A stretch of DNA of 64,000 bases. It comes from Diphasiastrum complanatum. Lineage: Eukaryota > Streptophyta > Lycopodiopsida > Lycopodiales > Lycopodiaceae. Each line of letters begins with the position of its first letter. Position 1 is the stretch's first letter. Both the position numbers and the translations under genes were made by a program. Positions 1 through 64,000 of the stretch are shown piece by piece. A model generated the notes under the pieces. It was not told where the DNA came from. It saw only the letters and a list, made by a program, of their open reading frames with translations, and did no database searches. The stretch lies in the NCBI GenBank assembly GCA_029204225.1, contig CM055108.1, forward strand, positions 18,261,779 through 18,325,778. Reading direction: 5' to 3'.

Positions 1-42
1 GATGCCGTGCGTTTCGCTTGAATTTTCGACGACACACACACA

Positions 43-669
43 GTGACCCGCAAAGAGCAGCAAAAGCCTGAATCCAAAGATAAACCCTCTTCAGGCCCTC
101 CTTTCAAAAAGGGCAAAGAGCGTGTTGTTGACAAAGCTTCCCCTTCGGAAAAGAAAACGAAGCGCCCTCAGCTGGAGAGAGCTGACTTTGATAAAGTCAA
201 AAGCGATGGGTTGTGTTTCTCCTGCATGGAGAAGGGGCACCTTTCCAAGGACTGTTCGAAGAGACGGAAGAAGGGTGGCCGCTCTTTTAAGGCACCAGGT
301 AATTCTTCTATTTCTTGCATTGATGTATCTTTTAAAGATGAATCAGTTTGTATGAATTGTTGTTTTAACACTGCGGTTTTTGGACTTCACGACCTCATTC
401 GTATGAGTGGGTTCATATGTAGCCAGCCCGTGAGTGTTCTTTTTGACGACGGTTTTACGCATAATTTTATTAATGCTAAGTTGGTGCAGAAGCTGCAGTT
501 GGCGACCGCACCAAGTGACCACAAGTATGTGGTTAGGATGGCAGCTGGTGGGGAGCAGCAGGTCTGGGACCACTTTGTCCCCCATGTGCCGTTGAAGATT
601 CAGAACTATGTAGATAGTTTATCTTTTCATGTTATGAATCTTGATAAGGTAGATTTAATCCTAGGTTAA
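43..669 (+). pseudogene. Ty3/gypsy gag C-terminus with zinc knuckle and protease remnant
   Basis: The 208-codon open stretch has a lysine-rich N-terminal part, then a nucleocapsid zinc knuckle with C58, C61, H66 and C71 (C-x2-C-x4-H-x4-C) that would bind the element RNA in the capsid. A retropepsin active-site relative follows at residues 133-143 (LFDDGFTHNFI). The family normally has D-S/T-G, and here the middle residue is D, so activity is doubtful. The ORF stops at 669 right after DLILG, where protease normally continues towards RT, so a nonsense change truncates it. The listed start is only the first ATG/GTG-type codon in the open frame, and the true gag start is upstream of the window. 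Confidence 0.85.
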
Positions 670-809
670 TAATGATTTTATGCTAGAAATGAGTCATTAA
701 AGAAAAATTATGTTTCTCATAATATATCTTTCTTGCATGATGGCTCTATGGTTTTTCTTAAAGGCGATGAGCCTGATCTACCTTTTGTAATTGCTCATGA
801 GGCTAATCA

Positions 810-1696
810 ATGTATTTGGATTCTGAGTATCATTCGTATTTATGTTATCTGAAAGATGAATCATACATGGATGCTTTTGTTACTCACAATTTCAATGTTG
901 ATGTATCGTCTTTCCCTAAAGCATTGTCTTTTTCTGATGTTAATCTAGAATCTACGCCTGAAGGCAAAATCTATAAAAGACTTAGGGAGGAATATAGTGA
1001 TATATTCCCTGAGCATCACATAGATCTCCTTCCCGACAGCTCTCCTGTATCGCTTTTTCCCTACAGGATGAGCCCGAAGGAAGAAGATGAGGTTGCTAGT
1101 CAACTTAAGGAGTTATTACATAAGGGCCACATTCAGCCTAGTAAGTCCCCTTGGAGAGCTCCTATTTTGTTAACCGGCAAGAAAGACGGTGGTATTCGTC
1201 TTTGTGTCGATTACAAAAAGCTTAATAAAATGACTATTAAGAACCGTTATCCCTTACCTCGGATGGATGACTTAATCGACCGATTGAATGGTGCTAAGTA
1301 TTTCACCAAATTGGACCTTAGGTCGGGGTACCATCAAATAGAATTCACGAAGGGGATGTTTCCAAAACTGGTTTTCGTTCTAGGTATGGCCATCACGAAT
1401 TTTTCATTTTACCCTTTGGTCTAACTAATGCCTCGACAACAATGAACGATATTCTTCGTCCATATCTAGGGAAGTTTCTCATGGTATTTTTGGACTACAT
1501 TTTGATTTACAGTAAGACTCTTGAGGAGCATGAGGCGCATTTGCGTACAGTCTTAGATAATCTAAGGCAAGCAAAGCTTTATGCTAAGGAGTTTAAGTGT
1601 GAATTTTTTCAGACAAGACTCAAGTACTTGAGACATATCGTTTCCGATCGAGGTCTTGAGATCGACTACGATAAGGTCCAGAAAGTTTGTGATTAG
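810..1696 (+). pseudogene. Ty3/gypsy reverse transcriptase, frameshifted
   Basis: Two adjacent open stretches (810-1424 and 1442-1696) together carry the RT palm and fingers. Visible landmarks are the YRMSPKEEDEV entry, the IRLCVDYKKLNKMTIKNRYP fingers segment, motif A KLDLRSGYHQI, and motif C. A frameshift near 1370-1420 breaks the chain; a parallel frame there keeps the expected aromatic-rich segment. Motif C reads FLDYILIYS where the family has an F/Y-x-D-D signature, so the second catalytic aspartate is lost. The enzyme would copy element RNA into cDNA in virus-like particles, but this copy cannot be active. Confidence 0.9.
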
Positions 1697-1732
1697 CCTA
1701 CCCTGAAAACCATTAGGGAAGTTAAATTTTTT

Positions 1733-2170
1733 TTGGGCTTCACAGGTTTTTTCCATAAATTCATTGAAGACTATGCCTTAATTGCATTACCTCTAACGAA
1801 TCTTCTTAAGGGAGTGAAAAAAGACAAAAGAAAAACTAAAAAGGGTAATAAGAAGAAGGCCGGAAGGCGTTCGAAAATCAGTCCACCTGTTATATGGACT
1901 GATGAACTTAATCAAAGCTTTGAGGCTTTGAAGATATTAGTGTCTACAGCCCCTATCTTACACATAGTGGACCCTATCAGACCTTTCCTGGTGGAAACGG
2001 ATGCTAGTGACTATGTGGTGGGTGCAGTCCTTTACCAGGAAGGTAGACTTGTGGCTTTCGAAAGCAAGAAGTTGGACCCAGCTCAAAGTAGATATTCTAC
2101 TTATGAGAAGGAACTTTTTCTCTGCCATCCATGCGTTAAAGATCTGAAGACATTATTTGTACGGATCTAA
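1733..2170 (+). pseudogene. Ty3/gypsy RT connection and RNase H
   Basis: The open stretch begins in the RT thumb/connection (GFTGFFHKFIEDYA) and passes into RNase H, with the signature VETDASDYVVGAVLYQ and the later KELFLCHPCVK segment. A stop after 2170 ends it inside RNase H. Similar residues continue in other frames to about 2450, so the remaining RNase H and linker to integrase are present but scrambled. A basic insert of about 30 residues (KKDKRKTKKGNKKKAGRR) lies between thumb and RNase H. Function in the intact family is degradation of RNA in the RNA-DNA hybrid. Confidence 0.85.
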
Positions 2171-2452
2171 ATTCATGGTAACGATGGATCACGAGTCTCT
2201 TAAGTATATCTATGATGCTTTGGACCTTAGGGGTCATAAGGCCCGTTGGTCGGAACTCATTCAGGAGTTCGAATTCGACATTAAGTAGTGTTGATGTACT
2301 TCGAATTGTGTCGTTGATGCTTTGAGCCGGATTGGAGAGGTTAATCAGTTATGCTTTGCTAAGTTCCAATCCGAGTTGTATCTTTTTCTACGAGATCTTT
2401 GTTGGACCGATGAGGTCATATTTGGCAAGAAGTCCTAGCATGAAGCTCTATT

Positions 2453-2775
2453 GTGAGAAATAATCTTGGAAAGCAGGATTCCAAGAAATTGAAATCTCGC
2501 AAAGAGAAGATACTTGTTGATTATTCCATTAGGAATGGTTTACTTTTCTGTAAAGGAAAAGTTTGTGTGCCAAATATCACGGACATTAGGGCCCAAATCC
2601 TGCACGAGTGTCATGATAGCCCCAGCGTGGGACACCCTGGTATACAGAGGACACTTGACCTTGTTAAGAGAGAATTTTATTGGCCAAAAATGAAAGGTCA
2701 TGTTGAGGCATATGTTCAAAAGTGTGAATAGTGCCAAGTGAATAAAGCGGAAAGACTCAAAGAAACCATGAAGAC
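2453..2775 (+). pseudogene. Ty3/gypsy integrase N-terminal zinc finger
   Basis: The open stretch shows the integrase HHCC finger: HECHDSPSVGHPGIQRT supplies the histidines, and the two cysteines sit around a stop codon (C-E-stop-C-Q at about 2727-2737). FYWPKMKGHVEAYVQKC is the conserved helix before the second cysteine. The sequence continues only as far as NKAERLKETMKT before homology ends at the junction with the LINE relic. The catalytic D,D35E core is absent. Identification as an integrase finger is firm; cause of the truncation (LINE insertion or deletion) is inferred. Confidence 0.85.
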
Positions 2776-4290
2776 TTAGCCCGCTGCCCAGTCAAAGTGC
2801 GAGAGGATGTAAAAGCCACTACCACGTATCTGGAGGAATCAAGCTCTGAGATTCTGTGAATGAATGTGATTATCCTGAAAATAGCCTCGACAAGCAGTGG
2901 AGGAGAAGCAAACTCCGCCAGAATAATCTCATGAGGAATGAACTGCTTGGCCCGAATCATCCGGCTAAGCATGTGAATCTGTAAACGCGAGATATCACTC
3001 CAAGTATCTCTAGATAAGCCTAGGCACCATGTCTCTGCTGAGTACAGTGCCACTGGAGAAACAGTCAAAGAAAAGAGGCGACATCGTGTGTCTGGATCGT
3101 GCACATAATAAGTAGAGGAAAACCTCTCCATCTGAACAAGAGCAGAGTGCCCCTTGCGGAGCCTAGCCAATGCAACTGGTCGAAACGAAAGCAATGGGCC
3201 AGAAAAGAGAACACCCAGGTATGTGTAAGACGCTACTATCTCTAGAGGCTGTCCATCAAAATAGAACATAGTGTCTCCCATATGCTGCCTGTTGGTGTTA
3301 AACACCATAACCTTAGTCTTTCCAATGTTCACCATTAGCCCCCATATCTGACAGAAAATATACAAATCATCCAGATGTCGCTGAAGTCCTTAGCTGAACT
3401 AGATAGTAAAACCACGTCATCTGCATAAAGAAGGATGGGGATAACAATATCTGCTAAAGGACAGCCATCCCCCCCTTCTTCCTGAATAATACGCTCAAGG
3501 TCGTCAATGTATAAAGCAAAAAGGGTGGGTGATAAAGGACATCTCTGCTTTACTCCGACCATACTATGAAAATATGAAGACCATCCATCTCCATCACGAA
3601 ATCTGGCCAAAACTCTCTCATATAATGTGATGATAGCAGCAATGATCTCCTGTGAGAAACCAAGGGATGCCAGACGCTAGAGCAGCAAGTGTCGCGGAAC
3701 TGAATCAAATGCTTTGCGGAAGTCCACAAAACAGCAATAGCCTCTCTGTTTCCTGAACTTCGCTGCCTTAATGATACATCTCCGTATGAATATCTGGTTT
3801 GCTGTGGAGTAGCCTGCTTTTAAACCTATCTATCCCATAGCATATAACTCCTATGTCTTTGCAAGAGCGCTGATGACAGACTGCATAACTGAACCATAGA
3901 GCTTAGCCATAGTGTGGCTAATAATAATAGTACGATAGTTGTCTACATTTAGAGGATCACCAGCCTTAAGTATAGGGTGCAAAAGATTAGTACACCAAGG
4001 TGTGGGAAAGCCAAAAATAACAGATTGGTTAAAAACGTAGGAGATGTATGGAGCAACAATATGGGCGATAGGTTTTAGAAAGTCCATACTTAGAGAGTCA
4101 ACATCAATGGCTTTATGGTTTTGGCCATTTTTTATGGCGTTTTCAATCATGGACGGAGTGAAAAAGGTGAATTCTGAAGGTCGGGGTGAGAGAGAGATGG
4201 AAGGGGAGTCAACTGTATAAAGTTTTGCAGCACAGTCAATCCACGATTCAATGGCAATAGGTAAAATCTGTTTTGAAAATTGAATCTTGA
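2757..4290 (-). mobile_element. LINE (non-LTR retrotransposon) RT relic, copy 1
   Basis: On the minus strand an RT of the non-LTR type is readable from about 4290 down to 2757 in three frames. In order come an N-terminal segment around SMDFLKPIAHIVAPYISYVF and NVDNYRTI (4150-3851), motif A FVDFRKAFDSVPR (around 3740-3690), VGVKQRCPLSPTLFALYIDD, motif C YADDVVLLSSS (3610-3335), and the thumb-like VASYTYLGVLFSG with downstream sequence (3365-2757). Both catalytic aspartate motifs survive, but stops and at least two frameshifts interrupt the frame. No endonuclease domain is seen, consistent with 5' truncation. It is clearly related to the plus-strand copy at 7597-8298. Confidence 0.9.
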
Positions 4291-4450
4291 ATCTTGATAC
4301 GACAGGTCACACCGTCACAAGAGATCTGATTATCCTAAATTCTGATATCTGTAAATTTAGAGGAAGATTGAAATTGTTTAGCTATTAAAATTTAAATATC
4401 TGTACTATCAGTGAATGTTTGACTTTTTTTTTGAAGAATTGGAAAAAAAA

Positions 4451-4547
4451 AGGTTCGAACCGTTTTCCGATATGAACCTGGCCTGGCGGTTCGAACCTCA
4501 AAAAATCGGTTCGAACCGGCCGGTTCAAATCGACCTGTTCGAATCGG
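4451..4547. repeat. Cluster of GGTTCGAACC-type palindromes
   Basis: Within about 100 bp the 10-bp palindrome GGTTCGAACC occurs three times (from 4452, 4488 and 4508), with degenerate versions before and after (GATATGAACC, CCGGTTCAAAT, TGTTCGAATCGGG). The core also fits the RNA polymerase III B-box consensus, but there is no tRNA fold around it. Nothing coding is evident. Confidence 0.7.
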
Positions 4548-4665
4548 GATGCAACCTTGGGATGGGCAGATATGGTGCGTCGTCACTGGTATGGGGTGTG
4601 CAGAACCTTCAAGGCAGTCGGAGTTCTTAGGGAGTTGTAACATTTATAGTACTGCATCTTATGCT

Positions 4666-4674
<9 letters not shown>

Positions 4675-4702
<28 letters not shown>
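4675..4702 (+). repeat. Short (GATA)n/(GA)n microsatellite
   Basis: A short GATAGATA run passes into about 13 GA dinucleotides. Confidence 0.95.
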
Positions 4703-5955
4703 TGAGAAAAAACTCAAGTGGTACATAAAACAAAATATAGTGCATTTAAACACGCATAACAACAAGTAGGAGGTCAAATAGCCTCTAGAAACATACAACT
4801 CCAAAAAGGACTACGAAAAATTGTAATCATTTGCTTTCACAACTATATCTTAATTCACATCAACAAGCTATAAAAAATCTAAGGATTCATGAAAATAGGT
4901 TTGCAAAAAGAAGTCTTAAGATAAAATTAACAGTTTCAGTTATGCCTTGATTGTCTCATGAAACACTTGAAATACCTCTACCAAATTTGAAAATAAACAA
5001 ACTAGCTTACCAATCCAAGCTCATGATCCTCAAGAAGGAATACACGTAATCCATTTGGTAAAGTGATCTGCAAAAGCATGAATGAAAATGCTAAATCTAT
5101 CGAGTACAAGCTCCCTCTTTGTCATCCATTATATATGTCTATATATAAGCAACAGTGTAAAAACAAATAGAAATTTAGTAAAGGGAAAATTTGTATACAT
5201 ATGATAAAGTGCATCATTTTGAGTTGCCCTTTCTCTTTCTTTCCATAATATTATCTAGAACCAACAAACATGATAGTTGAATTGTTTCAATCCACAAAGA
5301 AATTTTTATCTTAAGTAAATACTAAAGCTATATAGAAATAAAAGAAAAAGTACAGATTTAAACCCTATTATTATTTGATTCTAGAACAATTAAACATATA
5401 TAATCTATAAAGGATGACCCTCCAAAATAGAATGTGTTCAAGACATCATTCTGAAACACGTTCCACTTCCAAACGGCTTCTTTGATATATACGATGGGCA
5501 ATAGTTATAGAGAAACATGTTCCCTAACTTTTTCGTGGGGAAACACATCTCCCCAATTCTAGAAAAATCTCAAGGAAACATTATGGGGAGACGACCTGGG
5601 GAAATGTTTCCCCATATTTTTTAAGGCTAAATTTGATCTTTTTTTCTAAGAGTCTTGTTGACTGCACCTCAACATAATTTCTTTCCCTTGCAATGAAAAC
5701 CAGTTTCACCTTAAATGCCTCTCTCTTTTATAGATGCACTATTGCACTTACGTTGCACTAGTTTGCTTTTGTGATGACATGGCAATTTCCCGTTTCTCGA
5801 ATACCATTTCCTATTTCCCAGATGGGAAACATTTCCAAAAGCTATGATATATACGTATGTATGTATGTATATATATTAGATGCATGTTCCAGGGGGGCAG
5901 CGTTCTGGAACCCGGAACAATGTTTCAAAATGGATTTAAATTTTTTTAAAAACTT

Positions 5956-5956
<1 letters not shown>
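4703..5956. other. AT-rich intergenic stretch, no gene seen
   Basis: No open reading frame with recognisable protein features, no LTR ends and no tRNA-like fold were found. Around 5430-5630 there are several words of the type GGAAACA/TTTCCCC in both orientations, which suggests a degraded repeat, but I could not define its borders. Confidence 0.6.

Positions 5957-6013
<57 letters not shown>
5957..6013. repeat. (TA)n microsatellite
   Basis: About 28 uninterrupted TA dinucleotides at 5957-6013. Long (IY)n-type ORFs here are repeat artefacts. Confidence 0.97.
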
Positions 6014-6017
<4 letters not shown>

Positions 6018-6019
6018 CA

Positions 6020-6203
6020 TAAGGGTCCGGGCCAGCGGACGTGGGCTTTTTGCGTCGGCGTCCGGCGTCCGGACCCGGACACATCCGACCCCCAAACGCG
6101 GTCGGACGCGTCCAATTTTTATTTTATTTTTGACGCTGGACACGTCCAGCGTCCGGCCACGGACACGTTCGGGTCCCAAAACGCGTCCGGGACCCGGACG
6201 CGT
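6020..6203. repeat. GC-rich block of nested CGGACGCGTCCG-type palindromes
   Basis: This block is sharply richer in G+C and CpG than its AT-rich flanks. It is built from variants of GGACGCGTCC and CGGACCCGGAC. Two perfect inverted repeats are visible. One has 10-bp arms GACGCTGGAC (6132-6141) and GTCCAGCGTC (6144-6153). The other has 11-bp arms ACGCGTCCGGG (6181-6191) and CCCGGACGCGT (6193-6203) around a single A. It lies between two microsatellites. No coding capacity is evident. Confidence 0.8.
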
Positions 6204-6257
6204 ATATTTTTTTGACAAAAAAAAACAAAGAGAGGGAGTCTGGCTGCATTCAGAAAA

Positions 6258-6447
<190 letters not shown>

Positions 6448-7095
6448 CTTTATTAACGTCTTTTGGGCACTCGTGGGTGCATAAGACCAAAAAGAAAATA
6501 TGTACAAGCAACAGTGGGAGCATCAACCCTGGCCAAGTATAATAGAAGAACTATAGAAAAAGTACCAATGCCCACAACCCCGGCCAGGTGGAGAATAAGT
6601 ACATATCAGCGGAAGTGTGAAGTGTTCGTTCAGGGATGAATTGCATGATGAGAACTTACTTCTGCTTTGGAAATAGATTTAGGTTGCACTGGAACGAGGA
6701 TTGTTCCAGAATGATTGTTTTGGAACGTCGTATCAAAAAGCTAAATACCCGATTTGGAGGCATGGGTTTTAGGAGCAATAGGAGTCCTTGGATAGAGCAA
6801 TAGGAGGTGCGGGCGCTCTTCATAATGTAGGGTAGGAGTCCACCAATGTTCGTTTGCAAGTGCTTGTGGATTGTTTACCTGGCAAGTCTTGTTGCCAATG
6901 CACTTACAACATGCAAGAAGCTCACAAAGCCATGGCATTTTTACTAATATTTTCCTTGGATTCTCTCTTGAATTCTTGAACAAAGTGATCTGCTTTTCAA
7001 TTTGTAAAATCCCAGCTGACTATCTTGTGTTATGGCATTTACCCGCCAAAAACAAAAATCCTTCTTGATTGTTTGGATCAAGACATCAAATGTTG
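6448..7095. other. Intergenic sequence, no gene seen
   Basis: Only short open stretches without recognisable motifs. The words ACCCTGGCCAAGTATAAT and ACCCCGGCCAGGTGGAGAAT at about 6526 and 6577 look like a degenerate pair, but the repeat cannot be extended. Confidence 0.5.
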
Positions 7096-7322
7096 TGTCA
7101 CTCATGCATTGGACCAAGTGTCCCAATGAGCATACGACACATGTCCTGTTGACCCCGTCCATTGACCGACAAGTGTCACTCATGCATTGGACCAAGTGTC
7201 CCAATGAGTATATGACACATCTCCTATTGACCCGCTGTACATTGATTGTCTGACAAGTGCCACTCATGCACTGGACCAAGTGTCCCAGTGAGCATATGAC
7301 ACGTGTCACGTTGACCGGTCAA
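7096..7322. repeat. Three tandem ~80-bp units, each with a hairpin
   Basis: Units begin at 7096, 7174 and 7258 (78, 84 and about 65 bp). Each starts with TGYCACTCATGCAYTGGACC and contains the inverted repeat CATTGG...CCAATG around a short loop, then a GACACRTGTC-like word and a TTGACC word. Third-unit changes such as AYTGG/CCARTG are partly compensatory, keeping the stem. The repeat creates a spurious reading frame on both strands. Confidence 0.85.
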
Positions 7323-7596
7323 CCCTTCCTACTTTTTAGGAGGTCAGTCCAGCAGACTCTCATGAGACCCAGTACCCCCTTGGCCATCTCGGATTTAGTC
7401 ACTATAATATATATTAACATTGCAATTTATAATTGTCTCTACAGGCCGGTGACTTAGCCATTTACAATTTAATAATTACAATTTACAATTTACATTGGGC
7501 AAGGGATTCAAATTACATGCGACATCCCTTCCCTCCTCAGATGACATCTTCCTCGATGGCAAAGTCTGGATACCGTGCATGCAACCCATGCGCGGT

Positions 7597-8298
7597 GAGA
7601 GAGTTCTAGCACGTATTAGGCTGGGTACTGATTTGTCTCCTCCCATCCGTAGCACTGTTGGCGTCAAGCAAGGCTGTCCACTATCCCCTCCGCTCTTTGC
7701 ACTTTATATTGATGATCTTGAGCGCCTCATTCGTGAAGAAGGTGGAGATGGTTGCCCGCTGGCTCATTTGCTCATCCCCATTCTGCTTTATGCTGATGAC
7801 ATTGTCCTGCTTTCTTCCTCACCAGAAGGGTTGCAGTGTCACTTACAGGTCTTACATCGGTTTTGTGTTGCTTGGGGTCTCTCTATTGACTTAAAAAAGA
7901 TGAAGATCATGATTTTCAACACCAATCGACAAAGCCTTCACAATTATCAATTCTTCTACGGCCAGGAAGTTGACATTGTTGCCTCTTATACTTACTTGGG
8001 AGTCCTGTTTACTGCGCCCCTTCTTGGTTTCCGCCAGGCTGCATTTGCGCACATTTCCTCCGGTCTTTCGGCATTGGTCTAGTTCGAGCGTGGTTGTACA
8101 ATGAATTATATTTTTGATCCAGCAGTGATGTATGCCTCCGAGATTTGGTTGCCAGGACTTTCTCTCCGGGACTGGGCAGGCATTTCCCGCATTCAGGCCA
8201 CTATGTTGGGTCGCATGATACGTGCCAAGACTACCACCCCTCATGATATCCTATGTGCTGAGTTTGCTACTCCTCTGATCATCCTTGAGGGCTTATGA
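7597..8298 (+). mobile_element. LINE RT relic, copy 2
   Basis: From about 7597 the plus strand encodes ERVLARIRLG, then VGVKQGCPLSPPLFALYIDD, the catalytic box YADDIVLLSSS and VASYTYLGVLFTA. A stop follows at 8080, and the thumb-like tail resumes (AVMYASEIWLPGLSLRDW) to 8298. It is collinear with the minus-strand LINE at 2757-4290 but has a small deletion where copy 1 reads ...HDPDTRCRLFSLTV.... It begins well inside the RT, without motif A, as expected for 5'-truncated target-primed insertions. No poly(A) tail is obvious at the 3' end. RT identity is firm; subfamily is unknown. Confidence 0.9.
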
Positions 8299-8420
8299 TA
8301 TTATATAACTTGTGTGCATGTAGGACTCGAAAGCTTCCAAGAAGACAAACTTTACATGCATGGCAGTGTTAAAAGTGTGTTAGCCAACACGTTGACCTAT
8401 TTCTTGAAAAACATAAGCAT

Positions 8421-9062
8421 CCTTTGGCATTAATAAACAAGAAGAGGAAGGCCAACTAGTAACGCCGCATAAATCAACAAACTTTTTAAAAAAAATAGGG
8501 AACTACACTATATGCTTCAGTATCAATGGTTGTCATATTGGAGGAAAAAGTTTTCCCTATAAACATGTCTTCATATAAGCCAAGGATAGTGTGCATCTAT
8601 GTGAAGTACTACATAGAGTCAAGTTAGAGACTCAAGCTTCCTTTGGCATTTTCAATCCAGAAGAGGAAGGCTAGATAGTAACAGTTCATAAAGCAAAAAA
8701 CTCTAAAAGCATATTGCACTATATGCTTCAACATAAATGATCTCCATATTGGAGGAGAAGGCTTGCTCTACAAACATGTATTTGTCCGAAAACTCATATA
8801 AGCCAAGGATAATTAGTCTATGAAAAGTACTAAAAGGATTCAACTTAAAGATTCCTCTAGCTTCCTTTGGCATTAATAAACAAGAAGACTAGGTTTGTAA
8901 CACCACATAAATCAGCAAACTTTTAGAAAGAGACTGCACAATATCCTGAAGCATGAAGGGATTCCATAATGGAAGAATTTGCACTACAACATGTCTTGAT
9001 CTTAAAAACTCATATAAGCCAAATAAGAATCTATGTAAAGTATCGAAAGAGTCAAAATCCTC
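8421..9062. repeat. Three diverged ~220-bp tandem units
   Basis: Units begin with CCTTTGGCAT at 8421, 8640 and 8864 (219, 224 and about 199 bp). Shared internal words, in the same order in each, are ACAAGAAGA/CAGAAGAGGAAG, CATAAATCARCAAACTTTT, CACTATATGCTTCA, ATATTGGAGGA, AACATGTCTT and ACTCATATAAGCCAAGGATA. Divergence is high (about 25-30% by eye), so the array is old. No coding capacity. It sits immediately downstream (minus strand) of a candidate exon, so it may lie in an intron or 3' flank. Confidence 0.85.
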
Positions 9063-9100
9063 ATTATTTTGATTATCCTTATCTCCAAACATCAACTTAC

Positions 9101-9272
9101 CAAGGGCTCTGTAAAAGTTGTCATGTATGGATATACCTGTTCATACATTGGAAGAGGAATTTCTTTTAGCGGAGGAAATTTTCGTGGTAAAGGTGGCAAT
9201 TGCTCTTGCTTTTCCTTCAAAGTAAGTAGAGATCCATTATTTGGAACAAGCAACGCTTCTGTTGCATGGCTG
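9101..9272 (-). CDS. Candidate exon of an unidentified host gene
   Basis: On the minus strand an open stretch reads SHATEALLVPNNGSLLTLKE and continues through a proline-rich part (QEQLPPLPRKFPPLKEIPLP) to MYEQVYPYMTTFTEPL. It is followed at once by GTAAGT, a consensus 5' splice donor (plus strand 9095-9100). A pyrimidine-rich tract ending in GGCAG lies just upstream, around 9273-9295. The composition looks like a real protein rather than a transposon shadow, but I do not recognise it. No stop interrupts it. It could equally be a pseudogene exon. Confidence 0.3.
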
Positions 9273-9441
9273 CCACCAGGAAAAGAACATTTTTTTGGTA
9301 CTCTTAGCATTACACACCTATCAAGTTATGCAATCTTGCTTTGGTATTTAAATTTAGCACCATCAAACACACAAATTCACAAGCAATATTAGCAATAGAG
9401 ATCAAGCTGGTTCCAATAGTTTTCTACGATGTAGTTTTCAT

Positions 9442-9690
9442 TTAAGGAACCTTACTTAAAAGCAAGGAATGCCATGATGAAAATTTTGACAAGAACAAAG
9501 GTAGTATCCCAATCAAAAACAAAGAAAAAGAGCCACTATTATAGTTTATTGGTTCTTTTGTTAGATGGATCAACTTTGGATTGTCATTTGAAATGATGGA
9601 CGAGGTGCACACTTTTCTAGAATCTAAGCTAAATCCCACATCAAAAATTGGAGAAGGCATGGAGAACTAGGAGTTTTTGAAACTTCCTCT
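9442..9690 (-). other. Possible further exon (weak)
   Basis: The minus-strand open stretch contains SPIFDVGFSLDSRKVCTSSI and NDNPKLIHLTKEPI before turning into a hydrophobic, AT-driven tail. The first part has plausible protein composition. No donor as good as those at 9100 or 10287 was found at its end. It is listed only because it lies between two stronger exon candidates on the same strand. Confidence 0.15.
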
Positions 9691-10287
9691 TTTTCATGAT
9701 TCTATGTCCTTGTTTGAAAAAATTTGGATCATTGTGTTTCCTACAATAAGACGCTCCTTATGCACTTTCCATCTTGCAAATCTGACTGTTGAAATTCAAG
9801 ATACTGTAAAGACACTGTTTAGGTTGTTCTAGTAGCTTTTGCTAGTATTGTCCCTTTCACAATTTTGTATCAATTTCTGAAACTTTTTGGGTCATTCATC
9901 TTTCTACAGTTTCATCTTTCTTCCTCAGAGGTTTGTGGTCTCTTATGCTAGCTTCTATCTTCTACAACGTTTACAAGTGGTGGACAGTCCTCTATGCTTG
10001 GTAATGCCCATTTCTGGTGAGTTTTCTTCGACATTTGGACATTAGCAACTTGATGATCTTCCACCTATTTGTGTGTTTGTTTGTACATTTGGCATAGTTG
10101 GGGTGATGACAAGAGTCCAATCCTCAAGGATTTGTCTAAATGTATATATTTCTCGAAGCCAGTAATTGGAGAGTCATCATGCCTGGCTATTTTCCTATTA
10201 GCAGCCCTTGGCAGCAATAGCTCGTCAATGAATGTATGCAAGACCTACAACAGGTTCTTTCTCAATAGGAGCATCAGCGTCACTTAC

Positions 10288-10487
10288 AGGTTCCTTAAAA
10301 CAAAGTGGTCCTTTCTTGAAGATAAGTATTGCCTTTTCTCTGAGTATGACAAGGAATCTTTTTCCAATCTTTCTTCGATTGCTAGCTCCTCCTTTGGATC
10401 TGATTCTCGTACATTCTCTGTTCCCACATACCCTGCCTTCTCTATTTCTCCAGATCTTTTGCTCTCACATGATATTGAAGCTGGCAC
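10288..10487 (-). CDS. Candidate exon of an unidentified host gene
   Basis: The minus-strand stretch is charged and serine/glutamate-rich (SKRSGEIEKAGYVGTENVRE, DPKEELAIEERLEKDSLSYS, EKRQYLSSRKDHFVLRNL). It ends exactly at GTAAGTGA, a consensus 5' donor (plus strand 10282-10287). A stop lies just upstream of the first codon, so an acceptor AG within about 10478-10495 would be needed. The opposite strand has a 170-codon ORF over the same DNA, but it is serine/phenylalanine-rich, as antisense of a glutamate-rich exon would be. Function unknown. Confidence 0.3.
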
Positions 10488-10730
10488 TCACGAATCTTTC
10501 TTCTGCAGTATGCTTAGTACTTATCTACCTTTCTCAGCTGACTGCTTCATGCACTTTCAGTCATATTCACAATCTCCATAAATGGTGTACTGTTTCTTCT
10601 GGGATCTCATACCATAAATCCAATCTCCCTGCATGGTATGTTGTAATCATGAGTTCACTACATGATTTATTGCTTTTGATTATCCCAAATAATGTCAATA
10701 TTTTTGTAAACTCTATCAATTAGGGACAGC

Positions 10731-11928
10731 TGGGTGACAGTAAGTGGGTGGCCTCATGCTTTTGTAATCCTAAGATGTTTTGTGCATAACATGATACTTT
10801 CCTTATTCTGCTTGCAAAAAAAGTTCATTAGGCAATATTTCAGGTGCACTCTTCAACTTACCATGGAGTTTGAAGAAACTTGAAGCTCGAAAATGAAAAA
10901 AGTAGCTGGTCTAAGAAAAGGACAAATCAAGTGGTCTACACAGCAAGAGTGTGAGCACTGGCTACTACTAACCTGAAAATAGCAATTTAATCACACTACC
11001 AAAGATTTGGCCTGATCAATTGGATTTATGCCATGAGAGCTGGATCCAAGAGTGAAGGTGCTGGGGTTTAGGGTTTAGAATCTAGAGTGGTAGCTGTGGC
11101 ATTAAGATAGCGGAAACCTTGAACCACTTTCTATATCTAGATTCTAGATGTGCTCTTCGTCCTAGTGTTGGAAACGAAAGAACCTGGAAGAAGGCTGAGC
11201 TGCAATAATTGCCAATGCCACCCACACCAGCATAGATTGGTAAACAGCAGCATTCAAAACCTGCCACATTTTTGCAGCAGACGACTTCATTCTCTTCAGG
11301 AAGCCATTGCCAATGAGCACCCACCACACCGTGTCAGCTGAATTGAGAGAATTTGCACAGAATCCAGACGAAACAAGTTCTTTGAAGCCCCCCCATTCTT
11401 CCTCCACTGACCCATTTCCTACTATAACCTTGCGAACCTCAATACGAGCTGCAATTCATCAAACTCCTGCTGTCAGCTAGTTAACAATGTCATTGTTCCC
11501 AAGATCATACTTAAAAAGTCTGGTACAAACACAATTCCGTACGGATGTTTGCATTGTGATTTCATATCCGTGCATTAATCCACAAAATTGAGCTGGTTAT
11601 CCGCTTTTGAAATATTCTGAAGCACAATGCCAATAAATCCACAGATTGGAACTCTCAGCAAAACCGAACCTCTAGCATTCGGTACAACAATGCTTGCACA
11701 TGCTCCACTGCTCCTTCTCCCGGACCTGGAAACACAGCCTTTGACCAGTGGTATTGGAGTGAGTGCATAATGATGTAAGATGCAGGGAGCTTCAAAAATG
11801 CCATGAAAATTCATGCTGTTCTTCCAACAAATCTGTGAAGCATTCATTGTTGGGCAGCTATGGAACTGATGGAACACCAAAGCTCCACAGCTATGGCGTT
11901 TTAGCTTGTTTCCCACCACAAATTTGTA
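10731..11928 (-). other. Region with unassigned minus-strand open stretches
   Basis: Minus-strand open stretches at 11162-11407 (SLNSADTVWWVLIGNG, a hydrophobic MLVWVALAIIAA segment) and 11575-11919 (PIPLVKGCVSRSGRRSSGAC, VPICGFIGIVLQNISKADNQ) have protein-like composition but no motif I recognise. A third consensus donor GTAAGT on the minus strand occurs at about 10857. They may be upstream exons of the same candidate gene as 9101-10487. A two-unit TTTAGGG telo-box lies at about 11065-11078. Confidence 0.25.
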
Positions 11929-12301
11929 CCTCTAGAAATCCTTCCCATGGCCATGAATTTCAAAGTTTTTGTGGGTTTTGCTTTTGTTTCACTAAAACCT
12001 CTAGAAATCCTTTCCATGGCCATGTATTTATTATTTTTGTGGGTTTTGCTTTTGCTCCACTAAAACCTCTAGAAATCCTTCCCATGGCCATGAATTTCAA
12101 ATTTTTTGTGGGTCTTGCTTTTGCTCCACTAAAACCTCTAGAAATCCTTCTCATGCCCATGTATTTCAAAAAATTTGTGGGTTTTGCTTTGTCCACTAAA
12201 ACCTCTAAAAATCCTTCCCATGGCCATGTATTTAATTTTTTTTGTGGGTTTGCTTTTGCTCGCTAAAACCTCTAGAAATCCTTCCCATGGCCATGTATTT
12301 T
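11929..12301. repeat. Minisatellite with ~68-bp units
   Basis: Units start with CCTCTAGAAATCCTTCCCAT at 11929, 11998, 12066, 12135, 12202 and 12269, giving spacings of 69, 68, 69, 67 and 67 bp; the last unit is partial. Each holds CCATGGCCATG, then TTTGTGGGTTTTGCTTTTG and CACTAAAA. Indels between units are 1-2 bp, so the 167-codon ORF running through it is a repeat artefact. Confidence 0.95.
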
Positions 12302-13667
12302 GATTCACAAAAAGTTTGAGCATCTCAAAAAGAATAAAAAAGTTTACTTTGTGAGAATTTTTATTCAAAGAGATTTATATGAAAGTATGGTCTCTCAACA
12401 TGTTGCTCCTCTATTCTAAACACATTGCTCTAAAAGTGATATCCTATCTGTTAGGAGCTTGTCGAAAGGCTCTCTCTCTTTCTAAACATGTTGCCCTAAA
12501 CTTGCTACCCTAAACCTATCTGAAGATCGTCGTGGCCCTATCTGCTATCGAAGGCTCCCAAAAGGCCCAAAATTGCAGGCAACGTCAATAACATAGTAGG
12601 GTAATGGTCATAGGGAAGACCATTTCTCAAAAAAAAACTCTTGACTTGGCAAGAGGTAGTAGAGTCAAACAAAGCTAGCAAATTATCTTGAGGACCAGTC
12701 CGACCAATGGCCACTACCTGATGGAATGGATTGGTGGCCTTATTTAGACATTTGATCTACCTATTAGTCACATATGCACCATCAATCTTTGGTCTTTAGT
12801 TTCCACCGATCTTTCAAGCTCATAGAAAATAGTTTTCTTTTAATTTTAGCTAAAAAAAATAGAAACCTAAAATTTAATTGTTGTCATTATTTCTAAAACT
12901 CCATAGCCAAAAAAAAATAATCAAAAATCACATTTGGGCAAATTATGGAAAATGATATAGACCCATAATCTGCCACAAAAATCATAACTAATCCATTGCA
13001 ATCCAATAACTAACTTGACATGTAAATCGTGAATCTAACAATTAAGGCTTGGCATAGGCAAGCTGCAATGCATGTCAAAGGCCTATTTGCATTTCAAATC
13101 AGCCTGAATGGTGGATGTTGTTATGATACTAGAATCAAGACCGAGATCCCCCCCAACAACAGCCCCCCGTCCTTCCCAACCATTAGAACAAGTTTTGGCC
13201 CAAGCAATAGTACGTGCAAAATGCATATTTCCTTGGTTTCAAAATCTCCTTCTTACCCAATATTAAATTAAATACATCTCAGTCACGGTGCCTCAAATAC
13301 ATTGGTGGGGCTAGTGGGCAACAAGAAAGTATTGGCTTTCTTAATCAAGTGCATGTAGCATTTCAAAAAGGTACATATTGCATATGGTAGCATAAAAAAT
13401 GTGTAGGACTTTAAACAATTCGTATTTAGTGATACCAAGTCGACAAAAAGGTTATAAACAAGCCTTTTTTCCCAACGTGCAATCAAGGCCAAAATTTTTG
13501 TGTTAAATGAAAAATATGGACAACAAGCAGATCTTTCGATATTCAGACAATTGCAAGATAACTAGATCATTTGTTAACTTGGTAGGATATCTTAAGTAGG
13601 TGTCGTTGACAACCATGAAGAGTGTGAATAATTAGGCGTCTATGACAGCCATGCAATCTTCGATAGA
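12302..13667. other. AT-rich intergenic stretch, no gene seen
   Basis: No recognisable protein, LTR end or structured RNA. The last part (about 13500-13667) may already belong to the upstream portion of the copia A1 LTR, whose 5' border I could not fix. Confidence 0.5.
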
Positions 13668-14431
13668 TAGTCTACGTTATTCTATGGAGCTTGAAGAATC
13701 AGAAAAATAAATAGATGATATTGTAGTTGTTGTGCACATTATTAATCTGTCCGATTGTATGTCTTGAATGTAAATTTGTATACTACTATTCGTGTGTCTA
13801 ATTCACTTGCTCATTTAATTCCGCACTTTGGTTTGATCTTGTTGAATGCTACATTAATTTGTTAACGTAGATAAGTAGTGTCTGACTATTCTCTGAAGGA
13901 TTGTAGGAATGATATAGCCAACAGTGACCATCGATCATATCTGAATTCATGACGAACTGATCTTGTTCGCAAATCCTTTCGCTTCATGTTTTGCCTCACT
14001 TTGCTTCGCGATCACTTGGCCATAAAATAAATCAACTATAGAGCTCATCTAAGTTTCGTCTCGTTTCATTTCGTTTCATTTTGTTTGCTCTTGTTTTGTC
14101 TTGTCTCGTCTCGTCTCATTGTAGAGCCTGATTGATCTTGTCGCGAACTCTTTCGCTTCGTTTTGTTTCATGTCGTTTCGCGATCTCTTTGCTTCTAGCA
14201 TGAATTAATGTCAGAGCTCATTTAGGTTTTGCTCACTTTGCTTCATTTCGTTTTCTTCCAGATTTCGTCTCGTTTTGTTTCATTGTATTGTAGAGCATGA
14301 TTGATCCAACTTGAACAGAAATAATTCGAGTGTCGCGAAAAGTTTCGCGAATCGTTCGTGATTTAATTTTATCAGTTTGTCACCAGATTTTTGGCTAGAA
14401 TTTGCATTTTATGAGTGCATTTTTTGCATCA
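13668..14431 (+). repeat. 5' LTR of copia A1 (5' border uncertain)
   Basis: The part 13894-14431 is shared with the 3' LTR (TGAAGGATTGTAGGAAT...GCATCA). The upstream part, from about 13668, aligns with the inverse of the A2 LTR around 60000-60210 (shared AATCAGA, AATAGATGA, TTGTGCACAT, CGTGTGTCT, GAATGCT, CATTAATTT, AACGTAGAT). An internal stretch at about 14054-14125 is a degenerate (TTTCGTCTCG)-like pentanucleotide array. Ends in CA at 14431. Confidence 0.75.
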
Positions 14432-14432
14432 G

Positions 14433-14444
14433 TGGTATCAGAGC
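14433..14444 (+). promoter_or_regulatory. Copia A1 primer-binding site (initiator tRNA-Met)
   Basis: TGGTATCAGAGC follows the LTR after one base. It is complementary to the 3' end of plant initiator tRNA-Met, the usual minus-strand primer of Ty1/copia elements. Confidence 0.95.
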
Positions 14445-14490
14445 TGATCTTGTCATAGTTTGACATAGTCGAAAAGCTATCAAATCAAAG

Positions 14491-16392
14491 GTGCTAAGCA
14501 TTCAAACAATCAACCATCAACAAGTGAATACGAATTCAGAAGCAATGGCTTACAGCATACAGTCCAAGATCTGTACAGTTATGGATTCGTCAGGATCTAA
14601 CTTTCTAGCATGGAAAGTGAAGACCTCGTTGATACGACAACGAAGAGCACCAGCAAGATACATGCCAGACAACTCTACTTCTACATCAGAAGAATTCTAT
14701 GGATTCAATGGAGAATCACAGACATTCGAGGAGGCAATTGAATGTCCTGAAAAGGACAAATGGATCCAAGCCATGAACGAGGAGATGGAATCCATGAGGA
14801 AGAACTAGGTATGGACGTTGCAGCCATTACCAGATGAGCAAAAGGCTGTAAAATGCAAATGGGTTTACAAGCTAAGGTATGGACCATATGGAGATGTTTC
14901 GAAATATAAGGCAAGACTGGTAGCGAAGGGATTCTCTTAAAGATATAGTATTGATTATTTTGAAACCTTCTCTCCTGTCGTGAAACATTCGTCCCTACGT
15001 TAATATTTGCATATGCAGCTGCTTATGACCTCAGGATCCACATTGTGGACGAGAAGACAGCCTTCTTGCATGGTGAGTTGTTAGACGAAGAGGTCTACAT
15101 GGATCAACCCTCAGGTTATGTCTGGAATTCACTTCCTGATTATGCATGCAGAATGGGTAGGAGTATCTATGGTCTGAAGCAGTCAGCTCGACAATGGTAC
15201 AAAAAGAAAGATCAAGCCTTGAAATCCTTAGAATTCAAGCCACTTATGGCTGATTCCAATGTGTATGTGAGAATTACAGATGGAAAGATCATCATTGTGG
15301 CTGTGTATGTGGACGACACTCTAATACTCTACAAGAGTGAGAAGCTGATTGTTGAAGTGAAGAAAGACATCTCAAAACATTTTGAGATTGTGGATTTGGG
15401 AGAGGCCAGGTGTTACCTTGGCTTACAAATTGAAAGGGACTATTAGGGTAAATTGTACCTTCATCAGTCCAGATACCCTGGAGGATTTCGGGATGCTAAA
15501 TTGCAAAGGAGTGAATACTCCAATGCTTGTAGGAACAATGCTGACGAACGAAAATTGTTCGAGGACTGAAGCAGAGAGAGAATTGATGCAGCTCACACCT
15601 TACAGAAAACTGATAGGATCACTGATGTACCTTGTAGACAACACACACCTTGACATTGCCTATGCAGTGTTCAAAATGAGCCAATTCTGCACGAATCCAG
15701 GCTTGACACATTGGAAGAAACGAATTTTGCAATATCTTCAATTAACAAAGGATTATAGTTTGTGTTACTGTCGTGATGCAGGGTTTCCCTCCACTTTTTC
15801 AAATTTGAACAGTTAGGGAGGTAGAAATTGGCCAATAGGATTTGAGGCCAATCATGGGGTGTTTTTCTTGAGAGGGCCTTGGTTGAACATCTATTTTGGA
15901 TGTAAGCTGCAGTGGACGGGAATAAAAGCATGGTCGAGTCAGAAAAAGAATCAAATCTATCATAAATGCAATGTCAGACACCCGTAGATATGCTTTCCTA
16001 TAGTGATGCTAGCTGGGCATCCCTCAAGGACGACTGTAAAAGTGTCTCAGAAGGATGCACCATCATGTCAGGAATAGCAATTCTATGGGTCAGCAAGAAG
16101 CAAACCATTGTAGCTTAGTCATCCTACGAAGCAGAGTACGTTGCAGTAGCAAAGATGGCCAATGAGATAATTTGGCTCAGACAGTTCCTTGACCAATTGG
16201 GCGAAACAAGGAACGAAACTCTGGTTTCGCAGATGGACAACACATCTGACGAAAGGCCCTGTGTTTCACTCAAGGACGAAACACATTGTGATCAAGTACC
16301 ACTTGATCAGGGATCTGATTGGCAAGAAGATGTTGCAGACCACCTTCATTGGAATGAAAGACATGGTTGCTGACATTTTCACAAGGCCTTAG
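14491..16392 (+). pseudogene. Copia A1 gag/RT/RNase H fusion remnant
   Basis: The frame 14491-14808 starts with gag (SGSNFLAWKVKTSLI) and, without a stop, joins RRAPARYMP, which in A2 lies just before RT. Then come RT segments KARLVAKGFS, DEKTAFLHGELLDEEVYMDQ, IYGLKQSARQWYKK and the catalytic AVYVDDTLIL (about 15298-15330), followed by RNase H SYSDASWASL and SYEAEYVAVAKMANEIIWLR and the terminal DIFTRP. Stops at 14806, 14938, 15443 and near 16118 and one frameshift near 15000 disable it. The YVDD box is intact. Confidence 0.9.
15783..15989. other. Filler insertion inside copia A1 RNase H
   Basis: A1 reads CYCRDAGF up to 15782 and resumes with LSYSDASWASL at about 15990, where A2 is continuous (CYCHDAGFKILSYSDASWAS). 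The intervening ~207 bp contains, in antisense, an integrase-like piece of another copia (AAYIQNRCSTKALSRKTPH) fused to a piece matching the LTR of the 18.7-25.5 kb Ty3 family (AATCCTATTGG, CCTCCCTAACTRTTCAAATTT; compare 19179-19225). It is therefore a patchwork of two unrelated elements. Confidence 0.75.
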
Positions 16393-16420
16393 ACAAAGGT
16401 CTGTTCAAAAAATAGAGGCC

Positions 16421-16929
16421 TGAAGGATTGTAGGAATGATATAGCCGACAGTGACCAGTAATCATATCTGAATTCCTGACGAACTGATCTTGTTCGCGAA
16501 TCCTTTTGCTTCGTGTTTCGCCTCGCTTCGCTTCACGATCACTTGGCCATAAGGATAAATCAACTATAGATCTCATCTACGTTTCGTTTCTTTTTGTTTC
16601 GTTTCGTCTTGTTTCGTCTCGTCTCGTCTCGTCTCATTATAGAGCCTGATTGATCTACTCGTGAATTCTTTCACTTCGTTTCGTTTCGTGTCGTTTCGCG
16701 ATCTCTTTGCATCCAGTATGAATCAATGTCAGAGATCATTTAAGTTTCGCTTCGTTTCATTTTCTTCTAGATTTTGTCTCGTTTTGTTTCATTGTATTAC
16801 GGAGTCTGATTGATCCAACTCGAACATAAATAATTCGAGTGTCATGAAAAGTTTTGCGAATCATTTTTATCAGTTTGTCACCAGACTTTTGGCTAGAATT
16901 TGCAATTTTTGAGTGCATTTTTCGCATCA
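16421..16929 (+). repeat. 3' LTR of copia A1, 5'-truncated
   Basis: Matches 13894-14431 with substitutions and small indels, from TGAAGGATTGTAGGAATGAT to TTCGCATCA. It lacks the upstream third that the 5' copy and A2 possess. Confidence 0.85.
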
Positions 16930-16934
16930 TGTGC

Positions 16935-17640
16935 TAGGACTAAAAGAGGAGCTTCAGAGATGTCCAAAAGTACAAAAAGAGGGCTTGGATGGCCCTACAT
17001 ATCATAAAAATGAATGTTTCCAATGAAGTGTTGTGGGAGATTGGCTCATGCACCTCATCCAAGGAGGCTTGAGACACATTGAAATTTATATATGAAAAGA
17101 ACACATTGAGGATGATGGAGAGGTGAAAGCTTACTTCAAAAAAGACAAGCCAAGAGGAAGGGGCAAAGAGAAACATCAACTTCTCAAGAAGGACAAGTCA
17201 AAGGAGGAGAGTGATAAGAAGTCATCACAAACATCAACAAACCAACAAGAATTGCTTCCTTTGTGGTAAGAAGGGGAATTGTGTTTCTAATAAGGATGGT
17301 GATGTGGTAGCAAGTGGGACTAGATGTGGTAGTCTTTTCAAGATTGATGCTAATCCTTGTGGAAGTGTATCCAAGAGGAGCTTGGATCATCTTAAGGAGG
17401 AGAAGGCAAGTGATCTACCTCAACTATGTTCCAAGATGGTAAGGCTCATGAAGAGGTGCTTTGGCAAAAGCACATGGAGAGTTATTGCCAAGGAGGTCTA
17501 CTTCTCATTAATTCTCTTATCTTGTTCATTTGGATGATTTCATTTCATCATGTAGAAGCAAAGATGGTGCTATTTCATGTGACTTCTTACTTGAAGACTT
17601 CAATTGGAGGTATCTCTTATCAAAGGTGCTTGATATGAAG
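16935..17640 (+). pseudogene. Ty1/copia gag and pre-integrase relic
   Basis: Directly after A1 the plus strand shows a different copia: KKRAWMALHIIKMNVSNEVL and SKEA-x-DTLKFIYEKNT are typical of the copia gag (UBN2-like) domain. A broken zinc knuckle NCFLCGKKGNC follows (histidine lost), then a pre-integrase-like LFKIDANPCGSVSK. Stops and frame changes are frequent, and RT is absent. It looks like flanking DNA into which A1 inserted or recombined. Confidence 0.55.
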
Positions 17641-17764
17641 ATTTCAATAGTTGATACTTTGGGGATAAGAGTATAAATAGGTTGATTTGTGGACAACAAG
17701 CGGAAAGTAAAGTAGAGTGCTGGAAGTAGGTGACGGTGGGCTGAAAAATGGGCAATAGGTGGGC

Positions 17765-18275
17765 AATAGTAGGGCGCTAGTCCTTCTCCAAATGATAATG
17801 ATAATCTGCAAAACAAGTGGAGAGACAATCTCAAAATGGGTGTTGGGCAGCAGCTAGTAAGATCCACAAATGTCCCGCAAAATCATAGAAAAACTACTAA
17901 AAATGGTGATGAAGTAGGGTGTTGGACAGCCTCCAAACAATCAACAAAATGGACAGCAAATCGGTGGAGAAATTCGTCGAAAATGGCAAGGTAGTAGGGC
18001 GATGGGCAGTAGCTACTAAAATCCGCACATAACCTAAAAAAAAATGCAGAAAACCGTTGAAGCTAGTGATGAAGTAGGGCGCTGGTGAACAACCTCCAAT
18101 CAATCCATGAGATGGGTAGCAAATCGATGGAGAAAATCGACGAAAGTGACAAGGTAGTAGGGCGCTGGCCAACCTCTACCAAATATGGAAAAACGATGGA
18201 AATCTGATGAAAAAATTGACAAAAGTGATGGGTTAGTAGGGTGCTGACAGCCTCTACTAAATCTGAAAAAGTGGT
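17765..18275. repeat. Degenerate ~80-bp minisatellite
   Basis: The word TAGGGYGNTGG recurs at about 17770, 17837, 17915, 17995, 18075, 18158 and 18237, i.e. mostly 79-83 bp apart. It is accompanied by CCTCYAMMAAATC-like words and ATGGAGAAATYGWCGAAA. Alternate units are more alike, suggesting a ~160-bp dimer. Minus-strand ORFs across it are artefacts of the near-multiple-of-three period. Confidence 0.8.
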
Positions 18276-18628
18276 GCAAAGGAAAGTGCTTTGATACCAA
18301 GTTACGAATGAAGTCATTTAGATCCATATGCTTTGCCAATATTCCCTTGCATATAAGGAATAAGGAGGATCTAATCTCAATCAAGAAGATAATGATAGGA
18401 TTCTCAAATCTACAAAAAATCCAAGTGTATGATGGAGATTTGTCAAGGCTTGAGGAGGAGTCTTCTCAACACATGGTTTCATGGAGATCTTCAAGAGGCA
18501 AGCCTGAGTCTTTGTGGCCCACAATACATGGCAAAGAGGGAAATTTTTCAAGTGATATCTATTTCAACATATTCACTTTTGCTTCTCTTACATTATTTGA
18601 TGTACCATTGCTTTTATGAGGTTTCTAC
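18276..18628. other. Intergenic sequence, no gene recognised
   Basis: Short open stretches on the plus strand, without motifs. This is the flank immediately upstream of the tRNA-Asp-like sequence. Confidence 0.5.
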
Positions 18629-18703
18629 ATCTCATAGTTGGAGTGGTGAGTATTTTCGCCTGTCACGCGGATGACCCGGGTTCGTTCCCCGACAACGGTG
18701 CCA
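18629..18703 (+). tRNA. tRNA-Asp(GUC)-like sequence with encoded CCA, fused to an LTR
   Basis: Seventy-two bases followed by CCA align end to end with plant tRNA-Asp. They include the anticodon arm TTCGC-CTGTCAC-GCGGA (anticodon GTC at 18661-18663, stem still pairable), the T arm CCGGG-TTCGTTC-CCCGA, the acceptor strand CAACGGT plus discriminator G, and then CCA at 18701-18703. From the anticodon onwards only about four positions differ from the tRNA-Asp I recall. The 5' acceptor strand has decayed and no longer pairs. Plant tRNA genes do not encode CCA. Here CCA is followed by AAAT and the LTR of a minus-strand element, exactly as at that family's primer-binding site (24719-24740). I read it as a captured primer-tRNA copy, not a working tRNA gene. 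Confidence 0.8.
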
Positions 18704-18707
18704 AAAT

Positions 18708-19455
18708 TGTAGTGGGTTTATTTCCTTGCCTATCCTCAATCCAAGAACTAATCAATCTAGCATCGAGGAGATGAAGTTAGTTGTCACGCATAGATTTGTT
18801 CCCATGAGAGCGATAGCATAGTTCAGATTTCAACATGAATGGAAGATTCACATCTAACTCTAACATCCATTAACCCTAAGCATTAATACTACATCCATTA
18901 ACACTAGATCCACAATGAAGATAGCTTACTCTTTCTCTCTCTCCCTTTCTCTCTCATAAAAAGTATAAAAACATGCAATCCCAATAACAATCAGATCCAA
19001 TAATTAGCAAAACACAATAAAAGCATGAGAAATGGAGGAAAAGTGATAGAGAGCAAGGACATTCATAAATCCATTTCTGAAAAGAACCAATCCGCTTTAT
19101 TGAAATGAAGATATGTACATGTGTAGGCAAATCGAGTTGGTCCCTTTTTATAGTAGAGAGGAGGACCCTGGCCTCTGAATCCTATTGGTCCATTTCTGCC
19201 TCCCTAACTATTCAAATTTAAAAAAGAGTGGGAACCATCCAAATTGGAGGGAAACCCAACTTTATTCACTAATTTGACATTTAGGCCCTGCGACATTAAA
19301 AGTCTCGCAAAAAGGTCTAAAGTCCTTTTATTAATTTTCTAATTAATCAAATCTCTATGTGATCATCGGGTTGGACTTACACACGCAGACTGCCAAATCC
19401 CTCTCACTTATTAACTAGGGTTAGGGTTGCCTTGGGATCCGCAAACCCTCCAACA
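18708..19455 (-). repeat. 3' LTR of the outer Ty3/gypsy element
   Basis: 748 bp, TGTAGTGGG...CCTCCAACA on the plus strand, closely similar to 24741-25458. The inner region has CTCTCTCTCCC and a TATA-like CATAAAAAGTATAAAA stretch near 18957. Unlike an ordinary 3' LTR, it is followed on its U5 side by the spacer and primer-binding site and the rest of a tRNA. Confidence 0.9.
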
Positions 19456-19476
19456 GTATCCCCCACCAAAACTGCT
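19456..19476 (-). promoter_or_regulatory. Polypurine tract of the outer element
   Basis: On the minus strand TTTTGGTGGGGGATAC immediately precedes the LTR start TGTTGGAGGG. A G-rich run directly before a 3' LTR is the usual plus-strand primer. Confidence 0.7.
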
Positions 19477-19508
19477 GGCGGTCCCACGACACCTGCGAGA
19501 TGCAATTA

Positions 19509-20211
19509 TTATAGGCTTTTATTTGCTTCACATCGAATCTTTATTAAATGATATTGCACCTTTTCCATAAAATCGAGTCGAACAGTGTTAAAATCTAAAT
19601 TGTGCGGCAAAAAACAATGGTGGGCTCCGGCAATCCACTTTGAAGTTGTCCAGGATGTGAATCGACATTCCCAAGAACCTCCCATCATTGTGGCACGAAA
19701 ATACAATCTAGCCACCGACAGCTGATCCTTAATATTCTCTGACGCCATTGGCTTATTCAGATCAAATGCCAAAGGAGGAAGACAATCATCTCATCGCGTT
19801 GCCACGGATTCCAATAGAGTCAAGTCTTTTGCAAAAAGCGCCAATTGCCTCACTATCGGATATCGAGAGAGTGTATATACTCCCACTAGTATGCTTGTAG
19901 TGCCCGGTGGAAATCCACTGAAATTTCCCAACTGTAAGGTTAGTGGATGATTGGCTAGTTTGGCGTATGGATAGTAATTTTGTCCATGGCCAATCCCAAA
20001 TCCTTCCACTTATTCAAGTGCGGCATTGGTACGTAATATGGCTCTAAGCGCAATTGGCGAGGGCTGGCCACATAACTCCTGATGGATTCCGGGGTTTTCT
20101 CAAAAATTGTAACTCTCCAAGCTGGCTGCTCTCCCGATGCGGGTATTTTATTCAATTCTTTGTCGGCCTCTATTTTAGAGGTCTTAAACTTGAGGACCCA
20201 ACCACCACGCG
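19509..20211 (-). pseudogene. ORF X, C-terminal block (element 3' extra ORF)
   Basis: Minus strand, continuing in frame from the N-terminal block once the nested element is removed: GGWVLKFKTSKIEADKELNK, EQPAWRVTIFEKTPESIRSY, PYYVPMPHLNKWKDLG, then after a frameshift near 19960 NYYPYAKLANHPLTLQLGNF and PPGTTSILVGVYTLSRYPIV. One in-frame stop lies at about 19789, followed by LAFDLNKPMASENIKDQLSV and the natural end CEANKSL with two stops. I know no domain for it. The position between integrase and 3' LTR matches extra ORFs of Tat/Athila-type elements, but homology is unproven. Confidence 0.6.
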
Positions 20212-20216
20212 AGGAC

Positions 20217-20529
20217 TGTAGTGGGTTTCTTTCCTTGCCTAACCTCAAACCAAGATCTAGTCAATCTAGCATCAAAGAGACGAAGTTAGTTGTCACGCAT
20301 AGGTTCGTTCCCATGAGAGCGATAATATAGTTTAGATTTCAGCATGAATGGAAGATCCACACTAACATCCATTAACCCTACGATCCATTAACACTACATC
20401 CATGAACACTACAATCCACAACAAACATAACTTACTCTTTCTCTCTCTCCCTTTCTCTCTCATAAAAAGTATAACAACATGCAATCCCAATAACAATAAG
20501 ATCCAACAATTAGCAAAATCCAAAGAAAG
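20217..20529 (-). repeat. Truncated 3' LTR of the inner element
   Basis: Matches the end of the 5' LTR at 24741-25041 and breaks at AAAGAAAGCAT, where integrase C-terminal sequence begins. One deletion therefore removed everything from the end of integrase to the middle of the LTR. Ends at TGTAGTGGG next to AGGAC. Confidence 0.9.
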
Positions 20530-22280
20530 CATCCTTGAGATCAGACTTGTTGATGTGCAGAGCAGACTGCCAAAACTTGCGTAATCGACTGCCATTCACT
20601 GGAGTATCAAATCGTTTTCCATCCAAGTGCTCAAGAGTTACTGCGCCATAGTTCAGGATTTTCTTCACTTTATACGGGCCTTCACCGGTAAACTTCAATT
20701 TTCCCTTGATCAGCTTGGTTTTGTACATCAATGCAAGATCTCCTGCTTTCAAATCCTTTTTGTGCAATCGACGATCGTGCCATGCCTTGCGATGGGCTTT
20801 CTCTGCTGCTAACGCATGAACTGCCATCAATCGCGTTTCACATAATTTGTGCAATGCTTCATGACGTAGTTGTAAAGACTTATCAGCATTTAATCGTTTT
20901 GTTGCCGCTATGCATGAAGATGGGATTAAAAATTCAATCGGCACGACAACATCTTGACCATAAACCAGTTGAAAGGGTGTTTGATTTGTACTATTTTTGT
21001 AAACGGTTCTGAATGCCCATAATGCTGCATACAGTTTATGTTCCCAATCAGACCGAATCACTTCAACTGTCTTCGTCATAATAGTGCAGAGAATATTATT
21101 GGAAGATTCAGCTTGGCCATTCCCTCTGGGATAGTAAGGAGTGCTAAATCTATGTATCACAAAAAAATCTTACAATAAACACTTTATTGTTTGATTAACA
21201 AAGTGTGTACCCCAGTCACTGACAATCTCGATCGGACATCCAAATCTGATTATAATATTTTCATAGAGAAACTTGGCCATAGATTTCGCATCAGCAACTT
21301 TGACAGCTTTGGCTTCAACCCACTTGGTCATATAATCAGTTGCGACGATAATGTATCTGGCCTGAGATCCTTGCGTGACAGGTTGAATAGGACCAACATA
21401 ATCCAGTCCCCATTTTTCAAACGGTGTTTGCGATTAAACCGGATGCAAGGGTCCATAGTTAAGTCTAGTAGGCCATCGTGCTCACTGGCAAACATCACAT
21501 GTCTGAATATAGTTTTTTGTGTCTTTATGAAACGTAGGCCACCAACAACCTGATTGCAAAAGTTTGCGAACAGTAATATCTGTAGAGAAGTGTCCTCCGC
21601 CCATGCCATCATGTGAAAACATGATTAAATCTGGTACTTCATGCGGTAAAACACATCTACGTAGAATATTGTTTGATCCACGACGATACAATTGTCCTGC
21701 AATCAATTGATAAGGTTGAGTCTAATGAATCAATTGCCTCTTCTGTACTTTTGTCAAGGAGTCATTTGGTTGTCCTAACATCAGGTACTCAACAATATCC
21801 ACTGCCCACTCAGGTACTGCTTCTACATAGAACAATGCTGCATCTGGTGCAGATTCGATTCGCGAAACGTGATCGGCTAGATAATGTTGCTTTTTCTTTT
21901 GAACCACAATTCGAAAGTCAAAGTCAGTCAATAATAATAACCATCTTGCAATACGTCCAATATTGCATGTCTTGTTTACCAAGTAAAGTAACTGATGGTG
22001 ATCCGTATAAAATGCAAAGTACGTTTCCATGAAGTAGTGACAAAATTTTTGAACAAAAAAAATCATGGCTAATGCTTCAGGTTCTGTTGTTGAATAATTC
22101 TTCTCTGGATCTATAAGTTGTCTGCTTGCAAATCGTATAGGATAATCTTTCTTATAATCACCTGGCTACGTCAAAACTGATCCAATGGCATATTTCGAGA
22201 CATCCGTGTGAACATGAAATTCTATCGTCCAATCTGGAGAACGCAGTATTGGTGCTGAAGTTAATGCTTTTTTTAATTTT
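20510..22280 (-). pseudogene. Inner element RNase H and integrase
   Basis: Minus strand. RNase H begins just after the gag junction (FEKLKKALTSAPILRSPDWT, HVHTDVSKYAIGSVLT, NYSTTEPEALAMIFFVQKF, FYTDHHQLLYLVNK) and runs to about 21720. The integrase HHCC finger (MFSHDGMGGGHFSTDI, QSGCWWPTFHKDTKNYIQTC, CDVCQ) follows, then the core with YIIVATDYMTKWVEAKAVKV, GCPIEIVSD and HRFSTPYYPRGNGQAESSN, which supplies the catalytic aspartates and glutamate. The C-terminal domain has LKAGDLALMYKTKLIKGKLK and GPYKVKKI. Stops near 22158, 21722 and 21160, plus changes around 21430, break the frame. Confidence 0.92.
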
Positions 22281-23520
22281 TCAAAGGCTTAACGCCTCTA
22301 TTCTGGTCCAATTTCTAGATGCTTGTTGTTGCACGACAGCATAAATAGCATATTGTTCTGAAGATCCACCTTCTTGCTCATTACCATAGTTCCATTGCTC
22401 GACGCTTCTGTACGGTTTTGGTTCCATCAAATTGGCAGGAGGAGCAGAGTGCTTTGGTGGGGCAGGTAAGGCTAAACGTTTTGGGTATCCAAGAGTAGAT
22501 TGTCGAGGTCTAGTTGCTGGATTTCCTCGATACTGTGGTTCTCGATATCCCATTTGGACATATCGTTGCTGAATTATCCGAGGATTGAAGTTGCAAAAAG
22601 TAGTCTCATGATTAGGTGAATTACACAAATGGCATACACTAATTTCCATTCGTTTTTTCAATTGAGGACACTTGTTCACTTTGTGATTTCCTGTACAAAT
22701 AGAACACCAGACATTTTCCCTGGTAGGAAAAGTCTTCGCAAACTTCTCAGGTTCCTTGTTCGCTTTTCCATGCAAATCTTCCAATGCTTTGATCTTCTCA
22801 TCAAATTGCGACTGCAACTTTTCCATCTGTTTTTGTTGGTTCTTCCCAAGTTTTTCGAACTCGTTGAGCATCATTTCTGCAGTAGTGTTGACATTCGTGG
22901 ATGCAATAGTGATGGATGTCGTAGTAGTCTGTCCTGCTGTATAAGGCAACATACTGATATTCGGCTCATCATCTGAATCTTCATCCTCCTTCCGAATTGC
23001 ATCGATTCTGCAACATTGCGTACTCATTATGGCGTTTCAGCTCACGTCTGATTCGTTTAGGTAAATCTGACAAAAACCACATAATCATGGCATTTTTGTT
23101 AATCAGCTCAGGTTTGCACTCAGATCTGAGGTGTTTCACCCGTTCAATGTAATCTTGAACCATTTTCCGCTTCCCCATTCTGATTTTACTTAAAAGTAGG
23201 AAAGGGTCTTCCATAAACTTTCGCGGTTTGAATCGTGTGATAAGGGCTCTTTTAACAACCTCCCAATTTATACGCTCACTTTCATCTTGATTATAGTACC
23301 AATCTTGTGTTGTGCTTGTTAAGGCCATAGGAAACAACTTAAGTTTATCTTGCGGGAAAATTTTGCCATAGACTTCACAGGATTCAGCATAGATCTGAAA
23401 AAATATAACTAGATCTGTTAATCCATTGTATTTGGGTAGATTCAAACGGGGTGCTCTTCTAACAATAGTAGGATTGACTTCCTGAGAAGCACCTCCCATA
23501 ATAGCTCCAGGGGCAGCCAT
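22281..23520 (-). pseudogene. Inner element gag (capsid and nucleocapsid)
   Basis: Minus strand, start MAAPGAIMGGASQEV at 23520. The capsid region is of retrotransposon-gag type (LNLPKYNGLTDLVIFFQIYA, QDWYYNQDESERINWEVVKR, MVQDYIERVKHLRSECKPEL). A frameshift near 22990-23025 leads to a coiled-coil-like stretch (EFEKLGKNQQKQMEKLQSQF). Two zinc knuckles follow: CSICTGNHKVNKC (C-x2-C-x3-H-x4-C) and CHLCNSPNHETTFC (C-x2-C-x4-H-x4-C). Beyond them the sequence passes at about 22290 into RNase H; protease and RT are missing. Confidence 0.9.
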
Positions 23521-24718
23521 CTTAGCATATTCAAATCAAGCAGACAATGAGATTGGATCTAGATTTTTCAATCAAAAAACTATCTCAGATTAGATCTGCT
23601 AGATCTATTTCACTTTTCAAAAATCTGATTCTATATCGTGAAAAAGATTTCGAAACTTGATCAATCGATACTTCTAAAAAATGATCAATTTCTCAGAATC
23701 CAAATTAGACTGTATCAAATTTGACCCAAATTTTGACAGAGACTTGATCTGGAAAATCAAAACCTAAAAATAGTATTGGCGAAGGTTGGCTCGACGAAGG
23801 TTCAGCAGTGCTATTTGGGAAAAAAAACTCTCTGATCAACTTTTTTGACAATTTCTAGGAAAATAACCTTCGCCGAACTCTCAGATGCAAGATCTGACAC
23901 AGATAAAACTAGGGTAAACCCAGCGAAGGTTTTTGACACAAGAAAATACAGTTTGTGTAGTTTGACGAGGGTAAAAATCAAGATTTTCTATGATCTAGAC
24001 AAGAAGAATTTCACCGAACTCAAAAATAGTATTCTATTTTAAATAGAATGTTTTGGAGACTCGGTGAAGGTTTCGGCGAAGGATCAAGAGTAATACTGTA
24101 TTTTTGCAAAAAAAGTGTCTTTTTTAGCAAAAATATGGCACTATGACAACTGATCCTCTGGTAACCCTTCTATTTTTGGTATTATTCTTCGTTGACCTGG
24201 TACTAGATAGATTTGAATCACACCTATGCACAGTGAATCGGACGAAGGTTCTTTTTTTGTATTTTTAGGGTTTTGGTGATTTTTGGGTGTCTTTTGACGG
24301 TTTTTCTGATGTTTCTGAAAATCTGCTGGGAATTAATTTCCGCCCTTCAGACTGAAGGTTTTGTTATCAAAATCGAAGGTGTTTGCAACTCGGCGAAGGT
24401 TTTTTGAAAGAGGGCAAAAAGTTATCAGCTCTGATGACGATTTTTGTCTCTTTTTGACCAAAATCTAATAGATTTGACCAATTTTTGTTGTTTTTTCTGA
24501 TATCTCATATCCAAATGGACCTTAAGATTGGTGATCTAAATAGCTTTTCCTATTCTACAATCAGATTAGATCTCAAACAAGCAAATCCACTCAAATCAAG
24601 CAAAATCACTCCCAAAGTAACCCTAAATGCAAATCTAACACTATTCATGCAACGACAAAATGCTTAATGCAAGCTAAACATCTACAAAACATGCTGCAAA
24701 CTGAAAAATTGGCGTACC
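23521..24718 (-). other. Leader of the inner element with repeated CGAAGGTT motif
   Basis: About 1.2 kb between the primer-binding site and gag, without a convincing ORF. It contains at least eight copies of a motif close to GGCGAAGGTT or CGACGAAGGTT: 23778, 23792, 23865 (inverse), 23922, 24062, 24073, 24239, 24373 and 24391. The same motif clusters again at 27571-27911. Confidence 0.8.
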
Positions 24719-24736
24719 TCCCCGGCAACGGTGCCA
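24719..24736 (-). promoter_or_regulatory. Primer-binding site of the inner element (tRNA-Asp)
   Basis: On the plus strand TCCCCGGCAACGGTGCCA corresponds to the 3' 18 nt of tRNA-Asp including CCA. Four bases (AAAT) separate it from the LTR. The match to the tRNA stops where expected for a normal PBS, in contrast to 18629-18703. Confidence 0.9.
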
Positions 24737-24740
24737 AAAT

Positions 24741-25458
24741 TGTAGTGGGTTTCTTTCCTTGCCTAACCTCAAACCAAGATCTAGTCAATCTAGCATCAAA
24801 GAGACGAAGTTAGTTGTCACACGTAGGTTTGTTCCCATCAGAGCGATAGTATAGTTCAGATTTCAACATGAATGGAAGATCCACATCTAACTCTAACATC
24901 CATTAACCCTACAATCCATTAACACTACAATCCACAACAAAGATAGCTTACTCTTTCTCTCTCCCCCTTTCTCTCTCATAAAAAGTATAACAACATGCAA
25001 TCCCAATAACAATCAGATCCAACAATTAGCAAAATCCAAAGAAAGCATGAGAGATGGAGGAAAAGTGATAGAGAGCAAGAACATTTGTCAATCCATTTAT
25101 GAAGAGAACCAATCTGCTTTATTGAAATGAGAAAATGAACATGTGTAGGAACTCGAGTTGGTCCTTTTTTATAATAGAGAGGAGGATCCTAGCCTCTATA
25201 TCCTATTGCCTCACTAATTATTCAAATTTAAAAAAGAACCATCCAAATTGGAGAAAAACACAACTTTATTCACTAACTTGACATTTAGCCCCTGCGACAT
25301 TAAAAGTCCCGCAAAAAGGCCTAAAGTCCTTTTATTTACTTGTAACTAATCAAATAACTATGTGATCATCGAGTTGGACTTACACACGCAGGGTGCCAAA
25401 TCCCTCTCACGTATTAACTAGGGTTAGGGTTGCCTTGAGATCTGCAAACCCTCCAACA
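24741..25458 (-). repeat. 5' LTR of the inner element
   Basis: 718 bp, TGTAGTGGG...CCTCCAACA on the plus strand; transcription would run on the minus strand. It contains a CT-rich tract (about 24950-24977) just before a CATAAAAAGTATAA word. Clearly homologous to 18708-19455. Confidence 0.92.
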
Positions 25459-25463
25459 AGGAC

Positions 25464-27320
25464 TCATGAGGATGTTGTGCTAAAAAGCTCTGGATCTGGT
25501 CCTCAACATTGATTGGTCTTCTGAACAATGGTGTGGTCCTTGATGAAGATAGTCCTGGTTGCATTGCCTGTGAAGCTGGCTGTTCTTCTTCAACTTCAAG
25601 GGAACTGAAATCTGAGGCCTAGCTTCCAACACCTGAGCGACAACCTTTTCATATGCGGTAATGGTTGCTTTGGCCTTTGCCAACTTAGTTGAAGTTGTAC
25701 CCTTGAATCTGTCAAAGCGGCCTTGGAATCCTTGAAGAGCCACTTTAAAGGTTTCAACCTTTTTAAAACAAATAGCTTCGTGCTGCTTGGCGATCTTCAA
25801 CTCTTTGTCCAACTGAATGACTTTCTGGCCGATGAGTGTATTCTCAGATCCCATATCTGAGATGCATTGCTCCATTTCTTTTTTCTTATCTAGCATAGAC
25901 TGGATCACTTGTGCAAGGCTTGAGACTAAACCGAGAGCATCACCATAATCTACTGTTGTGGAGGTGGTAGCAGCAAAAGGAGCTGGTGGTACTGTCCCTG
26001 GTTGGCGTGGAGCAGGTGCTTGTAACTCTTCTTCTTCAAAGAGGTCTTCTTCTTCATAGCCCTCAGGCACTGTGGCGTAGAACTGCTTTGGTGATTTGAC
26101 AACTTGCCCGACCTCAATTGTGGCTGGTGCGGCTTCAACTTGAGTGGTTAATCTAAAAAGAGTCTTTAAAACCAGTAGTTTTATCATGGAGCTGTTCGAA
26201 TCCTCTTCCAAGGGATTGGAGTTCAAAGGGCGCAGGGCTCTAGGGCATTACAAAAATTTCTGAGGCCCCAAGGGGGTCGGAATCATCGAACATGTCCATG
26301 AAATACCAGGTGTTTGGGGAAAAAGCTCCTGTGTGTGGAGGTGAGGCAGCCTAGGCAGTTGTGGAGGTGAGGCAGTCTGGGTAGCTGTGATGGAAATGGT
26401 AGTCCCAATGGTCATAGACTGTCCTTGAGAGGAAGCAGAGGCGAGGGAAGCATCAGAGGCGGGGGGAATAGGTAGTTCAGCGCGAATAGCAGCAGGTCGT
26501 GACACGAAAGGCGTCAGAAATGACGATCTCACTGCGTGGACGACGTCGACTATGTGAGTTGGATGTCTGTTGAGATGACTCAGCCGGTGTTTCTTCATAA
26601 ATAGAAAGCACGGAATCCATACAAAAACCATGGATTTTATTTTCAAGGTGGGAGGCTGCTAGGAGTGACAAGAAAGGGCCAACAACAAATTGCTGCTTGG
26701 TATTGCCCTTGATGGCTCGTTTGAGCTCTCCAAAAATGGTCTTGAATTAGTTATATGGTTCCAGAGAAGCCTTGGCTATCTTGGCATGAGATTCAACTAT
26801 TCTATGCAAAATCTGAAAAGTAATTCGGTCTTTCTTGAGGTTGCCAACCATCAGGAAACTGTTGAGGAGCTGAGCAGCAGCCTGAATGGCTGAATCAGTA
26901 ATGGATTCTAGAAGATAGCCGTCATTAGTCCAGTGCAAATCATTGGTAATGTCAATATAAGGCTTAATAGCCTATTTGGCTTGCTTATGGTTTGGTGAGG
27001 CTTGGGTACCAGATGCTATCTATCCCTATGGCAGCAAGGGCAGCCTCAGTCACACGCACCTTGTGTGTGGCTCCCTGGAAAGTTATGTAAAACTTGGATT
27101 TCTCCTCCTTCCAAGTACTGAAGGCAAGAGTGATAAAATCCATGTTGATTCTCCCTGAGAAGGCTCTCTCATGAATACCCATTGCAGTAAGCAAAGGCTC
27201 CACAAGGGTCATCCACTGAGTGACCATGCTTGTGCTAGGAAGGATCATGATATCCATTGCAGATGGGACATTACGATGGATAGTGTAACACGACAACTGA
27301 GACGTATCTGTGGAAGACAT
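25464..27320 (-). pseudogene. ORF X, N-terminal block (element 3' extra ORF)
   Basis: Minus strand. I prefer the start MSSTDTSQLSCYTIH at 27320; the open frame before it is a hydrophobic AT-driven stretch. Block 1 (27320-26985) includes MVTQWMTLVEPLLTAMGIHE and KFYITFQGATHKVRVTEAAL. After a stop comes DSAIQAAAQLLNSFLMVGNL, after another stop QFVVGPFLSLLAASHLENKI. Block 2 (26226-25480) has an acidic/proline-rich part (GYEEEDLFEEEELQAPAPRQ) and a long predicted coiled coil (about 25950-25600). A frameshift near 25570 gives the frame (PLFRRPINVEDQIQSFLAQH) that continues across the nested insertion. Joined length would be about 850 codons. Function unknown. Confidence 0.6.
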
Positions 27321-27463
27321 GATGGAAAAGAACAGAAACTGAAAGTAATAGACGCGAGTGTATATCAGAAAACAATACAAATTTTTTTGAAGGCTTTGGT
27401 CACTGGAAAAATTGGCAAGAGCTTCGCTTGCACAAGTGAGGAATGAATCGAATTCAGCCAACT

Positions 27464-28123
27464 TATAGGTGATTTTGGAGGGTCCATTACACAGAATACT
27501 AGTTTGGCTAATCAGTTCTGAACAAAAATTTGCAGGCTTGTTCAGTACTGTGAAAATAGGCTATAAAAATTTCGACGAAGGTTTTTGAGGTTCTGAAGCC
27601 ATCCGACGAACGTTTTCCAGGCTGGCAAAGAATGAACCTTCGTCCAAAAGGATCCTTCGCCCAAGTACTGTCATAAATGCAACTTTCAGGCTCTAAACCT
27701 ATAGCCAACCTAATTTTGACATTTTAAGACCATTTAGCATATCAGTGAAGCTTTTTGAGGAGAGTAAGGTGCTCGACGAAGGTTTTCAAAATGGCATATT
27801 GCTGATCATTCACCTAACTTAGAAACATGTACTTTTTCTAGAAAAGAACCTTCGCCCAAGTCAATATAGATATATCTGAAGTGGATGTATAATCTGAAAG
27901 TTCAACGAAAGTTTCCAATACTGTATGGGCAACATATGACCGAAACAATGGTTTTATAAGTTATTTTCCATCAAAAATTATCTTTTGAAAATACTTTCCT
28001 TCCTCTTTTTTCACTTGATGACTTTTTCTGACTTTTGCTCATCAGTATTTCCTCATTTTTTTTATTATTGTCTTTTCCAAACAAAGTTAACAATTAAGTA
28101 GTGAAAACAAATAAAAATAAAAA
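27464..28123 (-). other. Integrase-to-X spacer with CGAAGGTT motif cluster
   Basis: No ORF. At least six copies of the motif also seen in the gag leader: 27572 CGACGAAGGTT, 27603 CGACGAACGTT, 27635 inverse, 27652 inverse, 27773 CGACGAAGGTT, 27847 inverse. Both orientations occur. Confidence 0.75.
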
Positions 28124-29221
28124 TCATTTGGACCATGCTTGTTGAACTAGCGGAGCATGATGCCAAAACTTGCGTAATCGACTGCCATTCACAGGAGTAT
28201 CAAATCGTTTTCCGTCCAAGTGCTCAAGAATCATTGTTCCATAGTTCAGAATTTCCTTCACTCTATACGGGCTTTCACTGGTAAATTTCAATTTTCCCTT
28301 GAAAAGCTTGGTTTTGTACATCAGTGCGAGATCTCCCGCTTTCAGATCCTTTTTGTGTAATCGACGATCTTGCCATGCCTTACGGCGGGCTTTCTCTGCT
28401 GCTAACGCATGAACTGCCATCAATCTTGTTTCACACAATTTGTGCAATGCTTCATGACGTAGACTTATCCTCATTTAACCGCTTTGTTGCTGCTATGCGT
28501 AAAGATGATATTAAAATTCAATCGGCATGACAACATCTTGACCATAAACCAGTTGAAAGGCTGTTTGATTTGTAATTACTTTTGTAAGCGGTTCTGAATG
28601 CCCATAATGTTGCATGCAATTTATGTTCCCAATCAGATTGACTCGCTTCAACTGCTTTTGTCATAATAGTGCAAAGAATCTTATTGGAAGATTCAGCTTG
28701 GCCATTCCCTCTGGGACAATAAGGAGTACTAAATCTGTGTATAAAAAATCTTCTAGTAAACACTTTATCATTTGATTAACAAAGTGTGTACCTCGGTCAC
28801 TGACAATCTCGATCGGACATCCAAATCTGATAATAATATATTCATAGAGAAACTTGGCCGTAGATTTCGCATCAGCAACTTTGACAGCTTTGGCTTCAAC
28901 CCACTTGGTCATATAATCAGTTGCTACGATAATGTATCGGGCCTGAGATCCTCGCGCGGCAGGATAAATAGAACCAACATAATCCAGTCCCCATTTTTCA
29001 AATGACACTTGCGATAAAACCAGATGTAAGGGTCCATAGTTCTGTCTAGTAGGTCGTTGTGCTCGCTGGCAAACATTACATGTCTGAATATAATTTTCTA
29101 TGTCCTTATGAAGCGTAGGCCACCAACAACCTGATTGCAAAAGTTTGTGAACAGTAATATCTGTAGAAAAGTGTCCTCCGCCCATGCCATCATGTGAAAA
29201 CATGATTAAATCTTGCTTCAA
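28124..29221 (-). pseudogene. Outer element integrase
   Basis: Minus strand, closely similar to the inner element's integrase. Finger: MFSHDGMGGGHFSTDITVHK, CWWPTLHKDIENYIQTCNVC, CQRAQRPTRQNYGPLHL. Core: FEKWGLDYVGSIYP, YIIVATDYMTKWVEAKAVKV, GCPIEIVSDRGTHFVNQMIK, STPYCPRGNGQAESSNKILC, so D, D and E positions are visible. C-terminal: LKAGDLALMYKTKLFKGKLK. Frameshifts near 28660 and 28540 break it. Homology ends at about 29212, where DLIMFSH is preceded by unrelated sequence, marking the truncation point. Confidence 0.92.
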
Positions 29222-29481
29222 GTTTTTTGTTCACTTTGGGCTCTTAAAATATAAGTACTAGGTTCAAGAACACCTAGGATGCCTAATTGTATTTATCAAA
29301 ATATTACGTTCAGAGAATTGCATGGCTGTCACAGACGCCTATTTGTTTTTGCAATTTCTCTTCACGGTAGTCCAAGACTCCTACACTAATAATCGTATTC
29401 AACACAAACTGAGCAGTTCTCTAATCTCTGTTCTCTAAGTCATCCACAATGCTCCTTAACACAATTATCATTGTTCTTTAT

Positions 29482-30196
<715 letters not shown>

Positions 30197-30229
30197 GGGT
30201 CCACGGCCCAAAGTAGTGTCGGTCCCTCG

Positions 30230-31385
30230 GCACTAGGCTGGAACTGTTGTGAAGGGGTGTTGTTGTCGGTTCTTTTATTGCTGGGACATGGCTGCTTTAG
30301 GAAAAACGTGGATAGAATCTGCTTACGTAAAACCTGAGGCTTTATTAGTGGATGATCAGCAAGAACTAATTTTCAATAATACCCATAAGGATCTGGTGGC
30401 CATTCCGGATAACCTTGTTCATCAACAATTGGGTAGCTGAGGCATTCCATCAGAGTATCTCAAGGTAAAATTGGATCCTCATAGATTGGCGCAACTAGTC
30501 CCAACATCATGGACTCCCCCAAATCATAATGTGGATATGACATGCTTGCTTGACTCTCTTGTCTGTCCAGGTATTCATGGTATGCCATAACATGAAGACT
30601 TTCCTCAGCAGTCAATATCAAAGATTTAGGACAAGGCTTTGTCATTATAAGTGCTGGTGCTTGTTGTACTGGAGGCCTATTTGGGCTTGGATTCCCTGGA
30701 TTTGGCCTTTGAAGGATGGATATACCCGGATTCAGTGTTGGTTTGGGCTGCTGCATTATGGAACAATGAGACTTTGGTTGAATCTTGCTTGTTGAGGGAC
30801 AATCATCAACTTTAGTCTTCCCTTGGTCATTGCACTTCCCCGTTGAAGGCTGCATGATGGCACTTTTCCTTGGATCTTGTGCTAAATTGCCTTCAAGTTG
30901 CTCTGTTGACGCTAGTCCCCTTTGTACTTCATCACTAAGAATTATTTGCAGTGATTGCGCCAAGAGACTTGGTAAAATCCGTTGGACTTCGTCGGATGCC
31001 AATTTCTTGACTTCCTCAGTTACCATTGGCGTGATGGATTCTACTCTCTCTGTCTTCTGTGATGGTTTTACTTGTTTGCCCAAGGGTATCTTTGCGTACT
31101 TTGGGACTCTTGCCAGATTGTCTTCTTCATCACTCGCTTCATAACCCGGTGGCACTAAGATTTTTCTTTTATAGTGCGTTCAAGGTGGAAGGGTCACCAC
31201 AGGTGCATGTTGGGCTACATAGGCCAAATGCCTCCTGGATATTTGTGGATATCTCATCGGGCAATCTCAGCATGGATGATTAACTCCGCATTGTGAACAC
31301 GAGGGATCAAATGTTGATGGATCCCCTCGATGTGGACATTCAGCACGACGGTGTTTCCCTCCGCATCCATAGCACCTAACCGAGT
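30230..31385 (-). pseudogene. Ty3/gypsy gag remnant with two zinc knuckles
   Basis: Minus strand. Starting near 31385, the sequence shows CYGCGGKHRRAEC and CSQCGVNHPC-stop-DC, two C-x2-C-x3-H-x4-C knuckles, then after a short gap an ORF (31155-30460): PPGYEASDEEDNLARVPKYA, KKLASDEVQRILPSLLAQSL, a proline-rich linker ILQRPNPGNPSPNRPPVQQA, and LILTAEESLHVMAYHEYLDR. The knuckle pair resembles that of the inner element's gag. Downstream sequence runs on to about 30240 with stops. No protease or RT motif was found. It is cut at about 31390 by plus-strand copia sequence. Confidence 0.65.
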
Positions 31386-31394
31386 GCAGTTATA

Positions 31395-32515
31395 TATGAC
31401 CATTCATCATGAGATTTTCCATTCCTATACGCCTTACAGCACAAAGAAGTATGTTTATCTTGGTGATGATAACACTCACACTATCAAAGGTGAAGGTACT
31501 GTAAGGTTAAGATTCTAGCATGATCTATTCAAACTACTGTCAAAAGTCTTGTATGTTCCTAAAATCTCTACAAATCTGTTATCAATAAGTAGAACTACAT
31601 AGTTAGGACATAAGGTGGAGTTTGAGTCTGATCAATGCAAAATTATCGATAGGAGTAATAAGCTCCTTGCACTTGCAAGAGACATGGATACTTATATAGA
31701 TTGGCACACTATTATTCTGATTCTAGTCAAGCCTTGAAAACCTCTGTTCTTGTCAATAAAGCAGTACTATGACATCGTCGCTTAGGACACTTGAATTATG
31801 CATCTGTTTCGAACATGTCCAGACAATCCCTAGCACTTGATCTCAACTATCCTTCCGACAAATTCGATCTCCCTTTCTGCCATAGCTGCATCCTTGGAAA
31901 ATAGACTAGAATTCCTTTTAGATCGAGTCATAGGCATGCAACAAAAGGTCTGTTAGATGTTGTTCATTCAGATATATGTGGACCTATGAAAACTCCATCA
32001 TTGCTAGATGCAAAGTATCTCATTACCTTTATTGAATAATTCTCTAGAAGAATAACTATTTACTTTATTAAGCAAAAATCAGAGGCTTTCATCAAGTTCA
32101 GACAATTCAAAGAGCATGTAGAAAATCAAACTGGCAAATGAATCAAAGCACTAGGCCTGACAACGGGGGAGAATATAAGACTCCACCGAATTTAAGGAGT
32201 AACTATATTCAAAACATATGTCCTACTAAAGGTCTCTTAGACAAAACACCATTTCAAGTTTGGATAGGTACCAAACCTTCCTTATCAAACTTATGAGTTT
32301 TTGGATGTACTGCTTATGCGCAAATTTCTCATGATCTCAGGAAGAAACTCGACTTCTAGAGTATCAAATGTATTTTCATCAGTTACACTACTTCAGATCA
32401 ACCCTACAAGTTGTTTGATCCTATCGAGTCGAAGATATTTGTTAGCCGGGATGTCATCTTCATAAAAAATCAGTTTATCGACCTCAAGGGAAAGGCAAAG
32501 CCCATGTAGCTGACT
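31395..32515 (+). pseudogene. Copia C1 protease tail and integrase
   Basis: MTIHHEIFHSYTPYS and GDDNTHTIKGEGTV are from the retropepsin region after its active site; VLYVPKISTNLLS follows. Then HRRLGHLNYASVSNMS is the pre-integrase signature, CHSCILGK the zinc-binding pair, VHSDICGPMKTPSLLDAKYL the start of the catalytic core with its first aspartate, VFGCTAYAQISHDLRKKLDF and RDVIFIKN the distal part. The second catalytic region (normally TDNGGEY) is degraded to LTTGENI. Multiple frames are needed. Confidence 0.85.
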
Positions 32516-34280
32516 TGTCTGACTTGTCCGACATATTGAACTTCAAGGTTCCTCAGTCGACTATTTCCATTGAAGGTCCAAGCTCATCTACTTTCGACTC
32601 AACAACAAATTCGAAGATGATGATATTACAGTTCACCAACTACAGTATGATGAAAATGATCAACTTCCTCTATTCCCCAGAAGATCATCAAGAACTAGTA
32701 GACCACCCATCATGTATATCGACGAGTCTTCAACCTACCTTGTTCAGGAGCTGAGGACTGTCGAATAGGCACTCAGTCAACCCGATTTCGATCTCCGGAA
32801 AGAAGCTATGGATAAAGAGTATTCATCTCTTATCAAGAGCCAGACATGGACAATTGTCGAATTACCTGCTAGAAGAATGTAGCTGATTGCAAATGAATTT
32901 TCAAAGTCAAGTACAAAGCAGACGAAAGCATCGACAGAAGAAAAGCCTGACTTGTCGCCAGAGGCTTTTCTCAGGTATACAACGTTGATTATATTCTTCT
33001 ATTCGACTTTTATTATCGTTTGCAGCTGCAACAGATTTGGAAATACATCAAATGGATGTACATACAACATATCTTAATGGAGTTATCGAAGAAGATATTT
33101 ACATGGTGCAACCCGAAGGTTATATTATCGAAGGTAAACACAATTACGTGTCTAAACTCCATAAGGCACTTTATGGCTTGAAGCAATCTGCTCGAGCATG
33201 GTTTCAAAGGATCAATACTTTCCTTATTGATCATGACTATATACCAAGCTCTTCAGATTTGAATGTTTACTTCAAGATAGTGCAGCAGTCTTTGATCATT
33301 ATCACCCTATATGTGGATGACACATTGCTTTTCGGCAACAATATTGATCTGATAAAAGAAACAAAGACAATGCTATCTTCCGAATTCGACATGACCGATT
33401 TGGGCAAAGCTCATTTCTGCCTTGGTATTCAAATCCACAGAGAGAAAAATTGAAAGTTGATCTACATTACTCAGCATAGATACATCTACAATATATTAGT
33501 CAGATATAATTTGGTTAATTGCAAGTTAGCTATCTCACCAATGGAACCAAGTCTCAAATTGTCAAAGGACTAGTGTCCCCGAACAATCGAAGGGAAAGAG
33601 CAGATGCGTGAGTATCCTTATCATTCAATAATAGGGTCTCTTATGTACGCAATGATCTATACCAGGCCGCAGTCAGCCCCTTAAGTCAGTATATGACTAA
33701 TCTTGGTATGACACATTGGAAGGCTCTTATCAGAGTCATGAGATATCTTCGAGCTACTATGGACTTTTGCATTTGTTATGAAGCAGTCGACAACAACAAA
33801 CTCAATTTATTCAATGGTTACATAGCTGCAAGTTGGGCAGGAGATGTAGACACTCGTAAATCTACTTCTAGATTTACATTCTTTCTCAACAATGGTCCCA
33901 TTTCTAGGAACGGTCACAAGAAATCTTTGATAGCTCTGTCTTCTACAGATCAGAGTATATCGCAGCCTCACAAGCTACAAAGGAAGCAATTTGGTTGAGA
34001 AACTTACTCTCAGATATCAGTCTAAATCAATATGCTCCGACATTACTATTTTGTGCAAAGTGCCATTGCCTTGTCATCCAACCCTAGATTTCATTCTAGG
34101 ACTAAGCACATTGGATTCAAGTATCACTATGTTAGAAGCAAAGTTCTCGACAAAGAGGTACTGTTGAACGCAAGATATGACAGCAGATATTTTTACCAAA
34201 GCATTAAGCTTGGACGCACACAAAAAGTTTTATGCAGAACTAAGTTTAAAGGTCAAGGCATTCATGGATTCAGGTTAAGG
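32516..34280 (+). pseudogene. Copia C1 reverse transcriptase and RNase H
   Basis: Best preserved at 33037-33453: EIHQMDVHTTYLNGVIEEDI, KALYGLKQSARAWFQRINTF and the catalytic IITLYVDDTLLFGNN with YVDD intact, then FDMTDLGKAHFCLGIQIHRE. RNase H follows at 33693-34000 (MTHWKALIRVMRYLRATMDF, SWAGDVDTRKSTSRFTFFLN) and 34080-34200 (FHSRTKHIGFKYHYVRSK). Upstream RT linker remnants lie at 32515-33000. Stops and frameshifts throughout. Confidence 0.88.
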
Positions 34281-34285
34281 GAGAG

Positions 34286-35247
34286 TGTTGGATTATTCTC
34301 CTACTAATCGACTAATCGACATTTTAATCTTCGTCCAATTCGTATCCAGACCTGCAGATTTCTTCGTGTTTTTACACAGTCTGCATGACTACTTAGAAAT
34401 GGCTCACAGTGTCGGGATTTTTGGGATTTTCATCTTTTGGGATTTTCTCTCACTTTCGTTTGTTTGCAAAATGCCAGATGCCTCAAATGTCGAGAAAATG
34501 ACGTTGGCGAAGACCTTCCATTTTTTGCATGACAATTTACATTCATTTTTATAGAGTGACAATTCACGTTTAAATCTGCAGACATAGACTATTTACGACC
34601 AAAGCCACCAACTTGCATTAATTCATCAACAAGTAAAGTATAAACAGCTGTTCATACCCTACATCACATGATTTGAAGCATGAAGATCATCAAGTATTGA
34701 ATAGTTAGCGTTCTCTCTCTCAAGCCTGTGAGCTTGAGCACCCTTGAGCATTCTAGCTCACTTCTTTAGAGTTGATTAGAGATTGCTATTGTGCTTACTC
34801 CTTATCAGCATTACGCTTAATTCAGACTTTTATTTTAGCCGCTCAGAGATAGCTTAGAGTACGCAGCTTCAATCCGCAAACTTGTTGTACTCATTTACAT
34901 ATGTTTCGTTTTCATATTGAATCAATACTATCTTCTTATTGTGTTTAGGTTCGTCTCAGAATATATGCGTTTCTATAATTCTTTGCGACTGATTATTTGT
35001 CTGATAATTCAATGCTTTAATGTTTGGCTACCTAATCACTGTAGTACAATGATCTCAAAGTTAGTTATTATAAGATCGAACATGATTTTTATCATTATTG
35101 TTTTGTTTAAAATGGATAGGCATAGTCATGCATAGAGAAAGAGGAAGATAGTTTATTCCACTGCGCATGATAAGTTTTCTTTCTTGTCGTTTGAATTCTT
35201 TCAGTTTGATTCTATTCGACCCATCCTTTTCACACCTCTTTCCAACA
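34286..35247 (+). repeat. 3' LTR of copia C1
   Basis: 962 bp with perfect 6-bp inverted ends TGTTGG...CCAACA, preceded by the purine-rich AAGGGAGAG. Its last ~200 bp match the LTR end of C2 (GGCTAC-TAATCAC, AAAGTTAGTT, CTCTTTCCAACA). Confidence 0.85.
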
Positions 35248-35760
35248 ACAAGAACATTCACGTAGAGATGCATGCCAATGGTATCTTGAATCAGGTGCTT
35301 CACAACACATGATGCCATGTAAGAACCTTTTCTCTACTCTCACAACAATGGACTCAAAGTACATTTTCTTTGGCGACTCAAGCTCCCGAAAAAGTCGAAG
35401 GCCAAAGTACTGTCCGCGACTTCAGTTCCCTGACACATCAGTAGGCAGTTAGACGGTGTATTTTATGTACCCAATTTAACAAAGAACTTAATGTCTATTA
35501 GCAAGATCACTGATCAAGGCTATAGAGCTTTGTTTACTACTAGTTGATGTACTATTTTTTATGGGGATTCTAATGAATCCTCTCCACACATAGAGAAGAA
35601 AATTTGTATATCCTGAGTCACGCACTTTATGTGAGTAACTCTGATGCTCATGTTTGGCACCAAAGACTAGGTCATTTAAACATTTGGACTTAACTGAATC
35701 GACTCGATCTATTATCGAATAGATGCGAACAAAGAATATTCTGAGATGAGTCAAACAGTT
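35248..35760 (+). pseudogene. Ty1/copia protease and pre-integrase relic (another copy)
   Basis: Directly after the C1 LTR: QWYLESGASQHMMPCKNLFS is a copia retropepsin active site with E in place of the catalytic D before SGA. KYIFFGDSS, VFYVPNLTKNLMSISKITD (in pieces) and AHVWHQRLGHLN (pre-integrase) follow. Several frame changes. Nothing recognisable after about 35760. It is not the C family's own 5' end, so a different element borders C1. Confidence 0.75.
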
Positions 35761-36741
35761 CGAGCCTTATCCAATAGATGTGCCTTTCCACGTGCTCATC
35801 TCTCATTGCTTCATAAGAAATGACAAGGAGGACTGGATAGACTAGACCTATTATCAAATAGATGTGAATATGTACTTAGTTAATCAATCAATAGATTACC
35901 GAGTTCATCGTACAATCAAGTTATCGAATTCCTTGCATTCATAAATAGTTAGTCTTTGTCTGTGTTGAGTTCTTATGTGTTGTTAGTCGAGTGTCTAGCA
36001 CTTAGAGATAAGTTGATGATTGTCGAACAAGTCAGGCACTTAGTTCATTACAACAATATTCGTTCAATTGTAAACTGAACTACTGGCTTTATTCAGTTGT
36101 CATACTTGAACATCATCCTTATGTTTGAATTATACAATTGATCTTTGCATTACATTGTGATTCAGACTTATGGAATCATTGTTCTATTCTGAAACTCAAA
36201 ACACATAGGCTTTCGAAAATCCTAAAGTTTCAAATACTGATCAATCGTAAGAGGTTTCGGAAGATTAATACTTAGCATGTTGTTGAGAACATAACACTAG
36301 ACTCAATAAATCGAATACTGAAGTCACTTATTTGATTTGAATAAGTTGATAGTCGAATGTTGAGGTTCCATAGTCAAGATTTTTCTCGGTTATTCTAAGA
36401 CTTGTTGAAGTAACAATCGTCTGTTTTCTGTTCGATAAAGTTATCAAAAACATAATTAGGAGTTTGACTCGAATACATTTGAATCGAGTTACAAATGTAG
36501 AATGAACATGTTTGATAAGAATTTGTTTGATCAAAAAGGAAACATCATTTACATTGGTGATACTAGTCACCAATTTTAAAGTTAATGTCTGTGGACTACT
36601 ACGTTTTTTATTCAAGCACATCAAATACATTATTGACTACAATTTAACTATAAGAGCTATCTCTTTGGCGAATGATAATCATCTATACTATACATTCTAT
36701 CGAATTGAGCAAAATCAAACTACGACATATGCTTTTCTTTT
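35761..36741. other. AT-rich stretch, possibly 5' LTR of the next element
   Basis: No coding content. Because a tRNA-Asp-type primer-binding site follows at 36742, the end of this stretch should hold a 5' LTR (an ACA end at 36725-36727 is possible), but no second copy exists in the window to confirm borders. Confidence 0.4.
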
Positions 36742-36759
36742 TGGCATCGTTGCGGGGAA
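36742..36759 (+). promoter_or_regulatory. Primer-binding site of tRNA-Asp type
   Basis: TGGCATCGTTGCGGGGAA is close to TGGCRCCGTTGCCGGGGA, the complement of the tRNA-Asp 3' end used by Tat/Athila-like elements, with about three mismatches or gaps. Confidence 0.65.
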
Positions 36760-36779
36760 TAGCAGATTTCATAGTTGTG

Positions 36780-37786
36780 GTTGATAATATTTGTGATGAT
36801 AAATGTCAAACGCGGCCAGTAGAGCCGCAAGCGGAACGATTGGAGCACTTTCAAAAACTAAGGGAAGACTTTTCTAAGCGACTTCAGAATTAATTTCTGA
36901 GTGGCCAAATATCAGTAAGCACTTCTCAGGAGCTTGAGAGAGCGTCTCAACAATTATTTTTTTCTTTTATTATTTAATAACCAACCAAAAAAGGAAGCGC
37001 CTACCCAGCGTTTTTCTTCAAGATCTACAATAAAAAAAAATTACCTTCTACTCCCAACGAAGATTGATCGCTATTGCAGACAAGGATCTAGAAGTTATTG
37101 CAATTGTAGAGAATTATTGAAAGATTGCGAGGAAAAGAAGATCCAGTCATAAGTCCAAGAAGAAATATGTGAAGGTAGCTTAATCATATGACTCTAACAT
37201 TGAATCATCATCAGGTTCAAGTTTCAGTTCTTCCAGTGAGTAGTCAGATACCGAAAGTTTTGATTCTTCTATTGACGAGCGGAATAATAGAAGAGAAAAA
37301 AAATTGAAGAAGAAAGTAAAGAATCATAAGGACCAGCCAAAGGCAAAGACGGTTTGGAAGAAGACTAAACATGAGGGATCATGTCATTACTTTCAAGGAG
37401 CACCATCGAATTCGAGTGCACTATCAAAGCTAAGATTTGCATCGAAGTGATTTGTTTCTGTTCAGACAGTTATGACAACACAGAAAGTTGTGTATGCGTC
37501 AACAACCCCCACACCAAAGCGAGTTCAAGGCACATGTTACAATTGTGGCACATCAAGCCATTATTCACCAAAGTGTCTTGAACCTCGAAGACCTATTGGA
37601 TATGTTCTATTATGTGCAAATTGTTCTGGAGATGACTGTCTGAAACCTCCACCACAGAAAGTTCTATACAAACATGTTCAAACTCCTACAGTAGCAGATA
37701 CAAAAACGATATCTACACAAGCTGATGTTGGTGTGCATCGAGTTGAAATTCAAAGAAGAAACTGTTCTATCAATCGATACATATAG
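36780..37786 (+). pseudogene. Ty3/gypsy gag with zinc knuckle
   Basis: Upstream is a short stretch with RPVEPQAERLEHFQKLREDF. From 37150 a Ser-rich segment (SSSGSSFSSSSE) and a basic one (REKKLKKKVKNHKDQPKAK) precede the nucleocapsid CYNCGTSSHYSPKC (C-x2-C-x4-H-x4-C), followed by a partial second one CANCSGDDC. Stops at about 36892, 37180 and 37240 interrupt it. The Ser-rich, Lys-rich, CCHC order is usual for a gag C-terminus. Confidence 0.75.
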
Positions 37787-38212
37787 CATGCCCGAGTGAT
37801 ATCAACAAAGTAAACAAAGTATCGACTCAAAGTTCTTTTATAAATTCTAAGGACGACGTTGTTAAAACTCGAAAGAATAAGCGGAAGCATCCGAAGAAGA
37901 GGTAAATAAATTGTTAACAAAAGCAGACCTAAAGAACGATTCAGATTATGACCAGGATGCAGCGAAGTTGATAAAAAGTGATGTATCTGAATAATCTCGG
38001 ATGCCGCTACATTCGAAGTTGAACAATTCCTCGAAGAAATTAACTTTTGAGGAGGGAGACGATTATCCACCGTCCTCTTCTAAATTATCTAATGCGATAG
38101 TGGACATACCACTAAAGAGTAAAAAGATTGACTATGATATTGTTTTGGATCTTTAAAGCCCAATATCACTTTGGAACAACTATTGTCTTATAACAATTAT
38201 TATTGAAAGCAA

Positions 38213-38620
38213 TTGAAAAGTCTTTCTCAGACAAAGCACAAACAAAAAGGTAAATTACCGGAGATATCTCTACTAGTAGAGGATCTTGGAGATCTAGGAG
38301 CACCTGAAATGGACGTAACTATCGAAAATGTTCCTATTGATTCTAGATCTCGTGTTAATATTATGACAGAAGAGACTGCTCATGCACACTCAGACTAACA
38401 GATATCAAGCCAATGCAAAATAAAACTAAATTAGCATATCTGACAAGGCGAAAGCCTATTGGAGAGATGAAGAAATTAACGATAAGATCTGCAATTTATT
38501 ATGAACAAGCCAATTATTCTATTTTGATTGGCAGACCTTGGTTATATCAAGCAAATGTTATAGTTCATTGGAAGAAGAGAGAACTATGTTTTTGAATAGG
38601 CATGTTAGATTCCAAGGGAA
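38213..38620 (+). pseudogene. Ty3/gypsy retropepsin-like protease
   Basis: VTIENVPIDSRSRVNIMTEE corresponds to the protease start, where the family has a D-x-G-x-x-V-N-I-M motif; here the glycines are changed (DSRSRVNIM), so it is inactive. After a stop, KLTIRSAIYYEQANYSILIG and GRPWLYQANVIVHWKK form the distal part, with the characteristic LIGRPWL box. Confidence 0.75.
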
Positions 38621-38742
38621 AGCTTGAAGAACATACAATTACCTAGAGCAGCAATAAGTATGAAGGCAAACTACTTCAGATATGAGTTTCACATATGATG
38701 ACTCATCATACGTTGTGAATAGTTTCGAGGACCGTAAAATCA

Positions 38743-38948
38743 GTTTTTAAATTTTTAAAAAGGAAATGGTGATGCCTCACAGAACGTAATCTGTGGGGCA
38801 AATTTTTTTTTGACAATTTTTTTTTTACAGGCACCGGAAGGTGCACGTAAATTTTTTTTACGTTTTTTACATGCACCTTCCGCCCGCAAGGTGCGTGTAA
38901 AAAAAAAAATTACGTCAAAAAAAAAAAAAGAAAAAAAAATTTAAAAAC
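38743..38948. repeat. Foldback (MITE-like) element
   Basis: About 206 bp that folds back on itself. Outer ends GTTTTTAAATTTTT (38743-38756) and AAAAATTTAAAAAC (38935-38948) are exact inverse complements. Inside, T-rich/GAC and GTC/A-rich runs pair, then GGCACC with GGTGCG. The innermost arms CGGAAGGTGCACGTAAA (38835-38851) and TTTTACATGCACCTTCCG (about 38865-38882) pair with one mismatch. It interrupts the Ty3 protease-RT linker. No target duplication could be fixed. Confidence 0.75.
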
Positions 38949-38961
38949 GGAATTCACGGCA

Positions 38962-39074
38962 GGGAAGGTCCGGCTCCTCGGCCCTTCCGCCCGCGGAAGA
39001 CTATGTGCCCTCGGGCCTCCGCCCTCGGGCGCACAGTCTTCCGGGGCGGAAGGGCCTCGGAGCAGGACCTTCCC
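38962..39074. repeat. GC-rich near-perfect hairpin
   Basis: 113 bp with ~53-bp arms and a 3-6-base loop near 39018. The left arm starts GGGAAGGTCC (38962-38971) and the right arm ends GGACCTTCCC (39065-39074). Inner paired blocks are CCCTTCCGCCC / GGGCGGAAGGG, GGAAGACT / AGTCTTCC and CTCGGG / CCCTCGGG-type. Only a handful of mismatches. It is followed by the perfect 14-bp palindrome TGATATTAATATCA (39081-39094). It shares the word GGAAGGT with the adjoining foldback. Confidence 0.85.
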
Positions 39075-39109
39075 CCCCCATGATATTAATATCAATTTTT
39101 TAGAGTGTT

Positions 39110-39800
39110 ATGAAATCGACAAATCAAAAGCATCAGATTCAATTGAACAGGATGGGCCTTCTATGCACAAAATTCAAGGCTATAGTTAGAATAACATGAC
39201 TGTCTGGATGATAAATCTAGAGGATACAATTGTTGTTAAAGTTGCATCAAACAAATTAGTCAGAATATCGAAGTTCTTACTGTAGAAAGAGTTTTGACAA
39301 TATGTCAAGCTTCTTACAGAATATCGACATGTGTTTGCTTGGTCAATGGAAGACTTAAAAGGCATATCTATTTACTATGGACAACATCGTATTGATCTTA
39401 AGGAGAATGCAATCCAATACAACAAAAGCAATACAGGTTAAACTCAAAATATTTATTTTTAGTGAAAGACGAGTTGGACAAGTATCTTGAAGCAGGTATC
39501 ATTGATCCAGTTTTCAGCAATGAATTGGTATCACCTATCATCATATCAGAATAGTTCTCGAAATATTTATCGACGATTTCTGTGTATACAGTATGAAAAG
39601 CAGTCATTTATTGAAGCTTTGAAAGACACTTCAACGTTGTAGAGAGACATCTTCATGTCCCCATCCAGAGAAATGTTATTTTGGAATGTTAGAAGGAATT
39701 TTACTAGGGCATTAATTTTCTGTTTGAGGAATGGAAATCAACATAGACAAGATCAAAGTGATTAAAAACTTGAAAGAACCAAAAAATTTTATGATGTGAC
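39110..39800 (+). pseudogene. Ty3/gypsy RT fragments
   Basis: EYRHVFAWSMEDLKGI, then HRIDLKENAI, QYRLNSKYLFLVKDELDKYL and EAGIIDPVFSNELVSPII form the RT N-terminus. After a deletion that removes the catalytic palm, LQRCRETSSCPHPEKCYFGM and EINIDKIKVIKNLKEPKNF represent the segment after motif C. Several stops. Inactive. Confidence 0.8.
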
Positions 39801-40320
39801 TTTCATATTACGAACATATTTCAAATACTTACTCATCTTCTTATTTGACATATGTATAATGTTGTCCAAATTCAAATGATCTAACTTATCATGCCACAAT
39901 ATGTTCTTACAAATTGACATAGTATTTGAGACACCTTGTATTTGACAAGTAGCAGCGACTCAACTTATCAAGAGAACATTGGTTTTTTCCAAGCATGTGG
40001 TCTTCTACCTTTATCAAAAAATAGAGCAACCATCTTCGTCAAATTTCACTTTGTGATCCAAATCTACTATTCTGCTTAAAGAAAACATGTCCTTTGTAAG
40101 ATTTGGAACATGAAGAACATTTGAAATTAATTTGACTTCACCAATTTGAAACTATAACCTGATAGTACCTTCATTGTAGATATGATGCGTGCTGCTATCA
40201 CTCAAATGAACATAACTTTCAGTGTTGAAATAGTTGTGCCTTTGATACCAGTCTCAAAAGTTGATCATGTGTTGGGTAGCCCCTACGTCCAAATACCAAT
40301 ATATGCTCAATGACGATCTT
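39800..40320 (-). pseudogene. Ty1/copia protease and pre-integrase relic (minus strand)
   Basis: Minus strand from about 40312: YWYLDVGATQHMINF is the retropepsin active site (D-V-G-A-T instead of D-S-G-A-T), then SYVHLSDSSTHHIYNEGTI, VLHVPNLTKDMFSLSRIVDL, KVKFDEDGCSIF, and the pre-integrase ILWHDKLDHLNLDNIIHMSN. Ends near 39800 at the RT fragment of the plus-strand Ty3 relic. Few stops, but integrase and RT are gone. Confidence 0.8.
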
Positions 40321-42345
<2,025 letters not shown>

Positions 42346-42409
42346 ATGGCTTAGGCCTTCCTCACCGAATAATGCCATATAATATTGCAACGGCACCATT
42401 AGTCCATGC

Positions 42410-42485
42410 ATCTATGATCTTGGTTTCCAAGAGAGGCTTGAACCTGGGACCAACCATGCTCTATTGATGGCTGGGCTGAAAGGTC
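42410..42485 (-). repeat. tRNA-derived SINE-like fragment (copy 1)
   Basis: On the minus strand an A-box-like CAGCCCAGCCATCAATAGAG (42459-42478) precedes a B-box AGGTTCAAGCCT (42434-42445). GGTCCCA directly precedes the B box, and GGAAACCAAGAT follows. The GGTCCCA-(A/G)GTTCAAGCC-...-AAACCAAGAT block recurs on the plus strand at 44435-44468. Confidence 0.5.
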
Positions 42486-42874
42486 AACGGAGAATCCATT
42501 CTCCAATACATAAAAACCCACAATGAGCACAATGATTCCTTTCACATAATCTTCTAATTGGTTAGAACTTGCTGCATCAAGCATTGAGGACAACAAAACA
42601 TATACATTTTATTTATTCAAAAGAACATAGTCTCATATACAAGCTTAAAAAACCATAGTCTGGAATATACAACACTTACATGATACCCCTATTCTATATA
42701 ATTTACAGATATTTTAGAACAACTGCATTCGTCCAACTGTTCACAGCCAATACACAATAATACACTGATCAGAATCTCAGCAGATCTCATAACAGCTCTA
42801 ACTTTCACAATCAAGCGTAAAGAATGGCAGCACCAGATGATCCACTTCTCATTTTGCCAGACTCCAGTTATTCA

Positions 42875-43511
42875 TTAGAGAGTGCCTGCTTGATTGATGG
42901 TGGCATAGCTATCTGTAGCTGCATGTTTTGCCCAGTGGTAGTTAAGATCAACAGCCATGCTTAGGTCGATACCTGTAAGGCAAAAGATGCTCAAAGAGCA
43001 GGCACGAGGACTCATCTTGCTGCCAGGCAATCTGCAATTCTTTTTTTTGGTTTTCACTGGTACTAGTGGGTACATATACCATAGCATTTATGCAGCTACA
43101 TCCGGATTGCCAACCACAATCTCCCCATCTGTAGCACTGCGGATCAACTGCAGTGCAAGAGCAATATGCAATTGGGATGGTCTTACTGACACTATGTACA
43201 AAAGACTGCAAAAGCTTGAGATTTTCCTTGATAACTGTGATTTTTGGTATAGTTTTTTCACTGTTCTTTTGAGGTCCTTCTACAGAAGCCTTAGACCTTT
43301 CGAAAGAGGAATTGAAAAGCTTTGAGGTGTTATTCACGGAAGTTGTGCGTTTCTTCTTCTTTGGTTGGACCTCCAGCTTGAGCCCCTCTTGCCATTTTTT
43401 GCGTTTCTTTGCCTTCTTGGAGCTCGCACTCTCCATGCACGCACCCCCTTGTAAAACCATAGCTAAAACAAGCGGATGCACACCTTCTTTGTGATAAGAG
43501 CTTCTAATCAT
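42875..43511 (-). pseudogene. BBR/BPC-family GAGA-binding factor, frameshifted
   Basis: Minus strand. The frame from 43511 contains a basic nuclear-localisation-like stretch (SKKAKKRKKWQEGL, PKKKKRT at residues 31-56), then the start of the BPC DNA-binding domain: IPIAYCSCTAVDPQCYRWGD and CGWQSGCSCINAM (cysteines 117, 119, 126, 132, 138, 140). There the frame is lost. The +1-shifted frame 43087-42875 supplies the rest: MYPLVPVKTKKKNCRLPGSK, KMSPRACSLSIFCLTGIDLS and AVDLNYHWAKHAATDSYATI. This matches the family's CSCTG-QQCYRWG-GGWQS ... MYPLP ... GRKMS ... LK-HWAKHGTN-YVTI order. BPC proteins are plant-specific nuclear factors that bind GA repeats. One frameshift and changed core residues indicate a pseudogene, unless a short intron or sequencing error explains it. 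Confidence 0.82.
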
Positions 43512-44142
43512 GCTTATTGGTTAAGGATGCTTTGAACGTTCAACTCCACCTGCAGTATTCTGTGTCCTCCTATACAGAAGAAATACCTCCCATGTAGCTG
43601 CAGCCAACTTCAGAGCTATCAACAACTGATTTGTCTCGATCCAAATAGATGGAGCCCATGTCTGAATAGGCCACACTCCACTGCTGCACCACCGGTTGAT
43701 GAAAGCAAAAACTGAAACTACGAGGACAAGATTCAAGCAAATTTTGAGGTTTATCTTTCACAACACTAGATGACAGTGAAATGCAAAAAACAAAGCAATA
43801 TAATGGAGACAATAATGATCAACCCAACAAGCTGGAAACCGTTAAAAAGCTCAAAAGTAGTAAAAAAAAGAGACTACAGTGCAATTCTTATTATTTGTAG
43901 CAATTCTAGCCATAGCAATCCGTGCCAAACCTCCTACCCTCCTTGATGAGTAGCAGACGTTGAATTTTGATGCATGCAAGACACAAGTTCCACAAAAGAG
44001 AATCAACAGAGAGATGGGTATAGCTATAGATAGAAGAGTACACCTTTGGAAGACACTCTTGGGAGAGCATATGCTTATCTTACTAGAGCAACTAATCAAG
44101 AATTTCCTTTTTAAATTGAAGTTACAATGAAATCAAGACCAC

Positions 44143-44146
<4 letters not shown>
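43512..44146 (-). other. Upstream flank of the BPC pseudogene
   Basis: Minus-strand open stretches (VVQQWSVAYSDMGSIYLDRD; further up a hydrophobic piece LLSIAIPISLLILFCGTCVL) may be upstream exon or intron sequence of the BPC gene. I cannot match them to the N-terminal part of BPC proteins. Confidence 0.3.

Positions 44147-44230
<84 letters not shown>
44147..44230 (+). repeat. (GA)n microsatellite
   Basis: About 42 GA dinucleotides. Confidence 0.97.
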
Positions 44231-44233
<3 letters not shown>

Positions 44234-44392
44234 TAACCAAGCACCAATGAAATAAATTAGATTCTAGCATTTTGATTGGTGCACTTCTATTTTAAGAGTG
44301 TTTTTGAGCGAAGCCTTCTCTCAAATGTAGATTGTCTACTATGATTGGGATGTTAAATTGACTCTTGTGTCGTAACCCATAAAGAGATCCAA

Positions 44393-44500
44393 GGGTCAGC
44401 TTACTTGGTTAGCTTGGCATCTAAAGTTTATTTGGTCCCAAGTTCAAGCCCCCTTTGAAAACCAAGATGCATAACCCCATAAGCATCTTCCCGCCATGAT
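44393..44500 (+). repeat. tRNA-derived SINE-like fragment (copy 2)
   Basis: A-box-like AGCTTACTTGGTTAGC (44398-44413) and B-box-like AGTTCAAGCCC (44441-44451) lie 43 bp apart, as in tRNA-derived pol III promoters. The block GGTCCCAAGTTCAAGCC and AAACCAAGATGCATA is shared with the inverse copy at 42410-42485. No poly(A) end or target duplication is certain. Confidence 0.5.
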
Positions 44501-45805
<1,305 letters not shown>

Positions 45806-45885
45806 GAGAAAGATTCATTGATCAATATGGGAATCTATGACATGACGAGTCATGAACATCTAGGGTATAAAGAGAACTAGTTGTC

Positions 45886-45960
45886 CCCAACCATAGCTGA
45901 GTTGGATAAGAGTGTTGCTTGTAGTAGCTATGACTCAGGCTCGAATCTCGGTCTTTGTGT
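45886..45960 (+). repeat. tRNA-like or SINE head
   Basis: TAGCTGAGTTGG (45894-45905) fits an A box/D arm. GCT-TGTAGT-AGC forms a small central stem, and GGCTCGAATCTC (45938-45949) fits a B box. Acceptor strands do not pair. It looks like a tRNA pseudogene or the 5' part of another SINE family; its tail differs from copies 1 and 2. Confidence 0.45.
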
Positions 45961-47901
45961 GCACATTATGCATATTTGATGTTGGCTTTGGCCATGTGAA
46001 TATTGATCCCATGCAAGAGAAAAATGAATGAGCTAGTTTAGATTCTCTCAAGTGAATGGGGACAATTTGCTGGCATAACACTCATCAATGTTTTTATATG
46101 CCATCTAGGATTGTGTGCATAGTTTACACCTTCCAATGATTTGAAAACAAAGCAAAGTGATGAATCTTTTCAAATATAGAGAATATGAGCCAATTGTACT
46201 ACACATAACGGCAATGCAAATGTGTTCAGATAGTCAAAGGAATTTCATGAGAATAGTAAAAGGAATTCTCAGCATAGTGGACTATAACTACATAATTTAG
46301 TATTCCCATATGCAGTCATTAATTATGGTATAGGATAAGCGAACTAGCCTCCAAAAGCAAACAATATGAGGGCTAACAAATCGACGGAGTTGTAGGTTGG
46401 TATAAATTATTCTTTGGATAAGGACAACATCTCTTGTGTTTTACTTGAAAGTATCTTGTAAGACTCATTTGCAATTATGCTTGGTCAGAGCAATTGTGTA
46501 TTTGATCCATAATTGTAATTGTATATCCCCTTTCCATGCACGCAAGTGGAATTGAACTCCAAACCTTAAGGGTAATACAAGAGGATGCTAATATCTGGAC
46601 CTCCTTTCATGGACAACAATGTATGGTTAATTAGTCACATCACCACTAGTTTTAGAACACATGTCAAGCTCAAAGTTAAGCATTTGTTGATTCAACTAGT
46701 TCATCAACCCACAGCTTAGGACAAGTAAATTCACCTCCAAAGCTTACAAATTTTCACCACTTGTTAAAAATGTTAATTGTGTCCCCAATGACAACTTACT
46801 TGGATTAATACATACTAATCTCTTCAAAGGCCATGTTCAAATCCTTAAAAAAGGTACATGTGGTAAGATGTGCTCATGGCAAGTCCCCTTGTACAATTTC
46901 AGAAATCTTGTCTAGTAAGTGTTAATTGATCATGTGACATGAAAAATGGGACTATAAAAGGGCTCTAGATATTTTGATAATAATTGAATGGTAGTAAGTT
47001 AATATCAATAGCCAGTAGTGGTAGATGTCATAGTCCACTTGACTAGACCTCTAACTCTATTTGTGGTCAATTGCCTTAGAATTGGCTATCTAGACTAGGT
47101 GGTAATCTTTTGAGATATGTCAAAATCAATGGCATTGCCTACAACCATGACCATGTACCATGAACGACTCCGCAAGAAGTTTTTTTAGATAGAACCAAAT
47201 TTTTGATACTAATGCCTTACTGTTCACATATGTTGCAACTATCCATAGGGAAGTTTACTCATTTAAATCATTTTCGGCAGGATCAATCCCTCATGGCAAA
47301 TAAGAATATAATAATGAGCATTATACACATCCTCTTGCATACATTCGCATAACATATAATGAGATTGTAAATCTAGCTATAAATACTTATATGTCTCATG
47401 ACAAAGCCTCACCACCACAACCAACAAATTACAATCTCATGCATTATCTTGGACATTGTAAACATGAAAAATACTAAGCTAGTGAGATGAGTTGCAAAGA
47501 ATAGAAACTCCTCAAATCTCAATATGTTAGATAGAAAATTACTTTCAACCCTAGATGTGTGGTAAATGTTCTCCACTATGATAATTGATTGCTATTAAAA
47601 TTAGTGGATTTAATGCTAATGTTTACAACAAAAACTTGAAGTCAATAGCAAAAAATTTGATTTGATGTTAGAAGATTTCATATTGAACATAATGCCACTA
47701 AAAATAAGTCTATCACCTACTGATTATGTGCAATTCCTATTTATTTCTTACAATCTAAATCTTGTTGTATTTGATTTTTGGAGCAATTTAGGCTCCCTAG
47801 TTAGGCCATTTTTTTAATTCAATTTTGCATTGGTTAGTTAGGAAATCAATATGTTTCAGGTGGCACGAAGCCCCACTATTCATTATCAAAGTATAGTACT
47901 T
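45961..47901. other. Long AT-rich intergenic stretch, no gene seen
   Basis: No ORF of note, no LTR, no recognised repeat. Confidence 0.55.
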
Positions 47902-48455
47902 TGGACCTTAATTGAGCCTATTAATGACTCACAAGAGGGATTGATTGATTGACTCATCAAATGAATGCAAACTAGACACACAAAATTGAGATCTAAATTG
48001 ACAATTTTGCACATATCACGCAAGGGCAATCTAAAATCATTAATCAAAAGTGATAATCACCCAATACTTAGTATGGCCTGTAGACAACAAATGATGTTAA
48101 GAGCACTTATTTTTTGCTTAGATCCAAAAGAGAACAAATTACATAGTGCAAAAGGTCGAGTTTGCCAATGAGCTCTCAAAAAAATTCTAAGGCATTACTA
48201 TGGAGAGATGATGATACATAGAAAACCTCTTCTCCACCTTGAGTTAGGTGAAAATCCAGCATGTAATAAGGAAGATGATTGAGTCTTCTTGCCCTAATTT
48301 TCCATTCTAGCCTCATCCTTGGGTTTTGCCATGTAGGTGGCTAGATTGATCAACCTACTCCATAAATCTAGGAATCCACGACCTCACACATGTGGGACCC
48401 ACTTATGTACAATCTACATGGTGCCAATTTTTGGCAATTTCTCACACTTCTCCTC
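47902..48455. repeat. Direct-repeat copy 1 of a non-coding segment
   Basis: Begins TGGACCTTAATTGAGCCTA and runs collinear with 49595-50150 (first block 47902-48282, second block from about 48386 with TTATGTACAATCTACATGG). Roughly 90% identical by eye, with indels. Confidence 0.85.
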
Positions 48456-48699
48456 AAATTCAGCTTGATCTATCTACAACTCCCTTTGCTTGATGAATGA
48501 ATTCTTTAGAAGTGTCTAAAAAATCTACCTATAAACAAGGAATTTTTGAGACTCCAATAAAGAATGATGTCCATCAAGGATCTTTCACCACCTCTTAAAG
48601 GATCCCTTACATGATGTTTTATTATTGTGTCTATATACATGTAGCACACTTCAAAGCTAAACATCATGCCAAGATATGAATTGCAAGGCTTTTTGTGCA

Positions 48700-49120
48700 C
48701 TTGTTGATATCTCTTAAGCTATTAAGTGCATAAAAAAAATGTTGCTAAATCCAACTTGCCTTGCTTGATTAATATGGTTGAGCCTTGATGGCTCGATATT
48801 GTTACTCAAGAATTTTCTTGGAGTCCTCAGGACCTGAGCTTGCTCCTCCTCTTGAATTGACTCCAATTCATCAATGATTTGGATAAGATGTTGATCCATA
48901 CATACTTCTTCAAGTTTTCAAGTCTTCCACTCATGAAAGACCATATTTCCAGCATTGACAACTTCTTTGGTGGAATACTTGTAGATTCTACAATCTCTAC
49001 TTGAAGAGCAACAAACTACCATTACTCCTATCATTGATGTAGGATTTTCTTTGGTCCTTACATTGGAATGATCATGCACAAAGCATGTGGACACAAAGAT
49101 TTCCACAACAAATGATGTTT
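48700..49120 (-). pseudogene. Probable copia integrase-RT linker relic
   Basis: Minus strand: SMIGVMVVCCSSSRDCRIYK and YSTKEVVNAGNMVFHEWKT resemble the copia segment after the integrase core (family pattern: ...FVGYSSTSKGYRIYNP-TKKV-SRDVVFDE). Acidic DQHLIQIIDELESIQEEEQA and NNIEPSRLNHINQARQVGF, typical of the linker before RT, follow. No catalytic motif is present, so the call rests on pattern alone. Confidence 0.45.
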
Positions 49121-49594
49121 CATCTTTTATGACACTATTCAAACTATTACAAAAATAGTTATGCAATGAAATTGCTTTATCAACAGAAAATATAGATTGG
49201 AAAGCATCCAGTTTCATTGTCTTGTCATATAAAGTACTAAACATCATTAACCTTAAAGATAAGAAGCAAGTCACTTCATGTATACTAACACTATCCAAGA
49301 AGGATTCAAAGATAATAGACTCTCCAATGCTCTTCACCCTTGCAAGGTGCACACTTGAATGGAAAAATTGCATACAATTTGATGACTTGGCCTTTGTCTT
49401 TGAGGTACTCCTTGGAGCTCTTGGTTTTTGAGGCTGATCCTCAAAATTTTACTCTCTTTGATGCTCGTCCTCAATCCTTGCAAGCTTATTGTCACCAAGA
49501 TTGTTAGTTGCATTCTCAATAGCAACACAAGTGTCCAATTTAAACAAGCTTCCAAGTTTAAATCCTTTTGTTATGCAATTATCATCCCTCAAAA

Positions 49595-50150
49595 TGGACC
49601 TTACTTGAGCCTATTACTGACTCACAAGAGGGATTGATTGATTGATCATAAAATTAATGCAAACTATACACACAAAATTGAGATCTAGATTGACAGTTTT
49701 GCACATATCAAACAAGAGCAATCTAAAATCATTAATCAAAAGTGATGATCACCCCACACATGTGTGGTACAATACTCAATATGGCCTGTAGACAACAAAT
49801 GATGTTAAGAACAATTAGTTTTTGCTTAGGTCCAAAAGAGAACAAAGTACATAGTGTAGAAGGTCAACTTTGTCAATGAGCTCTCAAAAAAATTCTAAGG
49901 CATTACTATGGAGAGATGATGATACATAGAAAACCTCTTCCCCACCTTGAGTTAGGTGAAAATCCAGCATGTAATAAGGAAGATGATTGAACTATAATGT
50001 AGGAACCCCTAACAAACAAACTTGACCAACTTTATCGACATGATCTAATCTACTCCAGTGTAGCTTCCCATGTGTGGGACCCGCTTATGTACAATCTACA
50101 TGGTTTTGATCAAGCTAGATATGCCAATTTTTGGCAATTTCTCACATTCA
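49595..50150. repeat. Direct-repeat copy 2 of a non-coding segment
   Basis: Partner of 47902-48455, offset by about 1.69 kb. Contains a small insertion (CCACACATGTGTGGTA near 49753) and, in the second block, an extra TTTTGATCAAGCTAGATA relative to copy 1. Confidence 0.85.
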
Positions 50151-50411
50151 CAACTAGAATCAATTTGATATCAATAGCCATATAATAACCAACCTCCTAG
50201 TTGAATATGTTTAGGAGAGTCACCATGCCCATGATGCAAGAACCTCTCTTAAATCTATAGTGTTATGTTCAGTCACACCACCCTTGAGTGAGGGTAAGCA
50301 TCCAAACAATCTATTTTTAGTAAAATCTATTGAAATTGTGTCAACCTACCAATCGTAACTGAATATTTATGTAGCCTAGGTGTAGCGACAACAAGCACAA
50401 TAGCAAAAAAC

Positions 50412-50662
50412 AGTTAAAAAGCAATGATCGACTTATACAGTGCTCTCTTATTTCGACGGCACCACGTGTGTAGTTCTAGAATTATTGGGTCGTCTTCCTT
50501 TTATGAGCCCTTTGAGTGCTTTTAAGCAACTTTATCTTTGTACTTACTGATTAGTTGAATATACAGTTTGAGGTGAGCTATTCTGTTGTCTTGTCTTGTT
50601 GCACTTGATGTTGTGCTGTGGTGATTGATCCAGTCGAGTGTTTTAAATTGTGTTTCTTAACT
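50412..50662 (+). repeat. 5' LTR of copia E
   Basis: 251 bp, AGTTAAAAAGCAATGATCG...TGTTTCTTAACT. About 93% identical by eye to 53755-54008. Confidence 0.88.
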
Positions 50663-50676
50663 TAGTATCAGAGCCC
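50663..50676 (+). promoter_or_regulatory. Primer-binding site of copia E
   Basis: TAGTATCAGAGCCC abuts the LTR. One change (A for G) from TGGTATCAGAGC, the initiator tRNA-Met-complementary site. Confidence 0.8.
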
Positions 50677-51202
50677 TTGGTGGCTTGAATCACCGGACAA
50701 GAACAGAGAGCTGCAAATTCACGACGGTTTGTTGTCTAGGAAGCACAAAACCGAGTCTGCAGAGATTCGTGGGATAGCTCAAAACTGTAAGAGGATTCAA
50801 AGGCTAAAACGAGAAGCTAAACAGAAGCAAAGAATACTCTGTAGAAAGGCTACCTATTGTGGATTCAATTTGAAGCCAATTGAAGATCTGTTTGAAGCAA
50901 GTGATGGCTGACTGTAGGGTGACCTGAGTGCAGTAGAGGGCTGCAAAAAGTGGCTCAGAGAAAACCTGAACATAGCTCAAGAAGTTTTTCTTCTTTCATG
51001 ACTAGGGTTTACAGGCATAAAACTGTGGATCTTTGGTTGTAGGAGATCATTTCAGGCATTGTAAGTGCATGATGGAGGGCGCCCTAGTGCTGGAAAGACA
51101 ATTTCAGAAGGTCGCAACCAGCCGTGGAAAGAACTGAGAGAAACTGAGAGCTGAAGGCGCAAATTTCACAAGAAACCATAGCTTGTGAAGAGAGAGGTCA
51201 CG

Positions 51203-51410
<208 letters not shown>

Positions 51411-51659
51411 GGTCGCGTGGAGGCTCGCAGGCGGTGAACCGGAGAGAGGCTGTAGCGCATGGAAGTGTTTAGCATCTGGAAGAGCTACCTTTGGCGCTCG
51501 CGATTGTTAGCAACCATCAGATAAGCCTTCAATAAGATCAATGGCCAAGATGAAGTTCTCAGGGAGAAACATGGGCCACAGGATGGTGGATCACCCTTAG
51601 ATGGGCTTTGAAAGGGTCCTGAAGATCTGAAGGGCAAAGGCACCCTTTACAGGAACAAA

Positions 51660-53663
51660 AATTGACAAATTTCGTGTCATTGGATGTAAGGCCTATGTAC
51701 ATGTGCCAAAGGAGGAGCGAAAGAAACTTGATGCCAAAGCAATCAAGTGTATCTTCGCCGATTATGATGAGAGGACGAAGGCATACAGGTGTTTTGATCT
51801 TGTAATGAACAAGATTCACATTAGCAAAGATGTGATCTTTGATGAGAGACATAGGTATGAAGATGAAGACCATGCAAGTGGTGAAAGCATCAAAAGACTT
51901 CCCACAATTTTAGAACAAGAAAATGAAGAAGACGCTCCACAAGATGATGCACGTGAAAATGAGAGTCAAGAGGGCGAGTATGAAAGGACACCACCTATTC
52001 AAGAGCCTAGGGGGGAGGTACTTGCCAATAGGAGCAATAAAGGAGAAACCGGTTGGAAGTAAGAGACATTACTTAGACACTCCTTGGGATACATACTCTC
52101 CACGTAGTGTATCACCTGAATCTAAGATACCAAAATGGTATGAGAAGATCATGAAGGACGCAAAGCTAAATCAACCAGGATCTAGCACACAAGGAGAAGT
52201 GAGAAGATCAACACGAGAATGGAAGTCTTCCGATCATTATCATGTGAACTATGCCCAAATGAGTGACATTTTGAAGTGTCGAGAGCCATCAACCTTTGAT
52301 GAGGCAAAAGATCACAAAGAGTGGCAAAGGGCAATGGAAGAGGAGATAGAATCCATCCACAGGCATGATACATGGGAGTTAGTTGATCTACCATTGGAAA
52401 GAAACCCATTGACAATAAATGGGTGTTTAGAACAAAGTTTCATGCGGATGGCACGATAGCAAAGCATAAGGCACGCCTAGTAGTGAAGGGTTATGAGCAA
52501 AGCAAAGGAATTGACTATGAAGAGACATTTGCTCCAGTGGCTAAGTGGACTACGCTACGCCTTATCATTGCCCTAGCATCTCATTTTGGGTGGAAGATCC
52601 ATCAAATGGATGTGAAGTCTGCATTTTTGAATGGTGACTTAGTGGAAGAAGTTTATGGCCTTAAGCAAGGGCCACGCGCATGGTATGGACGCATTGACAA
52701 TTACTTTCTTTCTCATGGGTTTGTAAGAACAAATTCAGATCCAAGTCTTTATGTTCTTATAAACGATGACAACATTGCCTTGATTGTACTTTATGTTGAT
52801 GATATCATTATCACAGGCAATGATGAGAATCTCACTCGTTCTATCAAAGCCAACTTATGCAAGCAGTTTGAGATGACAGATTTAGATCTTATGCACTACT
52901 GCTTGGGTGTTGAAGTATGGAAAACTGGTAGTGATATCAAGTTATGTCAAACCAAGTATGTGGGCGACGTATTGGAGAGATTTCACATGACAGAGTGCAA
53001 ACCTTCCATCACCCCTTGCGAAGCTAGTAAGAAATTATCTCGTATTGATGATAGCGCATATGTTGACGCTACTCTATTTCGTCAACTAGTTGGGAGTTTG
53101 ATATATCTTATGACTACACGTCCTGATATCTGCTATGCTATAAGTTTGATTAGTCAATTCATGTCATCACCCGCTATGGACCATTGGAAAGCTGCGAAAA
53201 GGATTTTGAGGCATGTGAAGGGTACACCTAACCTTGGCCTAATTTACAAAAGAAAAAGTGTTTTACCTAAGTTGCAGGGTTATGTTGACGCTGATTGGGC
53301 AGGAAGTATAGATGATAATACTATTTCTCTTTCTTCTACAGAATATAAAGCGTAGTTCTGCTACTCAGGAAGTTGTTTGGCTACGTAAGTTGTTATGTGA
53401 GATTGGCATGAAGCAGGTAAATCCTAATGTTATTTTTTGTGACAGTCAAAGTGGAATACAATTGGCTAAGAATCCTATCTTTCACGCAAGGACAAAATAT
53501 TGAGGTAAAATATCACTTTGTGCGTGAAAAACTGCAATATGAAGATATAAGTATTGTACATTGTTCTACGTTGTTACAAGTTGCTGATATATTTACGAAA
53601 GCTTTAAGTAAACAAAAGTTTGAGACTTTTAGAGCCAAACTTGGCTTAGATCTGGTTATGTAA
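51660..53663 (+). pseudogene. Copia E integrase tail, RT and RNase H
   Basis: Integrase end: IDKFRVIGCKAYVHVPKEER, FADYDERTKAYRCFD, HISKDVIFDERHRYEDED, then an acidic linker. RT: TFDEAKDHKEWQRAMEEEIE, KARLVVKGYEQSKGIDYEET, HQMDVKSAFLNGDLVEEVYG, catalytic IVLYVDDIIITGNDEN, FEMTDLDLMHYCLGVEV, YLMTTRPDICYAISLISQF. RNase H: GYVDADWAGSIDDN, SLSSTEYKA, HARTKY and the terminal DIFTKALSKQKFETF. Two clean deletions keep the 310-codon frame open: about 30 residues between EEVY and GLKQ, and the Ser/Thr-Gly part of RNase H after SIDD. A frameshift near 52410 separates it from the upstream frame. Confidence 0.9.
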
Positions 53664-53754
53664 AAAGCCTTTACTTGTAATATTATCATGGAGGTATGTT
53701 CCATGAATAGAGTAAACTCTAAAATAAAGAGAGACGTTGATCATTGAGGGAGAG

Positions 53755-54008
53755 AGTTAAAATAGCAATGATCGACTTATACAGTGCTTTCTTGTTTTGA
53801 CGGTACCACGTGTGCTTAGTTCTAGAATTATCGGGTCATCTTTCTTTTACGATCCCTTTGAGTGCTTTTAAGCAACTTTATCTTTGTACTTACTGATTAG
53901 TTGGCTATACAGTTTGAGGTGAGCTATTATGTTGTCTTGTCTTGTTGCACTTGATGTTGTGCTATGGTTATTGATCCGGTCGGGTGTTTTAAATTGTGTT
54001 TCTTAACT
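53755..54008 (+). repeat. 3' LTR of copia E
   Basis: 254 bp; preceded by the purine-rich tract TTGAGGGAGAG. Same AGTTAA/TTAACT ends as the 5' LTR. Confidence 0.88.
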
Positions 54009-54013
54009 AAAAC

Positions 54014-54744
54014 AACAACATTGCAATAAATTTGATCTAAGAAGACCAAATATCTGACATTATTGTGCATCCAATCTTTGTAGCTATTTTCATACTATGG
54101 GTGTAGAAAATTCTAAGGCATCTTTCTAGATTAATGTGCTTAGTTGCTTAGCATCATTTTCCTCCCACCTCTACATGTGAAATTTTCTCTCCTTTCACAA
54201 TATACTGCTTTTCCCTAGCATAAGCATGCATCAACACTTTTACTATACCTAAGTGCTGCAAATTTGAAGAACAGTGTCCTTACTTTTCAAGTTCTAGTTC
54301 ATGGGATTCGAGTAGTTGTGCTACAATGCTCCAAGTACTCAAGGAGATAAAAGGCCATTGCAAAGTATTTTTTGTAAGATCTTATTTATATACATATAAT
54401 AAGAGACCAAACTACCAAACTTTGACCAGCGATCAGACCTATTAAATGTGATGAAAAACTATTCATCAACTATAGCTTCAATCGTCCTCTACCAAGATGT
54501 ATACAAAAAGTTGTGAGCCAAGCACAGCCATGTGCATTGTAAATAGCAAAAGTACATCCTTTCCATTCGAGTTCAATTTAAATGTCTTATTTGACTTTCA
54601 ATTTGGATATGATGTTCGCTTTGGATGTCTTATTTAAGTTTACATCTGATATGATGTTTAATGTTAAACTTTTACACATAATGCTTAATTTTCTCTTGTT
54701 TCAGTTTCAATTTAAATATTATGCTCGATTAATATGTCTTATTT
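54014..54744. other. Intergenic or degraded LTR sequence
   Basis: No coding content. The right end may be the degraded start of the C2 5' LTR, but it cannot be aligned to C1 before about 54745. Confidence 0.4.
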
Positions 54745-54942
54745 AATTGGCTACGTAATCACTTTAGCTCTAATGACTTTAAAGTTAGTTGCTAAAAGAT
54801 TGAACATGACTCTTGTCATTATGTTTTGTTCAAAATTGATAGGCGTAGTCATGAATTGGGAAAGCAAGCTCATTCCACTATGCTTGATAAGTCGTTCACA
54901 AGCTTCGACTTGTTGTTATTACATTATCAGCTCTTTCCAACA

Positions 54943-54954
54943 TGGTATCAAAGG
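54943..54954 (+). promoter_or_regulatory. Primer-binding site of copia C2
   Basis: TGGTATCAAAGG directly follows the LTR end; a variant of the initiator tRNA-Met site TGGTATCAGAGC. Confidence 0.8.
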
Positions 54955-55163
54955 ATGTTATTTCAGAGTGATATGTTATATCATAGCTCTAATACTTGAT
55001 ATCTTTTGCGATATCAAATCGATATCATTTGATACTTTTCACAGTATCATATTCTTCAATTTGTGGTATCAAATTTTAGTATCAGATAGTTGATTTCCAA
55101 TTGTAACGCAACATGGTATCTCTCTCTTAACGTCATCGATATATCGACAGACTAAAGTTCCAG

Positions 55164-56250
55164 ATGGATTCTCAGAGTAAAGTCGGTCTTATCACAGACA
55201 AGCTGAATGGATCCAATTACCACTTGTAAAAATTTAAGATGAAGACCTTGCTAATCACCAATGAGTTGTGGGATGTTGTCACAGGTACAGAAGAGAAGCT
55301 TGAAGACGACACAACCGACTCAAATTGGAAGTCGAAGGATGGTAAAGCTTTTGCGCTTATTATTCTCAATATAGCAGACACTCAGATTGGCCACATATCT
55401 GAAGCTCAAACTTCAAAACAAGTATGGGACATCATGAGATCACTATATGGTGTGAAGGACGTAACTTCTAAGTTACATCTACGAAGAAAATTCTTCACTC
55501 TCAAGATGTCAAATGGTGATTCAATTCAGAATCATGTTAACCAATTTAAGAATCTCTTGCAATAGATGGCCATTGTCGGATCAGTCATAAATGATCAAGA
55601 CGTAATTATGACATTGCTTTCAAGCTTGCCCTCTACATATGAGAACTGAGTGATGATCATATCAACGCACTCATATTTGACTCTTACTAGAGTTATCACT
55701 ATGTTGCTGCAAGAAGATAATCGAAAAAGTCAAGATGCTTCATCGACTCATCATCTCAACCTCTATATGTCAACAAAGGCTCATAACGGTAGAAGCCGAA
55801 AAGCTCTAAGCAGTCCGCATCAAATCAGAAACCGACTTGAAGTCAAGAACAATTATCAAATCCATATTCGAAGAAGAAGATGTTTTGTAAGTAATGCAAG
55901 CGTGCTAATCATGAGATCCATGATTGTAGGGTTCTCAAAGCTAAGAATGCCAATAAGCAACCAGAACAACAAGCGAATGCAGTCACAGTACCTCCCGACA
56001 TCGACATGGATGAAGGAGCATTTATGGTCAAAGATCGAAAAGCACTTTGGATAATTCTTGGTTTCTCAATTCTAGAGCAACTCAACATATGACCAATCAT
56101 CGTGAGAATTTTCACTCCTATATGCCTTACAGTCAATAAGATACATTCATCGTGGCAACAATAGCGCTCACACTATCGAAGGTGAAGGTACTGTGAGTTT
56201 AAAATTCTAGCATGATCAATTCAGACAATTATCAAATATTTTGTATGTTC
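55164..56250 (+). pseudogene. Copia C2 gag and protease remnant
   Basis: Starts MDSQSKVGLITDKLNGSNYH at 55164, stop three codons on, then 55239-55565 has the copia gag core (KMKTLLITNELWDVVTG, SKQVWDIMRSLYGVKDVTSK, HLRRKFFTLKMSNGDSIQNH). Further on a zinc knuckle CK-stop-CKRANHEIHDC (C-x2-C-x4-H-x4-C) at about 55886-55927 and the protease region NSRATQHMTNHRENFHSYMP, where the catalytic D is N and G is R. Several stops. Inactive. Confidence 0.85.
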
Positions 56251-56549
56251 CAAAACGCCCTACAAATCTGCTATCAGTAATAGAATCACTGATTTAGATC
56301 ATAAAATAGAGTTCGAGTCTGATCAATGCCGAATTATCGATAGGACAAGTAAGATCCTTGCACTCGGCAAGAGGCATGGAAACTTATATAGATTGGCACA
56401 TTGTTATTCTGATACTAGTCAACCTTGTTCAAGAGCCGACGACTATCGAAGAGGCACTCAATCAGCCCCAGGCTCATTTTGCTATGCTCAATAAGTCATT
56501 CACAAGCTTCAACTTGTCATTATTGCATTACCACCTCTTTCCAACAGAA

Positions 56550-58060
56550 GAAAATAGTATGCTAGAGACAAGAGCGAATACACAACATCATGCTTGTCCA
56601 AAGGATTGCATCTTGTATTGTGGTGAGTATCAAGGACTAAAAAATTGTCCTATATGTGAGACTCCTCAATATCGAGATGATTTGCAAGGGACCACTATCC
56701 CATGCAAGGTGTTGCGACATTTTTCAATAAATCCACTATTGCAACAATTATTTCGTTGCAAATCCCTTACATAATTGGCATGCTAGCCACCGTTCTTCAG
56801 ATGGGGTGAGAGTACTCTCATATTCTCCTGCATGGAAACACATGAATTGGCATGCTAGCCATCAAATGGGGTTATGAGAGTACTCTCAGATTCTCTTGCA
56901 TGGGAACACATTGACAAAGAGTATCCATGTTTTGCAAGTGAATCTATAAACATAAGATTTGGACTTGCAACAGATGGGGTGAACCCCTTTGGCAAGATGT
57001 CAAGCACATGATTTACTTAGTAGTGGTGTTGGTCAATTATAACATTTCACCTTGGCTAAATATAAAAAAGGACATCTCATGTTAGCACTTTTAATTCTTG
57101 GAAAACACAAAGTAAAAAATATGAATGTCTATCTTGCACTGTTAGTTGAAAAATTGGAGCTATTATGGAAAGGTGTCCAAGCATATGACATCTCACATCC
57201 AATACAAGACAACAACTTTTTGTTGCATGCAATTCTAATGTGGACAATGCATGACTATCCAGGATTGGGTGATTGTTCAAGTGGCTAGAAAATGAGATCA
57301 TCTATAATTTTTGTATATTTTGTTTTTTGCGTATTCATTAGTTATGTTTAATTTTTTATTCTACAAGTTGTAACACAAATTGCATTTGATTTCTTGAGGT
57401 TTTAAAACTTCGGATATCACGTGTATCTTGTTTGTGGACCGAATATTGATGTCGACACTCACATCATCTAAGAAAACTTGTATATGAAAATCATTGCAAA
57501 TACTTGCATGAGGATCATTCGTTTCGAAATACATGAAAACTAGGATGCCTCCAAAAAGAATGTCCATGGTAGATTGGCACAAGCTCTGAATTGAATCCGA
57601 GACCAAGATAATCAATGGTATGAAAAGACTATCTATCTTTATCGTCTACCATATTGGAATAAACTTTTGCTCAATCACTTTTTTGATCCTATCTATGCAT
57701 ATTAAAAAATGTGGGTGAATCAATATGGAAATACTTGGTGGGTGAAAAAGATAGTATTAATGCAAGACAAGACCTATAAGAATCAAAGAAAAAAAAAGAG
57801 TATCGACCAAAATTGGGTATAGATGGAAATACTCATATCATTCAAAGAGACCCTTGGATTCTTACCAAGGAGGAGTATAAGTATGTACGGTTAGTCATTT
57901 GCGAAATGAGAACACCAATGGGTCTTGCACATTCACTACAAACATCATTCATAGCAAAAGTAAAACTTCATGGTCTTAAATCTCATGATTGACTAAAGAT
58001 GCTTGAGTACATATTTCCAATGTGTGTTTGTTGTTGTCTTATTGGTCAACTTCGCGATAC
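56550..58060 (+). mobile_element. CACTA (En/Spm) transposase (TNP2-type) relic
   Basis: Plus strand: CPKDCILYCGEYQGLKNCPI and CETPQYRDD carry the zinc-binding-like start, then VLRHFSINPLLQQLFRCKS, LATDGVNPFG, YNISPWLNIKKGHLMLALLI, MNVYLALLVEKLELLWKGVQ, LMWTMHDYPGLGDCSSG (to 57290), NHFFDPMHI around 57675, EYRPKLGIDG, WILTKEEYKYVRLVICEMRT and KLHGLKSHD (to about 57990). The order follows TNP2-like transposases, which excise DNA by acting on the element ends. A 72-bp stretch is duplicated in tandem (56773 and 56845). Many stops; the middle (57300-57620) is unrecognisable. No CACTA terminal repeats were found. Confidence 0.85.
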
Positions 58061-59490
58061 CATTTATTGTCAAATACTTAAATCTATTTCATTCATGTTT
58101 TATGCTTTTGCATATTTCTTTTTTATACAAGTTCAATAAAGTTATTGTTGACAGATCCCCTGCTACAGAGGACCTGTTGTTTACTTTTCTGCTTCTTGCT
58201 TACATATCTATTTCTTGCCTGTTACCAGGCTCGTTTGGGCATTACTTGACTGTTTCTTATGTGTTACAATGCCCAGGCCAGGCAGAAACGGACTGAATAA
58301 CTCTGTAGTATAGATTTTCTTTGTCCTGCCTGTTAGAGGACTACTCAGGGACGTCACTCTTGAACGCACTTACATTCTACATAGGATGCAAGCCAAGAAC
58401 GCTCATTCATAGATCAACATGCAAACCAATGAACGGTCAGTAGTTTCTACTGCTATTTACTCTAAAAACAGATTGAAATCAGATCCTACACTACACTGAA
58501 CTGAGCTACATTTGCATAAACTGATAAACAAGAAACAAGAACTAATCTACAGCATGTTAGAAGTCCAAGAATCAAGAAACTAACTAGCCTTTTGATTCTT
58601 GGACATCCCAAGAACATCAAGAACTAGAATGTTAGAGAATATGCAAGATTTATGCCACATCTTTAGTTTACTTGAATGCTGGCTCCTACATTAATCCACA
58701 AGAAAACAAGAAATTTAATCTAGGAAAGCAAGAAAACTAATCCACTCTAAATCCACAACCACACAATATGAATGGAAGGGCATGATCATAGGGGCATCAC
58801 TCAAGAAAACCATCATGATCAAGGAGCTTAGTGTAGCATCAAACTCATGAAAAATCTTCTTATTAAGCATGAAGTAGGTACAATGCAAAAAGCTCCTCTT
58901 CACAAAGAGAGAGTCTCTTAAATAAGCAAGAGAGCTCCTTAGGTGGCATCCTAGTGGAATTTCCACATTTCACAAATTACAAGTAGAATACTGCTCTCCA
59001 CTAGAGGTCACCATCAAAAGGTGGCTCACTCTACTTTCTTTAAGAGGGGTCTATTTGCATTTATTACATTCGCTTAGAAATACTAGTTCCTACATGGTCA
59101 TTCCATCTTCCAGGATTCACCATGAGGCTTACACAGTTCTTGCATGTCTTTCCTAGCTACTATTTTTCGGCTCTCATACTCGGCTCTCAGTCTTCATTAG
59201 TCTCGTCTTCTCAGAGACCTCCTCGGTCTAAGGTGAGAGGTGCTCTTGAGTTGCTCTGTTCGAGTATCTTGGGGATTCGTCAGAATCAGCCAACAGTTAT
59301 ATGACGATCATATACTATAAATATGATGTAGATGGATGTGTGACAAGGAGATTCGTGAGATAGATGTGGAAAAAAAACATGAAGATGTAGTGGAGACTGT
59401 ATGTATGATTGAGAGAGATTTTCCAACCTCCATCTTGGACATACAAGTGCATCTACTTGTGCACTTGGTCCAAGAAATTAGTATTGCTGG
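58061..59490. other. Intergenic stretch, no gene seen
   Basis: Short open stretches only. TATATCTAT- and AAGAATCAAGAA-type words recur around 58500-58620 without defining a repeat. Confidence 0.5.
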
Positions 59491-59494
59491 TCCT

Positions 59495-59880
59495 TGTGCA
59501 CTCAAGGTACAATACATCATAGCGATCTTTGTGGTCCAATTCCAACTCCGTCCTTAGGAGATGCAATCTATTTTATCACTTTCATAGATGATTATTCTAG
59601 ATGGTCTACAATCATGTTCATTAAGCACAAATCTGAAACCTTTGAATGCTTCAAGAGATTCAAGGCCATGGCTGAGACACAAACATCTACAAAAGTGAAG
59701 GCACTCTGAACTGATGGTGGCGGCGAACACATCTCTAACGAGATGACTGACTACATGGCTGAGCATGGTATTAGAAGATAGTTCACCACTTCCTATTCAC
59801 CTCAACAGAACGAGATTGCAGAAAGGAAGAATCAAACTCTTCTCAACTCAGCCAGATCCATGCTACATCAAGCACACTAA
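59495..59880 (+). pseudogene. Ty1/copia integrase catalytic core relic
   Basis: Plus strand: HSDLCGPIPTPSLGDAIYFI starts the core with the first catalytic D. FIDDYSRWSTIMFIKHKSET follows, then a stop and TDGGGEHISNEMTDYMAEHG with the second D, and SYSPQQNEIAERKNQTLLNS with the E. The D,D35E triad is thus visible, but two stops interrupt it. It ends at 59880 exactly where the LTR of the minus-strand element A2 begins, so A2 probably inserted into this older copy. Confidence 0.85.
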
Positions 59881-60816
59881 TGAAGAATAGAAGAAATCGT
59901 GAAACAGTCGCGACAACCACGATCCTCTTGCGATTCGGATGGAGTTCAGATGCGATCGTTGAACACTGCCAGCTGAATCACTCCTACAGTCCTCCAGAAT
60001 GTAGTCAGGCACTGTTGATCTACGTTTGTAAATTAATGCAGCATTCAACAAACTCAACCAATGTGCGAAATTGAAATAAATGGGAGAATCAGACACACGA
60101 AATCAGCAGACACATTTGCATTAAAGATCATACACCATAAATTGACATGTGCACAATGGCTACAAAGTCATCTATTAATTTTCTCTGATTCTTAGAGCAC
60201 TGCATGCAGATCCACGTAGTGCGTTGGCTTGAGAGAAATACAATTCTCTCATGAATGGATATCTCGCTTACTAGCAGACTTGTGGATCTCTATGGATCCT
60301 GATCACAGAACTTGTCTCGCATGCAGGCGGACTTCTTGTCTGTATTTTGTCTTGATTGCTTACTAGCATCAAACTGCTACATTGTATGTGTATTCTATAT
60401 CTGTATGTCAAGTATCATCTAGTAAGTATATATCGCTCTATGTAGCTTTAAGATTAGAGTGATTAAGCATCTACAACTAATCAAGAAATTACAAGAGTGG
60501 TAGATTAGCCACGACCTAGAGTGTCTCTGCTGACGTCATGCTATCAGATTAGATATCTGTACTTCTGGGTACTTGCATGATTCTTTGCTGGTACTCTTTG
60601 GAGCGTGAGGGCAAAAGACGGTTTCACAACGTTTTTCGTGTCGCATCGTTGGTTTCGTTTTCGTTGTCTGACCTTCTCATGTAGGACCGCAAAAGATTCT
60701 TGTTCGTGAATCTTTCACGTTCGTGTCTTCTTGCTAGGTGTTAGCAAAACTTTCGTGTTCGCAAAACCTTCATGTTTCGTGTCTCTCGATTTTCGTGTTT
60801 GCGAATATCTTCATCA
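59881..60816 (-). repeat. 3' LTR of copia A2
   Basis: 936 bp, TGAAGAATAG...CTTCATCA on the plus strand (TGATGAAG...ATTCTTCA on the sense strand). The middle matches 13668-13940 of A1. Borders are inferred from the TG/CA ends and the sharp switch to copia integrase at 59880; the second LTR is outside the window. Confidence 0.65.
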
Positions 60817-62460
60817 GGCAGAGGGCTGAAAGCTTTGTAATTGGAAACATTTTGTTTCTTCAACTCCCTCTCAAAGCATGATAGCTTTATGATCCCGAAA
60901 CCGCTCCTCTGTCTCTCAAAGAGTCCTTTGTCCAGGGCTTTGATGAATATGTCAGCAACCATGTCTTTCATTCCGATGAAGGTGGTCTGCAGTATCCCCT
61001 TTTCAATTAGATCCCTGATCAAGTGGTACTTGATTGTAATATGCTTCATTCTCGAATGGAACACGGGATCTTTCGTTAGATATATTGCAGAGGTGTTGTC
61101 CATCGTAAGACTAGATGCTCGTTCCTTGTTTCGCCCAATTCGTCTAGGAACTGCCTTAGCCAGATTATCTCGTTGGCCATCTTTGTTGCTGCAATGTACT
61201 CTGCTTCGCAGGACTTGCTGACCCAGAGAATTGCTGCTCCTGATGTTATGGTGCATCCTCCTAAGACGCTTTTACAATTGTCCTTGAGAGATGCCCAGCT
61301 AGCATCACTGTAGGAAAGTATCTTGAAACCTGCGTCATGACAATAACACAACCCGTCATCCCTCGTTAATTGAAGATATTACAAAATGCGTTTTGCAATC
61401 TTCCAATGTGTTGAGCCTAGATTCGTGCAGAATTGGTCATCCTAAATACTACATAGACAATATCAGGGCGTGTGTTGTCTGCAAGGTACATTAGTGATCC
61501 TATCAACTTCCTATAAGGTATGTGTTGCATCTGTTCTCTCTCTTCCTCAGTCTTCGGACAATCATCATTTGTCAGCACCGTCCTTTGTTAGCATTGGAGT
61601 GTTTGCTCCTTTGCAGTTCAGCATCCCAAAGTCCTATAGGATCTTCTAGGTGTATCTGGACTAGTGAAAATATAGCTTACCTTTCTCATAGTCCCTTTCA
61701 ACTTGTAAGCCTAGGTAACACCTAGCTTCTCCCAGATCCATGATCTCGCAATGTTTCGAGATGTCTGTCTTCACTTCAGCAATCAGCTACTCACTCCTGC
61801 AAGATATCAGAGTGTCGTCCACATACACAACCACAATGATGGTCTGCCCATCTGTAACTTTGACATATACATTGGAATTGGCCAACAGAGCCTTGAATCC
61901 TAATGATTTCAGGGCTTGATCTTTCTTCTTGTACCATTGTCAGATTGATTATTTCAGACCGTAGATACTTTTGTGCATTCTGCATGCATAGTCAGGAAGT
62001 TAATTTGAGACATATCTTGGGGGTTGATCCATATAGACCTCTTCGTCTAGCTCGCATGCAAGAAGGTTGTCTTCTCGTCCACAATGTGGATCCTAAGGTC
62101 ATAAGCTGCTGCATGTGCAAATAACAGATGTAGGGACGAATCTTTAACGACAGGAGAGAAGGTTTTAGAGTAGTCAATACCATATCTCTGAGAAAATCCC
62201 TTCGCTACCAGTCTTGCCTTGTATTTCGTGATATTTCCATCTGGCCCATATTTGAGCTTGAAAATCCATTTGCATTTGATAGTCTTGCGCTTATGTGGTA
62301 ATGGCTCCAATGTCCATACCTGGTTCTTCCTCATGGACTCCATCTCTTCGTTCATGGCCTGGATCCATCTGTCCTTTATTGCTTCCTCGAAAGTCTGTGG
62401 TTCGCCACTGAATCCATAGAACTCTTCTGATGGAGAAGCTGAGCTGCTTGGCATATATCT
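60817..62460 (-). pseudogene. Copia A2 reverse transcriptase and RNase H
   Basis: Minus strand: FSGEPQTFEEAIKDRWIQAM, KWIFKLKYGPDGNITKYKAR, LVAKGFSQRYGIDYSKTFSP, RIHIVDEKTTFLH, then with a frameshift VYVKVTDGQTIIVVVYVDDT (catalytic YVDD, about 61810-61830) and DLGEARCYLGLQVERDY. RNase H: CYCHDAGFKILSYSDASWAS, GAAILWVSKSCEAEYIAATK, MANEIIWLRQFLDELGE, FHSRMKHITIKYHLIRDLIE, DIFIKALDKGLFERQRSGFG. Unlike A1 there is no filler in RNase H. Several stops and frameshifts. Confidence 0.9.
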
Positions 62461-64000
62461 TGTTGGCGCTCTTCGTGGTCTTGTCGACCTTCTGGGAGAT
62501 CCTCCCGGGACAACAATGCCTTTGCCTTTGTCTGCTCTGCTAGGTCCGGAACCATCTTGGTTTATAGGAACTATAGCAGTAGTCTGCCTCTCGAATCTTT
62601 CTTCTTCAGATTCATCACTCGAATGGGAGACGACTCAAAAATCTTTGTTTTTGCGTTCGTCCTCTGCTCCCTCTGTCATTGGCAGCAAGTCATAGTACTG
62701 TCTCTCCATAACTTTGTAGCTGACAGAATCATCATAGGCCATTGTCCAGCTCTCATCAAATCTGTACTCACTATTTTCACAGTGTTCGTGTCTGGCATGT
62801 AGACTTTGTAGTATGACAAGTTGTTGTCATATCCTACTAGAAATCCCTGCTCGGCTTTCTCATCAAGCTTCTTTCAAACTTATCAGGAATATGTGCATAA
62901 GTTGCATAGCCAAAGATTCTGACGTGAGACAGGTTGGGCTTTTTACCCCACCATAGCTCGTGTGGTGTCGTGTGAGGGACACCAGACTTACCTATTCTAT
63001 TCTGGATGTATGCGGCTAAAGCTACTGCTTTAGCCCACAGTACTCTTGGAGCCTTCGAGTAGGCCATCATGCATCTGGCTGCTTCCATCAGAATTCTATT
63101 CTTTCATTCAGCAACACCATTGTGCTGCGGTGTGTAGGCTGAAGTCCTTCTGTGAATGATGCCACGATCATTGCAGAAGTCAGTGAAGCGATTCGAGATG
63201 TATTCGCCGCATCGATCTGTTCTGATCTGCTTCACTTTGCTTCATGTACATCTCTCAGTCCAATTCACGTATTCTGTGAATTTATCAAGTGCTGAATAAA
63301 ATACACTCTGGCAAATTTGCTATAGTCCTCAATGAAGGTTATATAATATTTTGAACCTCCTACTGAGATCACATTGAATGGTCCGTAGATGTCAGAATGC
63401 ACTTACTCCAGAATCTTGGCCGTTCTATAGGAGTCTTTGATGAATGGAGTGCGTGACATCTTGCCCTTCAAACATGCATCACAGGTGGTCGAACTGGTTA
63501 CATTCGAGATGTTGCCCCTATTATTGTTCCATGATAGCTTGCTTGATAAAGCGCCATTGAGTTCATGTGGCATAGTCTTCTGTGCCACAGAGTGTCTGGC
63601 AAGTCATCATGAGTCTGATGCACCTGATCTGCCGGTAGGCGTACCTTCAGATGATATAGGTTTCCTTTCCTTCTGCCTTGAGCGATCAATGTACTGGTAC
63701 TGGCATCAATCACGTTGCACGCTTCGTTAAAAAATGTCACACGCATCCCTACATTTGTTATTCTTGCTACAGAAGGCAAGTCTTGTTGCAGACTAGGCAC
63801 GAACAGAATGTCTTCGAGCTGTCTATCTCTGCCATTGTGTTGAGCCATAGTGAACCAATACCGTTCACTTGATGTCTAGATCTACCTCCAAGAACTATGA
63901 ATCTTGAAGGATCTGCACTTCTGAAATCAGACATTATTCGTCTTGATGTCATGAAGTGTGAGGTGGCTCCTGAATCTAGGATCACCTCATGTGTGTAAGA
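62461..64000 (-). pseudogene. Copia A2 protease, integrase and linker
   Basis: Minus strand: VILDSGATSHFMTSRR is an intact-looking retropepsin active site (D-S-G-A-T) at about 63935-63985. VARITNVGMRVTFF, DTLWHRRLCHMNSMALYQAS (pre-integrase), CDACLKGKMSRTPF (zinc-binding pair) and HSDIYGPFNVISVGGSKYYI (first catalytic D) follow. Distal pieces include ARCMMAYSKAPRVLWAKAVA, AAYIQNRIGKSGVPHTTPHE and HVRIFGYATYAHIPDKFERS, then the linker SPRRSTRPRRAPTRYMP. Stops lie within the integrase core. Confidence 0.9.

Follow-up and report, generated by a model that had tools for sequence, protein, structure and literature searches.

Copies of primer tRNAs that continue LTR ends past the primer-binding site (PBS) recur in the genome of Diphasiastrum complanatum, and their template is mature tRNA. 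The best explanation, which we regard as highly probable, is that strong-stop synthesis read through the primer past m1A58 and that the resulting dead-end cDNA end was joined elsewhere. Among the best-scored candidates, we found at least 49 such joins with tRNA-Asp, in 20 right-flank families, and at least 22 with tRNA-iMet. The structures of the joins, their CCA, the marks at base 58 and nt 9/10, the stop positions, and the recurrence across families and with two primers are all directly observed.

One of these copies lies in the window, by which we mean the whole stretch of 64,000 nucleotides that was analysed. On the plus strand, the order is tRNA-Asp (anticodon GTC), CCA at 18703, AAAT, and the LTR at 18708-19455 (Table 1). 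The original prediction described a whole tRNA-Asp copy, matching over 72 nt with CCA, beside this spacer and a 3' LTR. The spacer and the LTR were confirmed by direct reading and by the polypurine tract (PPT), and the similarity, the GTC, and the CCA are real. However, the match covers 62 nt (18642-18703; 90% identity, E 1.9e-20 by BLAST with a hand-entered plant tRNA-Asp reference), and the copy is not whole: it spans only nt 14 to CCA, nt 1-13 are absent, and the acceptor 5' strand is unrecognisable. Judging from the letters, TAGT at 18635-18638 may be the leftover of nt 8-11; a search for the missing 5' part within the window gave six weak matches, none resembling it. Base 58 of the copy is T. 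The Rfam tRNA model scored 18634-18700 at 19.4 bits, against a gathering score of 29, and ARAGORN found 0 tRNA in the copy, which is thus degraded; a functional tRNA gene at 18642-18703 was rejected on these two results. The sister copy in the window carries only the 18-nt PBS with leader beyond it, as had been described.

The PPT lies on the inner side of the LTR at 18708-19455. This LTR is therefore the 3' one, and its element runs on the minus strand. Indeed, at this boundary (19456) the minus strand reads TTTTGGTGGGGGATAC followed directly by TG. An inner relative at 20217-25458, flanked by the target duplication AGGAC at 20212-20216 and 25459-25463, separates the body of this outer element into two parts, 19456-20216 and 25459-29213. 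No 5' LTR of the outer element was found among the matches listed in the window self-comparison. The Ty3/gypsy marks comprise gag and integrase domains (Retrotrans_gag in the inner element, Integrase_H2C2 in the outer one, where rve falls slightly under the cut-off), an LTR, a PBS to the tRNA 3' end, a PPT, and a 5-bp duplication (AGGAC, inner element only). The window family may belong to a non-chromovirus lineage: it has both a tRNA-Asp PBS and a long region after the integrase, and tRNA-Asp is listed among the primers of non-chromoviruses (PMC6317226). The probable LTR of another element adjoins the tRNA copy and, from its position, that element may have been inserted into it; within the window, sequence like 18299-18634 gave weak matches only. 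Two further observations concern the window: positions 29482-29575 hold an LTR end that lacks a tRNA copy and is of the family of the L041/L073/L125 captures, and diverged direct repeats occur at 8415-9055, 11928-12300, and 17838-18171.

Table 1. Features around the tRNA-Asp copy (positions in the window)
Feature	Position	Strand	Evidence and remarks
Probable LTR of another element adjoining the tRNA copy	18299..18634	-	iMet PBS-like GCTTTGATACCA at 18287-18298
Possible remnant of tRNA nt 8-13, uncertain	18635..18641	+	TAGTTGG vs TAGTAT; direct reading
tRNA-Asp(GTC) copy, nt 14 to CCA	18642..18703	+	T at A58 position (18685); sequence reading and BLAST
AAAT (+ strand) spacer between LTR end and PBS	18704..18707	-	Identical in sister copy
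LTR A, 3' LTR of outer Ty3/gypsy element	18708..19455	-	87% to LTR B; PPT adjoining
PPT of outer element	19456..19472	-	Direct reading; identical sequence next to LTRs of L012 and L017
3' internal region of outer element	19473..20216	-	79-88% to stretches of this region in L010, L012, L017
Inner element, same family, seemingly internally deleted	20217..25458	-	Target duplication AGGAC; gag match
Truncated LTR C of inner element	20217..20532	-	91.8% to LTR B
Ordinary 18-nt PBS of inner element	24719..24736	-	Direct reading; leader beyond
LTR B, 5' LTR of inner element	24741..25458	-	Sequence reading and self-comparison
3' internal region of outer element, continued	25459..29213	-	Directly follows the 19473-20216 region in L010, L012, L017
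Integrase within outer element	~28109-29213	-	Integrase_H2C2; 88.5% to 20516-21632

The searches covered the window's own genome (1.74 Gb), and in each DNA search the best ~40 of 96-3621 candidates were scored; since only these best-scored candidates entered, the census is partial and biased to long copies. The queries were the tRNA region and the two tRNA-Asp isodecoders; inspection and removal of duplicates left 49 Asp representatives, copies sharing flanks being counted once. L068/L069 (without CCA) and L101 (TCA) were left out, as was C3258:930 from the type 2 Asp set, while L027 and L071 were retained though their CCA is inexact. For tRNA-iMet, 37 of 40 scored places were examined, and the 22 rows include L088, L098, L102, and L110 (inverted or sense-oriented). 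Right flanks outside the window family were called LTR ends by their position beside the CCA; three other right-flank families are also represented by ordinary-PBS copies, and a fourth by a decayed copy.

The type 1 isodecoder was copied in 31 of the 49 Asp representatives and type 2 in 18, and 23 of the events belong to the window's own LTR family. Left flanks are similar in two pairs of events and differ among the others. A 192-bp query likewise returned further copies of the window LTR that carry tRNA sequence past the PBS, with differing left flanks. Had the tRNA-like stretch been ordinary leader, other copies of the element would show the same 72 nt; an extension is present in some of them, but its ends and flanks differ, and five ordinary copies (L018-L021 and LTR B) lack it, having the 18-nt PBS and a common leader end. 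The exact PBS-LTR pattern of the window family occurs 684 times in the genome (the reversed pattern 0 times) and is matched by 4 of the 23 known events in this family, which gives ~0.6% as a lower bound. The capture had been called uncommon: this holds per element, but not genome-wide, where the event is met again in numerous right-flank families and with both tRNA-Asp and tRNA-iMet as primer. The copies also bear on tRNA annotation: of the 40 scored tRNA-Asp matches of one search, 28 end in CCA against an LTR-type end, and the genes number 7.

That mature tRNA was the template follows from the CCA and from base 58. The CCA is present in 47/49 Asp copies, the exceptions being the two inexact ones, and the seven tRNA-Asp genes seen (four of one type, three of the second) all have A58 and all lack CCA. 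Of the 48 copies aligned at base 58 (L055 is gapped there; L059 and L128, ambiguous at this base, were scored A), 29 keep A, 16 have T, and 3 have G. Thus, 19/48 are changed, as compared with 6/540 at the remaining A sites (Fisher p 6e-18), and changed bases occur in 8 of the 20 right-flank families. Transversions account for 16/48 at base 58 vs 38/3430 elsewhere. The transitions outside base 58, 232 in number, are as expected from the decay of methylated DNA. We take base 58 of plant tRNA-Asp to be m1A in the mature tRNA. Misincorporation at m1A is mainly A to T, other changes being rarer (PMC6851129).

The copies also differ in where they start. Of the Asp copies, 23/49 reach nt 1 and show LTR end, spacer, PBS, and tRNA to nt 1, while the other 26 start inside the tRNA, at nt 2, 4, 5, 7, 8, 9, 12, 13, 14, 16, or 21, the shorter stops being under-counted because the queries favour long copies; the window copy covers nt 14-76 only. 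By BLAST of 120 nt, the 5' flanks of six of the seven gene loci matched 0/49 left flanks and their 3' flanks matched none of the right flanks of the 49 copies. C28 is T in 13/31 type 1 copies from several families, and none of the seven genes seen has T28; across 29 copies, other sites that share its CCG context changed 1, 2, and 4 times, but G65 13 times. This tRNA position corresponds to 18656 in the window. In the PBS part, G65 became A in 20/49 and C72 became T in 12/49; as both also vary in ordinary PBS copies, this part may have come from the element itself or have decayed.

The tRNA-iMet copies carry a mark at another site. Comparing 22 events, one G is lost at nt 9/10 in 13 of the 18 copies that cover nt 9, and both Gs are present in the ten iMet loci taken as genes (L077-L085, L094). 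The modification at nt 9/10 of tRNA-iMet is presumably m1G9/m2G10. Skipping is among the reverse transcriptase (RT) signatures of modified bases (PMC7144921). Base 58 is A in 21/22 iMet copies, and the base-58 mark is therefore not universal. At the iMet loci L077-L083 and L094, TCA directly follows the gene, which thus comes close to encoding CCA. As single control isotype we used tRNA-Gly, which we assume is not a usual primer, with a hand-entered query whose top matches are 94% identical: the CCA end was reached in 0/19 matches, all of them scored and 10/19 informative, ten stopping at nt 71-72 and nine earlier, at nt 64-66.

The left partners of the tRNA end are of several kinds. In direct order, we found PBS plus leader (L009), leader (L014), gag (L013), and the 3' internal region (L010, L012, L017, L027, L055); in inverted order, gag (L035/L037) and LTR (L036); some partners match no identified sequence. 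Counted from the L012 PPT, the 3' internal region extends to 1278 in L017 (9 nt before the tRNA), to 1253 in L027 (13 nt before the tRNA), and to 549 in L055, where a 40-nt LTR piece follows; all three read tRNA, shortened 3' internal region, PPT, LTR. In L010, the region runs from ~410 to 1113 with an LTR behind and the PPT end absent, and in L012 the tRNA-adjoining piece covers 111-444 with no LTR behind. No target duplication was found around the extended copy L055. In L041/L052 and L116/L117/L121, a second LTR end faces the tRNA (BLAST).

Inverted or sense-oriented LTR-tRNA structures (L041/L052, L067, L116/L117/L121, L088, L098, L102/L112, L110) have the appearance of cDNA ends that folded back or were joined head to head. 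By eye, L067 resembles the iMet copy L088 over ~11 bases, and in L088 the 3' end of the tRNA cDNA could have folded back on the acceptor-stem copy and primed into the LTR. In L073, L124, L125, and L132, past the LTR end (CTGTTGTGT), the LTR itself resembles the 5' part of tRNA-Asp, which may be an older capture turned into a part of the LTR.

In the read-through explanation, minus-strand DNA would be primed by tRNA-Asp and remain attached to it, and plus-strand strong-stop synthesis would run through U3-R-U5 and the spacer into the tRNA 3' end, with a normal stop before m1A58. Bypass of m1A58, often with a wrong base inserted, would let copying proceed to or near the tRNA 5' end. Once over-extended, the 3' end can no longer pair with the complement of the PBS, and hence the right end would be joined elsewhere: to an internal site of the same family, which yields deleted elements; to a second LTR end with the order inverted, which yields inverted elements; or, as in the window, to some other DNA. 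Copies with A58 may derive from unmodified tRNA or from correct bypass, those with T58 or G58 from bypass of modified tRNA. We infer the retrotransposon RT as copier, the order of the steps, and the joining route. The original prediction had proposed read-through by RT with abnormal joining of the unprocessed end, and this is strongly supported by the CCA, the excess of changes at A58, the stops at nt 1, and the absence of the 5' flanks of six gene loci.

A different copier is conceivable, although we think it unlikely: the primer RNA was kept on the unprocessed cDNA end, and a host repair polymerase, not the RT of the element, copied the tRNA after end-joining, bypassing m1A58. This predicts the CCA, the modification marks, and the nt-1 stops equally well, and break repair in yeast takes up Ty1 3' LTR cDNA with cDNA-only nucleotides (PMC10802722, preprint). 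Joins to internal sites in the family, followed by PPT and LTR, fit a reaction inside a replication complex somewhat better, but not decisively.

It is much harder to maintain that a tRNA was captured once in the leader of one element and then spread, the later copies being deletion variants. Joins were duplicated in L038/L039, L048-L050, and L056-L058, and 23/49 events fall in a single LTR superfamily, which points the same way. However, apart from the two similar pairs, the left flanks of the 49 representatives differ, the joins involve 20 right-flank families, two isodecoders, and two tRNAs, and many deletions ending exactly at tRNA nt 1 would be needed; distinct flanks and families thus disfavour one inherited leader. 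In the LTR tree, the extended LTRs are scattered, with 5 label changes of which at least 2 are forced, and 82/500 label shuffles were as low, which is no different from chance; the tree is compatible with several origins without proving them, and the independence of events within one LTR family is incomplete. Recombination of the PBS with a genomic tRNA-Asp gene across the shared 3' end, the other route in the original prediction, would account for tRNA sequence past the PBS through 15-18 bp of shared sequence, but it is scarcely tenable given the CCA, the A58 of all seven genes seen against the excess of changes at that base, the nt-1 stops, the 26/49 copies that begin within the tRNA, left flanks unlike the 5' flanks of six gene loci, and the similar joins of tRNA-iMet.

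Known systems share single features with the read-through copies. LINE machinery makes tRNA retropseudogenes and so places tRNA cDNA in genomes; here, unlike in those, the CCA end abuts an LTR-type end, and none of the tRNA-Gly matches bears CCA. In retroviruses, plus-strand strong-stop DNA halts before m1A58, a stop thought to give precise plus-strand transfer, and on unmodified tRNA copying continues as far as the 5' end; the full copy (P1) is not listed among the products able to act as active templates (PMC13191261). P1 has the same layout of LTR end, PBS, and tRNA copy, but in that text it is known from unmodified tRNA in vitro, with extension past A58 in methyltransferase-mutant cells (PMC13191261), whereas the plant copies are genomic and ~40% of the Asp copies are changed at base 58. 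Over-extension of lentivirus and spumavirus primers, described in the same source, also passes m1A58 into the T loop, but it is short and strand transfer is still possible (PMC13191261), while here most of the tRNA is copied. Ty1 cDNA capture at yeast double-strand breaks is alike in that 3' LTR cDNA is joined outside normal integration, with cDNA-only nucleotides in 40/56 insertions; whole tRNA copies and modification marks are absent from the available part of that account (PMC10802722, preprint). Helenus TRIM elements are LTR elements with tRNA-like sequence, but it lies inside the LTR with no PBS complementarity (PMC10886601), whereas here it lies beyond the LTR and has the sequence of the primer itself; identity with Helenus was rejected, as the tRNA is outside LTR A and not inside both LTRs.

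A full-text literature search, based on titles and abstract openings and with most subscription journals outside its coverage, returned no description of whole primer-tRNA copies beside genomic LTRs or of their modification marks. An older retrovirus literature exists on defective DNAs with tRNA sequence. In vitro read-through and yeast cDNA capture are already known; the genomic fossil record of such events is what the search did not find.

The genome seems to preserve an abnormal replication product together with a modification record of its tRNA. Failure of the m1A58 stop seems to be recorded many times, with two primers and in several LTR families, and the fate of failed replication products becomes visible in the genome. 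RNA modification, normally invisible to DNA sequencing, thereby appears written into DNA. Tentatively, and as a possibility that we would not yet call probable, plant genomes may hold a readable fossil record of tRNA modification, in which m1A58 changes and nt 9/10 skips report modified tRNAs and RT bypass, and the same read-through may be a regular route to internally deleted or inverted non-autonomous LTR elements. In other plant genomes one could ask at what rate the stop fails, which primers are involved, and whether its failure produces non-autonomous elements.
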